Virus record (IMG/VR): IMGVR_UViG_3300022752_000152
Span: 1-40,835 of that record
Source: a virus
DNA: 40,835 nt
Strand: one strand, 5' to 3'
Part shown: positions 1-40,835 of the stretch, piece by piece
Numbering within the stretch: the first letter of the stretch is position 1
How the letters are laid out: each line of letters opens with the position of its first letter
Position numbers and translations under genes: made by a program
The notes under the pieces: model-generated
What the model saw: only the letters and a program-made list of their open reading frames with translations
Database searches by the model: none
What the model was told of the DNA's origin: nothing

Positions 1-119
1 CATTCCCGAACAATCAACTCGGCGAATCGTTCAATGAACTGTTCTTGTGTATCCCAAGTCTCGCTAGAATCTTCTCTTGCGGCTTTGAGCCAACATTCTC
101 TAATTCGTTCGTTCATCAT
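1..119 (-). CDS. Partial small paralogue, MNERIRE family (C-terminus outside window)
   Basis: The reading frame opens with ATG at 119 and runs off the left edge. The visible protein begins MMNERIRE and contains FAELIVRE, the same elements found in the genes at 116-352, 349-573 and 878-1111. Its start overlaps the stop of the gene at 116-352 as ATGA, so translation is probably coupled. Function is unknown. It is the fourth visible member of a local family, and its expected C-terminal EHFGVE motif would lie outside the window. Confidence 0.7.
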   Translation of the reverse strand, partial: MMNERIRECWLKAAREDSSETWDTQEQFIERFAELIVRE

Positions 120-352
120 TCAACTCCAAAATGTTCTTCAATATATGCTGCGGCTTTCAACTGGCCAGCATATCGTTCGTCGTTCATACCACGATAATAG
201 CATTGGTCCAAGCAATCCTTGATAATCAACAGGGCGAACTTTTCCAATGAGGGTTCATCAACTATGTGTTTGATTGGAGTCCCAGAAAATTGAAAAGAGT
301 CTATGTTTATTCCAGCCTGTTCAGCAAGTAGTCGAATTCGTTCGTTCATCAT
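116..352 (-). CDS. Small conserved phage protein, MNERIRE...EHFGVE family
   Basis: A 78-residue protein of unknown function. It begins MMNERIRLLAEQAG, has a central block EKFALLIIKDCL with amphipathic helical character, and ends IEEHFGVE. The same start, core and end recur in neighbouring genes, which marks them as paralogues. I recognise this architecture from many phage genomes as a small hypothetical protein. The gene overlaps both neighbours by ATGA (stop at 116 with the next start at 119; start at 352 with the previous stop at 349). No metal or catalytic motif is visible. Confidence 0.75.
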   Translation of the reverse strand: MMNERIRLLAEQAGINIDSFQFSGTPIKHIVDEPSLEKFALLIIKDCLDQCYYRGMNDERYAGQLKAAAYIEEHFGVE

Positions 353-573
353 TCAACTCCGAAATGTTCTTTAATCTGGTCGCCACACGAATCAGCGGTA
401 TCTCTACCATCTGCATCGTGATATCCTGCTCTAACTGCCGCAACAGAACCACATACTTCGACACATTCCCTAACAATCAACTCGGCGAACTTTTCTTTAC
501 TAAAAATCAATTCACCTTCGTGTTCAACAAGACTTTGAGCGGCGAACCGTTCTAACATTGGTATCTTACTCAT
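349..573 (-). CDS. Small conserved phage protein, paralogue of flanking genes
   Basis: A 74-residue protein of unknown function. The core KEKFAELIVRECVEVC and the ending IKEHFGVE match the genes at 116-352 and 878-1111. The N-terminus (MSKIPMLERFAAQS) differs from the MNERIRE start of its relatives, so this copy has diverged at the front. It overlaps the upstream gene by ATGA at 570-573 and the downstream gene at 349-352. The local family looks like tandem duplication followed by divergence. Confidence 0.75.
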   Translation of the reverse strand: MSKIPMLERFAAQSLVEHEGELIFSKEKFAELIVRECVEVCGSVAAVRAGYHDADGRDTADSCGDQIKEHFGVE

Positions 574-881
574 ACATTATTCCTTCCTATGCGGCTGTAG
601 CCTAACTTTGATTTAATCTCTTTACGGTCCGTTTTCTTTTCTGGTTTCCAGGCTCTGGGATCAACGGTTTCACCTGTGAGTTCATAACGAAAGTCTGGAT
701 CGTAGACCATATAGCCTAACTTGTTCCACTTGATTACGCCCGCATCAAAAAGAAAGATACAACCACGACACATACAGAAACTGGCACCATTATCTGACCA
801 TACATTGCCATTTACCGTGCCCACATACTTGACCACACGACCTTGGTGCATTTCTTTCAGTGCTTGGAAGTAATCAATCAT
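570..881 (-). CDS. Hypothetical protein, 103 aa, with CMCRGC cluster
   Basis: I do not recognise this protein with confidence. It starts MIDYFQALKEMHQGRVV, faintly like the opening of DUF2829-type proteins (a group that includes the Thoeris inhibitor Tad2), but the similarity is too weak for assignment. A Cys cluster (CMCRGC, about residues 36-41) could bind metal. The C-terminal third is rich in Lys and Arg. It sits inside the family of short paralogues, splitting the copies at 349-573 and 878-1111, and overlaps both neighbours by ATGA. Confidence 0.65.
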   Translation of the reverse strand: MIDYFQALKEMHQGRVVKYVGTVNGNVWSDNGASFCMCRGCIFLFDAGVIKWNKLGYMVYDPDFRYELTGETVDPRAWKPEKKTDRKEIKSKLGYSRIGRNNV

Positions 882-1111
882 TCTTCAACTCCGAAATGTT
901 GTTTGATTTCTTCTATACAATGTAATCCGCCCTGTTCGAAAGTATCAAATTTTTCTCTGGCTCCAGAGACTGGATCACTAATTACTCTATCGCAACAATA
1001 CAAACATTCCCGAACAATCAACAGGGCGAACTTTTGATATTCTACCTCACCGACCGGCCAACCAGTTAATAATCTAGCCTTAGTAGCAAGTTCTCTAATT
1101 CGTTCGTTCAT
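878..1111 (-). CDS. Small conserved phage protein, MNERIRE...QHFGVE family
   Basis: A 77-residue member of the local paralogue family: MNERIRELATKA at the start, FALLIVRECLYCC in the middle, IKQHFGVEE at the end. A longer frame begins at 1153. I chose ATG 1111 because it overlaps the preceding stop (TGA at 1108-1110) as ATGA, the rule throughout this region, and because it restores the family N-terminus MNERIRE. Function is unknown. Confidence 0.75.
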   Translation of the reverse strand: MNERIRELATKARLLTGWPVGEVEYQKFALLIVRECLYCCDRVISDPVSGAREKFDTFEQGGLHCIEEIKQHFGVEE

Positions 1112-1416
1112 ATCTTCTTTCCCTTTGCTGGGATTGCTTCGTCGCATACCCATCCACGCTTTTTAGCCTCCTCGTAGGCCTGCATTCCTTGTTCGCCGAT
1201 GCCTACATTGGTCTGTGTGAGTGTAAAGTGGCCGTAACAAACCCGCGCCACCGGCTCCTGCTTCTCAGCCTGCTCTATGGTTTGGCCTAGGGCATCGTAA
1301 AGGCTGGCAATTGCGTTATGTTGGCGGTTAAATTGTTCTTTGTCGCCATAGTCTTCAATGATGGGCAGATTCAATTCCAACGCCTCTAGCGCCTGCTTCA
1401 TTGCTGAGATGCTCAT
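1108..1416 (-). CDS. Conserved phage hypothetical protein with EQAEKQEPVA motif
   Basis: A 102-residue protein of unknown function. The first half is helical (MKQALEALELN, then AIASLYDALGQTIEQAEKQ), followed by the EPVARV motif and a C-terminal part ending in a Lys-rich tail. This layout (an ALEALE helix, a heptad-like stretch, then QEPVA) is common in small proteins of phages from beta- and gammaproteobacteria, where it has no known role. Base composition here looks more GC-rich than the rest of the window, which may mean later acquisition. It overlaps both neighbours by ATGA. Confidence 0.7.
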   Translation of the reverse strand: MSISAMKQALEALELNLPIIEDYGDKEQFNRQHNAIASLYDALGQTIEQAEKQEPVARVCYGHFTLTQTNVGIGEQGMQAYEEAKKRGWVCDEAIPAKGKKI

Positions 1417-1541
1417 TCTCGATAACTCTTATTAACTGAAACTGAGCCAGTGTCATTGACCAGAGTATCCTGTGCGAATACCATATAATCATATCTATGT
1501 GTTAAACTTGGAAAAAAATGACTAATGGGTAAGAGTCGCAT
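1413..1541 (-). CDS. Small overlooked gene, 42 aa, coupled on both sides
   Basis: A 42-codon frame reading MRLLPISHFFPS at the start and VNKSYRE at the end. Three features support it as real. A full GGAGG Shine-Dalgarno sequence lies just upstream of ATG 1541. The start overlaps the stop of the gene at 1541-1993 as TAATG. Its stop overlaps the start of the gene at 1108-1416 as ATGA. Without it there would be a roughly 125-base hole in an otherwise gapless gene string. Function is unknown and no domain is visible. Confidence 0.7.
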   Translation of the reverse strand: MRLLPISHFFPSLTHRYDYMVFAQDTLVNDTGSVSVNKSYRE

Positions 1542-1993
1542 TATGCCTCCTTACTGAGTTTGGTCACAGTCATAAAATGATCGTATGATTTACGGACTGT
1601 TGGATTATTTAATAACTTTTCTGTTTCAGATTGTAGGGCCTTTACTGCTTCTTCGGCAATGTCATCCATACTTACACCCAGTAGCACACGACCGTCTTCA
1701 CCCATGACATTGATAAACTTATTCCACGCTTCCCTCTGTTCTTCAGTGATTGGATTACTTTTGGGTTTCAGTGATACCGCCTTGTTTAGAGCAGTGACAA
1801 GAATTTCTTTGGCATGGATACTGGCCGCCGTCATGGCCGCCGTTTCTGGATCTACATGATAACGGTAACTTTGACCGTTAGGGCGAACATGTATCAAGTG
1901 AGATCCCAATGGAAGACCCTCAGCGAATATGGGATCATACTCATAGACAGGCTTATATCTACGGCCGACTTTTTTATAGAATGTTTCGCTCAT
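1541..1993 (-). CDS. Conserved phage hypothetical protein, 150 aa
   Basis: The protein starts MSETFYKKVGRRYKPVYEYD, then has a small beta-type section (GSHLIHVRPNG, YRYHVDPE) and a helical C-terminal half containing PITEEQREAWNKF. I recognise this pattern from hypothetical proteins of several proteobacterial phages. No enzyme motif is visible. It overlaps the upstream gene as ATGA (1990-1993) and the small downstream gene as TAATG. Role unknown. Confidence 0.75.
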   Translation of the reverse strand: MSETFYKKVGRRYKPVYEYDPIFAEGLPLGSHLIHVRPNGQSYRYHVDPETAAMTAASIHAKEILVTALNKAVSLKPKSNPITEEQREAWNKFINVMGEDGRVLLGVSMDDIAEEAVKALQSETEKLLNNPTVRKSYDHFMTVTKLSKEA

Positions 1994-2214
1994 AGTATTC
2001 TTTTATGTCTATGTTGAAACTTTTCAGCGGTTATGTGCCATTTTTGTTTTATTGGGTTAGGAGCATGGGTGCTTCTATAGTGTAGCACACTCCAGACCTT
2101 TAGTAAATAGTTTTTATTATTCCAACTCATTCTAGGTATCCAATTATATTGGCCCCTGGGCCTTAAACCACGAAAATGATATGTTATGATAAAATCTTGA
2201 GGACGAAACTTCAT
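1990..2214 (-). CDS. Small basic hypothetical protein, 74 aa
   Basis: A short, strongly basic and Trp/His-rich protein (for example HITAEKFQHRHKRIL at the C-terminus) with no recognised domain. It fits the gap between its neighbours: 16 bases after the stop at 2231, and an ATGA overlap with the next start at 1993. The ribosome site is weak (GGTAAT). The charge would suit nucleic-acid binding, but nothing more specific supports that. Confidence 0.55.
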   Translation of the reverse strand: MKFRPQDFIITYHFRGLRPRGQYNWIPRMSWNNKNYLLKVWSVLHYRSTHAPNPIKQKWHITAEKFQHRHKRIL

Positions 2215-2230
2215 ATTACCAATTCACGTT

Positions 2231-2491
2231 TTATTGAACATTAGAATCTTGTTTATCCTGCTCATATATCTTGACCATACGATACAGTGGTTCCATTTCT
2301 TTGGCATAGTCCTTGGGCAATTTAACACATAGATCATCTATGAAATAATTTGTAGGATAATGTTTAAGTAATGCTCTTGCCTGTTCCCTTATTTTTCTAG
2401 GAACTTTTGGAGTAATACTGGGAACCAATAGTGAAACTAAGAACTTTCTTGTTTCTATCAAACTTCTATATCTTTCATCAGGCAGGGTCAT
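2231..2491 (-). CDS. BPSL0761-like small protein
   Basis: An 86-residue protein starting MTLPDERYRSLIETRKFL, followed by PRKIREQARALLKHYPTNY. This is the signature layout of the BPSL0761 family, small proteins common in beta- and gammaproteobacteria and their phages with no known function. A longer frame begins at 2527. ATG 2491 is preferred: it restores the family N-terminus, has a GAGG sequence at good spacing, and lies one base after the preceding TGA. Family assignment is from memory of the pattern. Confidence 0.75.
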   Translation of the reverse strand: MTLPDERYRSLIETRKFLVSLLVPSITPKVPRKIREQARALLKHYPTNYFIDDLCVKLPKDYAKEMEPLYRMVKIYEQDKQDSNVQ

Positions 2492-2492
2492 A

Positions 2493-3026
2493 TCAAACCT
2501 CGAGTTTGTCAACAGTCTCTTTTTCATGTTTACGAACTACTTCCCAAAGAACATCTTCTACTAATTTGTTTAGAGTGATGTCGCGGTCATGTGCCATTTT
2601 CATAAGGGTGAAGATCTCATCATCTGACAAGTCCAAAGGCACGCTAACACGAGTATCATAGTCCTTGTCAGCAACAATACTACGAGCCTTATCTAGCCAA
2701 TCTTGTTCCTGTTCTAAATCTACAAAATCAATGTTATCCCAGGCTTGGTTCATATGTTCCTTATTATGTTTACGAGCATAGGCAAAGTAGGCCTCTTTGT
2801 GGTCAGGATTGAAAAACCTATAGGCACGTCGTCTTTTGTAGTCACAGGCTTCTACCACAAAGACTTCTTGAGTCTTGGTGCTGAAGGTCACGTTGAAACT
2901 CCAACCTTCGTAATCTTCGTTCCAAGCAGTTAGGGTATAGGCATTTTCATCAAAACAATGCCAAAGGTATTCACTGCCTTCGGTGATACGATATTCTACA
3001 ACTTCCATAAAGTCTTTTAGATTCAT
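2493..3026 (-). CDS. Conserved T4-like phage hypothetical protein, possible RHH C-terminus
   Basis: A 177-residue protein. The N-terminal part has the opening MNLKDFMEVVEYRITEG and aromatic-rich strands (NAYTLTAWNED, YEGWSFNVTF) that I recognise from T4-like cyanophage hypothetical proteins. The end (RVSVPLDLSDDEIFTLMKMAHDR with a following LVEDVL helix) looks like a ribbon-helix-helix unit, the fold of Arc/MetJ-type DNA-binding proteins. The gene has its own sigma70-like promoter at 3056-3084 and a GAGGAAATT ribosome site. A regulatory role is possible but inferred. Confidence 0.75.
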   Translation of the reverse strand: MNLKDFMEVVEYRITEGSEYLWHCFDENAYTLTAWNEDYEGWSFNVTFSTKTQEVFVVEACDYKRRRAYRFFNPDHKEAYFAYARKHNKEHMNQAWDNIDFVDLEQEQDWLDKARSIVADKDYDTRVSVPLDLSDDEIFTLMKMAHDRDITLNKLVEDVLWEVVRKHEKETVDKLEV

Positions 3027-3055
3027 AATTTCCTCATTGGTGTAAAAGTGTTTAA

Positions 3056-3084
3056 ATTATACAGAAAAATTAAGATTTTCGCAA
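3056..3084 (-). promoter_or_regulatory. Sigma70-like promoter upstream of the 2493-3026 gene
   Basis: On the minus strand the sequence reads TTGCGA (3084-3079), a 17-base spacer, then TATAAT (3061-3056). The -10 is perfect, the -35 matches at 4 of 6, and the spacing is ideal. It overlaps the last codons of the gene at 3070-3339 and points at the start at 3026. Confidence 0.65.
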
Positions 3085-3339
3085 GTTTTTTTCAAGAATG
3101 TGGCTATATTTTAACAAAAACATAGTCTTTTTCTTCTCATCAAAAAAATCAAGGATAATGTATTCATTCTTATTAACCATTCCGGGATCCCAATAATAGT
3201 GGTTTCTAGCAGTAAAACCCAATACCTCACGCATTTTTTCTCTGATAAGAATCACGCTGGGTGGATTATCTCTAGCCAATTGTGTGTGAAGTTTGGCCCA
3301 TGAGCCCAAAGACAGGTGAATAGATTTAATCGTCCTCAT
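3070..3339 (-). CDS. Conserved hypothetical protein, 89 aa
   Basis: A small mixed-charge protein with no recognised domain. It contains the stretch ARNHYYWDPGMVNKNEYIIL and a basic end (KNLRKS). The start ATG at 3339 lies inside the last 14 bases of the upstream gene, so the two are probably translationally coupled. Its 3' end contains the promoter for the next gene. Function unknown. Confidence 0.65.
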   Translation of the reverse strand: MRTIKSIHLSLGSWAKLHTQLARDNPPSVILIREKMREVLGFTARNHYYWDPGMVNKNEYIILDFFDEKKKTMFLLKYSHILEKNLRKS

Positions 3340-3892
3340 CTATGGGCACCCAACCAAGCAGTTGAAGGTCACGGCGAATTTCTTCCGTGATATGACTTTC
3401 TCTAACATATTTTTTATAGATATTCTCATAGTCTTCTAGTTCCTGAGAATTCATTTTATCTAGGTCTTCTTGGGTTAGATCGTTTTTAATACCACTACAA
3501 TACCAATCAATGTAGTCTCCATGTTCAATCATATCTGCCACAATACCACCAGCATATCGCCATGAACAACTCCAACGTAGATCTTTCAGTATGGGCATGA
3601 CTGCCAATTTTTGAAACGAGTTATTACACATGGCCGCATAAAGATTCTGAGCATAGGCCTTGCTGTCTTTGGCTTTTTGACAGATCCATGGACTAGATCG
3701 TAGATCATATTCCATGTTGTTTTCTCGCCACTTCTCACTGGACTCTCTCAGTTTGCGTTCATGATCTTCAAAATCAAATAAATCTACATGGGCCTTGACT
3801 GCCTCATCATTTTCAGGAGTCTTACCTTCCTGAGCCTTGCGTTCCAAATATTTAAACTTTTGAAAGGTATTACGGTCTTTGCTAGAATTCAT
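3326..3892 (-). CDS. Conserved T4-like phage hypothetical protein
   Basis: A 188-residue protein of unknown function. The section RWSCSWRYAGGIVADMI followed by DYIDWYCSG is a block I recognise from T4-like cyanophage proteins without assigned role. Two starts are possible: ATG 3904 (overlapping the upstream stop by 10 bases) and ATG 3892 (two bases after that stop). I prefer 3892 because GGGATT lies at good ribosome-binding distance. The C-terminus is acidic (IDEDD). Confidence 0.7.
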   Translation of the reverse strand: MNSSKDRNTFQKFKYLERKAQEGKTPENDEAVKAHVDLFDFEDHERKLRESSEKWRENNMEYDLRSSPWICQKAKDSKAYAQNLYAAMCNNSFQKLAVMPILKDLRWSCSWRYAGGIVADMIEHGDYIDWYCSGIKNDLTQEDLDKMNSQELEDYENIYKKYVRESHITEEIRRDLQLLGWVPIDEDD

Positions 3893-3894
3893 TG

Positions 3895-4521
3895 TTAATC
3901 CCATAATCCACGATAATATTTGCCAAATAGTCGCAATCCATTTTTAATACGTGCTGTGTGAGCATCCAATCCTTCACGATCTACCTTAATAGCAGCAATT
4001 CTATCTTCAAACTTATCAAACTTTCCAGTAGGATATGTGAAAAATTGATCAGTACTATCGTCCATCGCACATTGTTCAAATGTCCAGATTAATTCATCCA
4101 TCACCCAATCCCAACGCTTAAAATGATTTTCATCTACATCATAATCATTTTCTTTTGGAGGTGCCGCTGAAGATTTGAGATCATCGGGAACATCCTCATC
4201 ATCAACAAACGGAGCACCGTGTTTGGTTGCCTGTAGTTGTTTGAGCATGGGAACTACAATCATGGCCAAGGTATGATCCATTGACCAAGTATCCCACTTG
4301 TCGATGTGGATTTTGATATTACGTGGTCTTTTGCTTTGAACCCACTCACAAAAATCCATTACCCAAGTAGATGCCAACCAGTCTGATAACTTATCATGTA
4401 GGCGATAATCCCAACGTTGTTCAAGTTCATCGCTGGGATAACGCTCATGCCAAAAGAATAGGGCATCTACGATTTGATATGGACCAATCCAATTTTTATA
4501 AGGGCCAATTTTTATCTTCAT
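3895..4521 (-). CDS. Conserved T4-like phage hypothetical protein (KIKIGPYKNW family)
   Basis: A 208-residue protein starting MKIKIGPYKNWIGPYQ. I recognise this opening from a widespread hypothetical protein of T4-like cyanophages and vibriophages. A run of aromatic and charged helices follows, then an acidic linker (about residues 125-150) and a C-terminal helical part with GLRLFGKYYRGLWD. No catalytic motif is visible. The ribosome site AGGAGGTTATT is strong. Function unknown. Confidence 0.8.
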   Translation of the reverse strand: MKIKIGPYKNWIGPYQIVDALFFWHERYPSDELEQRWDYRLHDKLSDWLASTWVMDFCEWVQSKRPRNIKIHIDKWDTWSMDHTLAMIVVPMLKQLQATKHGAPFVDDEDVPDDLKSSAAPPKENDYDVDENHFKRWDWVMDELIWTFEQCAMDDSTDQFFTYPTGKFDKFEDRIAAIKVDREGLDAHTARIKNGLRLFGKYYRGLWD

Positions 4522-4531
4522 AATAACCTCC

Positions 4532-5119
4532 TTAGGAGACTTCTAAAGCACCATTACCATTACGAAACCCAATGTGACCACCTTCCTTTACGATCCTTTC
4601 ATTGACTTCTTCCAGTGTAATTGGAGCAAAGTCGGTCTGTTCCACACAGACACAATGGTATCTTACATCTACTACAGACTTGCTTAGGTAAGTGTCCATA
4701 CGCATAACACGATTATAATGAAGATGACCATGAACATTAGTACCAAAACGGCCAAGACTTTCTTCATGAACTGGAATATGAGTAAAAATCATTCCGTTCA
4801 TAACATGGCATCCACGAATATCTCTAAAGTATGGGGTGTAGTCCTCAAGTTTGAATATATCGTGATTACCACGGATCAACACCTTGTCACCATTAAGCCT
4901 ACCAAGCACACTGAGGAATTTACGATTGATTACGACATCTCCAAGATGATATACCTTGTCCTTGGGGCGAACACGATCATTCCACCTTTTAATCATTTCT
5001 TCGTCCATTTCCTCTGCGTCTTTGAAGGGACGGAGTGGTGAACCATCGGCCCGTTTGAATACGGTACAGGTTTTTTCGTGACCAAAATGTGTATCGCTCA
5101 CAAGGAAGGTTGTGGGCAT
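4532..5119 (-). CDS. Calcineurin-like metallophosphoesterase
   Basis: A 195-residue protein with the full set of metallophosphoesterase motifs in order: SDTHFGH (Asp9, His11), HLGDV (Asp61), RGNHD (Asn85, His86), FTHIPVH (His114, His118) and VHGHLH (His130, His132). These residues bind two metal ions in this fold and hydrolyse phosphomonoesters or phosphodiesters. The true substrate cannot be read from sequence; nucleotides, nucleic-acid ends and signalling nucleotides are all possible. It is preceded by a consensus-like promoter and by an inverted repeat containing its ribosome site (separate entries), so expression is probably controlled. Confidence 0.9.
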   Translation of the reverse strand: MPTTFLVSDTHFGHEKTCTVFKRADGSPLRPFKDAEEMDEEMIKRWNDRVRPKDKVYHLGDVVINRKFLSVLGRLNGDKVLIRGNHDIFKLEDYTPYFRDIRGCHVMNGMIFTHIPVHEESLGRFGTNVHGHLHYNRVMRMDTYLSKSVVDVRYHCVCVEQTDFAPITLEEVNERIVKEGGHIGFRNGNGALEVS

Positions 5120-5122
5120 TTG

Positions 5123-5168
5123 ATTCTCCTATATTAGAACACCTTATTTAGTGAGTATATAGGAGAAT
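5123..5168. repeat. 12-bp perfect inverted repeat covering the phosphoesterase ribosome site
   Basis: ATTCTCCTATAT at 5123-5134 is the exact reverse complement of 5157-5168, separated by 22 bases. In the minus-strand transcript the 3' arm holds the AGGAGA ribosome site of the gene starting at 5119, and the 5' arm can pair with it. The 5' arm lies between the -35 and -10 boxes of the promoter at 5154-5182, so transcripts from that promoter would lack it. Confidence 0.75.
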
Positions 5169-5182
5169 TTAGTGTTTGTCAA
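5154..5182 (-). promoter_or_regulatory. Sigma70-like promoter for the phosphoesterase
   Basis: Minus strand: TTGACA (5182-5177), a 17-base spacer, TATACT (5159-5154). The -35 is perfect and the -10 matches at 5 of 6. The predicted start of transcription is near 5147, downstream of the upstream arm of the inverted repeat. Confidence 0.75.
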
Positions 5183-5185
5183 GTA

Positions 5186-5428
5186 TTATTCTACTTTGTC
5201 AATAAACTTTTTTTTGGATCTTTCTGTACTTGTTGTTGGTTTTTCAACAGAAGCTGTTGGTTTTTTACCTGTAGTATCTACTTTTTTTGAAATAAATTCT
5301 GCTTCTTTAAAGTCCTTGAGCATTAAGTAGATTTCCCACAATTTCCAATCCATACTCTCTAGAAGTTTAAAAAACCTGTCTTCGTTTGAAGTTTGAACTG
5401 CTGCTTTACTTATTTTAGTATTAATCAT
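5186..5428 (-). CDS. Small hypothetical protein, 80 aa
   Basis: Unrecognised protein. The N-terminal half is helical (DRFFKLLESMDWKLWEIYLMLKDF). The C-terminal half is a Thr/Ser/Lys/Pro-rich, probably disordered tail with a repeated VEKPTTS-type motif, ending KKKFIDKVE. It is the last gene before the promoter at 5154-5182 and overlaps its upstream neighbour by ATGA at 5425-5428. Confidence 0.65.
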   Translation of the reverse strand: MINTKISKAAVQTSNEDRFFKLLESMDWKLWEIYLMLKDFKEAEFISKKVDTTGKKPTASVEKPTTSTERSKKKFIDKVE

Positions 5429-5937
5429 TTAATCACCTTATCGTTTTTGTATCTGTCCCAACTTGTAAAGTTTTCTCTATTCATTAATTTATGCAGACTA
5501 TGAGTCCAGACGCCGGGATTTGAAATATTAAAACCCTTGTCGTCGATCTTAACCATAGTATTATAGTTCCATAATTTTACATATGGAATTGGGACTCTAA
5601 TCTGTGGAATAAAGTTATTGAATTCACATAACACGCCATCGTTGAATTCTTCTACTTGATTGATTGGAATATCTAAACTACAAAGATAATCTTTCTTTAA
5701 AAAGTAATAAATCATTTCTTCCCAAGCAAAGTGTTCTTCTGGAATACTAGGGTTATAACTGTGATTAGCACCAAAGAAAATATGTTCAACTCCGTGTAAA
5801 TGTTTAGTTACGTCATCTACATGCTGAAGGCCAACAACAAATAAAGTTTTTAATCCATACGCCGGAGTATGTTCGATCTCATTGCCTAAGAAGAACATAG
5901 GACTCTCGTCATTTCCGGATTCATAGTCCCTTTTCAT
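5425..5937 (-). CDS. Conserved T4-like phage hypothetical protein (EIEHTPAYG family)
   Basis: A 170-residue protein. The N-terminal block FFLGNEIEHTPAYGLKTLFV is one I recognise from a hypothetical protein shared by T4-like cyanophages. The rest is an alpha/beta mix with FFGANHSYNP and several Trp residues, but no known catalytic signature. Start and stop overlap its neighbours by ATGA (5934-5937 and 5425-5428), placing it within the gp45-dpdA transcription unit. Function unknown. Confidence 0.75.
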   Translation of the reverse strand: MKRDYESGNDESPMFFLGNEIEHTPAYGLKTLFVVGLQHVDDVTKHLHGVEHIFFGANHSYNPSIPEEHFAWEEMIYYFLKKDYLCSLDIPINQVEEFNDGVLCEFNNFIPQIRVPIPYVKLWNYNTMVKIDDKGFNISNPGVWTHSLHKLMNRENFTSWDRYKNDKVIK

Positions 5938-6254
5938 TTGGCCTTACGTCCACGTTTTGGTGCGGTTTCTTTAATTTGTTTAATTTGATTTTTGGTCAAA
6001 GGACCGTCGTCTCTAGGATAATTTATTTTCACCATTTCCGCTGCTTCACGAACATTTGCAGCGATCTTGTTCCAATCGATTTCAAATTGTTGAACAGGTC
6101 TTGATTCTATCCGAGATAATTCTTGATCAGTTAACGGTTTTCCTTGTTTTACTGAATCACGCCAAGATTGTGCTTTTTCTTTAGGAATTTCAAAAACATC
6201 ACCGTGGCCGTCCACAAACACTTCTATTTTATTTTCTTTCTTTTTACGAGGCAT
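5934..6254 (-). CDS. Small basic hypothetical protein, 106 aa
   Basis: An unrecognised protein with basic ends (MPRKKKENK at the start, KRGRKAK at the end) around a helical core containing KQGKPLTDQELSRIESRP. The ends could contact nucleic acid. The start overlaps the end of the upstream gene by 11 bases, and the stop overlaps the next start as ATGA. Confidence 0.65.
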   Translation of the reverse strand: MPRKKKENKIEVFVDGHGDVFEIPKEKAQSWRDSVKQGKPLTDQELSRIESRPVQQFEIDWNKIAANVREAAEMVKINYPRDDGPLTKNQIKQIKETAPKRGRKAK

Positions 6255-6522
6255 CTATTATTCCTTTAATTTGTGAATCATCAGTTAATGTATTATCCTG
6301 TATTTGCCAAAATTTTTCAACTGATTTTTTTGCCGAATCTTGACTAACATAATGTCCTAGGAATTTCTCGCTTTGATTTGTAAATGGAAATTCATCATCT
6401 AAAATTTTTGATACCCATACAATATTATTATTAATATATTGCCAAACAGTACCTAAAATTTTTCCATCTAGTTTTCTATAATAGTGCTGTACTTGCTTAG
6501 ATTCGTATGTCCAATCATACAT
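6244..6522 (-). CDS. Small hypothetical protein, 92 aa
   Basis: An unrecognised, aromatic-rich protein starting MYDWTYESKQVQHYYRKL, with a beta-type pattern (KILGTVWQYINNNIVWVSKIL) and then helices. A ribosome site (AAAGGA) precedes ATG 6522. It follows the 2OG oxygenase gene by 17 bases and overlaps the next gene by 11 bases, so it belongs to the same transcription unit. Confidence 0.65.
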   Translation of the reverse strand: MYDWTYESKQVQHYYRKLDGKILGTVWQYINNNIVWVSKILDDEFPFTNQSEKFLGHYVSQDSAKKSVEKFWQIQDNTLTDDSQIKGIIDAS

Positions 6523-6539
6523 TTTAAAAATCCTTTTAA

Positions 6540-7145
6540 TTATTTAAATTTTGGTCCGACTATCCAAGAAACAAGAGAATATCTTATGCCTTTCGTTACA
6601 GGTGTTACTTCGTGTAAAGACCAACTTGGAAAAAAAATTCCTAATCCTTGGGCTTTTGTTGTGTACATAGGGTGAGCAGATTGATGAATAACAAGATCTC
6701 CTCCTTCGTAGGTTTCTGGGTCACTCAACTGGACTGTTAGACTTAATTTTCTTAGTCTAAAAGACTTAGTCATCATATCTATATGCTTATCATAAAATCC
6801 TTTACATTGATCTGAATATTCCGAAAATTGAATTGTTTCTATATCTTGTAAATCATATTGAAAATAATCATTATTCGTTTTATTAACAGCCTGAGTAACA
6901 CGTTGAAAGATCCAGGTAGTTTCATCGTTTATGTGAAAAAAACCTACCTTAGAATTTCTAACGCTATGATCGACTATTTGAGTGTCATTTAGACCGATTC
7001 GTGAGTCTTCTAACGGTAATTTTTTACCTAATTCAATAATAAGCTTACATTCATTTTCACTAAACATTTGACTCCATGCCCAAGCTTCGTTTGTTATAGT
7101 TTCATTTAGACACCATGTATAAGCCTTAAATCCATCATTTTTCAT
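6540..7145 (-). CDS. 2-oxoglutarate/Fe(II)-dependent dioxygenase (PKHD type)
   Basis: A 201-residue enzyme of the double-stranded beta-helix fold that oxidises a substrate using Fe(II), O2 and 2-oxoglutarate. The iron-binding triad is visible: HID (His121, Asp123) and His178 in SWSLHEVTP. Arg188 in KGIRYSLVSW would bind 2-oxoglutarate. The strand between (YEGGDLVI) is typical of the prolyl-4-hydroxylase-like/PKHD group, which is frequent in T4-like cyanophages with unknown substrates. A longer frame opens at 7337 but would run far into the acidic gene at 7135-7548, so I chose ATG 7145. DNA, protein and small-molecule substrates all remain possible. Confidence 0.88.
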   Translation of the reverse strand: MKNDGFKAYTWCLNETITNEAWAWSQMFSENECKLIIELGKKLPLEDSRIGLNDTQIVDHSVRNSKVGFFHINDETTWIFQRVTQAVNKTNNDYFQYDLQDIETIQFSEYSDQCKGFYDKHIDMMTKSFRLRKLSLTVQLSDPETYEGGDLVIHQSAHPMYTTKAQGLGIFFPSWSLHEVTPVTKGIRYSLVSWIVGPKFK

Positions 7146-7548
7146 TATGAAATTCTTCCTCTGTATCTTCGTTCTTAAGTAGGATAGGTCCGTAGATCCA
7201 ATGCTCTGTTTCGTCATTGACCCAACCATCGCCTTCCATACCTTCGTACCAATCTTCTTCCCATAGTGCCTTAATACGTTCTCGTTCTTCTTCATCCATG
7301 TCATCGGGCCATTCCCAATCGACCCAACAGCCGTCATCCATAGAATCCATTTCCCAATCGTAGTCAGTGCTCATAAGCTCATAGCCGTCGGGATTATCTA
7401 AATCAATGTCAGGCCTATCATCGCTTTCGCAGGTCCAATAGCCCCAACGAAAGCCTTCGTCCTTTATGACAGTGACACCATCCTTTATCCAGAACTGTCT
7501 TTCAACAGCGTTTTTTTTGTGATAATTTTGAATCTTCCAAATAGCCAT
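7135..7548 (-). CDS. Acidic, Trp-rich conserved phage protein
   Basis: A 137-residue, very acidic protein with many Trp residues: an N-terminal beta-type part, then ASP/GLU-rich segments (for example PDDMDEEERERIKALWEED) and a GWVNDETEHWIYGP block near the C-terminus. I recognise the last block from T4-like cyanophage hypothetical proteins. Such acidity can indicate DNA mimicry, but no such activity can be claimed. It sits between dpdA and the 2OG oxygenase and overlaps the latter by 11 bases. Confidence 0.75.
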   Translation of the reverse strand: MAIWKIQNYHKKNAVERQFWIKDGVTVIKDEGFRWGYWTCESDDRPDIDLDNPDGYELMSTDYDWEMDSMDDGCWVDWEWPDDMDEEERERIKALWEEDWYEGMEGDGWVNDETEHWIYGPILLKNEDTEEEFHNEK

Positions 7549-7551
7549 AGT

Positions 7552-9108
7552 TTATTTTCCTATAAGTTGATTTTCAAGGTCTCTAAGATAGTCATCTTCG
7601 GGATTTTCTAGATCAATTTCGTCTGCTCTAGTAACTTCACCGACAGCAAACAATTTGTTGAAAGCATTTTCATCATTACCTCCACGTAGTCTAGCACCCT
7701 CGAGGCTTTTTAGGAAAGCAGATGCCTTATCAATCATATCAAATGCTTCTTGTTTTGTTTTGGTATTAAACAGATCTTCTACGAAGTTATTGAAATATAA
7801 AACATTTCTCGGAACCCATTCTGAATACTCGTCACTGCCTGCATCCTTTTGATTGAGTTTACGCCATTCTTGCCATTTGATTTTTTCCTGAGTTTTAGCA
7901 ACTTCAATGTCCATTAATTGTTGAGCACGTTGGACAGCAACAATATGGCAGTAGACATTATGACCCATCATTAGAGCATATGAAAAACTATCCCAAGAAG
8001 TTTTACCTTCTTTACCGATCTTGTTTAGCATACCAGGAGCATAATGGCAAATATCTCCCATAGTCATTCTGCGTCCTAGTTCTGATTCAAAGGGGAATGG
8101 GATGTCGCTTCCTGCAAGACCTTTGTTGTCTGGGGCTTTGTCCATAATAACGCTCCAACGTTTCGTAGTGTGTTGTGCGTTGGTGTAGACGAGTCCATGC
8201 GCTGTTGCAATAAACGGTGAGGCGCAGTCAAAAGATATGGTAATTTCTTCATTGATATGTTTCCTAATTTGTCTTTGAATACTGGTAAGATAACAACTCC
8301 AATCTAATTGAGCAGTGCCCAAGAAGTGAATCCAGTTTTTATTAGTTAATAATCCATCTTCACGCATGGTCATAAGACGTTTCAGTGTGATATGCATCTT
8401 ACACATATTAGCACCACCGAAAGCCCAACCTTCTGCGGCCTTGTCTCCCCATACTGCGGGGTCTGAATATTCCTTGACTCCGTTATACCAATCTTCGGCA
8501 GATTCCCAATCCCAACCTTGTAGCACATTGAGGAACTTGGTTTGACCTAGACGATTTTTTAGAAAGTATTCATTGTTGAATCTTGTTTTTTCTAGGCAGT
8601 CCTCTACAGTTTTGAGTCCTGTCTTTGGGCTGTGAATATGATCGCAGGCCCAGGTAGGAACGTCTAGCATCATAGACCAATCTGCTGTAACTTCTAACCA
8701 TTCGAGAATTTGTTGGCGCACAGCATTAGCCTTAGGTCCTTCAAAATCTTGCCAATCAAATTTAATGACACCTTTACCAATCTGGTAACCACCTGAGTCA
8801 CCTAGGATCATTGTGGCGTTGCGGTCACGCTGTTGTATCATTGATTCTTGAACAAGACTTTTTTGTAGATCCAGTTGAGCATGTCCTGCTGAATATAGTG
8901 CATACTTGTAGGTAAAGTATCCTTCCTCGGGATTGAGAAAGTTCATACCTTCAATGCCACGATCAAATCCTGCGGGAATACGATCTTTTGGAACAAACTC
9001 TTCTAGTCGTTGTTTGGCTATATAGGTGCTGTAGAACGACGAGATAGCCGGAAGGAACACAGCATAATCTTTTTGTAGTGGCGTTAGGTTAACTGGTGGT
9101 TTCTTCAT
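7552..9108 (-). CDS. dpdA: TGT-like DNA transglycosylase (DpdA-like)
   Basis: A 518-residue protein with the tRNA-guanine transglycosylase fold signatures in order: DSGGYQ (Asp104; DSGGFQ in bacterial Tgt), MLDVP (Asp149), VLQGW (about 195-199), GWAFGGA (227-233), HFLGTA (261-266) and ISFDCASPF (Asp294, the presumed nucleophile). The zinc-binding CxCxxC cluster of tRNA enzymes is not visible, and the protein is longer than bacterial Tgt (about 370-380). Both fit the DpdA group, which exchanges guanine in DNA for a 7-deazaguanine. The gene lies 10 bases after the sliding clamp gene, so it is probably co-transcribed with it. No preQ0/preQ1 synthesis gene is in the window; precursors may come from the host or from genes elsewhere. 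Confidence 0.82.
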   Translation of the reverse strand: MKKPPVNLTPLQKDYAVFLPAISSFYSTYIAKQRLEEFVPKDRIPAGFDRGIEGMNFLNPEEGYFTYKYALYSAGHAQLDLQKSLVQESMIQQRDRNATMILGDSGGYQIGKGVIKFDWQDFEGPKANAVRQQILEWLEVTADWSMMLDVPTWACDHIHSPKTGLKTVEDCLEKTRFNNEYFLKNRLGQTKFLNVLQGWDWESAEDWYNGVKEYSDPAVWGDKAAEGWAFGGANMCKMHITLKRLMTMREDGLLTNKNWIHFLGTAQLDWSCYLTSIQRQIRKHINEEITISFDCASPFIATAHGLVYTNAQHTTKRWSVIMDKAPDNKGLAGSDIPFPFESELGRRMTMGDICHYAPGMLNKIGKEGKTSWDSFSYALMMGHNVYCHIVAVQRAQQLMDIEVAKTQEKIKWQEWRKLNQKDAGSDEYSEWVPRNVLYFNNFVEDLFNTKTKQEAFDMIDKASAFLKSLEGARLRGGNDENAFNKLFAVGEVTRADEIDLENPEDDYLRDLENQLIGK

Positions 9109-9118
9109 CGTTTCTCTA

Positions 9119-9853
9119 TTATGTTTTTGCAGGGATGATATATTTGTAGATAGCTAATCCGCTATCTAATGTAATTTGCAAAGCTCCCTCGTCACTAAAA
9201 CTCATCATAGTGTTATTAACATCTGCAATTTTAAGTATTGCAAGAATTGGTGCTACAGGCCAAGCCCAAGCTTTAGTAAGTTTTCCAGAGACCCCTGTAG
9301 CAAATACAAATTCACCGCCGTGTGTAGAAGCATCACCGAATGTAAAGATCAACTTGTCTTTATCAGTTTTAGCAACAAAAGTTTCATGTTCGGTATTAGC
9401 CGCAGCCTGATATTGAAATCGTTGTACGTTTTGAACACTAGGACTAAGTTCAACATGCCATTTTACACCACGAAATGCAACACTTTTGATCTTGTCGTTA
9501 ATTATTTGACTGTTCATGAAACGATAATCGTTTTGAAAGTCACCATCTTTATTTTTAAAATGAAGACCTACAGGAATGTCTTCATTATTTTTATTGACCC
9601 TAACCACTTCAATGGTGGCATTTTCTTTATATTCTGGGCAGTCGAGATGAAATTTTAATTTGTTCAGTTGTGGCATACCAAAAACACCAATCATATCTGT
9701 ATTTGGGATATGTGTTTCTGCGAACATGACCACAGTTCGATTGTCTGACATAGAGTCAATTTGTGTTTTTTCTTCAGTTCCTGTAATTTTTACTAGTTCA
9801 AGAAATCCTAGATTGTGAGTGTGACTTACAATGTCTTTAAGTAGGTCTTGCAT
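9119..9853 (-). CDS. 45: DNA polymerase sliding clamp (T4 gp45-like)
   Basis: A 244-residue protein (T4 gp45 is 228). The openings MQDLLKDIVSHTHNLGFLELVKI and DNRTVVMFAETHIPN, and the C-terminal DEGALQITLDSGLAIYKYI, match the clamp family of T4-like phages. It forms a trimeric ring that tethers gp43 to DNA and, in T4, also activates late transcription. It has its own promoter (9871-9899) and ribosome site AAAGGA. Unlike T4, where 45, 44 and 62 are adjacent, here 44 is about 26 kb away. Confidence 0.92.
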   Translation of the reverse strand: MQDLLKDIVSHTHNLGFLELVKITGTEEKTQIDSMSDNRTVVMFAETHIPNTDMIGVFGMPQLNKLKFHLDCPEYKENATIEVVRVNKNNEDIPVGLHFKNKDGDFQNDYRFMNSQIINDKIKSVAFRGVKWHVELSPSVQNVQRFQYQAAANTEHETFVAKTDKDKLIFTFGDASTHGGEFVFATGVSGKLTKAWAWPVAPILAILKIADVNNTMMSFSDEGALQITLDSGLAIYKYIIPAKT

Positions 9854-9870
9854 GATTTTTCCTTTTGTTG

Positions 9871-9899
9871 ATTATATTTAGAAAATGTGCTAAAGTCAA
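9871..9899 (-). promoter_or_regulatory. Strong sigma70-like promoter for the gp45-dpdA unit
   Basis: Minus strand: TTGACT (9899-9894), a 17-base spacer, TATAAT (9876-9871), about 18 bases upstream of the start codon at 9853. It fills the 51-base gap between the polymerase stop and gp45 and is likely to drive gp45, dpdA and the genes down to 5186. Confidence 0.8.
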
Positions 9900-9904
9900 T
9901 AGAA

Positions 9905-12574
9905 TTATTGAAAACTGAACAAATTGTTGAAAACATTATTTTGTGTTGTAGATTCTAAATCCCACTCTAGCACACCGATAAGATTATCTAGTTTATTATT
10001 GATGATAGTTGCCTCCATCTCGCTATGATCAAATGGTAGGTCTTGAAACCATCGAGGCAATCGTAATTCATCAGTTGGGTAGGCCACTGAAGTATACCCT
10101 AGAGCATTGTCTTTTAATTTACATACAATGACCTTCATACCATCTACGATCTGCATGGAATACTTGTCCCCATTCATTCTACGTAATGTGTTCCAATTGA
10201 TACTAGCACGAACATGGCCTGGTAAGTTGGCCTTGCCTTGTTTGCGTTCTTTCTCTTCGTATTCTGTGATATTATTGGCACGTTTGGGACTACCTTTCTC
10301 CCAACCTGGTCGGGCCTTGAATTCTGTCCTAAATTCTGTGATCATTTCCAGGATTTCTTTTTCCTCTCCTCCATTTAGAACCTTTTCTAATACTTCACTT
10401 AAAAAGTCCTGCATGAATTCAGGGGTATCTGAGCGTTTTAGATCTAGACCCATGGCCTTGATCTTGCCCGGCTTGCCATCAACGTCTAATCGTTTGCCTT
10501 CTTTGTCATAGTAAAGAACAGCATAACGCTTCTTGGTAATGAATAGACCTTTACTTGCTACGATCTCACGTCCTGCCTTGATAACTTCCCCTCTGCTCTT
10601 GGGACAATGAAAAGCATCCTGCATGAAGTCTGGGAATGTCTTATTGACTGTGTCAGCGACCTGATTATAGAGTTGAATAACTACATCCCTATCCCAGGGT
10701 ATTAATTTTTTATCAATATCAAGTTTCAATGTAGTGTATGCTGAAAAGTAGCAGGAGTCAGTATCACCGTAGATGATGCTTTTACCAACGTGATCATACT
10801 CTCCTGTGATAACTTCATTTACCTTACTAGCCATGTGGCGGGCAATACTTCTACCGGTAAGAGTGGTCGATTGACCAATGCGTTTATCAAAAAACCTACA
10901 GCCAGCATTAAGAATAGCACCATAAAGACTGTTGAGGTTAATTTTCTTAACCAACTGTCGTTTGTCCCAGTATTCCTCTTCAATTTTATTTCCAGCATTG
11001 ATAGCATCCTTTAGTTTAGCCTGCATTTCTTTACGTTCTTTATACCAACGTTCTAGTAGGCCTGGAATAACACCTTCTGTTTCATAGGTAAAGATAGTGC
11101 CATTGGCACTAAGCATCCACGGTTTATTTGAATTGTAGATTAGTTCATAGATTTCAGCACCACTCATAATGCTGGTTTCACCATTTTCCCATTCTATGGT
11201 AATATCGTTGGCACGATCCTGATTCATAACAAAGTCATACTCTATTGCGGCAAAACGACCTTCCCAGGCAGCGGCAAAACTGTTGCCCTGTGCCATTTTG
11301 GTTTCGATTTCATTCTTGGTATAATCTTGACGCAGTTGTCCTATGATTGTTTCAGGACCCATATTGAGAGCACGAATCACTGACGGATACAGTGAATTAA
11401 TGTCCATTGATCCAATCCAATCGTGTAGTCCCTTCTTGGGATAGGCCACATAAGCACCTGCTGCCTGTGTATCCCCTAGTTCATCACGCTTGGCACGACT
11501 GGGCACAATCATGCCTCTATGATGTGCTTCATTGATAATGGCCTGTTCTGTCACTGCTACGGCACCTAGTGTGGTCTGTAGTAGCACAGTGTTTTCGTGA
11601 GCAATGGTATTGGCCAAATCAAGGAACTTGAGTTTCTTATCTAACTTGTCTAATAGGGCCACGTCCTGTCTATTATATTCTATAAACTTTCTAAAATCAT
11701 TGTTGTAGAGTTGATCCAGTGTGCCTTCATAGACTGTTTTACGTTCACCGATTTCCATTTCACCGATGGCATCCAATCTGTAGGTGTGTCTTTCTTCATA
11801 GGTGTATTTTCTGTAGAGTTCAAGACTGTCGAGATGGACACGTCCCACCAAGTCATAGGTTGTTGCCGTCCTGCCGAATCGTTCATATTCTCTCTTTTTA
11901 GGGAATTGGTTCCAAAGACAAAATCTACGAGTATCTTCTTTGCTCAATACTCTAGTAACACGATTTACGGTATAAGGGATATCATAACCTTCACTGTTCC
12001 ATCCACTTAACACATCCGCATCTTCAATTAACTGTAGAAAAGTTTCTAACATATCCCCTTCGTTGTCAAAGATGTGTGTGTTGGGAAAATCTTTGACTAA
12101 CTCTTGTGCTCGTTCTACTGTCAGTGTTTTTGGAGGCAGAACCAATGTGACCAATGTGTCCAACCACTGTAGATGAACTGATATGGCAGTGATTGGCATA
12201 AATGGATCATCAGGTGACGCATATCCACGTTCTGGATCAAAATCTACCTCAATGTCAAAAAATGCTGTGTGTAATTTAGGAGCATCTACGCCCAAATAGT
12301 TTTCTGCTAGGGTTCTAAATATGGGATTGATATCACTTTCATAGAGACGCTGGTTGTTGTGTATGCGTTGTTCTTTTTGAAATTCTTTATGTGATTTACT
12401 GACTACACGATTTAGGTTTTCACCAAATATTGATTTATATTTTCCTCTACTGTCTGGGTAGTAAAAAATATATCTTGCTTGATATTCTTGATACAAGCGT
12501 CCTTTAGTAGGATGACGCTCTACTACACGAATGAGATCTTCATCACGATCCCAGATGGCATCTACATAACTCAT
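9905..12574 (-). CDS. 43: Family B DNA polymerase (T4 gp43-like)
   Basis: An 889-residue replicative polymerase (T4 gp43 is 898). The 3'-5' exonuclease motifs are present: FFDIEVDF (Asp107, Glu109), GWNSEGYDIPY (about 191-201) and YNRQDVALL (Asp304). The polymerase motifs follow: A, DINSLYPS (391-398); B, KKINLNSLYG (543-552); C, YGDTDS (602-607). The C-terminus ends NNLFSFQ, a short hydrophobic tail like the clamp-binding peptide of T4 gp43. There is no intein or intron break. AGGAGAAAATT precedes the ATG, and a late-promoter-like octamer lies 74 bases upstream of the start. Confidence 0.97.
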   Translation of the reverse strand: MSYVDAIWDRDEDLIRVVERHPTKGRLYQEYQARYIFYYPDSRGKYKSIFGENLNRVVSKSHKEFQKEQRIHNNQRLYESDINPIFRTLAENYLGVDAPKLHTAFFDIEVDFDPERGYASPDDPFMPITAISVHLQWLDTLVTLVLPPKTLTVERAQELVKDFPNTHIFDNEGDMLETFLQLIEDADVLSGWNSEGYDIPYTVNRVTRVLSKEDTRRFCLWNQFPKKREYERFGRTATTYDLVGRVHLDSLELYRKYTYEERHTYRLDAIGEMEIGERKTVYEGTLDQLYNNDFRKFIEYNRQDVALLDKLDKKLKFLDLANTIAHENTVLLQTTLGAVAVTEQAIINEAHHRGMIVPSRAKRDELGDTQAAGAYVAYPKKGLHDWIGSMDINSLYPSVIRALNMGPETIIGQLRQDYTKNEIETKMAQGNSFAAAWEGRFAAIEYDFVMNQDRANDITIEWENGETSIMSGAEIYELIYNSNKPWMLSANGTIFTYETEGVIPGLLERWYKERKEMQAKLKDAINAGNKIEEEYWDKRQLVKKINLNSLYGAILNAGCRFFDKRIGQSTTLTGRSIARHMASKVNEVITGEYDHVGKSIIYGDTDSCYFSAYTTLKLDIDKKLIPWDRDVVIQLYNQVADTVNKTFPDFMQDAFHCPKSRGEVIKAGREIVASKGLFITKKRYAVLYYDKEGKRLDVDGKPGKIKAMGLDLKRSDTPEFMQDFLSEVLEKVLNGGEEKEILEMITEFRTEFKARPGWEKGSPKRANNITEYEEKERKQGKANLPGHVRASINWNTLRRMNGDKYSMQIVDGMKVIVCKLKDNALGYTSVAYPTDELRLPRWFQDLPFDHSEMEATIINNKLDNLIGVLEWDLESTTQNNVFNNLFSFQ

Positions 12575-12647
12575 AATTTTCTCCTATCCACTTAAGGCTG
12601 GACAACCAATGTGTGGCGATTTGTGGCTCGCTTACCTTGCTTAAATT

Positions 12648-12655
12648 TATTTATA
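12648..12655 (-). promoter_or_regulatory. T4-type late promoter octamer upstream of gp43
   Basis: The minus strand reads TATAAATA, a perfect match to the T4 late promoter -10 element, 74 bases upstream of the polymerase start and overlapping the stop of the membrane protein gene. A polymerase gene would not be expected to be purely late, so it may have further promoters or the match may be chance. Confidence 0.5.
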
Positions 12656-12908
12656 CTAGAGTTTTTGTTATACCAATAGTATAGATTATGGTTATTACAA
12701 CCTGAACGATAATTAAACTTTTTTTCCTCCATATACATCCTAGAAATACCCATCCTAAATTACCTAATAGAGAAATCCAAATATTAAGAGGATAAATGTT
12801 AAAACTAGTTAAAACTACACCTGCTATCAATGTTAATGTGCAGGCCCATTCAAACCAGAAAATTCTGGATCTATTAACTATAAACTTTAACAAGATATTT
12901 TGCTTCAA
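12651..12908 (-). CDS. Small membrane protein, two to three TM segments
   Basis: An 85-residue hydrophobic protein. Segments FEWACTLTLIAGVVLTSF, IWISLLGNLGWVFLGCI and LIIVQVVITIIYTIGI look membrane-spanning, with a basic WRKK loop between the last two. I recall similar small proteins in aquatic T4-like phages, without function. The start is uncertain: the longest frame uses TTG at 12908, inside the last 35 bases of the carbamoyltransferase gene; a second TTG lies at 12893. Confidence 0.65.
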   Translation of the reverse strand: MKQNILLKFIVNRSRIFWFEWACTLTLIAGVVLTSFNIYPLNIWISLLGNLGWVFLGCIWRKKSLIIVQVVITIIYTIGITKTLV

Positions 12909-14346
12909 ATTCTCGGGCGTCTGCTAGATCATTAACCATTGGTTGTCCTTTGATGTTTAGGCTCGTGTTTAGCAACATAGGACATCCTGTATCTTCATAC
13001 CACGATTCTAACAACAATCTAAATCCTGGATTGTCATCTAATCCTACTGTTTGAACACGACTAGTTCCATCAGCGTGTATTATAGCAGGATATAGATCAG
13101 GAAATCTACACTTTGCCACAAACTGCATGTAGGGACTTTGCTCGATATTCGCAGGCATTTCGAAATACTCGTGTGCGTGTTCTGCCAATATGGCAGGGGC
13201 AAATGGTCTAAACTTTTGACGGCGTTTAATTTCATTGACACGATCTTTGATCTTTGGCCCACGTGGATCAGCCAATAGACTGCGATTGCCTAAAGCTCTT
13301 GGACCAAATTCAGCACGACCTGTGGCTACGCCTACTATTTGTTTTTTATGTAGTTCCTTCATCAATCCAGGTATGGGATATTTTTGTCCCAAGTCAGTTC
13401 CTAGATATGGACCAAGCCATTTAACCTGTTCTTGGAAATAACCTGCCACTGCGCCCACACTGCTGCCAGCATCTCCGGGATTGGGCATGATCCAAACATT
13501 GTCCCAATCTTTGGTAATTAGACTATTTGCTGAACAGTTCAGAGCACATCCTCCCATTAACACTAGATTTCTACTGCATAGGTTTTTGCTACAGAATTCA
13601 CTCAATAAACCTAGAATCATTTGGTAAATGGCTTGAGTAGCAGCGGCTATATCAAACATATCTTGCTCTGTATGTAGATCAGGTCTCCATTCTCGACAAC
13701 CACGATGTAGGTTATGTTGAAATTTTATTTTTGGAGATGATACATCTTTGAAAAAATCATTCAATATGTCAAAATATAACCTATTTGGATTACCATAGGC
13801 GGCCATGCCCATTAAGATATATTCTTCTTCGTTAGGTTTAAGCCCGATACGCTGTGTCATAGCACTATACCAAAGACCTATGCTATGAGGATAACTTTGA
13901 CTGTAATATTTTTTTAAACTCGATCCCTGACCCTGCCATATGGTCAATGTTTCAAACTCGCCAATACTGTCAATACAGAGAACAGTGGCATCTTTAAGAC
14001 CACTGGTATAATAACCTGCGGCAGCGTGGCTATGGTGATGAGTGGCTGTGTGTATAGAGCAGTTGATGTTATACCTAGCCAAATAATCTTTTACGTTGTT
14101 TTCACTCCATCGCCAACCTTGTCCTGCGGTGAATTGTCGCAGTGTTTTTAGCACAGGACTTTCATACCATATGGCCAGATCAGGTCCGCCATAACGCAAT
14201 GCTTCGCTTACGAGATCGGGATGTAGGTTACCATCATTCTTTATTTTGCTATAGCGTTCGCTGTGAGCGGCAAATAACAGTTCTTTATCATGCCACACTG
14301 ACAGAGCAGCATCGTGACTGTTTGCTGAAATGCCCCAGATAATCAT
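12874..14346 (-). CDS. Carbamoyltransferase, NodU/CmcH/TobZ family
   Basis: A 490-residue enzyme expected to transfer a carbamoyl group from carbamoyl phosphate, through an adenylate, to a hydroxyl or amino group. The N-terminal Kae1-like part shows ISANSHDAALSV, HHHSHAAAGYY (His103-107, metal site), CIDSIGE (Asp126) and MGGCALNC. The C-terminal YrdC-like part has FGPRALGNRSLLADPR and KFRPFAPAIL. It is shorter than typical NodU or TobZ (about 570). Family members carbamoylate sugars and antibiotics; T4-like phages often carry one with unknown substrate. Its neighbours (dsbA, gp43, then gp45 and dpdA) make DNA-base modification a possible alternative to surface-sugar modification. Confidence 0.9.
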   Translation of the reverse strand: MIIWGISANSHDAALSVWHDKELLFAAHSERYSKIKNDGNLHPDLVSEALRYGGPDLAIWYESPVLKTLRQFTAGQGWRWSENNVKDYLARYNINCSIHTATHHHSHAAAGYYTSGLKDATVLCIDSIGEFETLTIWQGQGSSLKKYYSQSYPHSIGLWYSAMTQRIGLKPNEEEYILMGMAAYGNPNRLYFDILNDFFKDVSSPKIKFQHNLHRGCREWRPDLHTEQDMFDIAAATQAIYQMILGLLSEFCSKNLCSRNLVLMGGCALNCSANSLITKDWDNVWIMPNPGDAGSSVGAVAGYFQEQVKWLGPYLGTDLGQKYPIPGLMKELHKKQIVGVATGRAEFGPRALGNRSLLADPRGPKIKDRVNEIKRRQKFRPFAPAILAEHAHEYFEMPANIEQSPYMQFVAKCRFPDLYPAIIHADGTSRVQTVGLDDNPGFRLLLESWYEDTGCPMLLNTSLNIKGQPMVNDLADAREFEAKYLVKVYS

Positions 14347-14447
14347 TTATAAATGAACGGATCTCTCTTGCGTAGTTCTTCAATGCGCTTTTTTAGAGCA
14401 CGGCGTCTTCTCCACTCCCTAATCTTTTCCATAATCCATCTAAACAT
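14343..14447 (-). CDS. Small basic helical protein, 34 aa
   Basis: A short frame with a continuous amphipathic, Arg/Lys-rich helix (WIMEKIREWRRRRALKKRI) and the ending RKRDPFIYK. I recognise this pattern from T4-like aquatic phages. Its ATG at 14447 overlaps the dsbA stop as TAATG. Its TGA overlaps the carbamoyltransferase start as ATGA. AGGAAAG lies at ribosome-binding distance. Function unknown; a nucleic-acid or membrane-surface binder is conceivable. Confidence 0.8.
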   Translation of the reverse strand: MFRWIMEKIREWRRRRALKKRIEELRKRDPFIYK

Positions 14448-14713
14448 TATTCTTTCCTATTTGCGTGTCCGCTGATATCAACCAATGTTTCTAGATCATC
14501 AAATTCACGATAGACCTGATCCCAGGTATCTTTCTGTGCGATACGTATGGCCTTTTTAATTACACTGGGTTTGACATCCAATTCTTCTGCCACTGCTTTG
14601 ATTGTATCGTTGAGTCCTTCTGTTAGATCCTGAATTTCTTGTAAGACTGTTACACCTTCTGCTACAATCTGTTTAATCTTGGCTCTTTCTGGATCACCAA
14701 ATGCTTTGCTCAT
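14447..14713 (-). CDS. dsbA: DsbA-like dsDNA-binding protein
   Basis: An 88-residue helical protein (T4 DsbA is 89). The block IVAEGVTVLQEIQDLTEGLNDTIK followed by AVAEELDVKPSVIKKAIRIAQKD matches what T4-like cyanophages carry as the DsbA homologue, here quoted as two parts. In T4, DsbA is a double-stranded DNA-binding protein that assists late transcription. The gene opens an operon: a consensus-like promoter lies just upstream (14732-14761), and the 34-residue gene, carbamoyltransferase and membrane protein follow without gaps. Confidence 0.75.
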   Translation of the reverse strand: MSKAFGDPERAKIKQIVAEGVTVLQEIQDLTEGLNDTIKAVAEELDVKPSVIKKAIRIAQKDTWDQVYREFDDLETLVDISGHANRKE

Positions 14714-14731
14714 AATTAACTCCTGTCTCCT

Positions 14732-14761
14732 AGTATAACAGTTCTGTATTTAAGATGTCAA
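14732..14761 (-). promoter_or_regulatory. Sigma70-like promoter of the dsbA operon
   Basis: Minus strand: TTGACA (14761-14756), an 18-base spacer, TATACT (14737-14732), with AGGAGACAGGAG between it and the ATG at 14713. The -35 is perfect. It lies directly after the stop of the gene at 14763-15326. Confidence 0.75.
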
Positions 14762-14762
14762 G

Positions 14763-15326
14763 TTATTTGACGCCGATTTTCATGAAACGCAAATAGTCAG
14801 TTTCTGGATCACTGAATTGCCTTTCATTCACATACAATACCTCACGCATGGGAAATAGTTCATCAAAATCTACTAGTCGAGCGTGGCCACCTTCCGCATT
14901 GTTTCTACTCTGTAGTGCTATAAGTGGTCCAATGGGCACCGATGAGAACCATCTATGTTTTAGCATATCTGATATGCTGGTATTGATTATGAGACTGTCT
15001 TGATCTGCCTCCATAAAATCAACAGTATTTACATCTGCCCATTTGTTTTCTGACGGAATTTTTAATTTTTTATACAATTCTTGACTGAATTTGACTCTTT
15101 TTTGGTCTTGATCTACATTTATGATCTTTTTAAATTTGATACCGCATTTTTTTAACACATAGCCCATATTGCCATACCAACTGCCTAAAATATAGATTGT
15201 AGAGAATTTGGTTCTTTTTGATTCTTTTAGTTGTTGGCACATCCATATCTTACTGGCTATGAGATCGGGTGTTAGACTACCTTGGAAAGTATCTGGGCTG
15301 GTTTCTAACAAATGTCTTATACGCAT
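14763..15326 (-). CDS. Methyltransferase-like protein (Rossmann motif)
   Basis: A 187-residue protein. IYILGSWYGNMGYVLKKCG (about residues 44-62) and INVDQDQKRV (Asp72) fit motifs I and II of class I SAM-dependent methyltransferases. The later motifs are weak, so activity is not assured. A TTG start at 15341 is possible, but ATG 15326 overlaps the upstream stop as TAATG and is preferred. It closes the long unit that starts at the structural genes. Substrate unknown; nucleic acid and small molecules are both possible. Confidence 0.65.
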   Translation of the reverse strand: MRIRHLLETSPDTFQGSLTPDLIASKIWMCQQLKESKRTKFSTIYILGSWYGNMGYVLKKCGIKFKKIINVDQDQKRVKFSQELYKKLKIPSENKWADVNTVDFMEADQDSLIINTSISDMLKHRWFSSVPIGPLIALQSRNNAEGGHARLVDFDELFPMREVLYVNERQFSDPETDYLRFMKIGVK

Positions 15327-15754
15327 TAATCTGCTCGACAATTCTTATCTTTTTCAGTTATAGGACCACCTGTAATCCATGCTGAACAACTTCTACTGCC
15401 GGCACATTTGAAGTGTAGAAAATTACAATAACCTAAATCGCTTAAATTTATTGTAGCATTTGGATCAATATGGGATTCGTCCCCTTTGATACCATCTGCT
15501 ATACATTTACGCATACTATCACTGACATCAAAGGCAGCACAATTACCACAGGTCATTGTCTTTGCGGTCTTTTCACTGACCTTGAATGAGATAGCGGCCT
15601 TACGCCAATAGTCCTCGGGTTCTTTGGGATTAGCAGGGCCATAATGGTATTCGTCTATGGCCTTTTGACGATTTTTTAGATTGAGATCAATATCGTGAGT
15701 AGCACGGGGACAGCCCTTACCTGCTGCTTCTACTAATGTTATGAAGTTTCTCAT
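15326..15754 (-). CDS. Conserved Cys-rich phage protein
   Basis: A 142-residue protein with eight Cys: Cys15, 69, 72, 84, 110, 117, 123 and 139. The core is CGNCAAF, then LGYCNFLHFKC and RSCSAWITGGPI. The N-terminal half has the NLKNRQKAIDEYHYGPANP block. I recognise this whole arrangement from hypothetical proteins of T4-like cyanophages. The Cys spacing would suit a zinc or iron-sulfur site, but which is not clear. Its start overlaps, as ATGA, the stop of the -1 frame segment at 15751-15996, supporting the reality of that segment. Confidence 0.75.
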   Translation of the reverse strand: MRNFITLVEAAGKGCPRATHDIDLNLKNRQKAIDEYHYGPANPKEPEDYWRKAAISFKVSEKTAKTMTCGNCAAFDVSDSMRKCIADGIKGDESHIDPNATINLSDLGYCNFLHFKCAGSRSCSAWITGGPITEKDKNCRAD

Positions 15755-15996
15755 TTGTTAGGATGCCTTGCCTTGTAGTGTGCTGCTACAGCCATACGTT
15801 CTATATGTTCAGGATCCTTTTTGGTTCCTGGTCTATTGTTTTGTCTAAATTGATGATACTGTTCTGGGTCTGCAGATTGAAAACGATCACGCCAAGTATC
15901 GATGGGCATACTTGCTGATAACTTACCCTGCGGACCGACTGGCTTCTGTGGTTGAGCAGGAGCCTGTGTCGGATCCTCTGGCTCCTGCTCACTTAC
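15751..15996 (-). CDS. -1 frame C-terminal extension of the 662-aa protein
   Basis: After the stop of the gene at 15993-17981 the minus-strand -1 frame stays open for 81 codons and ends with TGA at 15751-15753, overlapping the next start as ATGA. It has no usable start codon at its beginning (upstream stop TAA, then no ATG until codon 30). The protein reads as a genuine sequence: a Pro/Gln-rich linker (TQAPAQPQKPVGPQG) and then a charged domain with IDTWRDRFQSADPEQYHQF and HIERMAVAAHYKARHPNK. It joins in frame to the 662-residue protein if ribosomes slip back one base at 15996-16002, giving a 743-residue product. Alternative: a separate 52-residue protein from the internal ATG, with a weak ribosome site. 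Confidence 0.7.
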   Translation of the reverse strand, partial: VSEQEPEDPTQAPAQPQKPVGPQGKLSASMPIDTWRDRFQSADPEQYHQFRQNNRPGTKKDPEHIERMAVAAHYKARHPNK

Positions 15997-16002
15997 TTTT
16001 TT
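15954..16002 (-). promoter_or_regulatory. Programmed -1 frameshift signal: A_AAA_AAG, 5-base spacer, 11-bp hairpin
   Basis: In the transcript the slippery heptamer A AAA AAG (16002-15996, in the gene's frame) directly precedes stop TAA. Five bases (TAAGT, 15995-15991) separate it from a perfect 11-bp inverted repeat: GAGCAGGAGCC at 15990-15980 pairs with 15964-15954 around a 15-base loop. This is the layout of the E. coli dnaX signal. No T-run follows the hairpin, so it is not a terminator. Confidence 0.8.
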
Positions 16003-17981
16003 GGCTTATGACTTTTATAGCCTTTGTTCTTCATCCAATGACTCAGTGCCCAAGGATTATCAATTTCCTTGTGCTTCTTCATTGCCTTAACTGTGCCTTC
16101 CCAACCTTCGGGTGCTTTTTCTTGTAGTTGATTCCAAAGGCTTTCCATGTAGGGATCTTCACCGAATCTACTGCGATAGGAGTTTGGATTCATGCTATAT
16201 CTTGACCCTATAACGGATTGTCCTTCACCACCTAATAATAAATCATACATAAGTTTTATTACCTTGATAGGTGAATCCATTCTTTCTAAAGCACTCTTAA
16301 ACCAAGCGACCTTTTCCGGTTTCATTGGTTTGGCACTGGGTTTGCTAATTAGAGAAAATGCCTGTGCTTTTAGTGTGGCCAAATCTTTAATCTGTTCTAG
16401 ACGTTTGATATCTTCAATGTCAAAGTTCATTGCTGGTTTTTTGGCTTCGCCTACATCAACATTTTCTTTTTTATAAGCCTTGCTGTATCTGTCTTTGAGC
16501 CTGCCTAATTCCTCTTGGCTGGCACCCCTACGACCTGCTGCCGCAGCCATCCTCATATACTTCTCGCCGTGTTTCTTAACACCTGTGTGATACTGAAGAC
16601 CACTTTCATCTACATCTGTTTCTTTAATCTTTTCGCAGTCATTAACACGCTTGCCTGCGTTTTTACCTGTGCCCGGTTTGGTGCCTACCTTACGATGTCC
16701 TGGCCAACAATTTTTTGGACCAGCAACTCCTTCTGTAAATTTCTCAGCCTTGCCGAATATGCTTTGGAATTTGTCTCCCAATTTTTGAACCAATTGGTCA
16801 CGCTGTTGTTTGCTGAGAACGATTTGGTTGCCGTTAAACTTGAATCCCATTGAACGTAGTTTGGGAATTAGGTCAGTTTGTTGTAGAGTATATTTGAATG
16901 TCTGAGGTTGAACTGGTGTATCGTGCGAACTACCTCCTACCTGTGCCTTAGGAGTATCAGGTTTAAGTTTAATCCTTCTTCCTGTAACTGGATCTACTTT
17001 AAGGATCTTACCACTATCTCTGTCACCTTCATCATCATCAGGGTCTTTTTCATAAAACTCAAGACGGTCATCTATCTGAACCAGTGCGTCTAAATCACCC
17101 ATAATATTATCGGGTAACCAATCGGGGACGACTATCACTATCTTTTCAGTGCCTACGAAGTCTACATCACGTAGAATTTTTTCTATGTTATATTCTAGAT
17201 CGTCAAAAGTGTTGATTATGAAAGGCTTAATTTTGGCATTATTGGCAACTACATCTTTTAAATTAGATCCAAATCCGGCATAGCCGTAGAGTTGCGACTC
17301 TTTATCTGGCAGTTGTTTCTTGGCAAACTTTAAGAACATGGTGCCGCTGGGCTTGTCTAATTCTGTTACAGGTTCTTTAAATTTCTTTTGTAACTTCTGT
17401 GTGTCGTCAGCAGCACGAGCAAATCCTTGTTGATTGAATCTATCTCTCTGTTTCTGAAGAAGGCTTTGAAAGTTACTGACCTTCTTAGGATCCGGTTGGC
17501 TAGGATCACCTTTGAGTTCTCCTAGAGCATCTTGCTCACCACCGATACTTTGTAGAACAGAGTTTAGGTAGTCAGCAGCCTTGGTAATCTTGCTCTGTTG
17601 CCATGCTTCTAAATCACCTTGTTCTCCATACTGTTGTACCAGTGCTAATAGTTTTTTAGCATTGGCATGAATACTCTTGAGTTCGTTGCTGGCCATACTG
17701 ACTTCGTGATCTTCGTAGTAGGGCTTACGATGTTTTTCCTTGCCCTGTTTTTGATCACGTTTTTTATCTTTGTGAGCACCAGCACCTGTTTGCGGACGTA
17801 GAGGGCCTTGTCTTGGCTTTTGGGGAACCCGCTCATCCTTGCCTTCTTGCTGACGTTTGATCACGTTGCCTAGTCCTACTTCACTGGTAGCAATATTACT
17901 GGCACCTATAGCACCTGCTGTCATAGATTCTAAAACATAACGTGTTTCAGTGGGAGTTGTTATTTTTTTAAAGTCTTTCAT
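15993..17981 (-). CDS. Large modular phage protein, 662 aa, ending in frameshift site
   Basis: Function unknown; possibly a virion-packaged (polyvalent-type) protein. It is hydrophilic and modular: an N-terminal ESMTAGAIGASNIATSEVG segment and a basic linker (RPQTGAGAHKDKKRDQK), a helical part, a central alpha/beta section (FIINTFDDLEYNIEKIL, IVIVVPDWLPDN), then short modules I have seen in other aquatic phage proteins (KNCWPGHRKVGTKPGTGK, GLQYHTGVKKHGEKYM with SQEELGRLKDRYSKAYKK, GWEGTVKAMKKHKEIDNPWA). ATG 17981 is chosen over 17996 because it overlaps the upstream stop as ATGA. The stop is preceded by a dnaX-like slippery site; readthrough adds 81 residues. Confidence 0.75.
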   Translation of the reverse strand: MKDFKKITTPTETRYVLESMTAGAIGASNIATSEVGLGNVIKRQQEGKDERVPQKPRQGPLRPQTGAGAHKDKKRDQKQGKEKHRKPYYEDHEVSMASNELKSIHANAKKLLALVQQYGEQGDLEAWQQSKITKAADYLNSVLQSIGGEQDALGELKGDPSQPDPKKVSNFQSLLQKQRDRFNQQGFARAADDTQKLQKKFKEPVTELDKPSGTMFLKFAKKQLPDKESQLYGYAGFGSNLKDVVANNAKIKPFIINTFDDLEYNIEKILRDVDFVGTEKIVIVVPDWLPDNIMGDLDALVQIDDRLEFYEKDPDDDEGDRDSGKILKVDPVTGRRIKLKPDTPKAQVGGSSHDTPVQPQTFKYTLQQTDLIPKLRSMGFKFNGNQIVLSKQQRDQLVQKLGDKFQSIFGKAEKFTEGVAGPKNCWPGHRKVGTKPGTGKNAGKRVNDCEKIKETDVDESGLQYHTGVKKHGEKYMRMAAAAGRRGASQEELGRLKDRYSKAYKKENVDVGEAKKPAMNFDIEDIKRLEQIKDLATLKAQAFSLISKPSAKPMKPEKVAWFKSALERMDSPIKVIKLMYDLLLGGEGQSVIGSRYSMNPNSYRSRFGEDPYMESLWNQLQEKAPEGWEGTVKAMKKHKEIDNPWALSHWMKNKGYKSHKPKK

Positions 17982-18325
17982 GATTTTTTCATCCATTGTG
18001 CCACAGGGCTTACAGTGTTGGTATCTGACAGTTCTTGACTTTTCTTACTGGTTAAAACAATGCCTCGAAATCCCAGATGCTTACCTGTTGCCTTGATAAT
18101 TTCCTCATCTGCTTCTGTATAACCAATTGTAACTAATTTTTGTTGAGTAGGTCCATCTAAAGGCATGGGATAGTCTGGCATACCTGCTAGAGCAATACCA
18201 AATCTATAACTATGGTATGGGCTTGAATTATCTAATTCAGGAAAAGAGTTGGCATTAGGCAAGGCTTTTTCTGTGGCCTTATCTAATTTTTCTTTTCCTT
18301 CTTGGACAAATTCCTTGGCTCTCAT
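17978..18325 (-). CDS. MRAKEF tandem paralogue 1
   Basis: A 115-residue protein of unknown function: MRAKEFVQEGKEK, YHSYRFGIALAGMPDY, TEADEEII and a C-terminal NTVSPVAQWMKK. The adjacent gene at 18322-18666 has the same plan, so the two are tandem duplicates. ATG 18325 gives the shared MRAKEF start and an ATGA overlap; the frame from 18337 would add only residues encoded in the preceding gene's tail. MRA(K/R)EF starts are common among proteins of aquatic T4-like phages. Confidence 0.75.
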   Translation of the reverse strand: MRAKEFVQEGKEKLDKATEKALPNANSFPELDNSSPYHSYRFGIALAGMPDYPMPLDGPTQQKLVTIGYTEADEEIIKATGKHLGFRGIVLTSKKSQELSDTNTVSPVAQWMKKS

Positions 18326-18666
18326 TTTTTCATCCATTGTGCTACAGGACTAACGGTGTTGATTTTGTCTAATTCTTCACTTCTGCCTTTTTTAGCTATT
18401 GTAGTAACTTTAGCACCTTGATTCTTTATTCCACGCATGGCTATTTCTTCATCTGCTTTTGTATAAGGCCAAATGCTGACAACATCTTTGGCAGGACCAT
18501 GGATAGGAGCACCATCTTCTGGACTTGCTGCCATGGCTACTCCTAAACGATAGTACCCATAGTATTGATCAGTGCCATCTATTCTCATACCATGTGGTAG
18601 TGCTTCTCTTGCTGCGTGGGGTAGAAGTTTGGCAGCATCTTCACTGATAAATTCTTTTGCTCTCAT
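18322..18666 (-). CDS. MRAKEF tandem paralogue 2
   Basis: A 114-residue protein with the same plan as its neighbour at 17978-18325: MRAKEFISED, YYGYYRLGVAMAASPED, YTKADEEIAM and NTVSPVAQWMKK. The DNA at the ends of the two genes is also nearly identical (the stretch encoding VAQWMKK followed by the ATGA junction). ATG 18666 overlaps the Dps-like gene stop as ATGA and is preferred to the frame start at 18693. Function unknown. Confidence 0.75.
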   Translation of the reverse strand: MRAKEFISEDAAKLLPHAAREALPHGMRIDGTDQYYGYYRLGVAMAASPEDGAPIHGPAKDVVSIWPYTKADEEIAMRGIKNQGAKVTTIAKKGRSEELDKINTVSPVAQWMKK

Positions 18667-19100
18667 CTCTTCATAGATGCTCTTAGCATCCACCCATGCT
18701 TACGATGTGCGTCCATACGACCTGCTACGAAATCACTAAAACCATGTTCGTGTGCGGTTTCGCTGACATCAAATAATTTCTTAAAGATCACAATCATCTT
18801 TTCATTGTCTTGTAGCAATTCTGAGACCATTTGATCTTTAGGTAGAATCTGTTCTTCATCTTCTATCTTACTGAGCATACTAAAACGAGTATAACTACCT
18901 GGCATATAACTGCCCATGGCACGAATCTGTTCAGCGAATGTATCTATGCTATCATATACTTCTTCATAGATTTTACCAAATAGGTCATGGTATTGTAGAA
19001 AGTCTTCACCCTCTACATTCCAATGAAATTGATGCGCCTTCAAGTAAAAACTAAATTCACTGGCAAAGGCAATCTTAGCGAGTTGTATAAGTTGTTCCAT
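18663..19100 (-). CDS. Dps/ferritin-like protein
   Basis: A 145-residue four-helix protein. KAHQFHWNVEGEDFLQYHDLF and SIDTFAEQIRAMG are Dps hallmarks; likely ferroxidase ligands are His26, His38, Asp53 and Glu57. The position of E. coli Dps Asp67 appears to be Gly42, so metal binding may be altered. The end DAHRKHGWMLRA is conserved in T4-like phage Dps-like proteins. Dps proteins form 12-mers that store iron and protect DNA. Its location among presumed virion-type genes hints at packaging or structural use, but this is not shown. Confidence 0.8.
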   Translation of the reverse strand: MEQLIQLAKIAFASEFSFYLKAHQFHWNVEGEDFLQYHDLFGKIYEEVYDSIDTFAEQIRAMGSYMPGSYTRFSMLSKIEDEEQILPKDQMVSELLQDNEKMIVIFKKLFDVSETAHEHGFSDFVAGRMDAHRKHGWMLRASMKR

Positions 19101-19104
19101 ACCT

Positions 19105-22100
19105 TTATTTACCTGTTAATTCACGTAGTATGATCTTGCCTACAAGTTGAGCCATTTGTTTTTCATATGATTCACCAATAGGAACCTGTTTAGTAGTTTG
19201 ACCGGATTTGGGATTTTCGTGGTCGCCTACCTTTACGCCAGACTTATAGACTTTTTTACCACTTTTAGGACTGACATAATAATCGCCCTTAGTGTCTCTA
19301 CCTACGGATTTGACCTTATACTGGTCTCCGCCTTCCGCTACACCTTCTTGAGCATCACCTACCAGATCACCTTGACGAGCAGGTCTTTTCATTTTGCCTT
19401 TTAGGTGAGCAGCAGGACCCAGTTTGTTTTTTGGTGTGCCGGCGAAATGGCTGGCAGGCATCATACGCTCTTTGACCTCTTTACCTTGAACAGCAGTATT
19501 TTTATCCGGCTCCGGTGCCAGACCTGTATCTGCTTTGGGCATATATTTGGCAATTGATTTTTTAGTAAGAGGACCTAACTTGCCATCAATGTCTAAATTG
19601 GCACCTTTGGTATTGAGATATTTTTGAACTGATCTAACAGCAGGATCATTTTCTACCAATTTTGGTCTTACCAAAGCATTAAACAATCTTTCTGCTACAG
19701 GTTGTGGTGCCTGAGGTTGCGGTTTGTTGGCTATGCCCATGTTCTTTCTCGCTATGTCCATTAAGTGCTTGATCCAATCAGCACCGAGTTTTTCTACGTT
19801 ATAGGCCTTGCTCCATACTTGGAACGCCTGATCTTCTGGCATGTTCTTGAGAGCATTGCGTAGTTGTGTAGTTGAAACACCTGTGCCACCTTCTGTATCC
19901 TTGCGTGGTGTTACATAGGTGCTGACCTTGACATGTGCCAATGGAGCAAACTTACTATAACGAGCCTGCATTTGATCAGTGGTCTTGGTCATGCCTGCTT
20001 GGTCGCTGCCTACTGTGATAATGATGTTATTATAGAAAGGTTCTTTCTTGACTAATTCGTATTCAATCTTTTTAAAGATATTGCCCTGTGTTTCTTGACC
20101 ACTAGCATCTATTTGATTTTGAACTACACTGACAGTGACACCTGGGAATAGTTTTCTCAGCGTTTCTAACTTTGTGTTGATATCTATGGGATCATCTGGA
20201 CCAACTTTGTGACCTACAAAAACAAAAGGAGTTCCGTTAAGTTCCCGTGCCTTATCAATGGCAAAGTTTATCAGTTGTTCATGGCCACGGTGACCAGCGA
20301 AGTTACCTATGGCTACCACTGCGGTCCTGGTCTTAGTATCACCAAATGTCTGTGAAGGAGCAGCATTTTTTGCCGACATGGCATCTTTCATTTTTTGGCT
20401 GGTTACTTTAACTAGGCGTCCACTGGGCATGTTGACCACAATACCTTCCATGTTAGCACCAAGTGCGTCTTTGCCTTTGAGTTGAGGACTGTCGATTATG
20501 GCACTACTAAGTTCTTGACGGGCACGATCTAATACGTCTTTATTTCCCTTACGATCAGCAGGATTTAGACCCAATACAGGTTCAATGATCTTGCTGACAT
20601 TTATGCCCTTTTGTTCTAACTTGTTGGTAATAATTTTTATATTACTATCACTGGCGCTTAACAATTTTTGTATGACCTTGTCTTCTACTGGACTGGCCTC
20701 ACCTGTGCTGTATTGTTTGACCATGAATGGTACAAGCGTCATTTCTTTGCCTAACTTTTTAGGATCGTAGGGAATATTTACAAACTTTAATTGTCCATCC
20801 ACTGGCTGTGCCATGGGTGTATATAACATTTCTGCCTGAACAATAGTATCATTAGGTAGTGTCTGTATGAACTTGCTGTTAGTAATCAACTCTAGGGCAT
20901 CGTCATACTTCTTAGTTCTTGCTAGGTTTTCTTCACTCTGACCTTTTTCTATACCAAAGTTTGTAAAATAACCTACATTATCTCTGTATAGGGGCTGTGT
21001 TACCTTACTGGTCATAAAAAATGGACGACCTGATTCATCCTTACCAAATCTAATACCAGCACCATCTACTTTGAGATTGACCTGTATGCCATTTAACGTG
21101 CCACCGTTGTCTGCGATTTCTTTACAGAGTGCTATGAAATCAGCATCCTTCATTTCCATACTACTGACACGACCGTCTGGTAGTCTGTTATAGATATGCT
21201 GAATACCCTGTCGAGCATAATTGGGCTTTGAAGGTGCTGTGGGGTCATCTGCTTCATCTACTATTTCTTCAGTCATCTTATATGATTGGACGTATTCTTG
21301 ACGCATTTGATCAACGTTCATACCTTCGGGAGGTCGAGCACCCGTGGTTTTCATCAGTAGATCAATAGCGGCTGTCTTTTCTGCTGAATCACGTTCTGGA
21401 TCATTCTTGTATAGGCCCTGAGCACCTTTACCAAATGTCTTGTTTAGAAAACTACCAAGCACACGACTCTTTTCTTCTGGATCTAAAAGTTTATTCATTA
21501 CTTCTAATAGACCAGTAAATGACCAAAACTTGTCTGCCAGTTTCTCAGCAGACTTAGGATCCATCTTTACACCAAATAGGCTTTGGAACATCTTGCCGAT
21601 GTCCTGCTCGTAGCCTGCTGCGGGCAGAGCCATCATCACAGGTAGGCCGTCTTTGACTTCGGGCTCATTGGTTACCGGGTTTAAGACTGGAGTGTATTTG
21701 GCTCTGAGTCCACCACCTTCTTTGCTGCTCACAGCAAAACTCAGCATACTATCTTCTTCAGGTTTATCTACCCAGGTTCTATTCTTACCCCTGCCTTCTT
21801 GTTTGCGTAGGAGAAATTGTTTCTTACTTAGAACAGCAAAACTCTGTATAAGGAATTTATGGAATACTCCCTTGACTCCTGCCTGTAGATCATTCCAGTC
21901 ACTTGAATGACTGAAACGACTCCAAGGAGTGGGTTCATCTTGATCAAACTTGACAAACTCTAGGTCAATCTGTATCTTGATAGGTGGATCTTCTAATTCC
22001 CATAGACTGGAGAACTGCTCATTGCCACGTTGAAAACCTAACAGGGTAGCAGGGCCAATTTTACGATCTATGTTGGCCTGTAGGAATTGCTCAAGGTCTG

Positions 22101-22761
22101 CTTCTTTTTCCTTATTGACCATAGTGTCTATGTCGCCTACTTTAGGCTTTTTCTCTACAAAGGTCTTGTCAGGTATGCCTTTTACATTGAAAAAGTGTAG
22201 ACTACTACCACTTAGAAACTTTTGACTCTTTAGTAACTTAGGATCCCATAGGGGTTCTTTATATTGACCAGCATAGGCAGTGCTGATGGCGTTTAATAGG
22301 TTGTTTAATACAGGAACAATGACATTACGATTGGTTACCTGTAGATTAATCTGTTGTGCTGCTCCTGCTTCTGGACGACCCTGCCAACCTGGTTGACCAG
22401 CAGCAAGATTACCACCTTCCATTAATTTACCTAAATTTTCTTTATAGTGACTATAGAGTTGTTGACAAAGTTCTTTGCGTAATTTTTCTGGAAATACCTT
22501 GCCTAATTTACCTTCCATCTTCTTATGAACATAGTATTCTTTACAACCTTTTTTAACCATTTCCATAAGATCGTCTAGGATTTCTTTTTGATCGTGTGAC
22601 CCTTTTAGTTTTTTAATCAAAGGAAATGCATAATCTTTATGTATACGATCATGATCTATAATAAACCAAAACAGATCATTGTGTATAGTTTGTTCATCTT
22701 TTTCCTTTCCAGGCTTAAGATGAATTTGTGAGGCTTTTCCAAAAAATTCTGTTAATAGCAT
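19105..22761 (-). CDS. Giant multi-enzyme protein: NTase, ligase-like and HxGH adenylyltransferase domains
   Basis: A 1218-residue protein. Domains in order: a helical N-terminus; a Pol-beta-like nucleotidyltransferase region with SGSS (184-187), GDID (Asp210, Asp212) and a third Asp in QIDLEF (266); an ATP/NAD-dependent ligase-like adenylation region with KVDGAG (Lys564), AEML (Glu644), EGIVV (Glu772) and RLVKV (Lys785); a cytidylyl/adenylyltransferase domain with GNFAGHRGHE (HxGH, 824-827) and VSTTQLR (962-968); a peptidoglycan-binding-like repeat (VRSVQKYLNTKG to LGPLTKKSIAKYM, about 1042-1074); and a Lys-rich tail with small modules. It suggests nucleic-acid end repair or nucleotide work, perhaps injected with the DNA. 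ATG 22761 replaces a TTG at 22788. Confidence 0.78.
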   Translation of the reverse strand: MLLTEFFGKASQIHLKPGKEKDEQTIHNDLFWFIIDHDRIHKDYAFPLIKKLKGSHDQKEILDDLMEMVKKGCKEYYVHKKMEGKLGKVFPEKLRKELCQQLYSHYKENLGKLMEGGNLAAGQPGWQGRPEAGAAQQINLQVTNRNVIVPVLNNLLNAISTAYAGQYKEPLWDPKLLKSQKFLSGSSLHFFNVKGIPDKTFVEKKPKVGDIDTMVNKEKEADLEQFLQANIDRKIGPATLLGFQRGNEQFSSLWELEDPPIKIQIDLEFVKFDQDEPTPWSRFSHSSDWNDLQAGVKGVFHKFLIQSFAVLSKKQFLLRKQEGRGKNRTWVDKPEEDSMLSFAVSSKEGGGLRAKYTPVLNPVTNEPEVKDGLPVMMALPAAGYEQDIGKMFQSLFGVKMDPKSAEKLADKFWSFTGLLEVMNKLLDPEEKSRVLGSFLNKTFGKGAQGLYKNDPERDSAEKTAAIDLLMKTTGARPPEGMNVDQMRQEYVQSYKMTEEIVDEADDPTAPSKPNYARQGIQHIYNRLPDGRVSSMEMKDADFIALCKEIADNGGTLNGIQVNLKVDGAGIRFGKDESGRPFFMTSKVTQPLYRDNVGYFTNFGIEKGQSEENLARTKKYDDALELITNSKFIQTLPNDTIVQAEMLYTPMAQPVDGQLKFVNIPYDPKKLGKEMTLVPFMVKQYSTGEASPVEDKVIQKLLSASDSNIKIITNKLEQKGINVSKIIEPVLGLNPADRKGNKDVLDRARQELSSAIIDSPQLKGKDALGANMEGIVVNMPSGRLVKVTSQKMKDAMSAKNAAPSQTFGDTKTRTAVVAIGNFAGHRGHEQLINFAIDKARELNGTPFVFVGHKVGPDDPIDINTKLETLRKLFPGVTVSVVQNQIDASGQETQGNIFKKIEYELVKKEPFYNNIIITVGSDQAGMTKTTDQMQARYSKFAPLAHVKVSTYVTPRKDTEGGTGVSTTQLRNALKNMPEDQAFQVWSKAYNVEKLGADWIKHLMDIARKNMGIANKPQPQAPQPVAERLFNALVRPKLVENDPAVRSVQKYLNTKGANLDIDGKLGPLTKKSIAKYMPKADTGLAPEPDKNTAVQGKEVKERMMPASHFAGTPKNKLGPAAHLKGKMKRPARQGDLVGDAQEGVAEGGDQYKVKSVGRDTKGDYYVSPKSGKKVYKSGVKVGDHENPKSGQTTKQVPIGESYEKQMAQLVGKIILRELTGK

Positions 22762-22763
22762 AA

Positions 22764-23255
22764 TTATTCCCAAGCCCTGCAAGACCAATATCGTGCTTTA
22801 TGACGAGGTCCAGGATTGTCGCAGTTGTGTCTTGCTCTAAAAGATTTACGGCGTTTGGGATTAGATTTTTTAATCTTCATCTTTTTATCACCGAAGTTAA
22901 CTTTTACCACATTACCTTTGGGTCCTTTTACATAAACTTTAGATTTTTTAACATCGCCAGCCATTGGCTTACCTAGAGGCACATCGCGGCCTTGATATTC
23001 TGCTTCTTGTAGGTCGTTGATATCCCCACCACCTTCCATGATGGCCAATTGCATTTCTGTGAATTTAGTAATAGATTCTTTAACAGGTTGGTGTTTTAAG
23101 TAAGATAATACCACATCATCGCCTTGAATAACTAGGCCATCTGCCATAAACCCTACAATTACAGATTCTATTAAGAGGCCGTTATCTAATTCTAGAGCAA
23201 ATATATCTCCAGTTCTTAAAGTATTATCAGATTCAATTAGGTCAAGTATTCTCAT
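22764..23255 (-). CDS. Conserved two-part phage protein with basic Cys-containing C-terminus
   Basis: A 163-residue protein of unknown function. The N-terminal half (MRILDLIESDNT, GDIFALELDNG, DDVVLSYLKHQ) is beta-rich. After an EAEYQGRDVPLGKPM linker the C-terminal half is strongly basic (KSKVYVKGPKGNVVKVNFG, then SFRARHNCDNPGPR and RYWSCRAWE). I recognise this C-terminal block as a module recurring in aquatic phage proteins. Its charge and two Cys suggest nucleic-acid or metal binding. Confidence 0.75.
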   Translation of the reverse strand: MRILDLIESDNTLRTGDIFALELDNGLLIESVIVGFMADGLVIQGDDVVLSYLKHQPVKESITKFTEMQLAIMEGGGDINDLQEAEYQGRDVPLGKPMAGDVKKSKVYVKGPKGNVVKVNFGDKKMKIKKSNPKRRKSFRARHNCDNPGPRHKARYWSCRAWE

Positions 23256-23267
23256 AAATTTCTCTTT

Positions 23268-24944
23268 TTAGCGTCTTTTCAATCTAGGATACGTTGCACC
23301 ATTAGTTGGTCGAAATGAAAAATTAGTTTTGGGATATGTTTGCCCAGAGGCTGATCTTTCTTCTTTAGCAAATAAAAATCTATTGGCTGATCCCTGTAGA
23401 GAAGTTAAGTCTGCCTGTGTTCCTTGTGTATCTGTTAATTGATTTATTTTTGCTGAATTTATAATGAAATTTCTTGCTTCAGCAGGTGTTAATCTAGGAT
23501 AATATTCTAATATACAGGCCAATACCCCTGTAACCTGAGGGCTTGCCATGCTAGTTCCTGAAATTTTTCCTAATTTATAAGTTGAGTTTCTTTGATCGTT
23601 TACCCCACCGAAAGATGCTGTGCTGTTAAAGCTGCTCATTATATTTGACCCAGGTGCATAGACATCAATGCGAGGCCCACAATTACTAAAATTAGATTTA
23701 TATTCTGCTGAGTTTACGCCTACAGAACCTACTGATATAACTCCAGGAACTGCTCCCGGAGCAGTTCCTCTATGAATATACCATAAATATGTTGTTCCCG
23801 ATAAACTGGCATAACAATAATTATTGTAGTCAAGACCTGAGACTGTATCTACTTTAGAATATTCATTACCAGCCGCCGCTACTACATGTACCCCATCTGC
23901 AATTGCATCCATTATATCTGCCGCCACTGAACTAGAATAATAAGGTATTTGCGCCACACCTCCACTTATATATATTCCACCATTTGTAATATTTGCACTT
24001 GTTAAGGCAGTAGAGCCATTTCCGTAAGTAGTACCTCTATTCCATATATAAGTTATTGGTCCAGTTGAAAATGTACTATAGGTAAAGGGGAATCTTAACG
24101 ATGATCCATAACTACAATTACATACTGTGGGATTTTTGACTCCAGTTGTTGGATTAACAGTTTTACTTCTGTGAAATGCTCTTATATAGTCCCACATAAT
24201 TAAACTAGGAATAGTACCATTTGGATTGGAAGAATAGGGACTAATGTTGTATATGGTAGAAGATCTTGCCCACCCCAATGTGTTACCGCAGGCCGTGCCT
24301 GCAACGTGGGCGCCATGATTATTATCTGCTTCTGCACTTGTTCCTGTGTAAGGTGTATACACATATGTACCAGATAATAATGCCTCGCCATCATTATCTA
24401 ATAATCCAGCAGCCGCAGAAAGTGTATTCCAGTTTAACTGATTTACTCGTGTTCCGCCTAATCCGTCTGATCTTAGTTGATATTCTATATGAGATGGATT
24501 TATATGTCCGTCTACAATAATAACATCTACATTTCTTCCTGTGGCTGTTCTTGTAATCGTTGCAACCTGATTAGATGTAAGGTTGTCCCCCCAATTAGAT
24601 CTCTGTAATCCTTCGGAACATCGTAACAACCCCCAATTTAAATGATCAGCAGTGTTTGAAGAATTTTTGTTAAAGTTACCTGTTTGAGTATAAAGTGGGT
24701 TAATGATATCCATTAAAAAATCCGCACGTTCTACATCTTTTACTCTCGGATCCTTTTTTACTGTAGCAGCTTCTTCTTGCGTTAAAAGGTAATGAGTATT
24801 TCTACTTATGTCTCTTCTTAACAAGCATTCTACTTTTCTATTAGGAATACACAGGCTTCCTCCCTCAGTTTCCATATCCGTATAGAAATCATTGAGATCA
24901 TTGAACTCTTTCAAGGTAACTATATATTCAGCTAGGTTGCTCAC
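23268..24944 (-). CDS. Subtilisin-like (S8) serine protease
   Basis: A 558-residue protein with a complete S8 catalytic set: Asp145 in VIIVDGHI, His210 in NNHGAHVAGTACG, oxyanion Asn360 in VAAAGNEY, and Ser465 in SGTSMASPQVTG. The N-terminal 100 residues resemble an inhibitor/propeptide-type region (YIVTLKEFNDLNDF). No signal peptide is seen, so it would act in the infected cell or on the virion. It lies directly after fibre-like genes (ATGA overlap), which suggests a virion-associated or assembly role such as processing a structural protein. The substrate is not known. Confidence 0.9.
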   Translation of the reverse strand: MSNLAEYIVTLKEFNDLNDFYTDMETEGGSLCIPNRKVECLLRRDISRNTHYLLTQEEAATVKKDPRVKDVERADFLMDIINPLYTQTGNFNKNSSNTADHLNWGLLRCSEGLQRSNWGDNLTSNQVATITRTATGRNVDVIIVDGHINPSHIEYQLRSDGLGGTRVNQLNWNTLSAAAGLLDNDGEALLSGTYVYTPYTGTSAEADNNHGAHVAGTACGNTLGWARSSTIYNISPYSSNPNGTIPSLIMWDYIRAFHRSKTVNPTTGVKNPTVCNCSYGSSLRFPFTYSTFSTGPITYIWNRGTTYGNGSTALTSANITNGGIYISGGVAQIPYYSSSVAADIMDAIADGVHVVAAAGNEYSKVDTVSGLDYNNYCYASLSGTTYLWYIHRGTAPGAVPGVISVGSVGVNSAEYKSNFSNCGPRIDVYAPGSNIMSSFNSTASFGGVNDQRNSTYKLGKISGTSMASPQVTGVLACILEYYPRLTPAEARNFIINSAKINQLTDTQGTQADLTSLQGSANRFLFAKEERSASGQTYPKTNFSFRPTNGATYPRLKRR

Positions 24945-25909
24945 GATATTAACCTAATAAAATGTAAAGTTACACTAACACTAGCAGTGCCTGCTCCTAA
25001 ATAAGTTACACTTACAGGAATTTGACTTACAGGTGTAGTTTCATTATTAAATCCGTTAATGCCTGGAGAAAAAACAACAGTACCGCTTTGTGTAGTAATA
25101 GCTTCTGCAACAATGCCAGTTGTACTGACAGGATCTACATCTATGCTTCGTAATAAATCGTTTTGCTGGGTACCTGAACTAATATAAACTCTTACCCAAG
25201 ACGCTGTAGATACTGAAATTTTGTTTAAAATATAGGCTTTAGGACCAGAAACAATTTGTGTAGATGTATTATTAAAAGATAAGTTGGGAGTTGAAAGAAT
25301 AGTATTTGTAAATGTAAATTCACCACCTGCAGGTTGTGATACGTAGGCAGACGATTGAATAGTCCCATCTGGAAATTGTATAGTTCCATCAGTTAAAAAA
25401 GCCCACGTTGTAAGTGTAGATGCAACATTAGCATTGATTACCACTGTGCCTTGTGAAGTTAATGCTAAATTTCCGTTTGCGGACGCAACCTCATTTCCCT
25501 GAATATATATAGATTCTCCAAATGCTGAAGGAAATACTACATAAGGATTTACAGAACCAATTAGTTCAAGCTTAGCAGTTCCACTTGTTAGTTTATTAAC
25601 ACTACCTCCAGTTCCTTGGACTGGATTTCCACTTACTAATAAATTTCCATTGGTACCAACACTTAAAGGCACACCACCTAGATAAATTGTGCTAGTTCCA
25701 ACATACAAACTTCTCCATTGTGTAGATGAACTACCTAAATCAAAAATATTGTTAGCAGCAGGTATTAAATTACTGGCTATGTTACTTGCAGTTATAACAG
25801 ATGAATATAATTCGTTAAAATTACTATTGGTTTTATTGAAAGCTGATCTTAAAGATTCCCCATCTCCTGCTAGTTCACCAGATCCAATATTGATAGTCTG
25901 TTTTGCCAT
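24941..25909 (-). CDS. Tail-fibre-like structural protein
   Basis: A 322-residue protein rich in Ser, Thr, Gly, Asn and beta-type repeats. The start (INIGSGELAGDGESLRSAF, then NKTNSNFNELYSS) and the segment IFDLGSSSTQWRSLYVG are typical of virion fibre and baseplate-wedge-like proteins of T4-like cyanophages, as is the IQFPDGTIQSS motif. No chaperone or host-binding domain can be named. It follows the gene at 25920-26354 and overlaps the protease gene. Confidence 0.75.
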   Translation of the reverse strand: MAKQTINIGSGELAGDGESLRSAFNKTNSNFNELYSSVITASNIASNLIPAANNIFDLGSSSTQWRSLYVGTSTIYLGGVPLSVGTNGNLLVSGNPVQGTGGSVNKLTSGTAKLELIGSVNPYVVFPSAFGESIYIQGNEVASANGNLALTSQGTVVINANVASTLTTWAFLTDGTIQFPDGTIQSSAYVSQPAGGEFTFTNTILSTPNLSFNNTSTQIVSGPKAYILNKISVSTASWVRVYISSGTQQNDLLRSIDVDPVSTTGIVAEAITTQSGTVVFSPGINGFNNETTPVSQIPVSVTYLGAGTASVSVTLHFIRLIS

Positions 25910-25919
25910 GGTTTAAACC

Positions 25920-26354
25920 TTAATAATTAATCTTTATGCTGTTTACACTGCCTTCTGAGAATTCGCTTATTTTAGCTCTTAACCATACAAAATTTCCTAC
26001 TACGTTAAAAGATTTTGTAATAGATGTTGCTGTAGAAAAAACAACAGAATTTATGTTTTGAAAAGACAGTAATCCAGTAGTATCTATTGTTTGAGAACTG
26101 GTTCCTAGTTCAGCAGAAAACCAGTCTGCTTCTATAGGATCAGAAGCTAAACTGGCTTGTACTTCAAATTTTCCAACAAAGTTACTTACCTTAAACTGAA
26201 CAGTATGAAAACCATCAGTGTTTCCGTAATATCCATCTCCTTTTATCCTATTGCTTAAAAAGGTTAGATTGGTTGTTCCTGTATTAGGGTAATTAACAGA
26301 AACTGAACTTGTAGAATTTACTATAAATGTTAAATTTTGGCTTAATGCAGGCAT
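25920..26354 (-). CDS. Putative virion structural protein, 144 aa
   Basis: A beta-rich protein (NLTFIVNSTSSVSVNYPNTG at the start, WLRAKISEFSEGSVNSIKINY near the end) of the kind found in phage tails. A block such as FEVQASLASDPIEADWF suggests a jelly-roll or carbohydrate-binding-like fold, but I cannot assign it. A late-promoter-like octamer lies just upstream (26362-26369), in keeping with a late structural gene. Confidence 0.65.
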   Translation of the reverse strand: MPALSQNLTFIVNSTSSVSVNYPNTGTTNLTFLSNRIKGDGYYGNTDGFHTVQFKVSNFVGKFEVQASLASDPIEADWFSAELGTSSQTIDTTGLLSFQNINSVVFSTATSITKSFNVVGNFVWLRAKISEFSEGSVNSIKINY

Positions 26355-26361
26355 AATTTAA

Positions 26362-26369
26362 TATTTATG
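26362..26369 (-). promoter_or_regulatory. T4-type late promoter octamer, structural genes
   Basis: The minus strand reads CATAAATA, a 7 of 8 match to the T4 late element TATAAATA and a full match to the NATAAATA form of T4-like cyanophages. It overlaps the clpA stop and stands 8 bases before the start of the structural gene at 26354, so transcripts would have a very short leader. Confidence 0.5.
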
Positions 26370-28635
26370 TAATTTCCATTTCCTCCTCTTCACTTGGTAT
26401 TGGTTTATTTTTTTCAATAAATTTAAATGACAATTTTTCATCTACCATATTAATTTCTACAATTCCGCCATTTGTTAGCTTTCCGAACAACATTTCCTTG
26501 CTGATAGGCAACTTTATTTCTTCATTAATGATACGCTGTAATGGTCTTGCCCCCATTTTGCTGTCAAACCCTTGTTTGACCAAAAATTCTAAAGCATCTT
26601 TGTGGGGTTTTATGGATATTTTCTTACCTTTTATTAAAAAATTCAATTCATCTATAAATTTTTTGACAATCTTGTGCATGGTTTGTTGATCAAGTTTGTC
26701 AAACAAAACTATAGAATCTAGCCTATTTCTAAATTCAGGAGCAAAAAATTTATTAACACTGGTATTAAGGTCAATACTTTTGTCAAGTTTACTAAAACCA
26801 ATACTGTTTTGCTCAGCGTCAGCAGCTCCTAGATTGCTAGTCATGATTAATATAACATTTCTAGCATCTGCTGTTTTTCCGTTTGACCCAGTAATAAAAC
26901 CGTTATCCATTAATTGTAATAAAATTTGTAAAACATCCGGATGAGCTTTTTCAACTTCGTCTAGTAAAAGAACACAGTGAGGAGTTTCTTGTAGTTTGGT
27001 AATTAGTTGTCCTGCATTATCTTCAAATCCAACATATCCTGGAGGGCTTCCTATTAATTTAGCTATACTATGCTTTTCTTGATATTCACTCATATCGAAT
27101 CTCAGCATTTTAATTCCTAAATTTTTGGATAATTGTTTTGCTACTTCGGTTTTACCTACACCAGTAGGACCCACAAATAGAAAACATCCTATAGGTTTAT
27201 CTAAGCTTTTCAGTCCTGCTTGGCTTATATAAATTTTATTTAATAGTTTATCAATAGCTTTATCTTGTCCAAATACTGTGCCTAACATATTTTTCTCTAA
27301 ATTAGCTAGGGTATTACTTTCTTTGTTAATAACATTGTCCGGAGGTATATTGGCAATTTTTGCAACTTCAAACAAAACCTGCTCTCTATCTACTATGCCA
27401 TTCTCTATGTTTTTAATTTTAAATCTTGCAGCAGCACAGTCTATCAAATCTAGTGCTTTATCTGGTAATTTTTTATCAGTCATGTATTTTATACTATACT
27501 TTACACTATCAATTATAGCTTGGTTAGTAATTTTAACCCCATGATGTTTTTCATAGTATTTTTTCAAACCTTTTAAAATCTTGATTGAAGTTGCTTCGCT
27601 AGGTTCGTCTACACTTAGTCTTTGAAACCTTCTCATAAGAGCTCTATCTTTTTCAAAGTGTTTACGATATTCTTCCCAAGTTGTTGATGCTATTACTTTA
27701 ATGTTTCCTTTACTGAGTGCAGGCTTCAGCATATTGGCCATATCATTACTACTTCCATTGGCTGCTCCAGCTCCATTCATCATATGCGCTTCGTCTATGA
27801 ATAAAATACAATTGCCTTTTTTCTCAATAGCCTGTAAGACCATTTTAGTTCGTTCTTCAAAATCTCCTCTATATTTAGAACCTGCAAGTAAAGAACTAAT
27901 ATCTAAATTATAAACGCTGTAATCTTTTATAAAATTTGGTACATTTTCGTCTATAATTTTTTTAGCGAGTCCTTCTGCAATGGCAGTTTTACCAACACCT
28001 GGATCTCCTACCATTAAAACATTAGCTTTTGTTCTACGTGCTAGAATTAAACAGATTTCTTCTAATTCTTTTTCACGTCCTATTACAGGATCAATTTTTT
28101 TAGATTTTGCTTTGGCTGTTAAATTAGTACAATATTTTTGAATGGTTTTTTCTAATTGAGAAATACTTACTGATTCTTCTTGTGAGTTTTCTTGTTCTGC
28201 CAATCCTTCTTGTTTTGCATATTCATAAAATTCAGTTTTATTAATATTTGCTTTATTCAAAAAATATTGTGCATAGGATTTTCTTTCAGAGAAAATCCCC
28301 ATGAAACAATCGAATGGTTCTATATGATTTTTCCCTGAAAATAAAGCATTAGCAAAAGCCTTGTGTAAGACTCTGTCTACTGCGCTAGTTTTTTTTGGTT
28401 TAACAGGATCAATTGATTCTATATCTTTTAATTCATTCTCTATATAATTTTTTAAATCATCTACAAGATTATCTACATCTGTTCCAAATTTTGTAAGTAC
28501 ATTTTTAAAATCATCGGTTGATACTATACAAAATAATAAATGTTCTAATGTTATATAAACATGTCTTTTTTCTATTGCTAATTTAACTGAGTCGGCAAAA
28601 ATTTGTTCTAATTCTTTATTAGGTTGAATCGCCAT
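26365..28635 (-). CDS. clpA: ClpA-type AAA+ unfoldase
   Basis: A 756-residue protein (E. coli ClpA is 758). An N-domain (about 1-145) precedes two AAA+ modules: Walker A GDPGVGKT (210-217) and Walker B FIDEAH (about 279-284); then GPTGVGKT (489-496) and LLLDE (556-560). Ahead of the second module's small domain lies IGF (612-614), matching the tripeptide of the ClpP-binding loop. ClpA unfolds proteins and feeds them to ClpP. No clpP is in the window, so it may dock on the host ClpP. Stop of pdf and this ATG overlap (TAATG), making dnaJ-pdf-clpA a single unit. Confidence 0.95.
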   Translation of the reverse strand: MAIQPNKELEQIFADSVKLAIEKRHVYITLEHLLFCIVSTDDFKNVLTKFGTDVDNLVDDLKNYIENELKDIESIDPVKPKKTSAVDRVLHKAFANALFSGKNHIEPFDCFMGIFSERKSYAQYFLNKANINKTEFYEYAKQEGLAEQENSQEESVSISQLEKTIQKYCTNLTAKAKSKKIDPVIGREKELEEICLILARRTKANVLMVGDPGVGKTAIAEGLAKKIIDENVPNFIKDYSVYNLDISSLLAGSKYRGDFEERTKMVLQAIEKKGNCILFIDEAHMMNGAGAANGSSNDMANMLKPALSKGNIKVIASTTWEEYRKHFEKDRALMRRFQRLSVDEPSEATSIKILKGLKKYYEKHHGVKITNQAIIDSVKYSIKYMTDKKLPDKALDLIDCAAARFKIKNIENGIVDREQVLFEVAKIANIPPDNVINKESNTLANLEKNMLGTVFGQDKAIDKLLNKIYISQAGLKSLDKPIGCFLFVGPTGVGKTEVAKQLSKNLGIKMLRFDMSEYQEKHSIAKLIGSPPGYVGFEDNAGQLITKLQETPHCVLLLDEVEKAHPDVLQILLQLMDNGFITGSNGKTADARNVILIMTSNLGAADAEQNSIGFSKLDKSIDLNTSVNKFFAPEFRNRLDSIVLFDKLDQQTMHKIVKKFIDELNFLIKGKKISIKPHKDALEFLVKQGFDSKMGARPLQRIINEEIKLPISKEMLFGKLTNGGIVEINMVDEKLSFKFIEKNKPIPSEEEEMEIT

Positions 28636-29117
28636 TATCGTTTCCTTTTATTTGCCCTGTTCCATTTTAAATTACTAACACGATCTTTGAAAACGATTCC
28701 TTCCAAATGATCTAGTTCATGCAAAAAACATTTACAGTCGTAGCCTCTAAATTCACCCTCCTCCCATTCTCCTTTGTAATTTTGCCATTTTGCCTTAATG
28801 GCTGAAGGTCTTTTAACTTTTACATATGTATTAGGAAAACTCAAGCATCCTTCCTCCATTTCAGATATTGTTTCTGTACAACTTATCACTATAGGATTGA
28901 AAAATGCTTTACCTAATTCTGGATTATCCTTATGGCCCATTACAAAAACCCTATATGATAATCCTATTTGATTGGCGGCTAATCCAATGCCGTTGGCATC
29001 ATACATAAATTGTAACATGTTTTTTTCTAGTTCTAAAGTATTAATTAAATTGTTAAAGTCAAATGTAGGCAATGGAATTCTTAATATATCATTAGGAAAA
29101 GTAATTATGTTAAACAT
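28635..29117 (-). CDS. def: Peptide deformylase
   Basis: A 160-residue enzyme that removes the formyl group from nascent N-terminal Met. All three motifs are seen: GIGLAANQ (43-50), EEGCLSFP (Cys91) and HELDH (His133, Glu134, His137); Cys and both His bind the metal. Phage-borne deformylases are well known in marine T4-like cyanophages. The gene lies between dnaJ (8-base overlap) and clpA (TAATG overlap), a protein-maturation and quality-control group. Confidence 0.95.
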   Translation of the reverse strand: MFNIITFPNDILRIPLPTFDFNNLINTLELEKNMLQFMYDANGIGLAANQIGLSYRVFVMGHKDNPELGKAFFNPIVISCTETISEMEEGCLSFPNTYVKVKRPSAIKAKWQNYKGEWEEGEFRGYDCKCFLHELDHLEGIVFKDRVSNLKWNRANKRKR

Positions 29118-29940
29118 TTTTTGTAATTTGTCTTATTAAATTTTTTTGATATTCAGTTAAATTAGTCGGAACAGCAATATGCACTTCTAACAATAATGCT
29201 CCCCTTAAATGTTGATGGTTAATATCAGGCATACCGTAGTTTGGTAAATTAAGTATTTGCCCGTGTTGTGTGCCAGGTTTAATATTAACTCTTAAAGTTG
29301 TGCCTTCTAAAGTTTGAACATCTAAAGAAGTTCCTAAAATAGCATCTAGACAATTTACTTCTAGATTATAAACCAAATTGGTTCCCTGCCTTCTAAATTT
29401 ACTATGTTCTAAAACATGTAAAGTAACATGTATATCACCTCTAGGTAAATGAGGTATAGAATCATCTCCTATATTTGCAACACGAACAACAGTGCCACTA
29501 TCAACACCTGGTGGAATATTGATATCTATCAATTGATCTTTTCCAGAAGGTAGTCTTATATTGGCAACAAAATTTTTCCCTTTTAGAGCATCTATAAGAT
29601 CTATCTGTAATTGTAAATTAATTGTTCTGTTTTTGGCCTGTTGCCTATGGAAAAATTGACCAAATGGATTGTTACCGAAATGGTGTTCAAAAACAGTTTC
29701 AAAGCCACCGGGAAATCCTTGACCAAATTGAAAATGAAAACCTTGAGGTTGTGGATTGTCATATTCTGCACGCTTTTTCGGATCACTTAATGTTTCATAT
29801 GCTGCCTGTATTTCTTGAAAACGATTAGTATCCCCACCTCTATCCGGGTGATGCTGTGCAGCTAACTTACGATAGGCACGTTTAATAGTTTCTGGATCGG
29901 CTGAGCGATCTACACCTAGTGTTGAGTAAAAGTCTGTCAT
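29110..29940 (-). CDS. DnaJ/CbpA-like J-domain co-chaperone
   Basis: A 276-residue protein. The J domain covers residues 1-65 with HPD at 31-33, the motif that stimulates DnaK. A Gly/Phe-rich stretch (FHFQFGQGFPGGF) follows, and then the two substrate-binding beta domains (ending near IAVPTNLTEYQKNLI). The zinc finger of DnaJ is absent, so it is type II, like CbpA. It would recruit host DnaK. It starts a three-gene group and follows a terminator; TATAAT at 29952-29957 could be its -10 box, though no good -35 is seen. Confidence 0.92.
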   Translation of the reverse strand: MTDFYSTLGVDRSADPETIKRAYRKLAAQHHPDRGGDTNRFQEIQAAYETLSDPKKRAEYDNPQPQGFHFQFGQGFPGGFETVFEHHFGNNPFGQFFHRQQAKNRTINLQLQIDLIDALKGKNFVANIRLPSGKDQLIDINIPPGVDSGTVVRVANIGDDSIPHLPRGDIHVTLHVLEHSKFRRQGTNLVYNLEVNCLDAILGTSLDVQTLEGTTLRVNIKPGTQHGQILNLPNYGMPDINHQHLRGALLLEVHIAVPTNLTEYQKNLIRQITKNV

Positions 29941-29960
29941 AGTTTTATTTTATTATAATG

Positions 29961-29993
29961 AAAAAAGGTATAGTTCAGTATACTATACCTTTT
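29961..29993 (-). terminator. Rho-independent terminator after the lysis cassette
   Basis: A 12-bp perfect stem, AAAAGGTATAGT (29963-29974) with its complement at 29982-29993, around a 7-base loop. On the minus strand it ends with a T-run (complement of 29961-29966). It is placed after the small secreted protein gene and before dnaJ. The stem is AT-rich. It could also act on the plus strand, where no gene precedes it. Confidence 0.75.
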
Positions 29994-30013
29994 ATTTAAA
30001 AGTCAAGAAGTAA

Positions 30014-30244
30014 TTACTTCTTATCTTTGGCAGGAGGAATTTCTGTAGCCTCTAGTTTCTTACGAACCTTAATTTCCTTACATTCTTCTACTACCTTGCC
30101 ATTCTTATCTTTTACTTCGTTGCCTTGTTTATCCTTTTTAGGGTGGCATACCTTTTTCATTTCACCCTTACCGGCATGATCGTCTGACGCATAAGCACCG
30201 TGTGCTAAGGCCAAACCAACTAATGTTGCTATAATATATTTCAT
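30014..30244 (-). CDS. Small secreted protein with signal peptide
   Basis: A 76-residue protein. MKYIIATLVGLALAHGAYAS is a clear signal peptide with a likely cut after AYA. The mature part is short, very Lys-rich, with two Cys (KKVCHPKKDK, EECKEIKV) that could form a disulfide in the periplasm. ATG 30244 is chosen over a frame start at 30298 since AAGGAG lies at ideal distance and the signal peptide then begins correctly. It ends the lysis cassette. Function unknown. Confidence 0.75.
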   Translation of the reverse strand: MKYIIATLVGLALAHGAYASDDHAGKGEMKKVCHPKKDKQGNEVKDKNGKVVEECKEIKVRKKLEATEIPPAKDKK

Positions 30245-30254
30245 TGCTCGCTCC

Positions 30255-30860
30255 TTAAATTTCTGGATCAGGTGGTTGAACCGGCATTGGTTTGCCACCC
30301 GGACCTGTTAATACTTCATTGCTAATAAATGGAACTGCCATTGCTGCCGCTGCACCTAGTCCTGCTGCTGCGGCGACTGGCGCTGCACCACTGAAGCCAC
30401 CTGCTGTTGCGCCGAAGTTACCTGCGGGTGGCTGTTGAAAACCCGTGTTAGGTGCGCTGCCAAAGCCGCCTCCGCCAAAGCCTCCTGCTGGCGGTGATCC
30501 AAATCCACCGGCTTGTGGTTGGCCAAATGTTGTTGTGACACTTTGTGATACGGGTGCAAGTCCGCCATTATTTACTCCATTTAATTTTTCTTGTGTGCGA
30601 CCCCATGCTGCTAGACCTAATACCGCACCCATTGCTATGTGATATAGCCCTGCCCCTTGTAGAGTAAGAGGTTGCCATTGAACAATCTGTCCTTTTACTA
30701 TGGTCTGTAGTATGGCAAAGACCATAGGGAATATAATAAAGTCAAAGGTACAAGTGGCCATATAAAGCCAGCCCATCATAGGGCGCCACTTTGAATTCAT
30801 CCAATCTTCTTTTTTCTTTTCACTATCGCTCATTTTAGCGTAGTCTTCTGCTGTTGCCAT
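30255..30860 (-). CDS. Holin, 3-TM (GTA-holin) type, with Gly-rich tail
   Basis: A 201-residue membrane protein. KWRPMMGWLYMATCTFDFIIF and GAGLYHIAMGAVLGLAAWGR fit the family of three-TM holins described for gene transfer agents; holins open the inner membrane for endolysin. After the membrane part comes a long low-complexity tail (GGFGSPPAGGFGGGGFGS, then Ala-rich). The ribosome site and start context AGGAGCGAGCAATG is repeated exactly before the next gene. It lies in the lysis cassette with endolysin and spanins. Confidence 0.8.
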   Translation of the reverse strand: MATAEDYAKMSDSEKKKEDWMNSKWRPMMGWLYMATCTFDFIIFPMVFAILQTIVKGQIVQWQPLTLQGAGLYHIAMGAVLGLAAWGRTQEKLNGVNNGGLAPVSQSVTTTFGQPQAGGFGSPPAGGFGGGGFGSAPNTGFQQPPAGNFGATAGGFSGAAPVAAAAGLGAAAAMAVPFISNEVLTGPGGKPMPVQPPDPEI

Positions 30861-30881
30861 TGCTCGCTCCTGTTGTGTTAG

Positions 30882-31445
30882 TTAGAACCAAAGCCAAATG
30901 CCTTGGCTGCTTAATAACATGCCCGCTGCTGCTACTACAAAACTACCCCAGAACAGAGGCATGCTTACAGCAAGAATACTGGCAGATAGTAACACAATAC
31001 TTAATTGGTAGGCAGTTGAAGCATAGCCGATCCATGGAGAACGTTTCTTAGCGTCATCACGTTCTGCTTCTAATGCTTTGGCTTTAACCATGATTTCTTC
31101 TTTGTCTGCTTTCATACGCTTGGCTTCTGACTCAAACTTTTCTTTGTTTTCTGGAATACGAGTATCCATGGCCTGTGTAGTATAAAGAACTTCACGAATG
31201 TTTTTGGCCTGATACCATGACCATTGATTGTTTGCTGAAATAGTATTGTTTAAAACCGTTGAACTTAACTTGCCACCATACCAAGCATTGACTGCCAATA
31301 GCAGAGCAAAGATATTAATAACTAGCCCTGCTTTGTCTTTGATCTTGGCTTCACGCTCTGAACGTGAACCTGGAGGAGGTTTAGGAGCATTAGGATCCTT
31401 TGCTTCCTTGGTAAAAAAACGTAACATTGTATCTACTGCACTCAT
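30882..31445 (-). CDS. Membrane protein, DUF4337-like
   Basis: A 187-residue protein. A TM segment (AGLVINIFALLLAVNAWYGG) is followed by a NNTISANNQWSWYQAKNIRE block, which resembles DUF4337 proteins, then a coiled coil (about 90-130, rich in Lys and Glu) and two C-terminal TM segments. DUF4337 has no known function. Its position between endolysin and holin suggests a role in lysis or its timing, but that is inference. Confidence 0.75.
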   Translation of the reverse strand: MSAVDTMLRFFTKEAKDPNAPKPPPGSRSEREAKIKDKAGLVINIFALLLAVNAWYGGKLSSTVLNNTISANNQWSWYQAKNIREVLYTTQAMDTRIPENKEKFESEAKRMKADKEEIMVKAKALEAERDDAKKRSPWIGYASTAYQLSIVLLSASILAVSMPLFWGSFVVAAAGMLLSSQGIWLWF

Positions 31446-31446
31446 A

Positions 31447-32070
31447 TCATGCTCCTAAAACGTGTAATGCGTGTTGATAGTGTTTTTGACGATCTGCCAA
31501 CCCAAGTGTTCCACCGTTAATACGTTTTGTAACGGTCATAACATCACCTTGGTCTGCCCAGGTGTTTAATTTATTTGTTTCCCAAAACCAACAGGCCGAT
31601 TGAACAGCACCTTCGAATGTCTGTAGGTAAGCGGGAATTTCTTCAATAGGTGTTTCAATACTATCAGCAAAAGCCTGATAGTTATTTCGACCTGTAAGTT
31701 GAATTAATCCACGTCCACAAAAAGCCCAACCGTCTCCTGATGACTCTGGACCGTTGCCCATACGATTAGCATAGGCACGATTGGCAATCATCTCCTGTTT
31801 TCCCGCATACTGATTAGCTGTGGCCTGATCTGGAAAATATCGTGGCCATACTCTCATAAGACTGGCAGCACGATAGTTTAGATTTTCTTTTAGAAATTTA
31901 AATCCTCCACTTTCGTGAGCACATTGTGCTACAAACATGGCCACTCTTGATGGTGTGTTAATATCATAGTCAGGCAAACAACGTTCCATAGCATGATGCC
32001 AATGATCTACATAGGGATTACCTGGAATCAGTTGTGCTAATTGCTCCCTGGTTAGTATAAAATTACTCAT
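31447..32070 (-). CDS. Endolysin, glycoside hydrolase family 19
   Basis: A 207-residue enzyme of the GH19 chitinase/lysozyme family that cuts peptidoglycan glycan strands. AQCAHESGGFKFLKENLNYRA carries both catalytic Glu candidates (Glu53 and Glu62), quoted here as the conserved pair of motifs; CGRGLIQLTGRNNY is the family's substrate-site signature. No signal peptide is seen, so it depends on a holin. The start overlaps the lipoprotein stop. Confidence 0.92.
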   Translation of the reverse strand: MSNFILTREQLAQLIPGNPYVDHWHHAMERCLPDYDINTPSRVAMFVAQCAHESGGFKFLKENLNYRAASLMRVWPRYFPDQATANQYAGKQEMIANRAYANRMGNGPESSGDGWAFCGRGLIQLTGRNNYQAFADSIETPIEEIPAYLQTFEGAVQSACWFWETNKLNTWADQGDVMTVTKRINGGTLGLADRQKHYQHALHVLGA

Positions 32071-33086
32071 TAATTTCCTGTTCCTGTTGTTGTAGTAGTT
32101 GTGGTATTAGTAGTCGTTGTATTAGTTGTATTAGTTGTTGTGCCTGTTAGTTTATTTGCAAGAGTATTAACAACTTCTTTATTAGCATCGGTTAATGTTT
32201 TAATATTGACATTGGACTGATTACCCAATGTTTGTATAGTAGTATTACCATTAGCATTGATAGTGGTTGCAGCATTGAAACCTGCGGCGGCTGCGCTATT
32301 AACGCCAGTAATACCTGCTGTACCTATATTGGTTGTTGCTGTTAGACCTGCTGTACCTACATTAGTTACTGCTGTTAGTCCTGCGGCAGCAGTATTGCTT
32401 ACACCTGTAATACCTGCTGTACCTACATTAGTTACTGCTGTTAGTCCTGCGGCAGCAGTATTGCTTACACCTGTAATACCTGCTGTGCCTACATTAGTAA
32501 CTGCTGTGAGTCCTGCACTACTAGTATCTTTCATAGCATTAAATCCTGCTACGCTAACACCTTGTAGTGCGTTAAATGCTGCTGTGCCTTGCGAACTTAT
32601 AGCATTGAATCCAGCAGTGTTACTGGTGAACCCGCTAGAGGCTATGTTGCTGTTGGCAGTATGTCCGGCAGCATTCATATCTGTAAATGCCTTGTTAGTG
32701 CTAATTGCTATGGCAGCTTGATTATCACTTTGACGCATGGCCACAGCACTATTTCTATTAATGCTATAAAATTGAGTAAAACTTGGCAGTAACACACTGG
32801 TCCATTTTAATGCCGTATCAGCAATGGTTTCTGGAGCTGCAACTTGTTGTTGAGATCGTTGATTACTACCACCGCCCATTTGTATGCTTAGAACAGCAGC
32901 TACTTTGGCAGCACTATCTCCATTTTTTGCTATTTCAGCTAGAGCATTAAATCTAGCAGTTTCAGTAACTGCGTGTGCTTGTGCAATGGCTTTTTGTGTC
33001 TCTGCATAAAGTTGATAGCTACTAGGACCAGATGCACATCCGGCTAGTAGCAAGGCTGCAGATAATAATAAAAGTTTTAATTTCAT
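32070..33086 (-). CDS. Repeat-rich lipoprotein in the lysis cassette
   Basis: A 338-residue protein with a lipoprotein signal peptide (LLLAGC, lipobox Cys17). The mature part contains helical segments, then tandem 22-residue repeats of AGLTAVTNVGTAGITGVSNT type with similar degenerate units on either side, and a Thr/Asn-rich tail. The repeats are regular enough for a coiled or beta-solenoid rod. It would be anchored to the outer or inner membrane. I do not recognise the family. Its place between o-spanin and endolysin suggests a link with lysis, but a surface or exclusion role is also possible. Confidence 0.75.
   Translation of the reverse strand: MKLKLLLLSAALLLAGCASGPSSYQLYAETQKAIAQAHAVTETARFNALAEIAKNGDSAAKVAAVLSIQMGGGSNQRSQQQVAAPETIADTALKWTSVLLPSFTQFYSINRNSAVAMRQSDNQAAIAISTNKAFTDMNAAGHTANSNIASSGFTSNTAGFNAISSQGTAAFNALQGVSVAGFNAMKDTSSAGLTAVTNVGTAGITGVSNTAAAGLTAVTNVGTAGITGVSNTAAAGLTAVTNVGTAGLTATTNIGTAGITGVNSAAAAGFNAATTINANGNTTIQTLGNQSNVNIKTLTDANKEVVNTLANKLTGTTTNTTNTTTTNTTTTTTTGTGN
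32355..32508. repeat. 66-bp tandem repeat within the lipoprotein gene
   Basis: A 66-base unit starting at 32355 recurs at 32421, nearly base for base, and a third, diverged copy begins at 32487. It encodes the 22-residue protein repeat. The near identity suggests recent slippage or unequal exchange, so copy number may vary. Confidence 0.8.
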
Positions 33087-33095
33087 GTTACACCT

Positions 33096-33380
33096 CTATT
33101 TTTTAGATGTTGCTTGTTCATATATCTTTTTTTGTTCGTCGTACCATTTGTTCCAGTTATCATTTTTCAAACTACATTCATAATAAAGTGTATAATTTTT
33201 AACAACTGCTTTTAAAAATTCTGTTACAGCAACTTTATCACCTTCTATGGTCTGTAGGTCCGGACATTTTTCACGTAATTCTGTTACAGCATCGGGCCAT
33301 TTAGGCGCAACAGGAACAGGTTTTTGAAATAAAGAACATCCTGTTAAAGTAAGTACTAGAAGAAAAGACAAATATTTCAT
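33096..33380 (-). CDS. Outer-membrane spanin subunit (Rz1-like lipoprotein)
   Basis: A 94-residue lipoprotein with signal peptide and lipobox LTGC (Cys15), then a Pro-rich start of the mature part (PVPVAPKWP). It overlaps the i-spanin gene by ATGA. In two-component spanin systems the lipoprotein sits in the outer membrane and joins the inner subunit to fuse both membranes. The mature part is longer than that of lambda Rz1. Confidence 0.75.
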   Translation of the reverse strand: MKYLSFLLVLTLTGCSLFQKPVPVAPKWPDAVTELREKCPDLQTIEGDKVAVTEFLKAVVKNYTLYYECSLKNDNWNKWYDEQKKIYEQATSKK

Positions 33381-33907
33381 TTCTTTTCTCCTTCTGTTTT
33401 CCTATTCATTGTGGCTGCAGAATTGTGTGCGTCTAATAATTCCTTTGGCACAGGACAGTTTTCTATATACTTAATTACTTCCTCAACACGGACTCGCTCT
33501 GGTCCTTCGACTGTTTTAACTATCTCTCTATCATTCCATTTATCTACATATTTAACGATAGTATCGCTTTTTTCTTTGATCACCACAGTTTCTTTTTTAA
33601 CATCTTCACTGATTGTTCTAGTTGCAGCAGCAGCCTGGGCTTCTGCGTTTTTGACTTTTTCCTTCATAGCAGCAATTTCGTGTCGCCAAATTAGTTCATT
33701 ACCTATACCACCTGCTAGGAATGTTCCTGACAATCCTATGACAATACCTAGTAATCTTAGGGGAAATGTATAACCGGTTAGCCCTGGAATCCATCGAAGA
33801 AAGAAACCTGAAAAATATAGTATAAACCCTAGACCTATTACTAGCAGTGCTAGTAACATTAGGTATTCATCTGGAATTAAACCAACCATCCAGTGTAATT
33901 GATCCAT
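33377..33907 (-). CDS. Inner-membrane spanin-like protein (Rz-like)
   Basis: A 176-residue protein: two to three TM segments (EYLMLLALLVIGLGFILYF, and the LLGIVIGLSGTFLAGG region), a Lys/Glu-rich coiled coil (about 80-125), and ENCPVPKELLDAHNSAAT at the C-terminus, a motif typical of the periplasmic end of Rz-type spanins. ATG 33907 makes a TAATG overlap with the upstream stop and is preferred to TTG 33913. The extra TM segments differ from lambda Rz, which has one. Confidence 0.75.
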   Translation of the reverse strand: MDQLHWMVGLIPDEYLMLLALLVIGLGFILYFSGFFLRWIPGLTGYTFPLRLLGIVIGLSGTFLAGGIGNELIWRHEIAAMKEKVKNAEAQAAAATRTISEDVKKETVVIKEKSDTIVKYVDKWNDREIVKTVEGPERVRVEEVIKYIENCPVPKELLDAHNSAATMNRKTEGEKK

Positions 33908-34659
33908 TACCAAAGCTCCTTTTCGACAACCACTGCTTGATCACCTCGTGATATTAAAAATCTATTTCCAATTTTATCAATATCATAAGTACCTAGATAT
34001 TTAGTTAAAAAAACACATTGTCCTTGGTTACTTTCGTCTAGACTTAATTTACCTGGAACGTGTTTTTTTACTACTTCATAATCGCCTATGGCTATAAACT
34101 TTGCTGTTATTGGTTCTGCATAAGGTTTTTTAAATGTTAATGTCTGCCCTTCTAACATCACATCCACGCTTCCTTGATCAAAGAAATCGCTTATGGCAGT
34201 TTGTTTATATTCAGTTATACGAGAATCATAATCATTTTTATTGGTAGGAACATGTTCTAATATGCTGTCTTTACTAAAATCAATACTTCTGTTGTCTTTT
34301 TGATACCTAAATTGCCATGTGTAACAATCACAAAGTTGACTTATACCCTTCATGAGTGTTTCAATTTGTTCTCCTATATGCTCTGTTCGCTGAATTTCAG
34401 CGAATACTTGGTACTTGCCATCGTATTCTTCACCTGTGCTCATATCAGAATCTAAGATAAACGGAAACCCTTTTTCGATAAATTCCATAAGGTCTTTTGC
34501 AGCATTTTTATCTCTTGCATGAAATCCCAATACCACTACATCGGAATCTTCTCCCATTTTACTGCTATAACGATCTATACTAAAAGTTTCAGCTACACAA
34601 TGCTTTAGGTCAGCTGTTCTAAGTCCTTCATTGAGTTGGGGTTTCTGTTGTTTCTTCAT
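33907..34659 (-). CDS. Conserved T4-like phage protein (virion or regulatory, unknown)
   Basis: A 250-residue protein. The blocks AETFSIDRYSSKMGEDSDVVV, DLMEFIEKGFPFILDSDMS and LCDCYTWQFRYQ are features I know from a hypothetical protein found in many T4-like cyanophages, quoted here in parts. No catalytic motif is visible. AGGAGATTCCTA precedes the ATG. It overlaps the upstream gene by 32 bases and the i-spanin as TAATG, so it is in a late-type unit with the lysis genes. Confidence 0.75.
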   Translation of the reverse strand: MKKQQKPQLNEGLRTADLKHCVAETFSIDRYSSKMGEDSDVVVLGFHARDKNAAKDLMEFIEKGFPFILDSDMSTGEEYDGKYQVFAEIQRTEHIGEQIETLMKGISQLCDCYTWQFRYQKDNRSIDFSKDSILEHVPTNKNDYDSRITEYKQTAISDFFDQGSVDVMLEGQTLTFKKPYAEPITAKFIAIGDYEVVKKHVPGKLSLDESNQGQCVFLTKYLGTYDIDKIGNRFLISRGDQAVVVEKELW

Positions 34660-35158
34660 TAGGAATCTCCTGTGCTGCCATTTCAGAACTTATTTGTGGT
34701 TGACTATATTTCATTAACTCTGTTGTGTCATTTAGATCACGGTTGGCTTTACCTATAGAAACATCTTGCATTAGTTTCTTAGGCATTCTTATACTAACGA
34801 TCCATACAGGATGTTGGTCAATTTTACCTTTTTTAGTACCAGGGCGATAATCACTCGGATCTTTTATTTTCCTAGGAATTAAAACATTACTTTTTTCATA
34901 ATCTACCATGCAACCATATTCATATAAGCGTTTTGCACCTTCTGGATCAGGCATATTATTTCTAGGCCACATGAATTTACATTCAACATCATGACGATGA
35001 ATATTTGGGCCGCTTACTAGCTCACCATCTTCCCAATTTTTATAAACGTAGATGTCTAATTCGTCAATAACTCTTTCAAAGTCTTTTAAGACTTTAAAAG
35101 CAGTATCACCTTCACTTAGCGTTTTTAAATTTTTAACAACGTCTAATATATCCAACAT
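34628..35158 (-). CDS. Conserved T4-like phage hypothetical protein
   Basis: A 176-residue protein with DILDVVKNLKTLSEGDTAF at the start, an aromatic-rich core (FMWPRNNMPDPEGAKRLYEYG) and VWIVSIRMPKKLM, ending in a Glu/Thr-rich tail. It always seems to accompany the gene downstream in T4-like aquatic phages, as far as I can recall. Function unknown. Two promoter candidates lie upstream (35178-35185 and 35215-35243). Confidence 0.75.
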   Translation of the reverse strand: MLDILDVVKNLKTLSEGDTAFKVLKDFERVIDELDIYVYKNWEDGELVSGPNIHRHDVECKFMWPRNNMPDPEGAKRLYEYGCMVDYEKSNVLIPRKIKDPSDYRPGTKKGKIDQHPVWIVSIRMPKKLMQDVSIGKANRDLNDTTELMKYSQPQISSEMAAQEIPNEETTETPTQ

Positions 35159-35177
35159 AGTAAGCCCTTTGATAGTT

Positions 35178-35185
35178 TATTTATC
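35178..35185 (-). promoter_or_regulatory. Late-promoter-like octamer before the lysis unit
   Basis: The minus strand reads GATAAATA, a 7 of 8 match to the T4 late element and a full match to NATAAATA. It lies 19 bases upstream of ATG 35158, the first gene of the unit leading to the lysis cassette. Confidence 0.5.
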
Positions 35186-35214
35186 TGATTTAAGAATCTA
35201 ATTTTTTTAATATT

Positions 35215-35243
35215 AGTATATTGGTAATTTAAAAGAAGGTTAA
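35215..35243 (-). promoter_or_regulatory. Possible sigma70-like promoter, divergent from phoH
   Basis: Minus strand: TTAACC (35243-35238), a 17-base spacer, TATACT (35220-35215). The -35 matches at 4 of 6 and the -10 at 5 of 6. It would start transcription toward 35158. Confidence 0.45.
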
Positions 35244-35286
35244 ATAGTTTTGCAGGTTGGCAATTTCATTTATTTGGAGGTGAAAT

Positions 35287-36039
35287 TTGTCTAGAGCGAA
35301 AAGAAGGCAAAAAGAAATGTATATGGAAGTTGATCCAAGATTTCGTAGAGAGCCTGGTAATAATTTAATTAGTATCAATTCTTATCTAAAGAAAAAGCAG
35401 CAGGTAGTGCTAATACCTAGAAATGTCAGTCAAGAACATTATCTAGAAATGCTTAAAAATCCTAAAAAGTATATAGTCTTTGCAATAGGACCAGCAGGTA
35501 CAGGTAAAACCATGCTGGCTGTGCAAATGGGTATCAAACTTCTAAAAGAAGGTACAATATCTAAGATTATAGTTACAAGACCCGCTGTAAGTGTAGATGA
35601 ACAACATGGATTCTTACCTGGAACTTTGAATCAAAAAATGGAACCTTGGACAAGACCTATTTTTGATGTCTTTGAAGAGTATTACCATCCCAAAGAAATA
35701 GCAGCGATGCTAGAAGATGGTATTATTGAGATATCACCATTAGCATATATGAGAGGTAGAACTTTTAAAAATGCTTTTGTGATAGCTGACGAAATGCAAA
35801 ATGCAACATCTAGCCAAATGAAAATGCTCCTCACCAGAATTGGGGAGCATAGTCGTATGGTAATTACAGGAGATCTAAACCAAGCAGATAGGCCAAAGGA
35901 AAATGGACTACTTGAGTTTTTCAATTTATACGAAAGAGGAGGCGATTATCGTATGATTGGATTAGCCAAGTTTTTCACCACTGACATAGAACGTCATCCT
36001 GTGGTCAAAGAAATACTTAAAATTTACAAAGAAGAATAA
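35287..36039 (+). CDS. phoH: PhoH-like ATPase
   Basis: A 250-residue P-loop NTPase of the PhoH family. Walker A is GPAGTGKT (68-75), Walker B is VIADEMQN (Asp168, Glu169), and ITGDLNQADRP is the sensor region. PhoH proteins are common in marine T4-like phages; a helicase-like RNA-related role is suspected, but function is unsettled. The start is TTG at 35287, supported by GGAGG six bases upstream; the first ATG (35317) lacks a ribosome site. It is the only plus-strand gene and has its own terminator. Confidence 0.93.
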   Translation: MSRAKRRQKEMYMEVDPRFRREPGNNLISINSYLKKKQQVVLIPRNVSQEHYLEMLKNPKKYIVFAIGPAGTGKTMLAVQMGIKLLKEGTISKIIVTRPAVSVDEQHGFLPGTLNQKMEPWTRPIFDVFEEYYHPKEIAAMLEDGIIEISPLAYMRGRTFKNAFVIADEMQNATSSQMKMLLTRIGEHSRMVITGDLNQADRPKENGLLEFFNLYERGGDYRMIGLAKFFTTDIERHPVVKEILKIYKEE

Positions 36040-36045
36040 AGCGGC

Positions 36046-36090
36046 ATTGATCGAACAGAGCCAACCTGCCCAGCTGTTCGATCAATTTTT
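36046..36090 (+). terminator. Rho-independent terminator of phoH
   Basis: A 13-bp perfect stem, ATTGATCGAACAG (36046-36058) with its complement at 36074-36086, around a 15-base loop, and followed by a T-run (36086-36090) on the plus strand. It ends at the stop codon of the convergent gp44 gene. No T-run is present for minus-strand transcripts. Confidence 0.9.
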
Positions 36091-37007
36091 CATAGGTTTT
36101 TAAGTTTAATAAGAGTTGCAGCTAAATTTATCTCTGGATCTGCTATTAAGGTATGATCAATAGCACCTTGTTTAATAATCACTAGTGCTTTGTCTCTAAT
36201 ATCTTCATCATCACCGAATAATTCTACATTGTCATATAGCCAACGATAGATATCTTCTATATCTTCAGGTCTAACTTTTCCGCACAATAGTTTACGAGCT
36301 TCTTGAATTTTTTTCTGTTTAAATAAATTAACCATGCCAATTTTCCAATCTTGGCCAGATTCATTATCTATTTCTGGTGCCACAAGTTTTTTATTGTGAC
36401 AATGCTGTTGAATCATGTTGATGCATTTACGCATATCTGGGTATTGGACTTTAACAAACGTATCAAGGATATCTAAGTCAAAGTCTATTTCTTCTTCAAC
36501 AAGAATTGTAGCTACCCTTGCAGTAAATTCTGTTTGATCTATTTTTTCAACATGAAATCCTTGGCAACGACTATGAATTGCAGGAATAATTCTATTAGGG
36601 TAATTGCAAGTTAAAATGAACCTACTATGGTCACTATAGGTTTCCATAACTCCTCTAAGTATAGCCTGTGCATTAGGTGTAAGGTAGTCTGCTTCATCGA
36701 GCAAAACAACTTTAAAAGGCCCAAACGGAATCATTTGAACAAAATTAATAATTTTATCACGAACGGTATCTACATTGTTTTCACGTGATGCATTAATTTC
36801 TAAAACATCAAAATCTTCAATACCAATTTCTTTTACAAGAACTTTTGCAAGAGTAGTTTTTCCGATTCCTGCAACACCGCTTAATAATAAATGTGGAAAG
36901 CTTTTTTCTTTAATCCACGAATATACTTGTCTTTTTTGAGCATTATCTCTAAAAACATATTCAGAAGATTTTTTAGGTCTGTATTTTTCAGTCCAAAGTT
37001 GTATCAT
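36090..37007 (-). CDS. 44: Clamp-loader large subunit (T4 gp44-like AAA+ ATPase)
   Basis: A 305-residue AAA+ ATPase (T4 gp44 is 319). LWTEKYRPKKSSEYVF at the start, Walker A GVAGIGKTT (44-52), Walker B LLDEADYL (Asp104, Glu105), and the SRC motif (HSRCQ, 145-149) are clear. It loads the gp45 clamp onto primer ends using ATP. No gp62 partner is visible next to it or elsewhere in the window. It is the last gene of its unit and overlaps the upstream gene as ATGA. Confidence 0.93.
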   Translation of the reverse strand: MIQLWTEKYRPKKSSEYVFRDNAQKRQVYSWIKEKSFPHLLLSGVAGIGKTTLAKVLVKEIGIEDFDVLEINASRENNVDTVRDKIINFVQMIPFGPFKVVLLDEADYLTPNAQAILRGVMETYSDHSRFILTCNYPNRIIPAIHSRCQGFHVEKIDQTEFTARVATILVEEEIDFDLDILDTFVKVQYPDMRKCINMIQQHCHNKKLVAPEIDNESGQDWKIGMVNLFKQKKIQEARKLLCGKVRPEDIEDIYRWLYDNVELFGDDEDIRDKALVIIKQGAIDHTLIADPEINLAATLIKLKNL

Positions 37008-37204
37008 GCTTTTATCTCTAGTTTGTAAATTGCTATGGGAGATCTATTAATATGCGGAGTCCAATCACTTAATCCACCTTTACCTCTATTATACATTCTC
37101 AGTAAAATTTTAAGTAAGATTTCCGGCTGTTTATCACTTAATATCTTATAAAAATGTCCATCAGCTCTTTCTATTACATATGTGTAAATTTCTTTTTCAA
37201 CCAT
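37004..37204 (-). CDS. Small hypothetical protein, 66 aa
   Basis: An unrecognised protein with MVEKEIYTYVIERADGHFYK at the start and SPIAIYKLEIKA at the end, of alpha/beta type. It overlaps gp44 as ATGA, so it could be translated together with it. It is far too short for the clamp-loader small subunit gp62. The upstream zinc-finger gene runs 31 bases into it. Confidence 0.65.
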   Translation of the reverse strand: MVEKEIYTYVIERADGHFYKILSDKQPEILLKILLRMYNRGKGGLSDWTPHINRSPIAIYKLEIKA

Positions 37205-37317
37205 TTAATTAATTTAAAACTATTAAGAGTTATTAATGGTGGATGATGAGGACAGCGTCCTTGCTGCCAATCACATTCTGAAGTGTAAGGTCTACGACAA
37301 ACCTTACATTTATCCAC
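37174..37317 (-). CDS. Small zinc-finger-like protein, 47 aa
   Basis: A short frame from GTG 37317: DKCKVCRRPYTSECDWQQGR, then CPHHPP. Cys4, Cys7, Cys15 and Cys22, with His24/25, form a plausible zinc site. I recognise the QQGRCPHHPP block from small proteins of T4-like cyanophages. The GTG lies 8 bases inside the end of the previous gene, and the frame fills an otherwise empty gap of about 105 bases. The last 31 bases overlap the gene at 37004-37204. Confidence 0.75.
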   Translation of the reverse strand: MDKCKVCRRPYTSECDWQQGRCPHHPPLITLNSFKLIKWLKKKFTHM

Positions 37318-37684
37318 GCAGACTTTCCATGGTGATTATTTTAGTGAGACTTTGTGCTAGATCCTGATCGTGGGTGACTATATGTAGGCGTTGATGGCTA
37401 CGATCTTTTAGGTTATCATATGATCTTGTTTCAACTATCAATCCACCTGCGGCTTTGTGAATGGTTATACGCATCGGTCCTTCTGTGTTTAATTCAGAAC
37501 TTTCCTCAATTCTACCTATAGTGTCCTGGCCTTCGTTAATCCAATTGCGTATCCAGCGTTTAAATTTTGATTTCATGATTAATGATTTAGTAGTGGGTGG
37601 GGGGATTTTAGTTACAGCATGAATACTAGTGGAATTAATACTCCTACTTTGCTTTTGTTGAGCATAAAGACCTGAAGTGGTCAT
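37310..37684 (-). CDS. Conserved T4-like phage hypothetical protein (ETRSYD family)
   Basis: A 124-residue protein. GRIEESSELNTEGPMRITI and GGLIVETRSYDNLKDRS, ending KIITMESLRG, follow a pattern I know from T4-like cyanophages. The first 36 residues (up to IMKSKFKRWIRNWINEG) are low in complexity; an alternative start at that internal Met exists, but the ATGA overlap with the upstream gene favours 37684. Function unknown. Confidence 0.75.
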   Translation of the reverse strand: MTTSGLYAQQKQSRSINSTSIHAVTKIPPPTTKSLIMKSKFKRWIRNWINEGQDTIGRIEESSELNTEGPMRITIHKAAGGLIVETRSYDNLKDRSHQRLHIVTHDQDLAQSLTKIITMESLRG

Positions 37685-38007
37685 ACTGTTCCTTCAGGTA
37701 GTGTCTCACTGACTGCCATAATTGCATTATTATCTACCATACGAACTTCTAAACTACTTCCATCTTCTTGTTCTACTTCTACAGTTCTAGTCCAGCGACC
37801 GTGCTCAATTAGAACCCATTCACCTACTTTTAATTCGGTTTGATCTGGTCCGACGGCCCAAACCTGCCCCCAACGTGGATGAATACCTGTTACCTTACCA
37901 TCATCTTTGGGAATGAGTAGACCAGCAAGAGTCGTTTGAATATCAAATTCCATTCCTTTAATAAACACTAGGTCGCGGAGTGGTTTAACTTTCCCTTTTA
38001 CTTTCAT
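37681..38007 (-). CDS. GroES/gp31-like co-chaperonin
   Basis: A 108-residue protein. KPLRDLVFIKGMEFDIQTTL is the opening beta strand and mobile-loop region of Cpn10; GLLIPKD, then RWGQVWAVGP and GEWVLIEHGRWTR match the barrel of GroES-like proteins as found in T4-like phages. In T4, gp31 replaces GroES on host GroEL so that the major capsid protein can fold. Helper chaperone genes (dnaJ, clpA) occur elsewhere in the window. Confidence 0.82.
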   Translation of the reverse strand: MKVKGKVKPLRDLVFIKGMEFDIQTTLAGLLIPKDDGKVTGIHPRWGQVWAVGPDQTELKVGEWVLIEHGRWTRTVEVEQEDGSSLEVRMVDNNAIMAVSETLPEGTV

Positions 38008-38264
38008 TTTGTCCTCTTTATATTTTCATTATACGGCATTGTTTTAAGTTCTTCTAAAATTTGTTCAGGCTTAGCCTTGGGATTGTTTTCATAATAATCA
38101 GCCATTACTTGCTCTCGTTTACGAAGGATAGAACCTCCAGGGCCTAGTTCATCTCCTCTTGCATTAACACCTGCATTACCTATAGCCGGCATTAATTCGT
38201 TTCTGGTCATCAGTTTATCCATATCAATTTCTCTACCCTGCATTGTTCTGTAGGTTCTAGCCAT
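38004..38264 (-). CDS. Conserved T4-like phage hypothetical protein (ARTYRTMQG family)
   Basis: An 86-residue protein: MARTYRTMQGREIDMDKLM, then VNARGDELGPGGSILRKRE and a C-terminal helix. I know this sequence pattern well from T4-like cyanophages, but not a function. It overlaps the GroES-like gene as ATGA and the upstream Pol III-like gene by 8 bases. Confidence 0.8.
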   Translation of the reverse strand: MARTYRTMQGREIDMDKLMTRNELMPAIGNAGVNARGDELGPGGSILRKREQVMADYYENNPKAKPEQILEELKTMPYNENIKRTK

Positions 38265-38784
38265 TTGTTACATCCTCCTTGAAAAATTCATTTATATCTA
38301 AGTTATATTTAAGGCTATCTATTTTATGAATGTTTAAAAGATAAAGAATATAGCTGGATACGCAGCTTCCTCTTCCTACCCCCCAAACTATATTATTTTT
38401 CCTCATTATATCTACTAGATATTTTAAATAATACAATAGATCGATCATTTTGTGTTTGTGAAAAAGATTTAGTTCCAATTCTACACGATTGATTTGCTCC
38501 AACGTATTGCATTCTTTAAATAATTCTTCAAAGAGATGTGGGGCATAATTATCAGGCATAAACCAATTTGATTGATTTTCTTTATCAAACTCTTGAATAG
38601 TTTGAATTTTATTCGTTGTTTTTGGTAAAGAAAATGTTTCTAAATTATCTTTATGAGCTTTCAATATTTTATCATATACATCGTCCGATACGATTAAATT
38701 TTCTAGATCATTAATTTTACCAGAGTATAAAAGTGAAAATAATGATTCATTATTCAAAATAATCTGACCATATTTGTTTCTCAT
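38257..38784 (-). CDS. DNA polymerase III alpha-like fragment
   Basis: A 175-residue protein. The C-terminal third (VWGVGRGSCVSSYILYLLNI, then SLKYNLDINEFFK) resembles the GRGSAAGS...DPLKYNLLFERFL region of the palm of bacterial Pol III alpha. The catalytic Asp triad and the PHP domain are absent, so it cannot be a polymerase. Similar orphans are known in T4-like cyanophages, annotated as Pol III alpha-like. It may act as a decoy or adaptor, but this is speculation. It opens a transcription unit behind a perfect promoter. Confidence 0.75.
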   Translation of the reverse strand: MRNKYGQIILNNESLFSLLYSGKINDLENLIVSDDVYDKILKAHKDNLETFSLPKTTNKIQTIQEFDKENQSNWFMPDNYAPHLFEELFKECNTLEQINRVELELNLFHKHKMIDLLYYLKYLVDIMRKNNIVWGVGRGSCVSSYILYLLNIHKIDSLKYNLDINEFFKEDVTNG

Positions 38785-38793
38785 AATAGCTAA

Positions 38794-38822
38794 ATTATAA
38801 ATGAGATAATTGTTGATGTCAA
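38794..38822 (-). promoter_or_regulatory. Consensus sigma70 promoter
   Basis: Minus strand: TTGACA (38822-38817), a 17-base spacer, TATAAT (38799-38794): both boxes are perfect. It overlaps the stop of the gene at 38819-39061 and drives the Pol III-like, GroES-like and gp44 genes. Confidence 0.85.
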
Positions 38823-39061
38823 TGGTCTATGTTGATATAATCATCCAGATTTTTATTTGATGATAAAGACTTTTTCAAATTTTTCTCGTAGCGCCTGCTT
38901 TGTTCAGACCTATAAGCTTCTAAAATAACAACAATCTGACTACATACCATGCCTTGACCAGATTTGGCAGCAATGGTGTATTTTTTCATTAATTCAGTTA
39001 TTTTGTCTTCAATGTCCTGATCTTTTAATTTACCTAGATCTGATAATAAAGGATTAAACAT
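38819..39061 (-). CDS. Conserved T4-like phage hypothetical protein, 80 aa
   Basis: A helical protein starting MFNPLLSDLGKLKDQDIEDK, with SQIVVILEAYRSEQSRR in the middle and a DDYINIDH end. I recognise this arrangement from T4-like cyanophages, where it has no named function. Its ATG overlaps the upstream stop as TAATG, tying it to the structural-type gene. Confidence 0.75.
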   Translation of the reverse strand: MFNPLLSDLGKLKDQDIEDKITELMKKYTIAAKSGQGMVCSQIVVILEAYRSEQSRRYEKNLKKSLSSNKNLDDYINIDH

Positions 39062-40835
39062 TATTCACCAGGCCCACCACCGCCAGCATCACCACCTGAT
39101 TCGTAATCTTGTGGTCTATTGAGATTAATTTGAGGAGTATTTTGTAATTCTATGATTGGATTGTAACCTGAATTAAATTCAGGTGGAGCATATACCCAAT
39201 GAATTTGATAAACACTATCATATCTCATAGCAGGAAAACTGGCATCCAGCTCATTATACCCCGTTCTATACGAATTTGCAAGATTTAATGCTACCTGTGA
39301 CCATAAGATAGGTTGATAACTGTTGATTAAAGTTAAAGTTAAAGAGCCTGCCAAAGTGGTTTCTCCAGCGTTAATTAAATTAATAACTTTTTCTGCATCC
39401 AGTGAGAATTGATTAAATTGCTTAATTGTCATAGGTCTTAATACCCATCCATTTGGAGGAACATATTGGTAAGGTTGTGGTGGAGGCGGGATTGGCGGTG
39501 TAATGTTTGAAGGTATTTGTTGTCCTCTTGGATTTACAATTAGATTATTAAGATATAAGTCAGATACATCTGTACCTGTAAATAGTTCTGTATCGCTGCC
39601 TAGACATTTTACATAATATTGATCTCCTCTATTTACTGGCATTAGATCAAAAAATAATTTACCACTACCTGTTATAACGTATCTAATACGTTTGCTACCT
39701 AAATATTGGGTGTTTCCTGAGAAGTTAATAATACATTCTGTTGTATCAGTTAAAGAATCATTATCCAATTCTAATCTTAATTTACCAGTAGAGTTCAATG
39801 GAGGTGGATTGGTTAAATTGAAAAGAAACACTCCACTTTTAACTTTGCATTTATAGTAGTGACCTTCTGCGTAATCAATATTGACAATTCCTGGAGAAAT
39901 AAGTCCTATATCATTTACAGAATATGTAGTGTTAGTAAAAATGGCGTTAAGAATAGTATTAAATCCAAAATTATTATCAACGGTTCTTACTACATTTTCA
40001 GTGCTTGCAATGTTTATTTCACTTGCTAAATTATCAAAATTTTCTTTTATTTTTTTAAAATTGTCATTAAATTCATTTACACCTATTATTGATTCTCCAA
40101 AAGGAGGAAAATTGGTGTTAATAGTTTTAGAAGTCTCAACAACAATTGATTCTCTACGTAGTGGTAAAAGTTGGTAGGCTATCCCCCCTGGTGAAGGACT
40201 CGGTGAAGGACTCGGTGAAGGACTCGGTGAAGGACTCGGTGAAAGAATAATAGGGGCTGTTATAGCATTTATTGTAGTTGCAGCGAATGTTCCATCACTT
40301 AATCGCATTGAGATCTGATATGATCCAGGTATCAAATGCTCAAAACTAATGGTTAATAACTGGGTAGATGAACTAATTGCGCCAGACTTTCCATAATTTA
40401 CTCCAACAATGGGAGTTGTGACACTTAATTGGTATGTTAATCCCTGGGCACCGGTTGCTTGGATGTCTGCCGAATTCCCTAGACCAACAATTCCTGGATT
40501 TCTAGTAAAATACCAAGAACTTAAAGTATAACTTGCAGGTGTCGTTGGACTAGGAGTCGGGCTAGGTGTTGGACTAGGTGTTGGGCTAGGAGTCGGGCTA
40601 GGAGTCGGGCTAGGAGTCGGGCTAGGAGTTGGACTAGGAGTTGGACTAGGTGTTGGGCTAGGAGTTGGACTGGGAGTTGAAAGGACTGCAATGGTAGTCC
40701 CTCTTGATCCTCCTCCTCCATTTAATGATATAGATACAGAATGGGTTCCTGTTGACTGTGGGGTAAATGGTATACCAAGTTGTTCTGGGTCCGATTGTAT
40801 GTAATCAGTATTGGTTGCGTAAACCGAATTATTGG
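39061..40835 (-). CDS. Partial virion-type protein with Pro-Ser/Thr repeats (N-terminus outside window)
   Basis: The frame is open from the stop at 39061 to the right edge, at least 590 codons. A TTG at 40335 could serve as a start, but the frame upstream of it codes for sensible protein (HTGTSQPTF near the edge, SWYFTRNPGIVGLGNSADIQ, GVNYGKSGAISSS), so the real start lies outside. It has two Ig-like or beta-rich stretches separated by (PTPS)n and (PSPS)n linkers, a helical segment (NEFNDNFKKIKENFDNLASE) like that of phage fibre proteins, and a Gly-rich C-terminus. A tail-fibre, head-fibre or adhesin-type role is likely; exact function unknown. Confidence 0.75.
   Translation of the reverse strand, partial: NNSVYATNTDYIQSDPEQLGIPFTPQSTGTHSVSISLNGGGGSRGTTIAVLSTPSPTPSPTPSPTPSPTPSPTPSPTPSPTPSPTPSPTPSPTPSPTTPASYTLSSWYFTRNPGIVGLGNSADIQATGAQGLTYQLSVTTPIVGVNYGKSGAISSSTQLLTISFEHLIPGSYQISMRLSDGTFAATTINAITAPIILSPSPSPSPSPSPSPSPSPGGIAYQLLPLRRESIVVETSKTINTNFPPFGESIIGVNEFNDNFKKIKENFDNLASEINIASTENVVRTVDNNFGFNTILNAIFTNTTYSVNDIGLISPGIVNIDYAEGHYYKCKVKSGVFLFNLTNPPPLNSTGKLRLELDNDSLTDTTECIINFSGNTQYLGSKRIRYVITGSGKLFFDLMPVNRGDQYYVKCLGSDTELFTGTDVSDLYLNNLIVNPRGQQIPSNITPPIPPPPQPYQYVPPNGWVLRPMTIKQFNQFSLDAEKVINLINAGETTLAGSLTLTLINSYQPILWSQVALNLANSYRTGYNELDASFPAMRYDSVYQIHWVYAPPEFNSGYNPIIELQNTPQINLNRPQDYESGGDAGGGGPGE
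40190..40243. repeat. 12-bp tandem repeat encoding PSPS
   Basis: The unit GGTGAAGGACTC is repeated four times and a half without change. On the minus strand it codes for Pro-Ser-Pro-Ser units of a linker. Exact identity suggests slippage-prone DNA. Confidence 0.85.
40546..40678. repeat. 12-bp degenerate tandem repeat encoding PTPS
   Basis: Eleven units of the form GG(A/G)CTAGG(A/T)GT(T/C) run without interruption and code for Thr-Pro-Ser-Pro units on the minus strand. The base changes are mostly silent, so the protein linker is kept while DNA identity is lower. Confidence 0.85.

Follow-up and report, generated by a model that had tools for sequence, protein, structure and literature searches.

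A conserved candidate dnaX-type -1 frameshift signal at the 3' end of a mosaic phage gene, and the routes by which relatives attach the same domain

Does a large phage gene that stops directly after a slippery heptamer make one protein or two? The question comes from the window, by which we mean the whole stretch of 40,835 nucleotides that we analysed (IMG/VR virus record IMGVR_UViG_3300022752_000152, positions 1 to 40,835). A sequence-only reading of this DNA had proposed a dnaX-type -1 programmed frameshift at the end of the gene at 15993-17981. The comparisons described here support that reading, and we consider it very probable that some copies of a mosaic phage protein gain a C-terminal domain through -1 programmed ribosomal frameshifting of the dnaX type.

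All of the elements lie on the minus strand, and each of them could be confirmed as described by that reading. The 0-frame ORF (15993..17981; MKDFKKITTP...KPKK) has 662 codons if it begins at 17981, a start that fits relatives beginning M(K/T/N)xEFKKI; an in-frame ATG upstream at 17996 is a second possible start and would give an ORF of 15993-17996. The last codons are CCA AAA AAG TAA, so that the heptamer A AAA AAG (16002-15996) is abutted by the 0-frame stop TAA (15993..15995). The stop is part of a 5-nt spacer, TAAGT (15991..15995), which leads to a perfect hairpin with a 5' arm GAGCAGGAGCC (15980..15990) and a 3' arm GGCTCCTGCTC (15954..15964), that is, 11 Watson-Crick pairs with no mismatch and a loop of 15 nt. 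The -1 frame (15754..15996; VSEQEP...HPNK) stays open for exactly 81 codons, counted after Lys-Lys, and ends at a TGA (15751..15753) in an ATGA overlap with the ATG of the next gene (15326-15754). We found no -1-frame start codon near the front of this extension. The lengths given for the two putative products, 662 and 743 residues, also hold.

The extension had been read as a linker plus a domain, and structure prediction agrees. With AlphaFold2 and a 38-row family alignment of the domain, the last 57 residues (KLSASMPIDTW...HPNK; 15754..15924) are predicted to fold into a compact helical domain with no strands (pLDDT 94.7, pTM 0.75); with a smaller alignment of 17 rows the pLDDT was 66.

A slippery heptamer near the end of an ORF means little by itself because the window has 15 such sites. 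We judged this signal to be real because the whole layout was found again in dozens of independent contigs. An exact scan of IMG/VR for the 20-mer AAAAAAGTAAGTGAGCAGGA gave 33 contigs; in every one the 0 frame stops after the heptamer and the -1 frame carries a homologous extension. We widened this set with a relaxed pattern and two alignment searches, one of them a protein search on the domain, to a hairpin group of about 54 contigs spread over about 47 datasets (by a tally of contig names), all of them metagenomic, with 33 distinct 100-nt junctions.

The heptamer is in phase at every one of these junctions, 28 of which read A AAA AAG and 5 A AAA AAA, and the spacer is 5 nt at all 33. The next 0-frame codon is TAA in 32; in the remaining one, L225, which was recovered by the protein search on the domain, it is TCC followed by TAG, and the stem is kept despite the shifted stop. 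The remainder of the layout is likewise kept where the heptamer varies. The search for the same heptamer, spacer and -1 frame in related phages that had been proposed as a check thus came out in favor of the signal, and, on this comparison of sequences, the layout in the window is neither chance nor assembly error. Outside IMG/VR, tblastn of the extension, the domain and the N-terminus against INPHARED gave no match, the sole match of the whole protein there was a stretch of about 75 aa in Synechococcus phages, and a scan of GTDB contigs gave no relatives of the extension.

We propose that a share of ribosomes would decode AAA AAG and halt at the adjoining TAA, which would give the 662-aa protein. 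The remaining ribosomes would pause at the stem, which begins 5 nt past the heptamer, while the two tRNA-Lys shift their pairing from A AAA AAG to AAA AAA; translation would then run on in the -1 frame through the 81-codon linker and domain to give a protein of 743 aa. The heptamer, stop, spacer, stem, linker and domain together behave like one conserved cassette at the C-terminus of a mosaic protein that is otherwise shuffled fast, and the signal likely serves to place a small helical domain on only some of the copies.

If the -1 frame is translated, it should be constrained, and a dN/dS check had been suggested for this reason. Pairwise dN/dS of the domain has a median of 0.22 in the hairpin group, with 94% of pairs below 0.5, and a median of 0.14 in relatives that carry the domain in frame. 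Indels in the extension preserve the -1 frame among the relatives compared. Taken as a result from sequence, this shows the extension to be real coding sequence under purifying selection. Where a Val codon follows the heptamer in the -1 frame, it is GTA in 27 of 28 cases, against a GTA usage of 38%, a bias that is expected if the 0-frame TAA is being kept. In three relatives, L029, L031 and L034, the extensions are longer (133-289 aa) and, still in the -1 frame, carry further modules (ADGKNPQDKGDSKRHGINTK...) beyond the domain; a frameshift there would attach two or more modules.

The hairpin needs more care, since the 5' arm was part of most of our search patterns and its constancy therefore proves little. 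The 3' arm was in none of them. CCTGCT stands within reach in 32/32 family sites, compared with 3/46 unrelated matches of the same pattern, and the Pro-Ala pair encoded in the stem is written CCTGCT in 33/33, whereas elsewhere Pro-Ala is written in nine ways. The window junction folds at -28.8 kcal/mol with RNAfold (z -3.5), and none of 200 shuffles was equally stable; against synonymous recodings of the window's own peptide the z-score was -3.8 (0/300). When the peptide of each junction was recoded synonymously the folds were weaker, with a mean z of -3.1 and 33/33 below -1. Compensatory changes in the stem, another of the proposed checks, show modest covariation: they are present at pair 9, which varies among G-C, A-U, U-A and G-U, and at pair 10, where C-G becomes G-C in L117, but they are few because the 6-bp core of the stem is invariant across the 33 junctions. 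By these comparisons the hairpin is conserved more strongly than its coding content requires.

The same domain is attached in other ways in related phages, which suggests that it matters to them, and these other ways bear on how the window should be read. We compared 65 distinct domain contexts. In-frame fusion of the full domain accounts for 15 of them (e.g. L104, L109, L114, L234), which we counted in favor of the frameshift reading. In six relatives (L004, L222, L205, L230, L112, L200) the domain is reached by a -1 shift at a run of A9 or A10 just ahead of it. Eight contigs (L232, L235-L240, L244) have a domain that is interrupted mid-way by GAAAAAAAAAAG TAA, a run of A10 followed by G, and whose second half lies in the -1 frame; a profile search of the 221-kb record of L237 found the domain in two pieces in two frames. 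We had considered relatives ending KTPEKKK* to have lost the end of the domain, and this was rejected, as their DNA shows a different kind of -1 shift, at A10. The ends of full in-frame genes, which we also inspected for an extra shift, mostly show just a normal ATGA overlap with the next gene.

The six A9/A10 relatives and the eight contigs with A10 inside the domain have no strong hairpin, and slippage at runs of nine A or T is established for bacteria (PMC5009743). This raises the possibility that RNA polymerase inserts an extra A there and that ordinary translation then gives the long form. The A9/A10 relatives match the run length for such slippage and are candidate transcriptional slippage sites. 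The window itself has a run of only A6, however, and the hairpin group has mostly A6-A7 with the stem at a fixed 5-nt spacer and the heptamer in phase. A fixed spacer and an in-phase heptamer are explained by tRNA slippage but are not needed by polymerase slippage. We therefore infer ribosomal slippage in the window and regard the transcriptional route there as improbable.

It is still less likely that the extension is a separate small gene, expressed by re-initiation past the TAA or from an internal ATG. The window and several relatives do have an internal ATG 5-8 residues into the domain, and there is an AGGAG within the stem. But this internal start is missing in L007, L030, L117, L100 and others, the GTG past the TAA is in the 0 frame and not the -1 frame, conserved coding reaches all the way to the heptamer (VSEQEP), and the domain belongs to the same protein in sister phages. 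Neither pattern that the sequence-only reading had named as telling against it turned up: none of the relatives found encodes the extension as a separate, well-initiated ORF, and the -1 frame is under selection. Each untruncated relative has the domain in frame, at the heptamer with hairpin, or in the -1 frame at a long A run. A sequencing or assembly error, in which an A lost from a homopolymer cut one ORF in two, would fit a shift located at an A run and a domain that is in frame in sister phages, yet it can be set aside with near certainty, being already contradicted by the sequences: the same heptamer, TAA and hairpin occur in the roughly 54 contigs and 47 datasets, and an error would not create selection on the third base of a Val codon or on a hairpin.

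With a -1 programmed ribosomal frameshift as the preferred reading for the window, the variety among the relatives can be considered as a whole. The 0-frame C-termini upstream of the signal vary among the hairpin-bearing genes (HWMKNKGYKSHK, AYATAWKAKNKAKK, DPYFESLRSKVEELAKK, LESKK), so the frameshift cassette has been joined to several modules. A tree of the domain has about six route changes over five labels, although it is poorly resolved (53 columns) and fixes no order or root. It is about an even bet that four interchangeable means keep one domain (in-frame fusion, a ribosomal -1 shift with the hairpin, a -1 shift at A9/A10 ahead of the domain, and one at A10 inside it) and that the frameshift cassette is attached as one unit to differing upstream modules. 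If this is true, the family would be a natural experiment on how phages switch from ribosomal to transcriptional slippage or back, and there would be selection for a mix of products in three of the four routes; such a mix may be needed. In L112 and L200 the module before the A run is MMPASHFAGTPKNKLGPAAHLKGKMKRPARQGDLVG, which is also found near the end of the neighboring cytidyltransferase-like protein in the window (19105-22788, minus strand), and modules seem to be exchanged between genes.

The initial reading had called such a signal unusual outside of tail-assembly chaperones, dnaX and IS elements. This does not stand, since signals of this kind are known at the ends of phage genes, in T7/T3 gene 10, Lactobacillus phage A2 and Listeria phages (PMC5009743). 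There, as is proposed here, a shift at the gene end gives a share of the copies a C-terminal domain. Phage Ig-like extensions are made in frame or by a frameshift of either direction (PMC5009743), and the relatives in our set also make the extension in frame or by another shift. The domain here differs from those Ig-like domains in being small and helical, with no Pfam, PHROG or PDB match; the structure prediction for the extension, helical with no strands, shows no Ig-like beta fold. Another difference is that the gene encodes a mosaic protein, not a proven capsid or tail protein, and that the signal is A AAA AAG plus a stem.

A close parallel in mechanism is dnaX, whose type of frameshifting is matched here in the kind of heptamer, its phase, the spacer and the stem. 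In E. coli dnaX, A AAA AAG, a stem-loop and a Shine-Dalgarno-like stimulator act together at 70-80% (PMC6787027), and a reversed dnaX type, whose 0-frame stop follows the site immediately, has a candidate in Chlorobium (PMC5009743). The window resembles the reversed type in its A AAA AAG, its downstream stem-loop, its stop abutting the site and a putative long form made by the shift. The gene itself is unrelated to dnaX, there is no Rfam match, and the upstream Shine-Dalgarno element is not conserved: by inspection, GAGGA a few nt ahead of the heptamer is only in the L026-like group and is absent from the window and most groups. The frameshift efficiency may thus be below that of E. coli dnaX. 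The Thermus dnaX type uses transcriptional slippage at nine A or T (PMC5009743), and so it resembles our A9/A10 relatives while the window differs, with A6 and a hairpin. The window does not fit the G/GT type of tail-assembly chaperone, as there is no PHROG or Pfam chaperone match and the neighbors are not a tape measure. The frameshift of IS3-family transposases uses the same type of heptamer with a 3' structure. There is no transposase here and the gene family is unrelated.

The mechanism itself is established. What appears to be new is the gene family and its switching from one route of expression to another, and it is unusual for the means of attaching one domain to turn over in this way. 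With this result a family of phage genes gains a well-supported and widespread recoding signal, one whose extension standard gene calling would miss or name as a separate ORF. Because the family attaches one domain in several ways, it could be tested within a single gene whether a frameshift is selected or merely tolerated, with the in-frame relatives as natural controls.

As to what the protein does, searches with the domain and the whole protein against Pfam, PHROGs, Rfam, PDB sequences and Foldseek gave no match that would indicate a function. The only fold matches were weak and viral, to parts of uncultured-phage and cyanophage proteins (TM 0.67-0.70, E 0.2 or worse). The family shares a common N-terminus, MxxEFKKI...RYVLES...RR...KPRNFVAKNAKMGGAGxHKDKKK, and the middle of the protein is a mosaic with a few DUF modules. 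Among the neighbors are T4 gp9/10-like genes, virion structural genes and lysis genes, and a virion or assembly role of the protein is plausible.

The conserved N-terminal segment often ends in L(I/L)AQE or LLTPE after the RR pair, which may be a processing site. By its DNA polymerase this virus comes nearest to large phages of the type of Phosso and Atu_ph07, with identities of 51% and 47%. The window also encodes a full ClpB/ClpA-like AAA+ protein (26365-28635, minus strand; phrog_4871), and this gene adjoins a peptide deformylase gene at 28635-29117.
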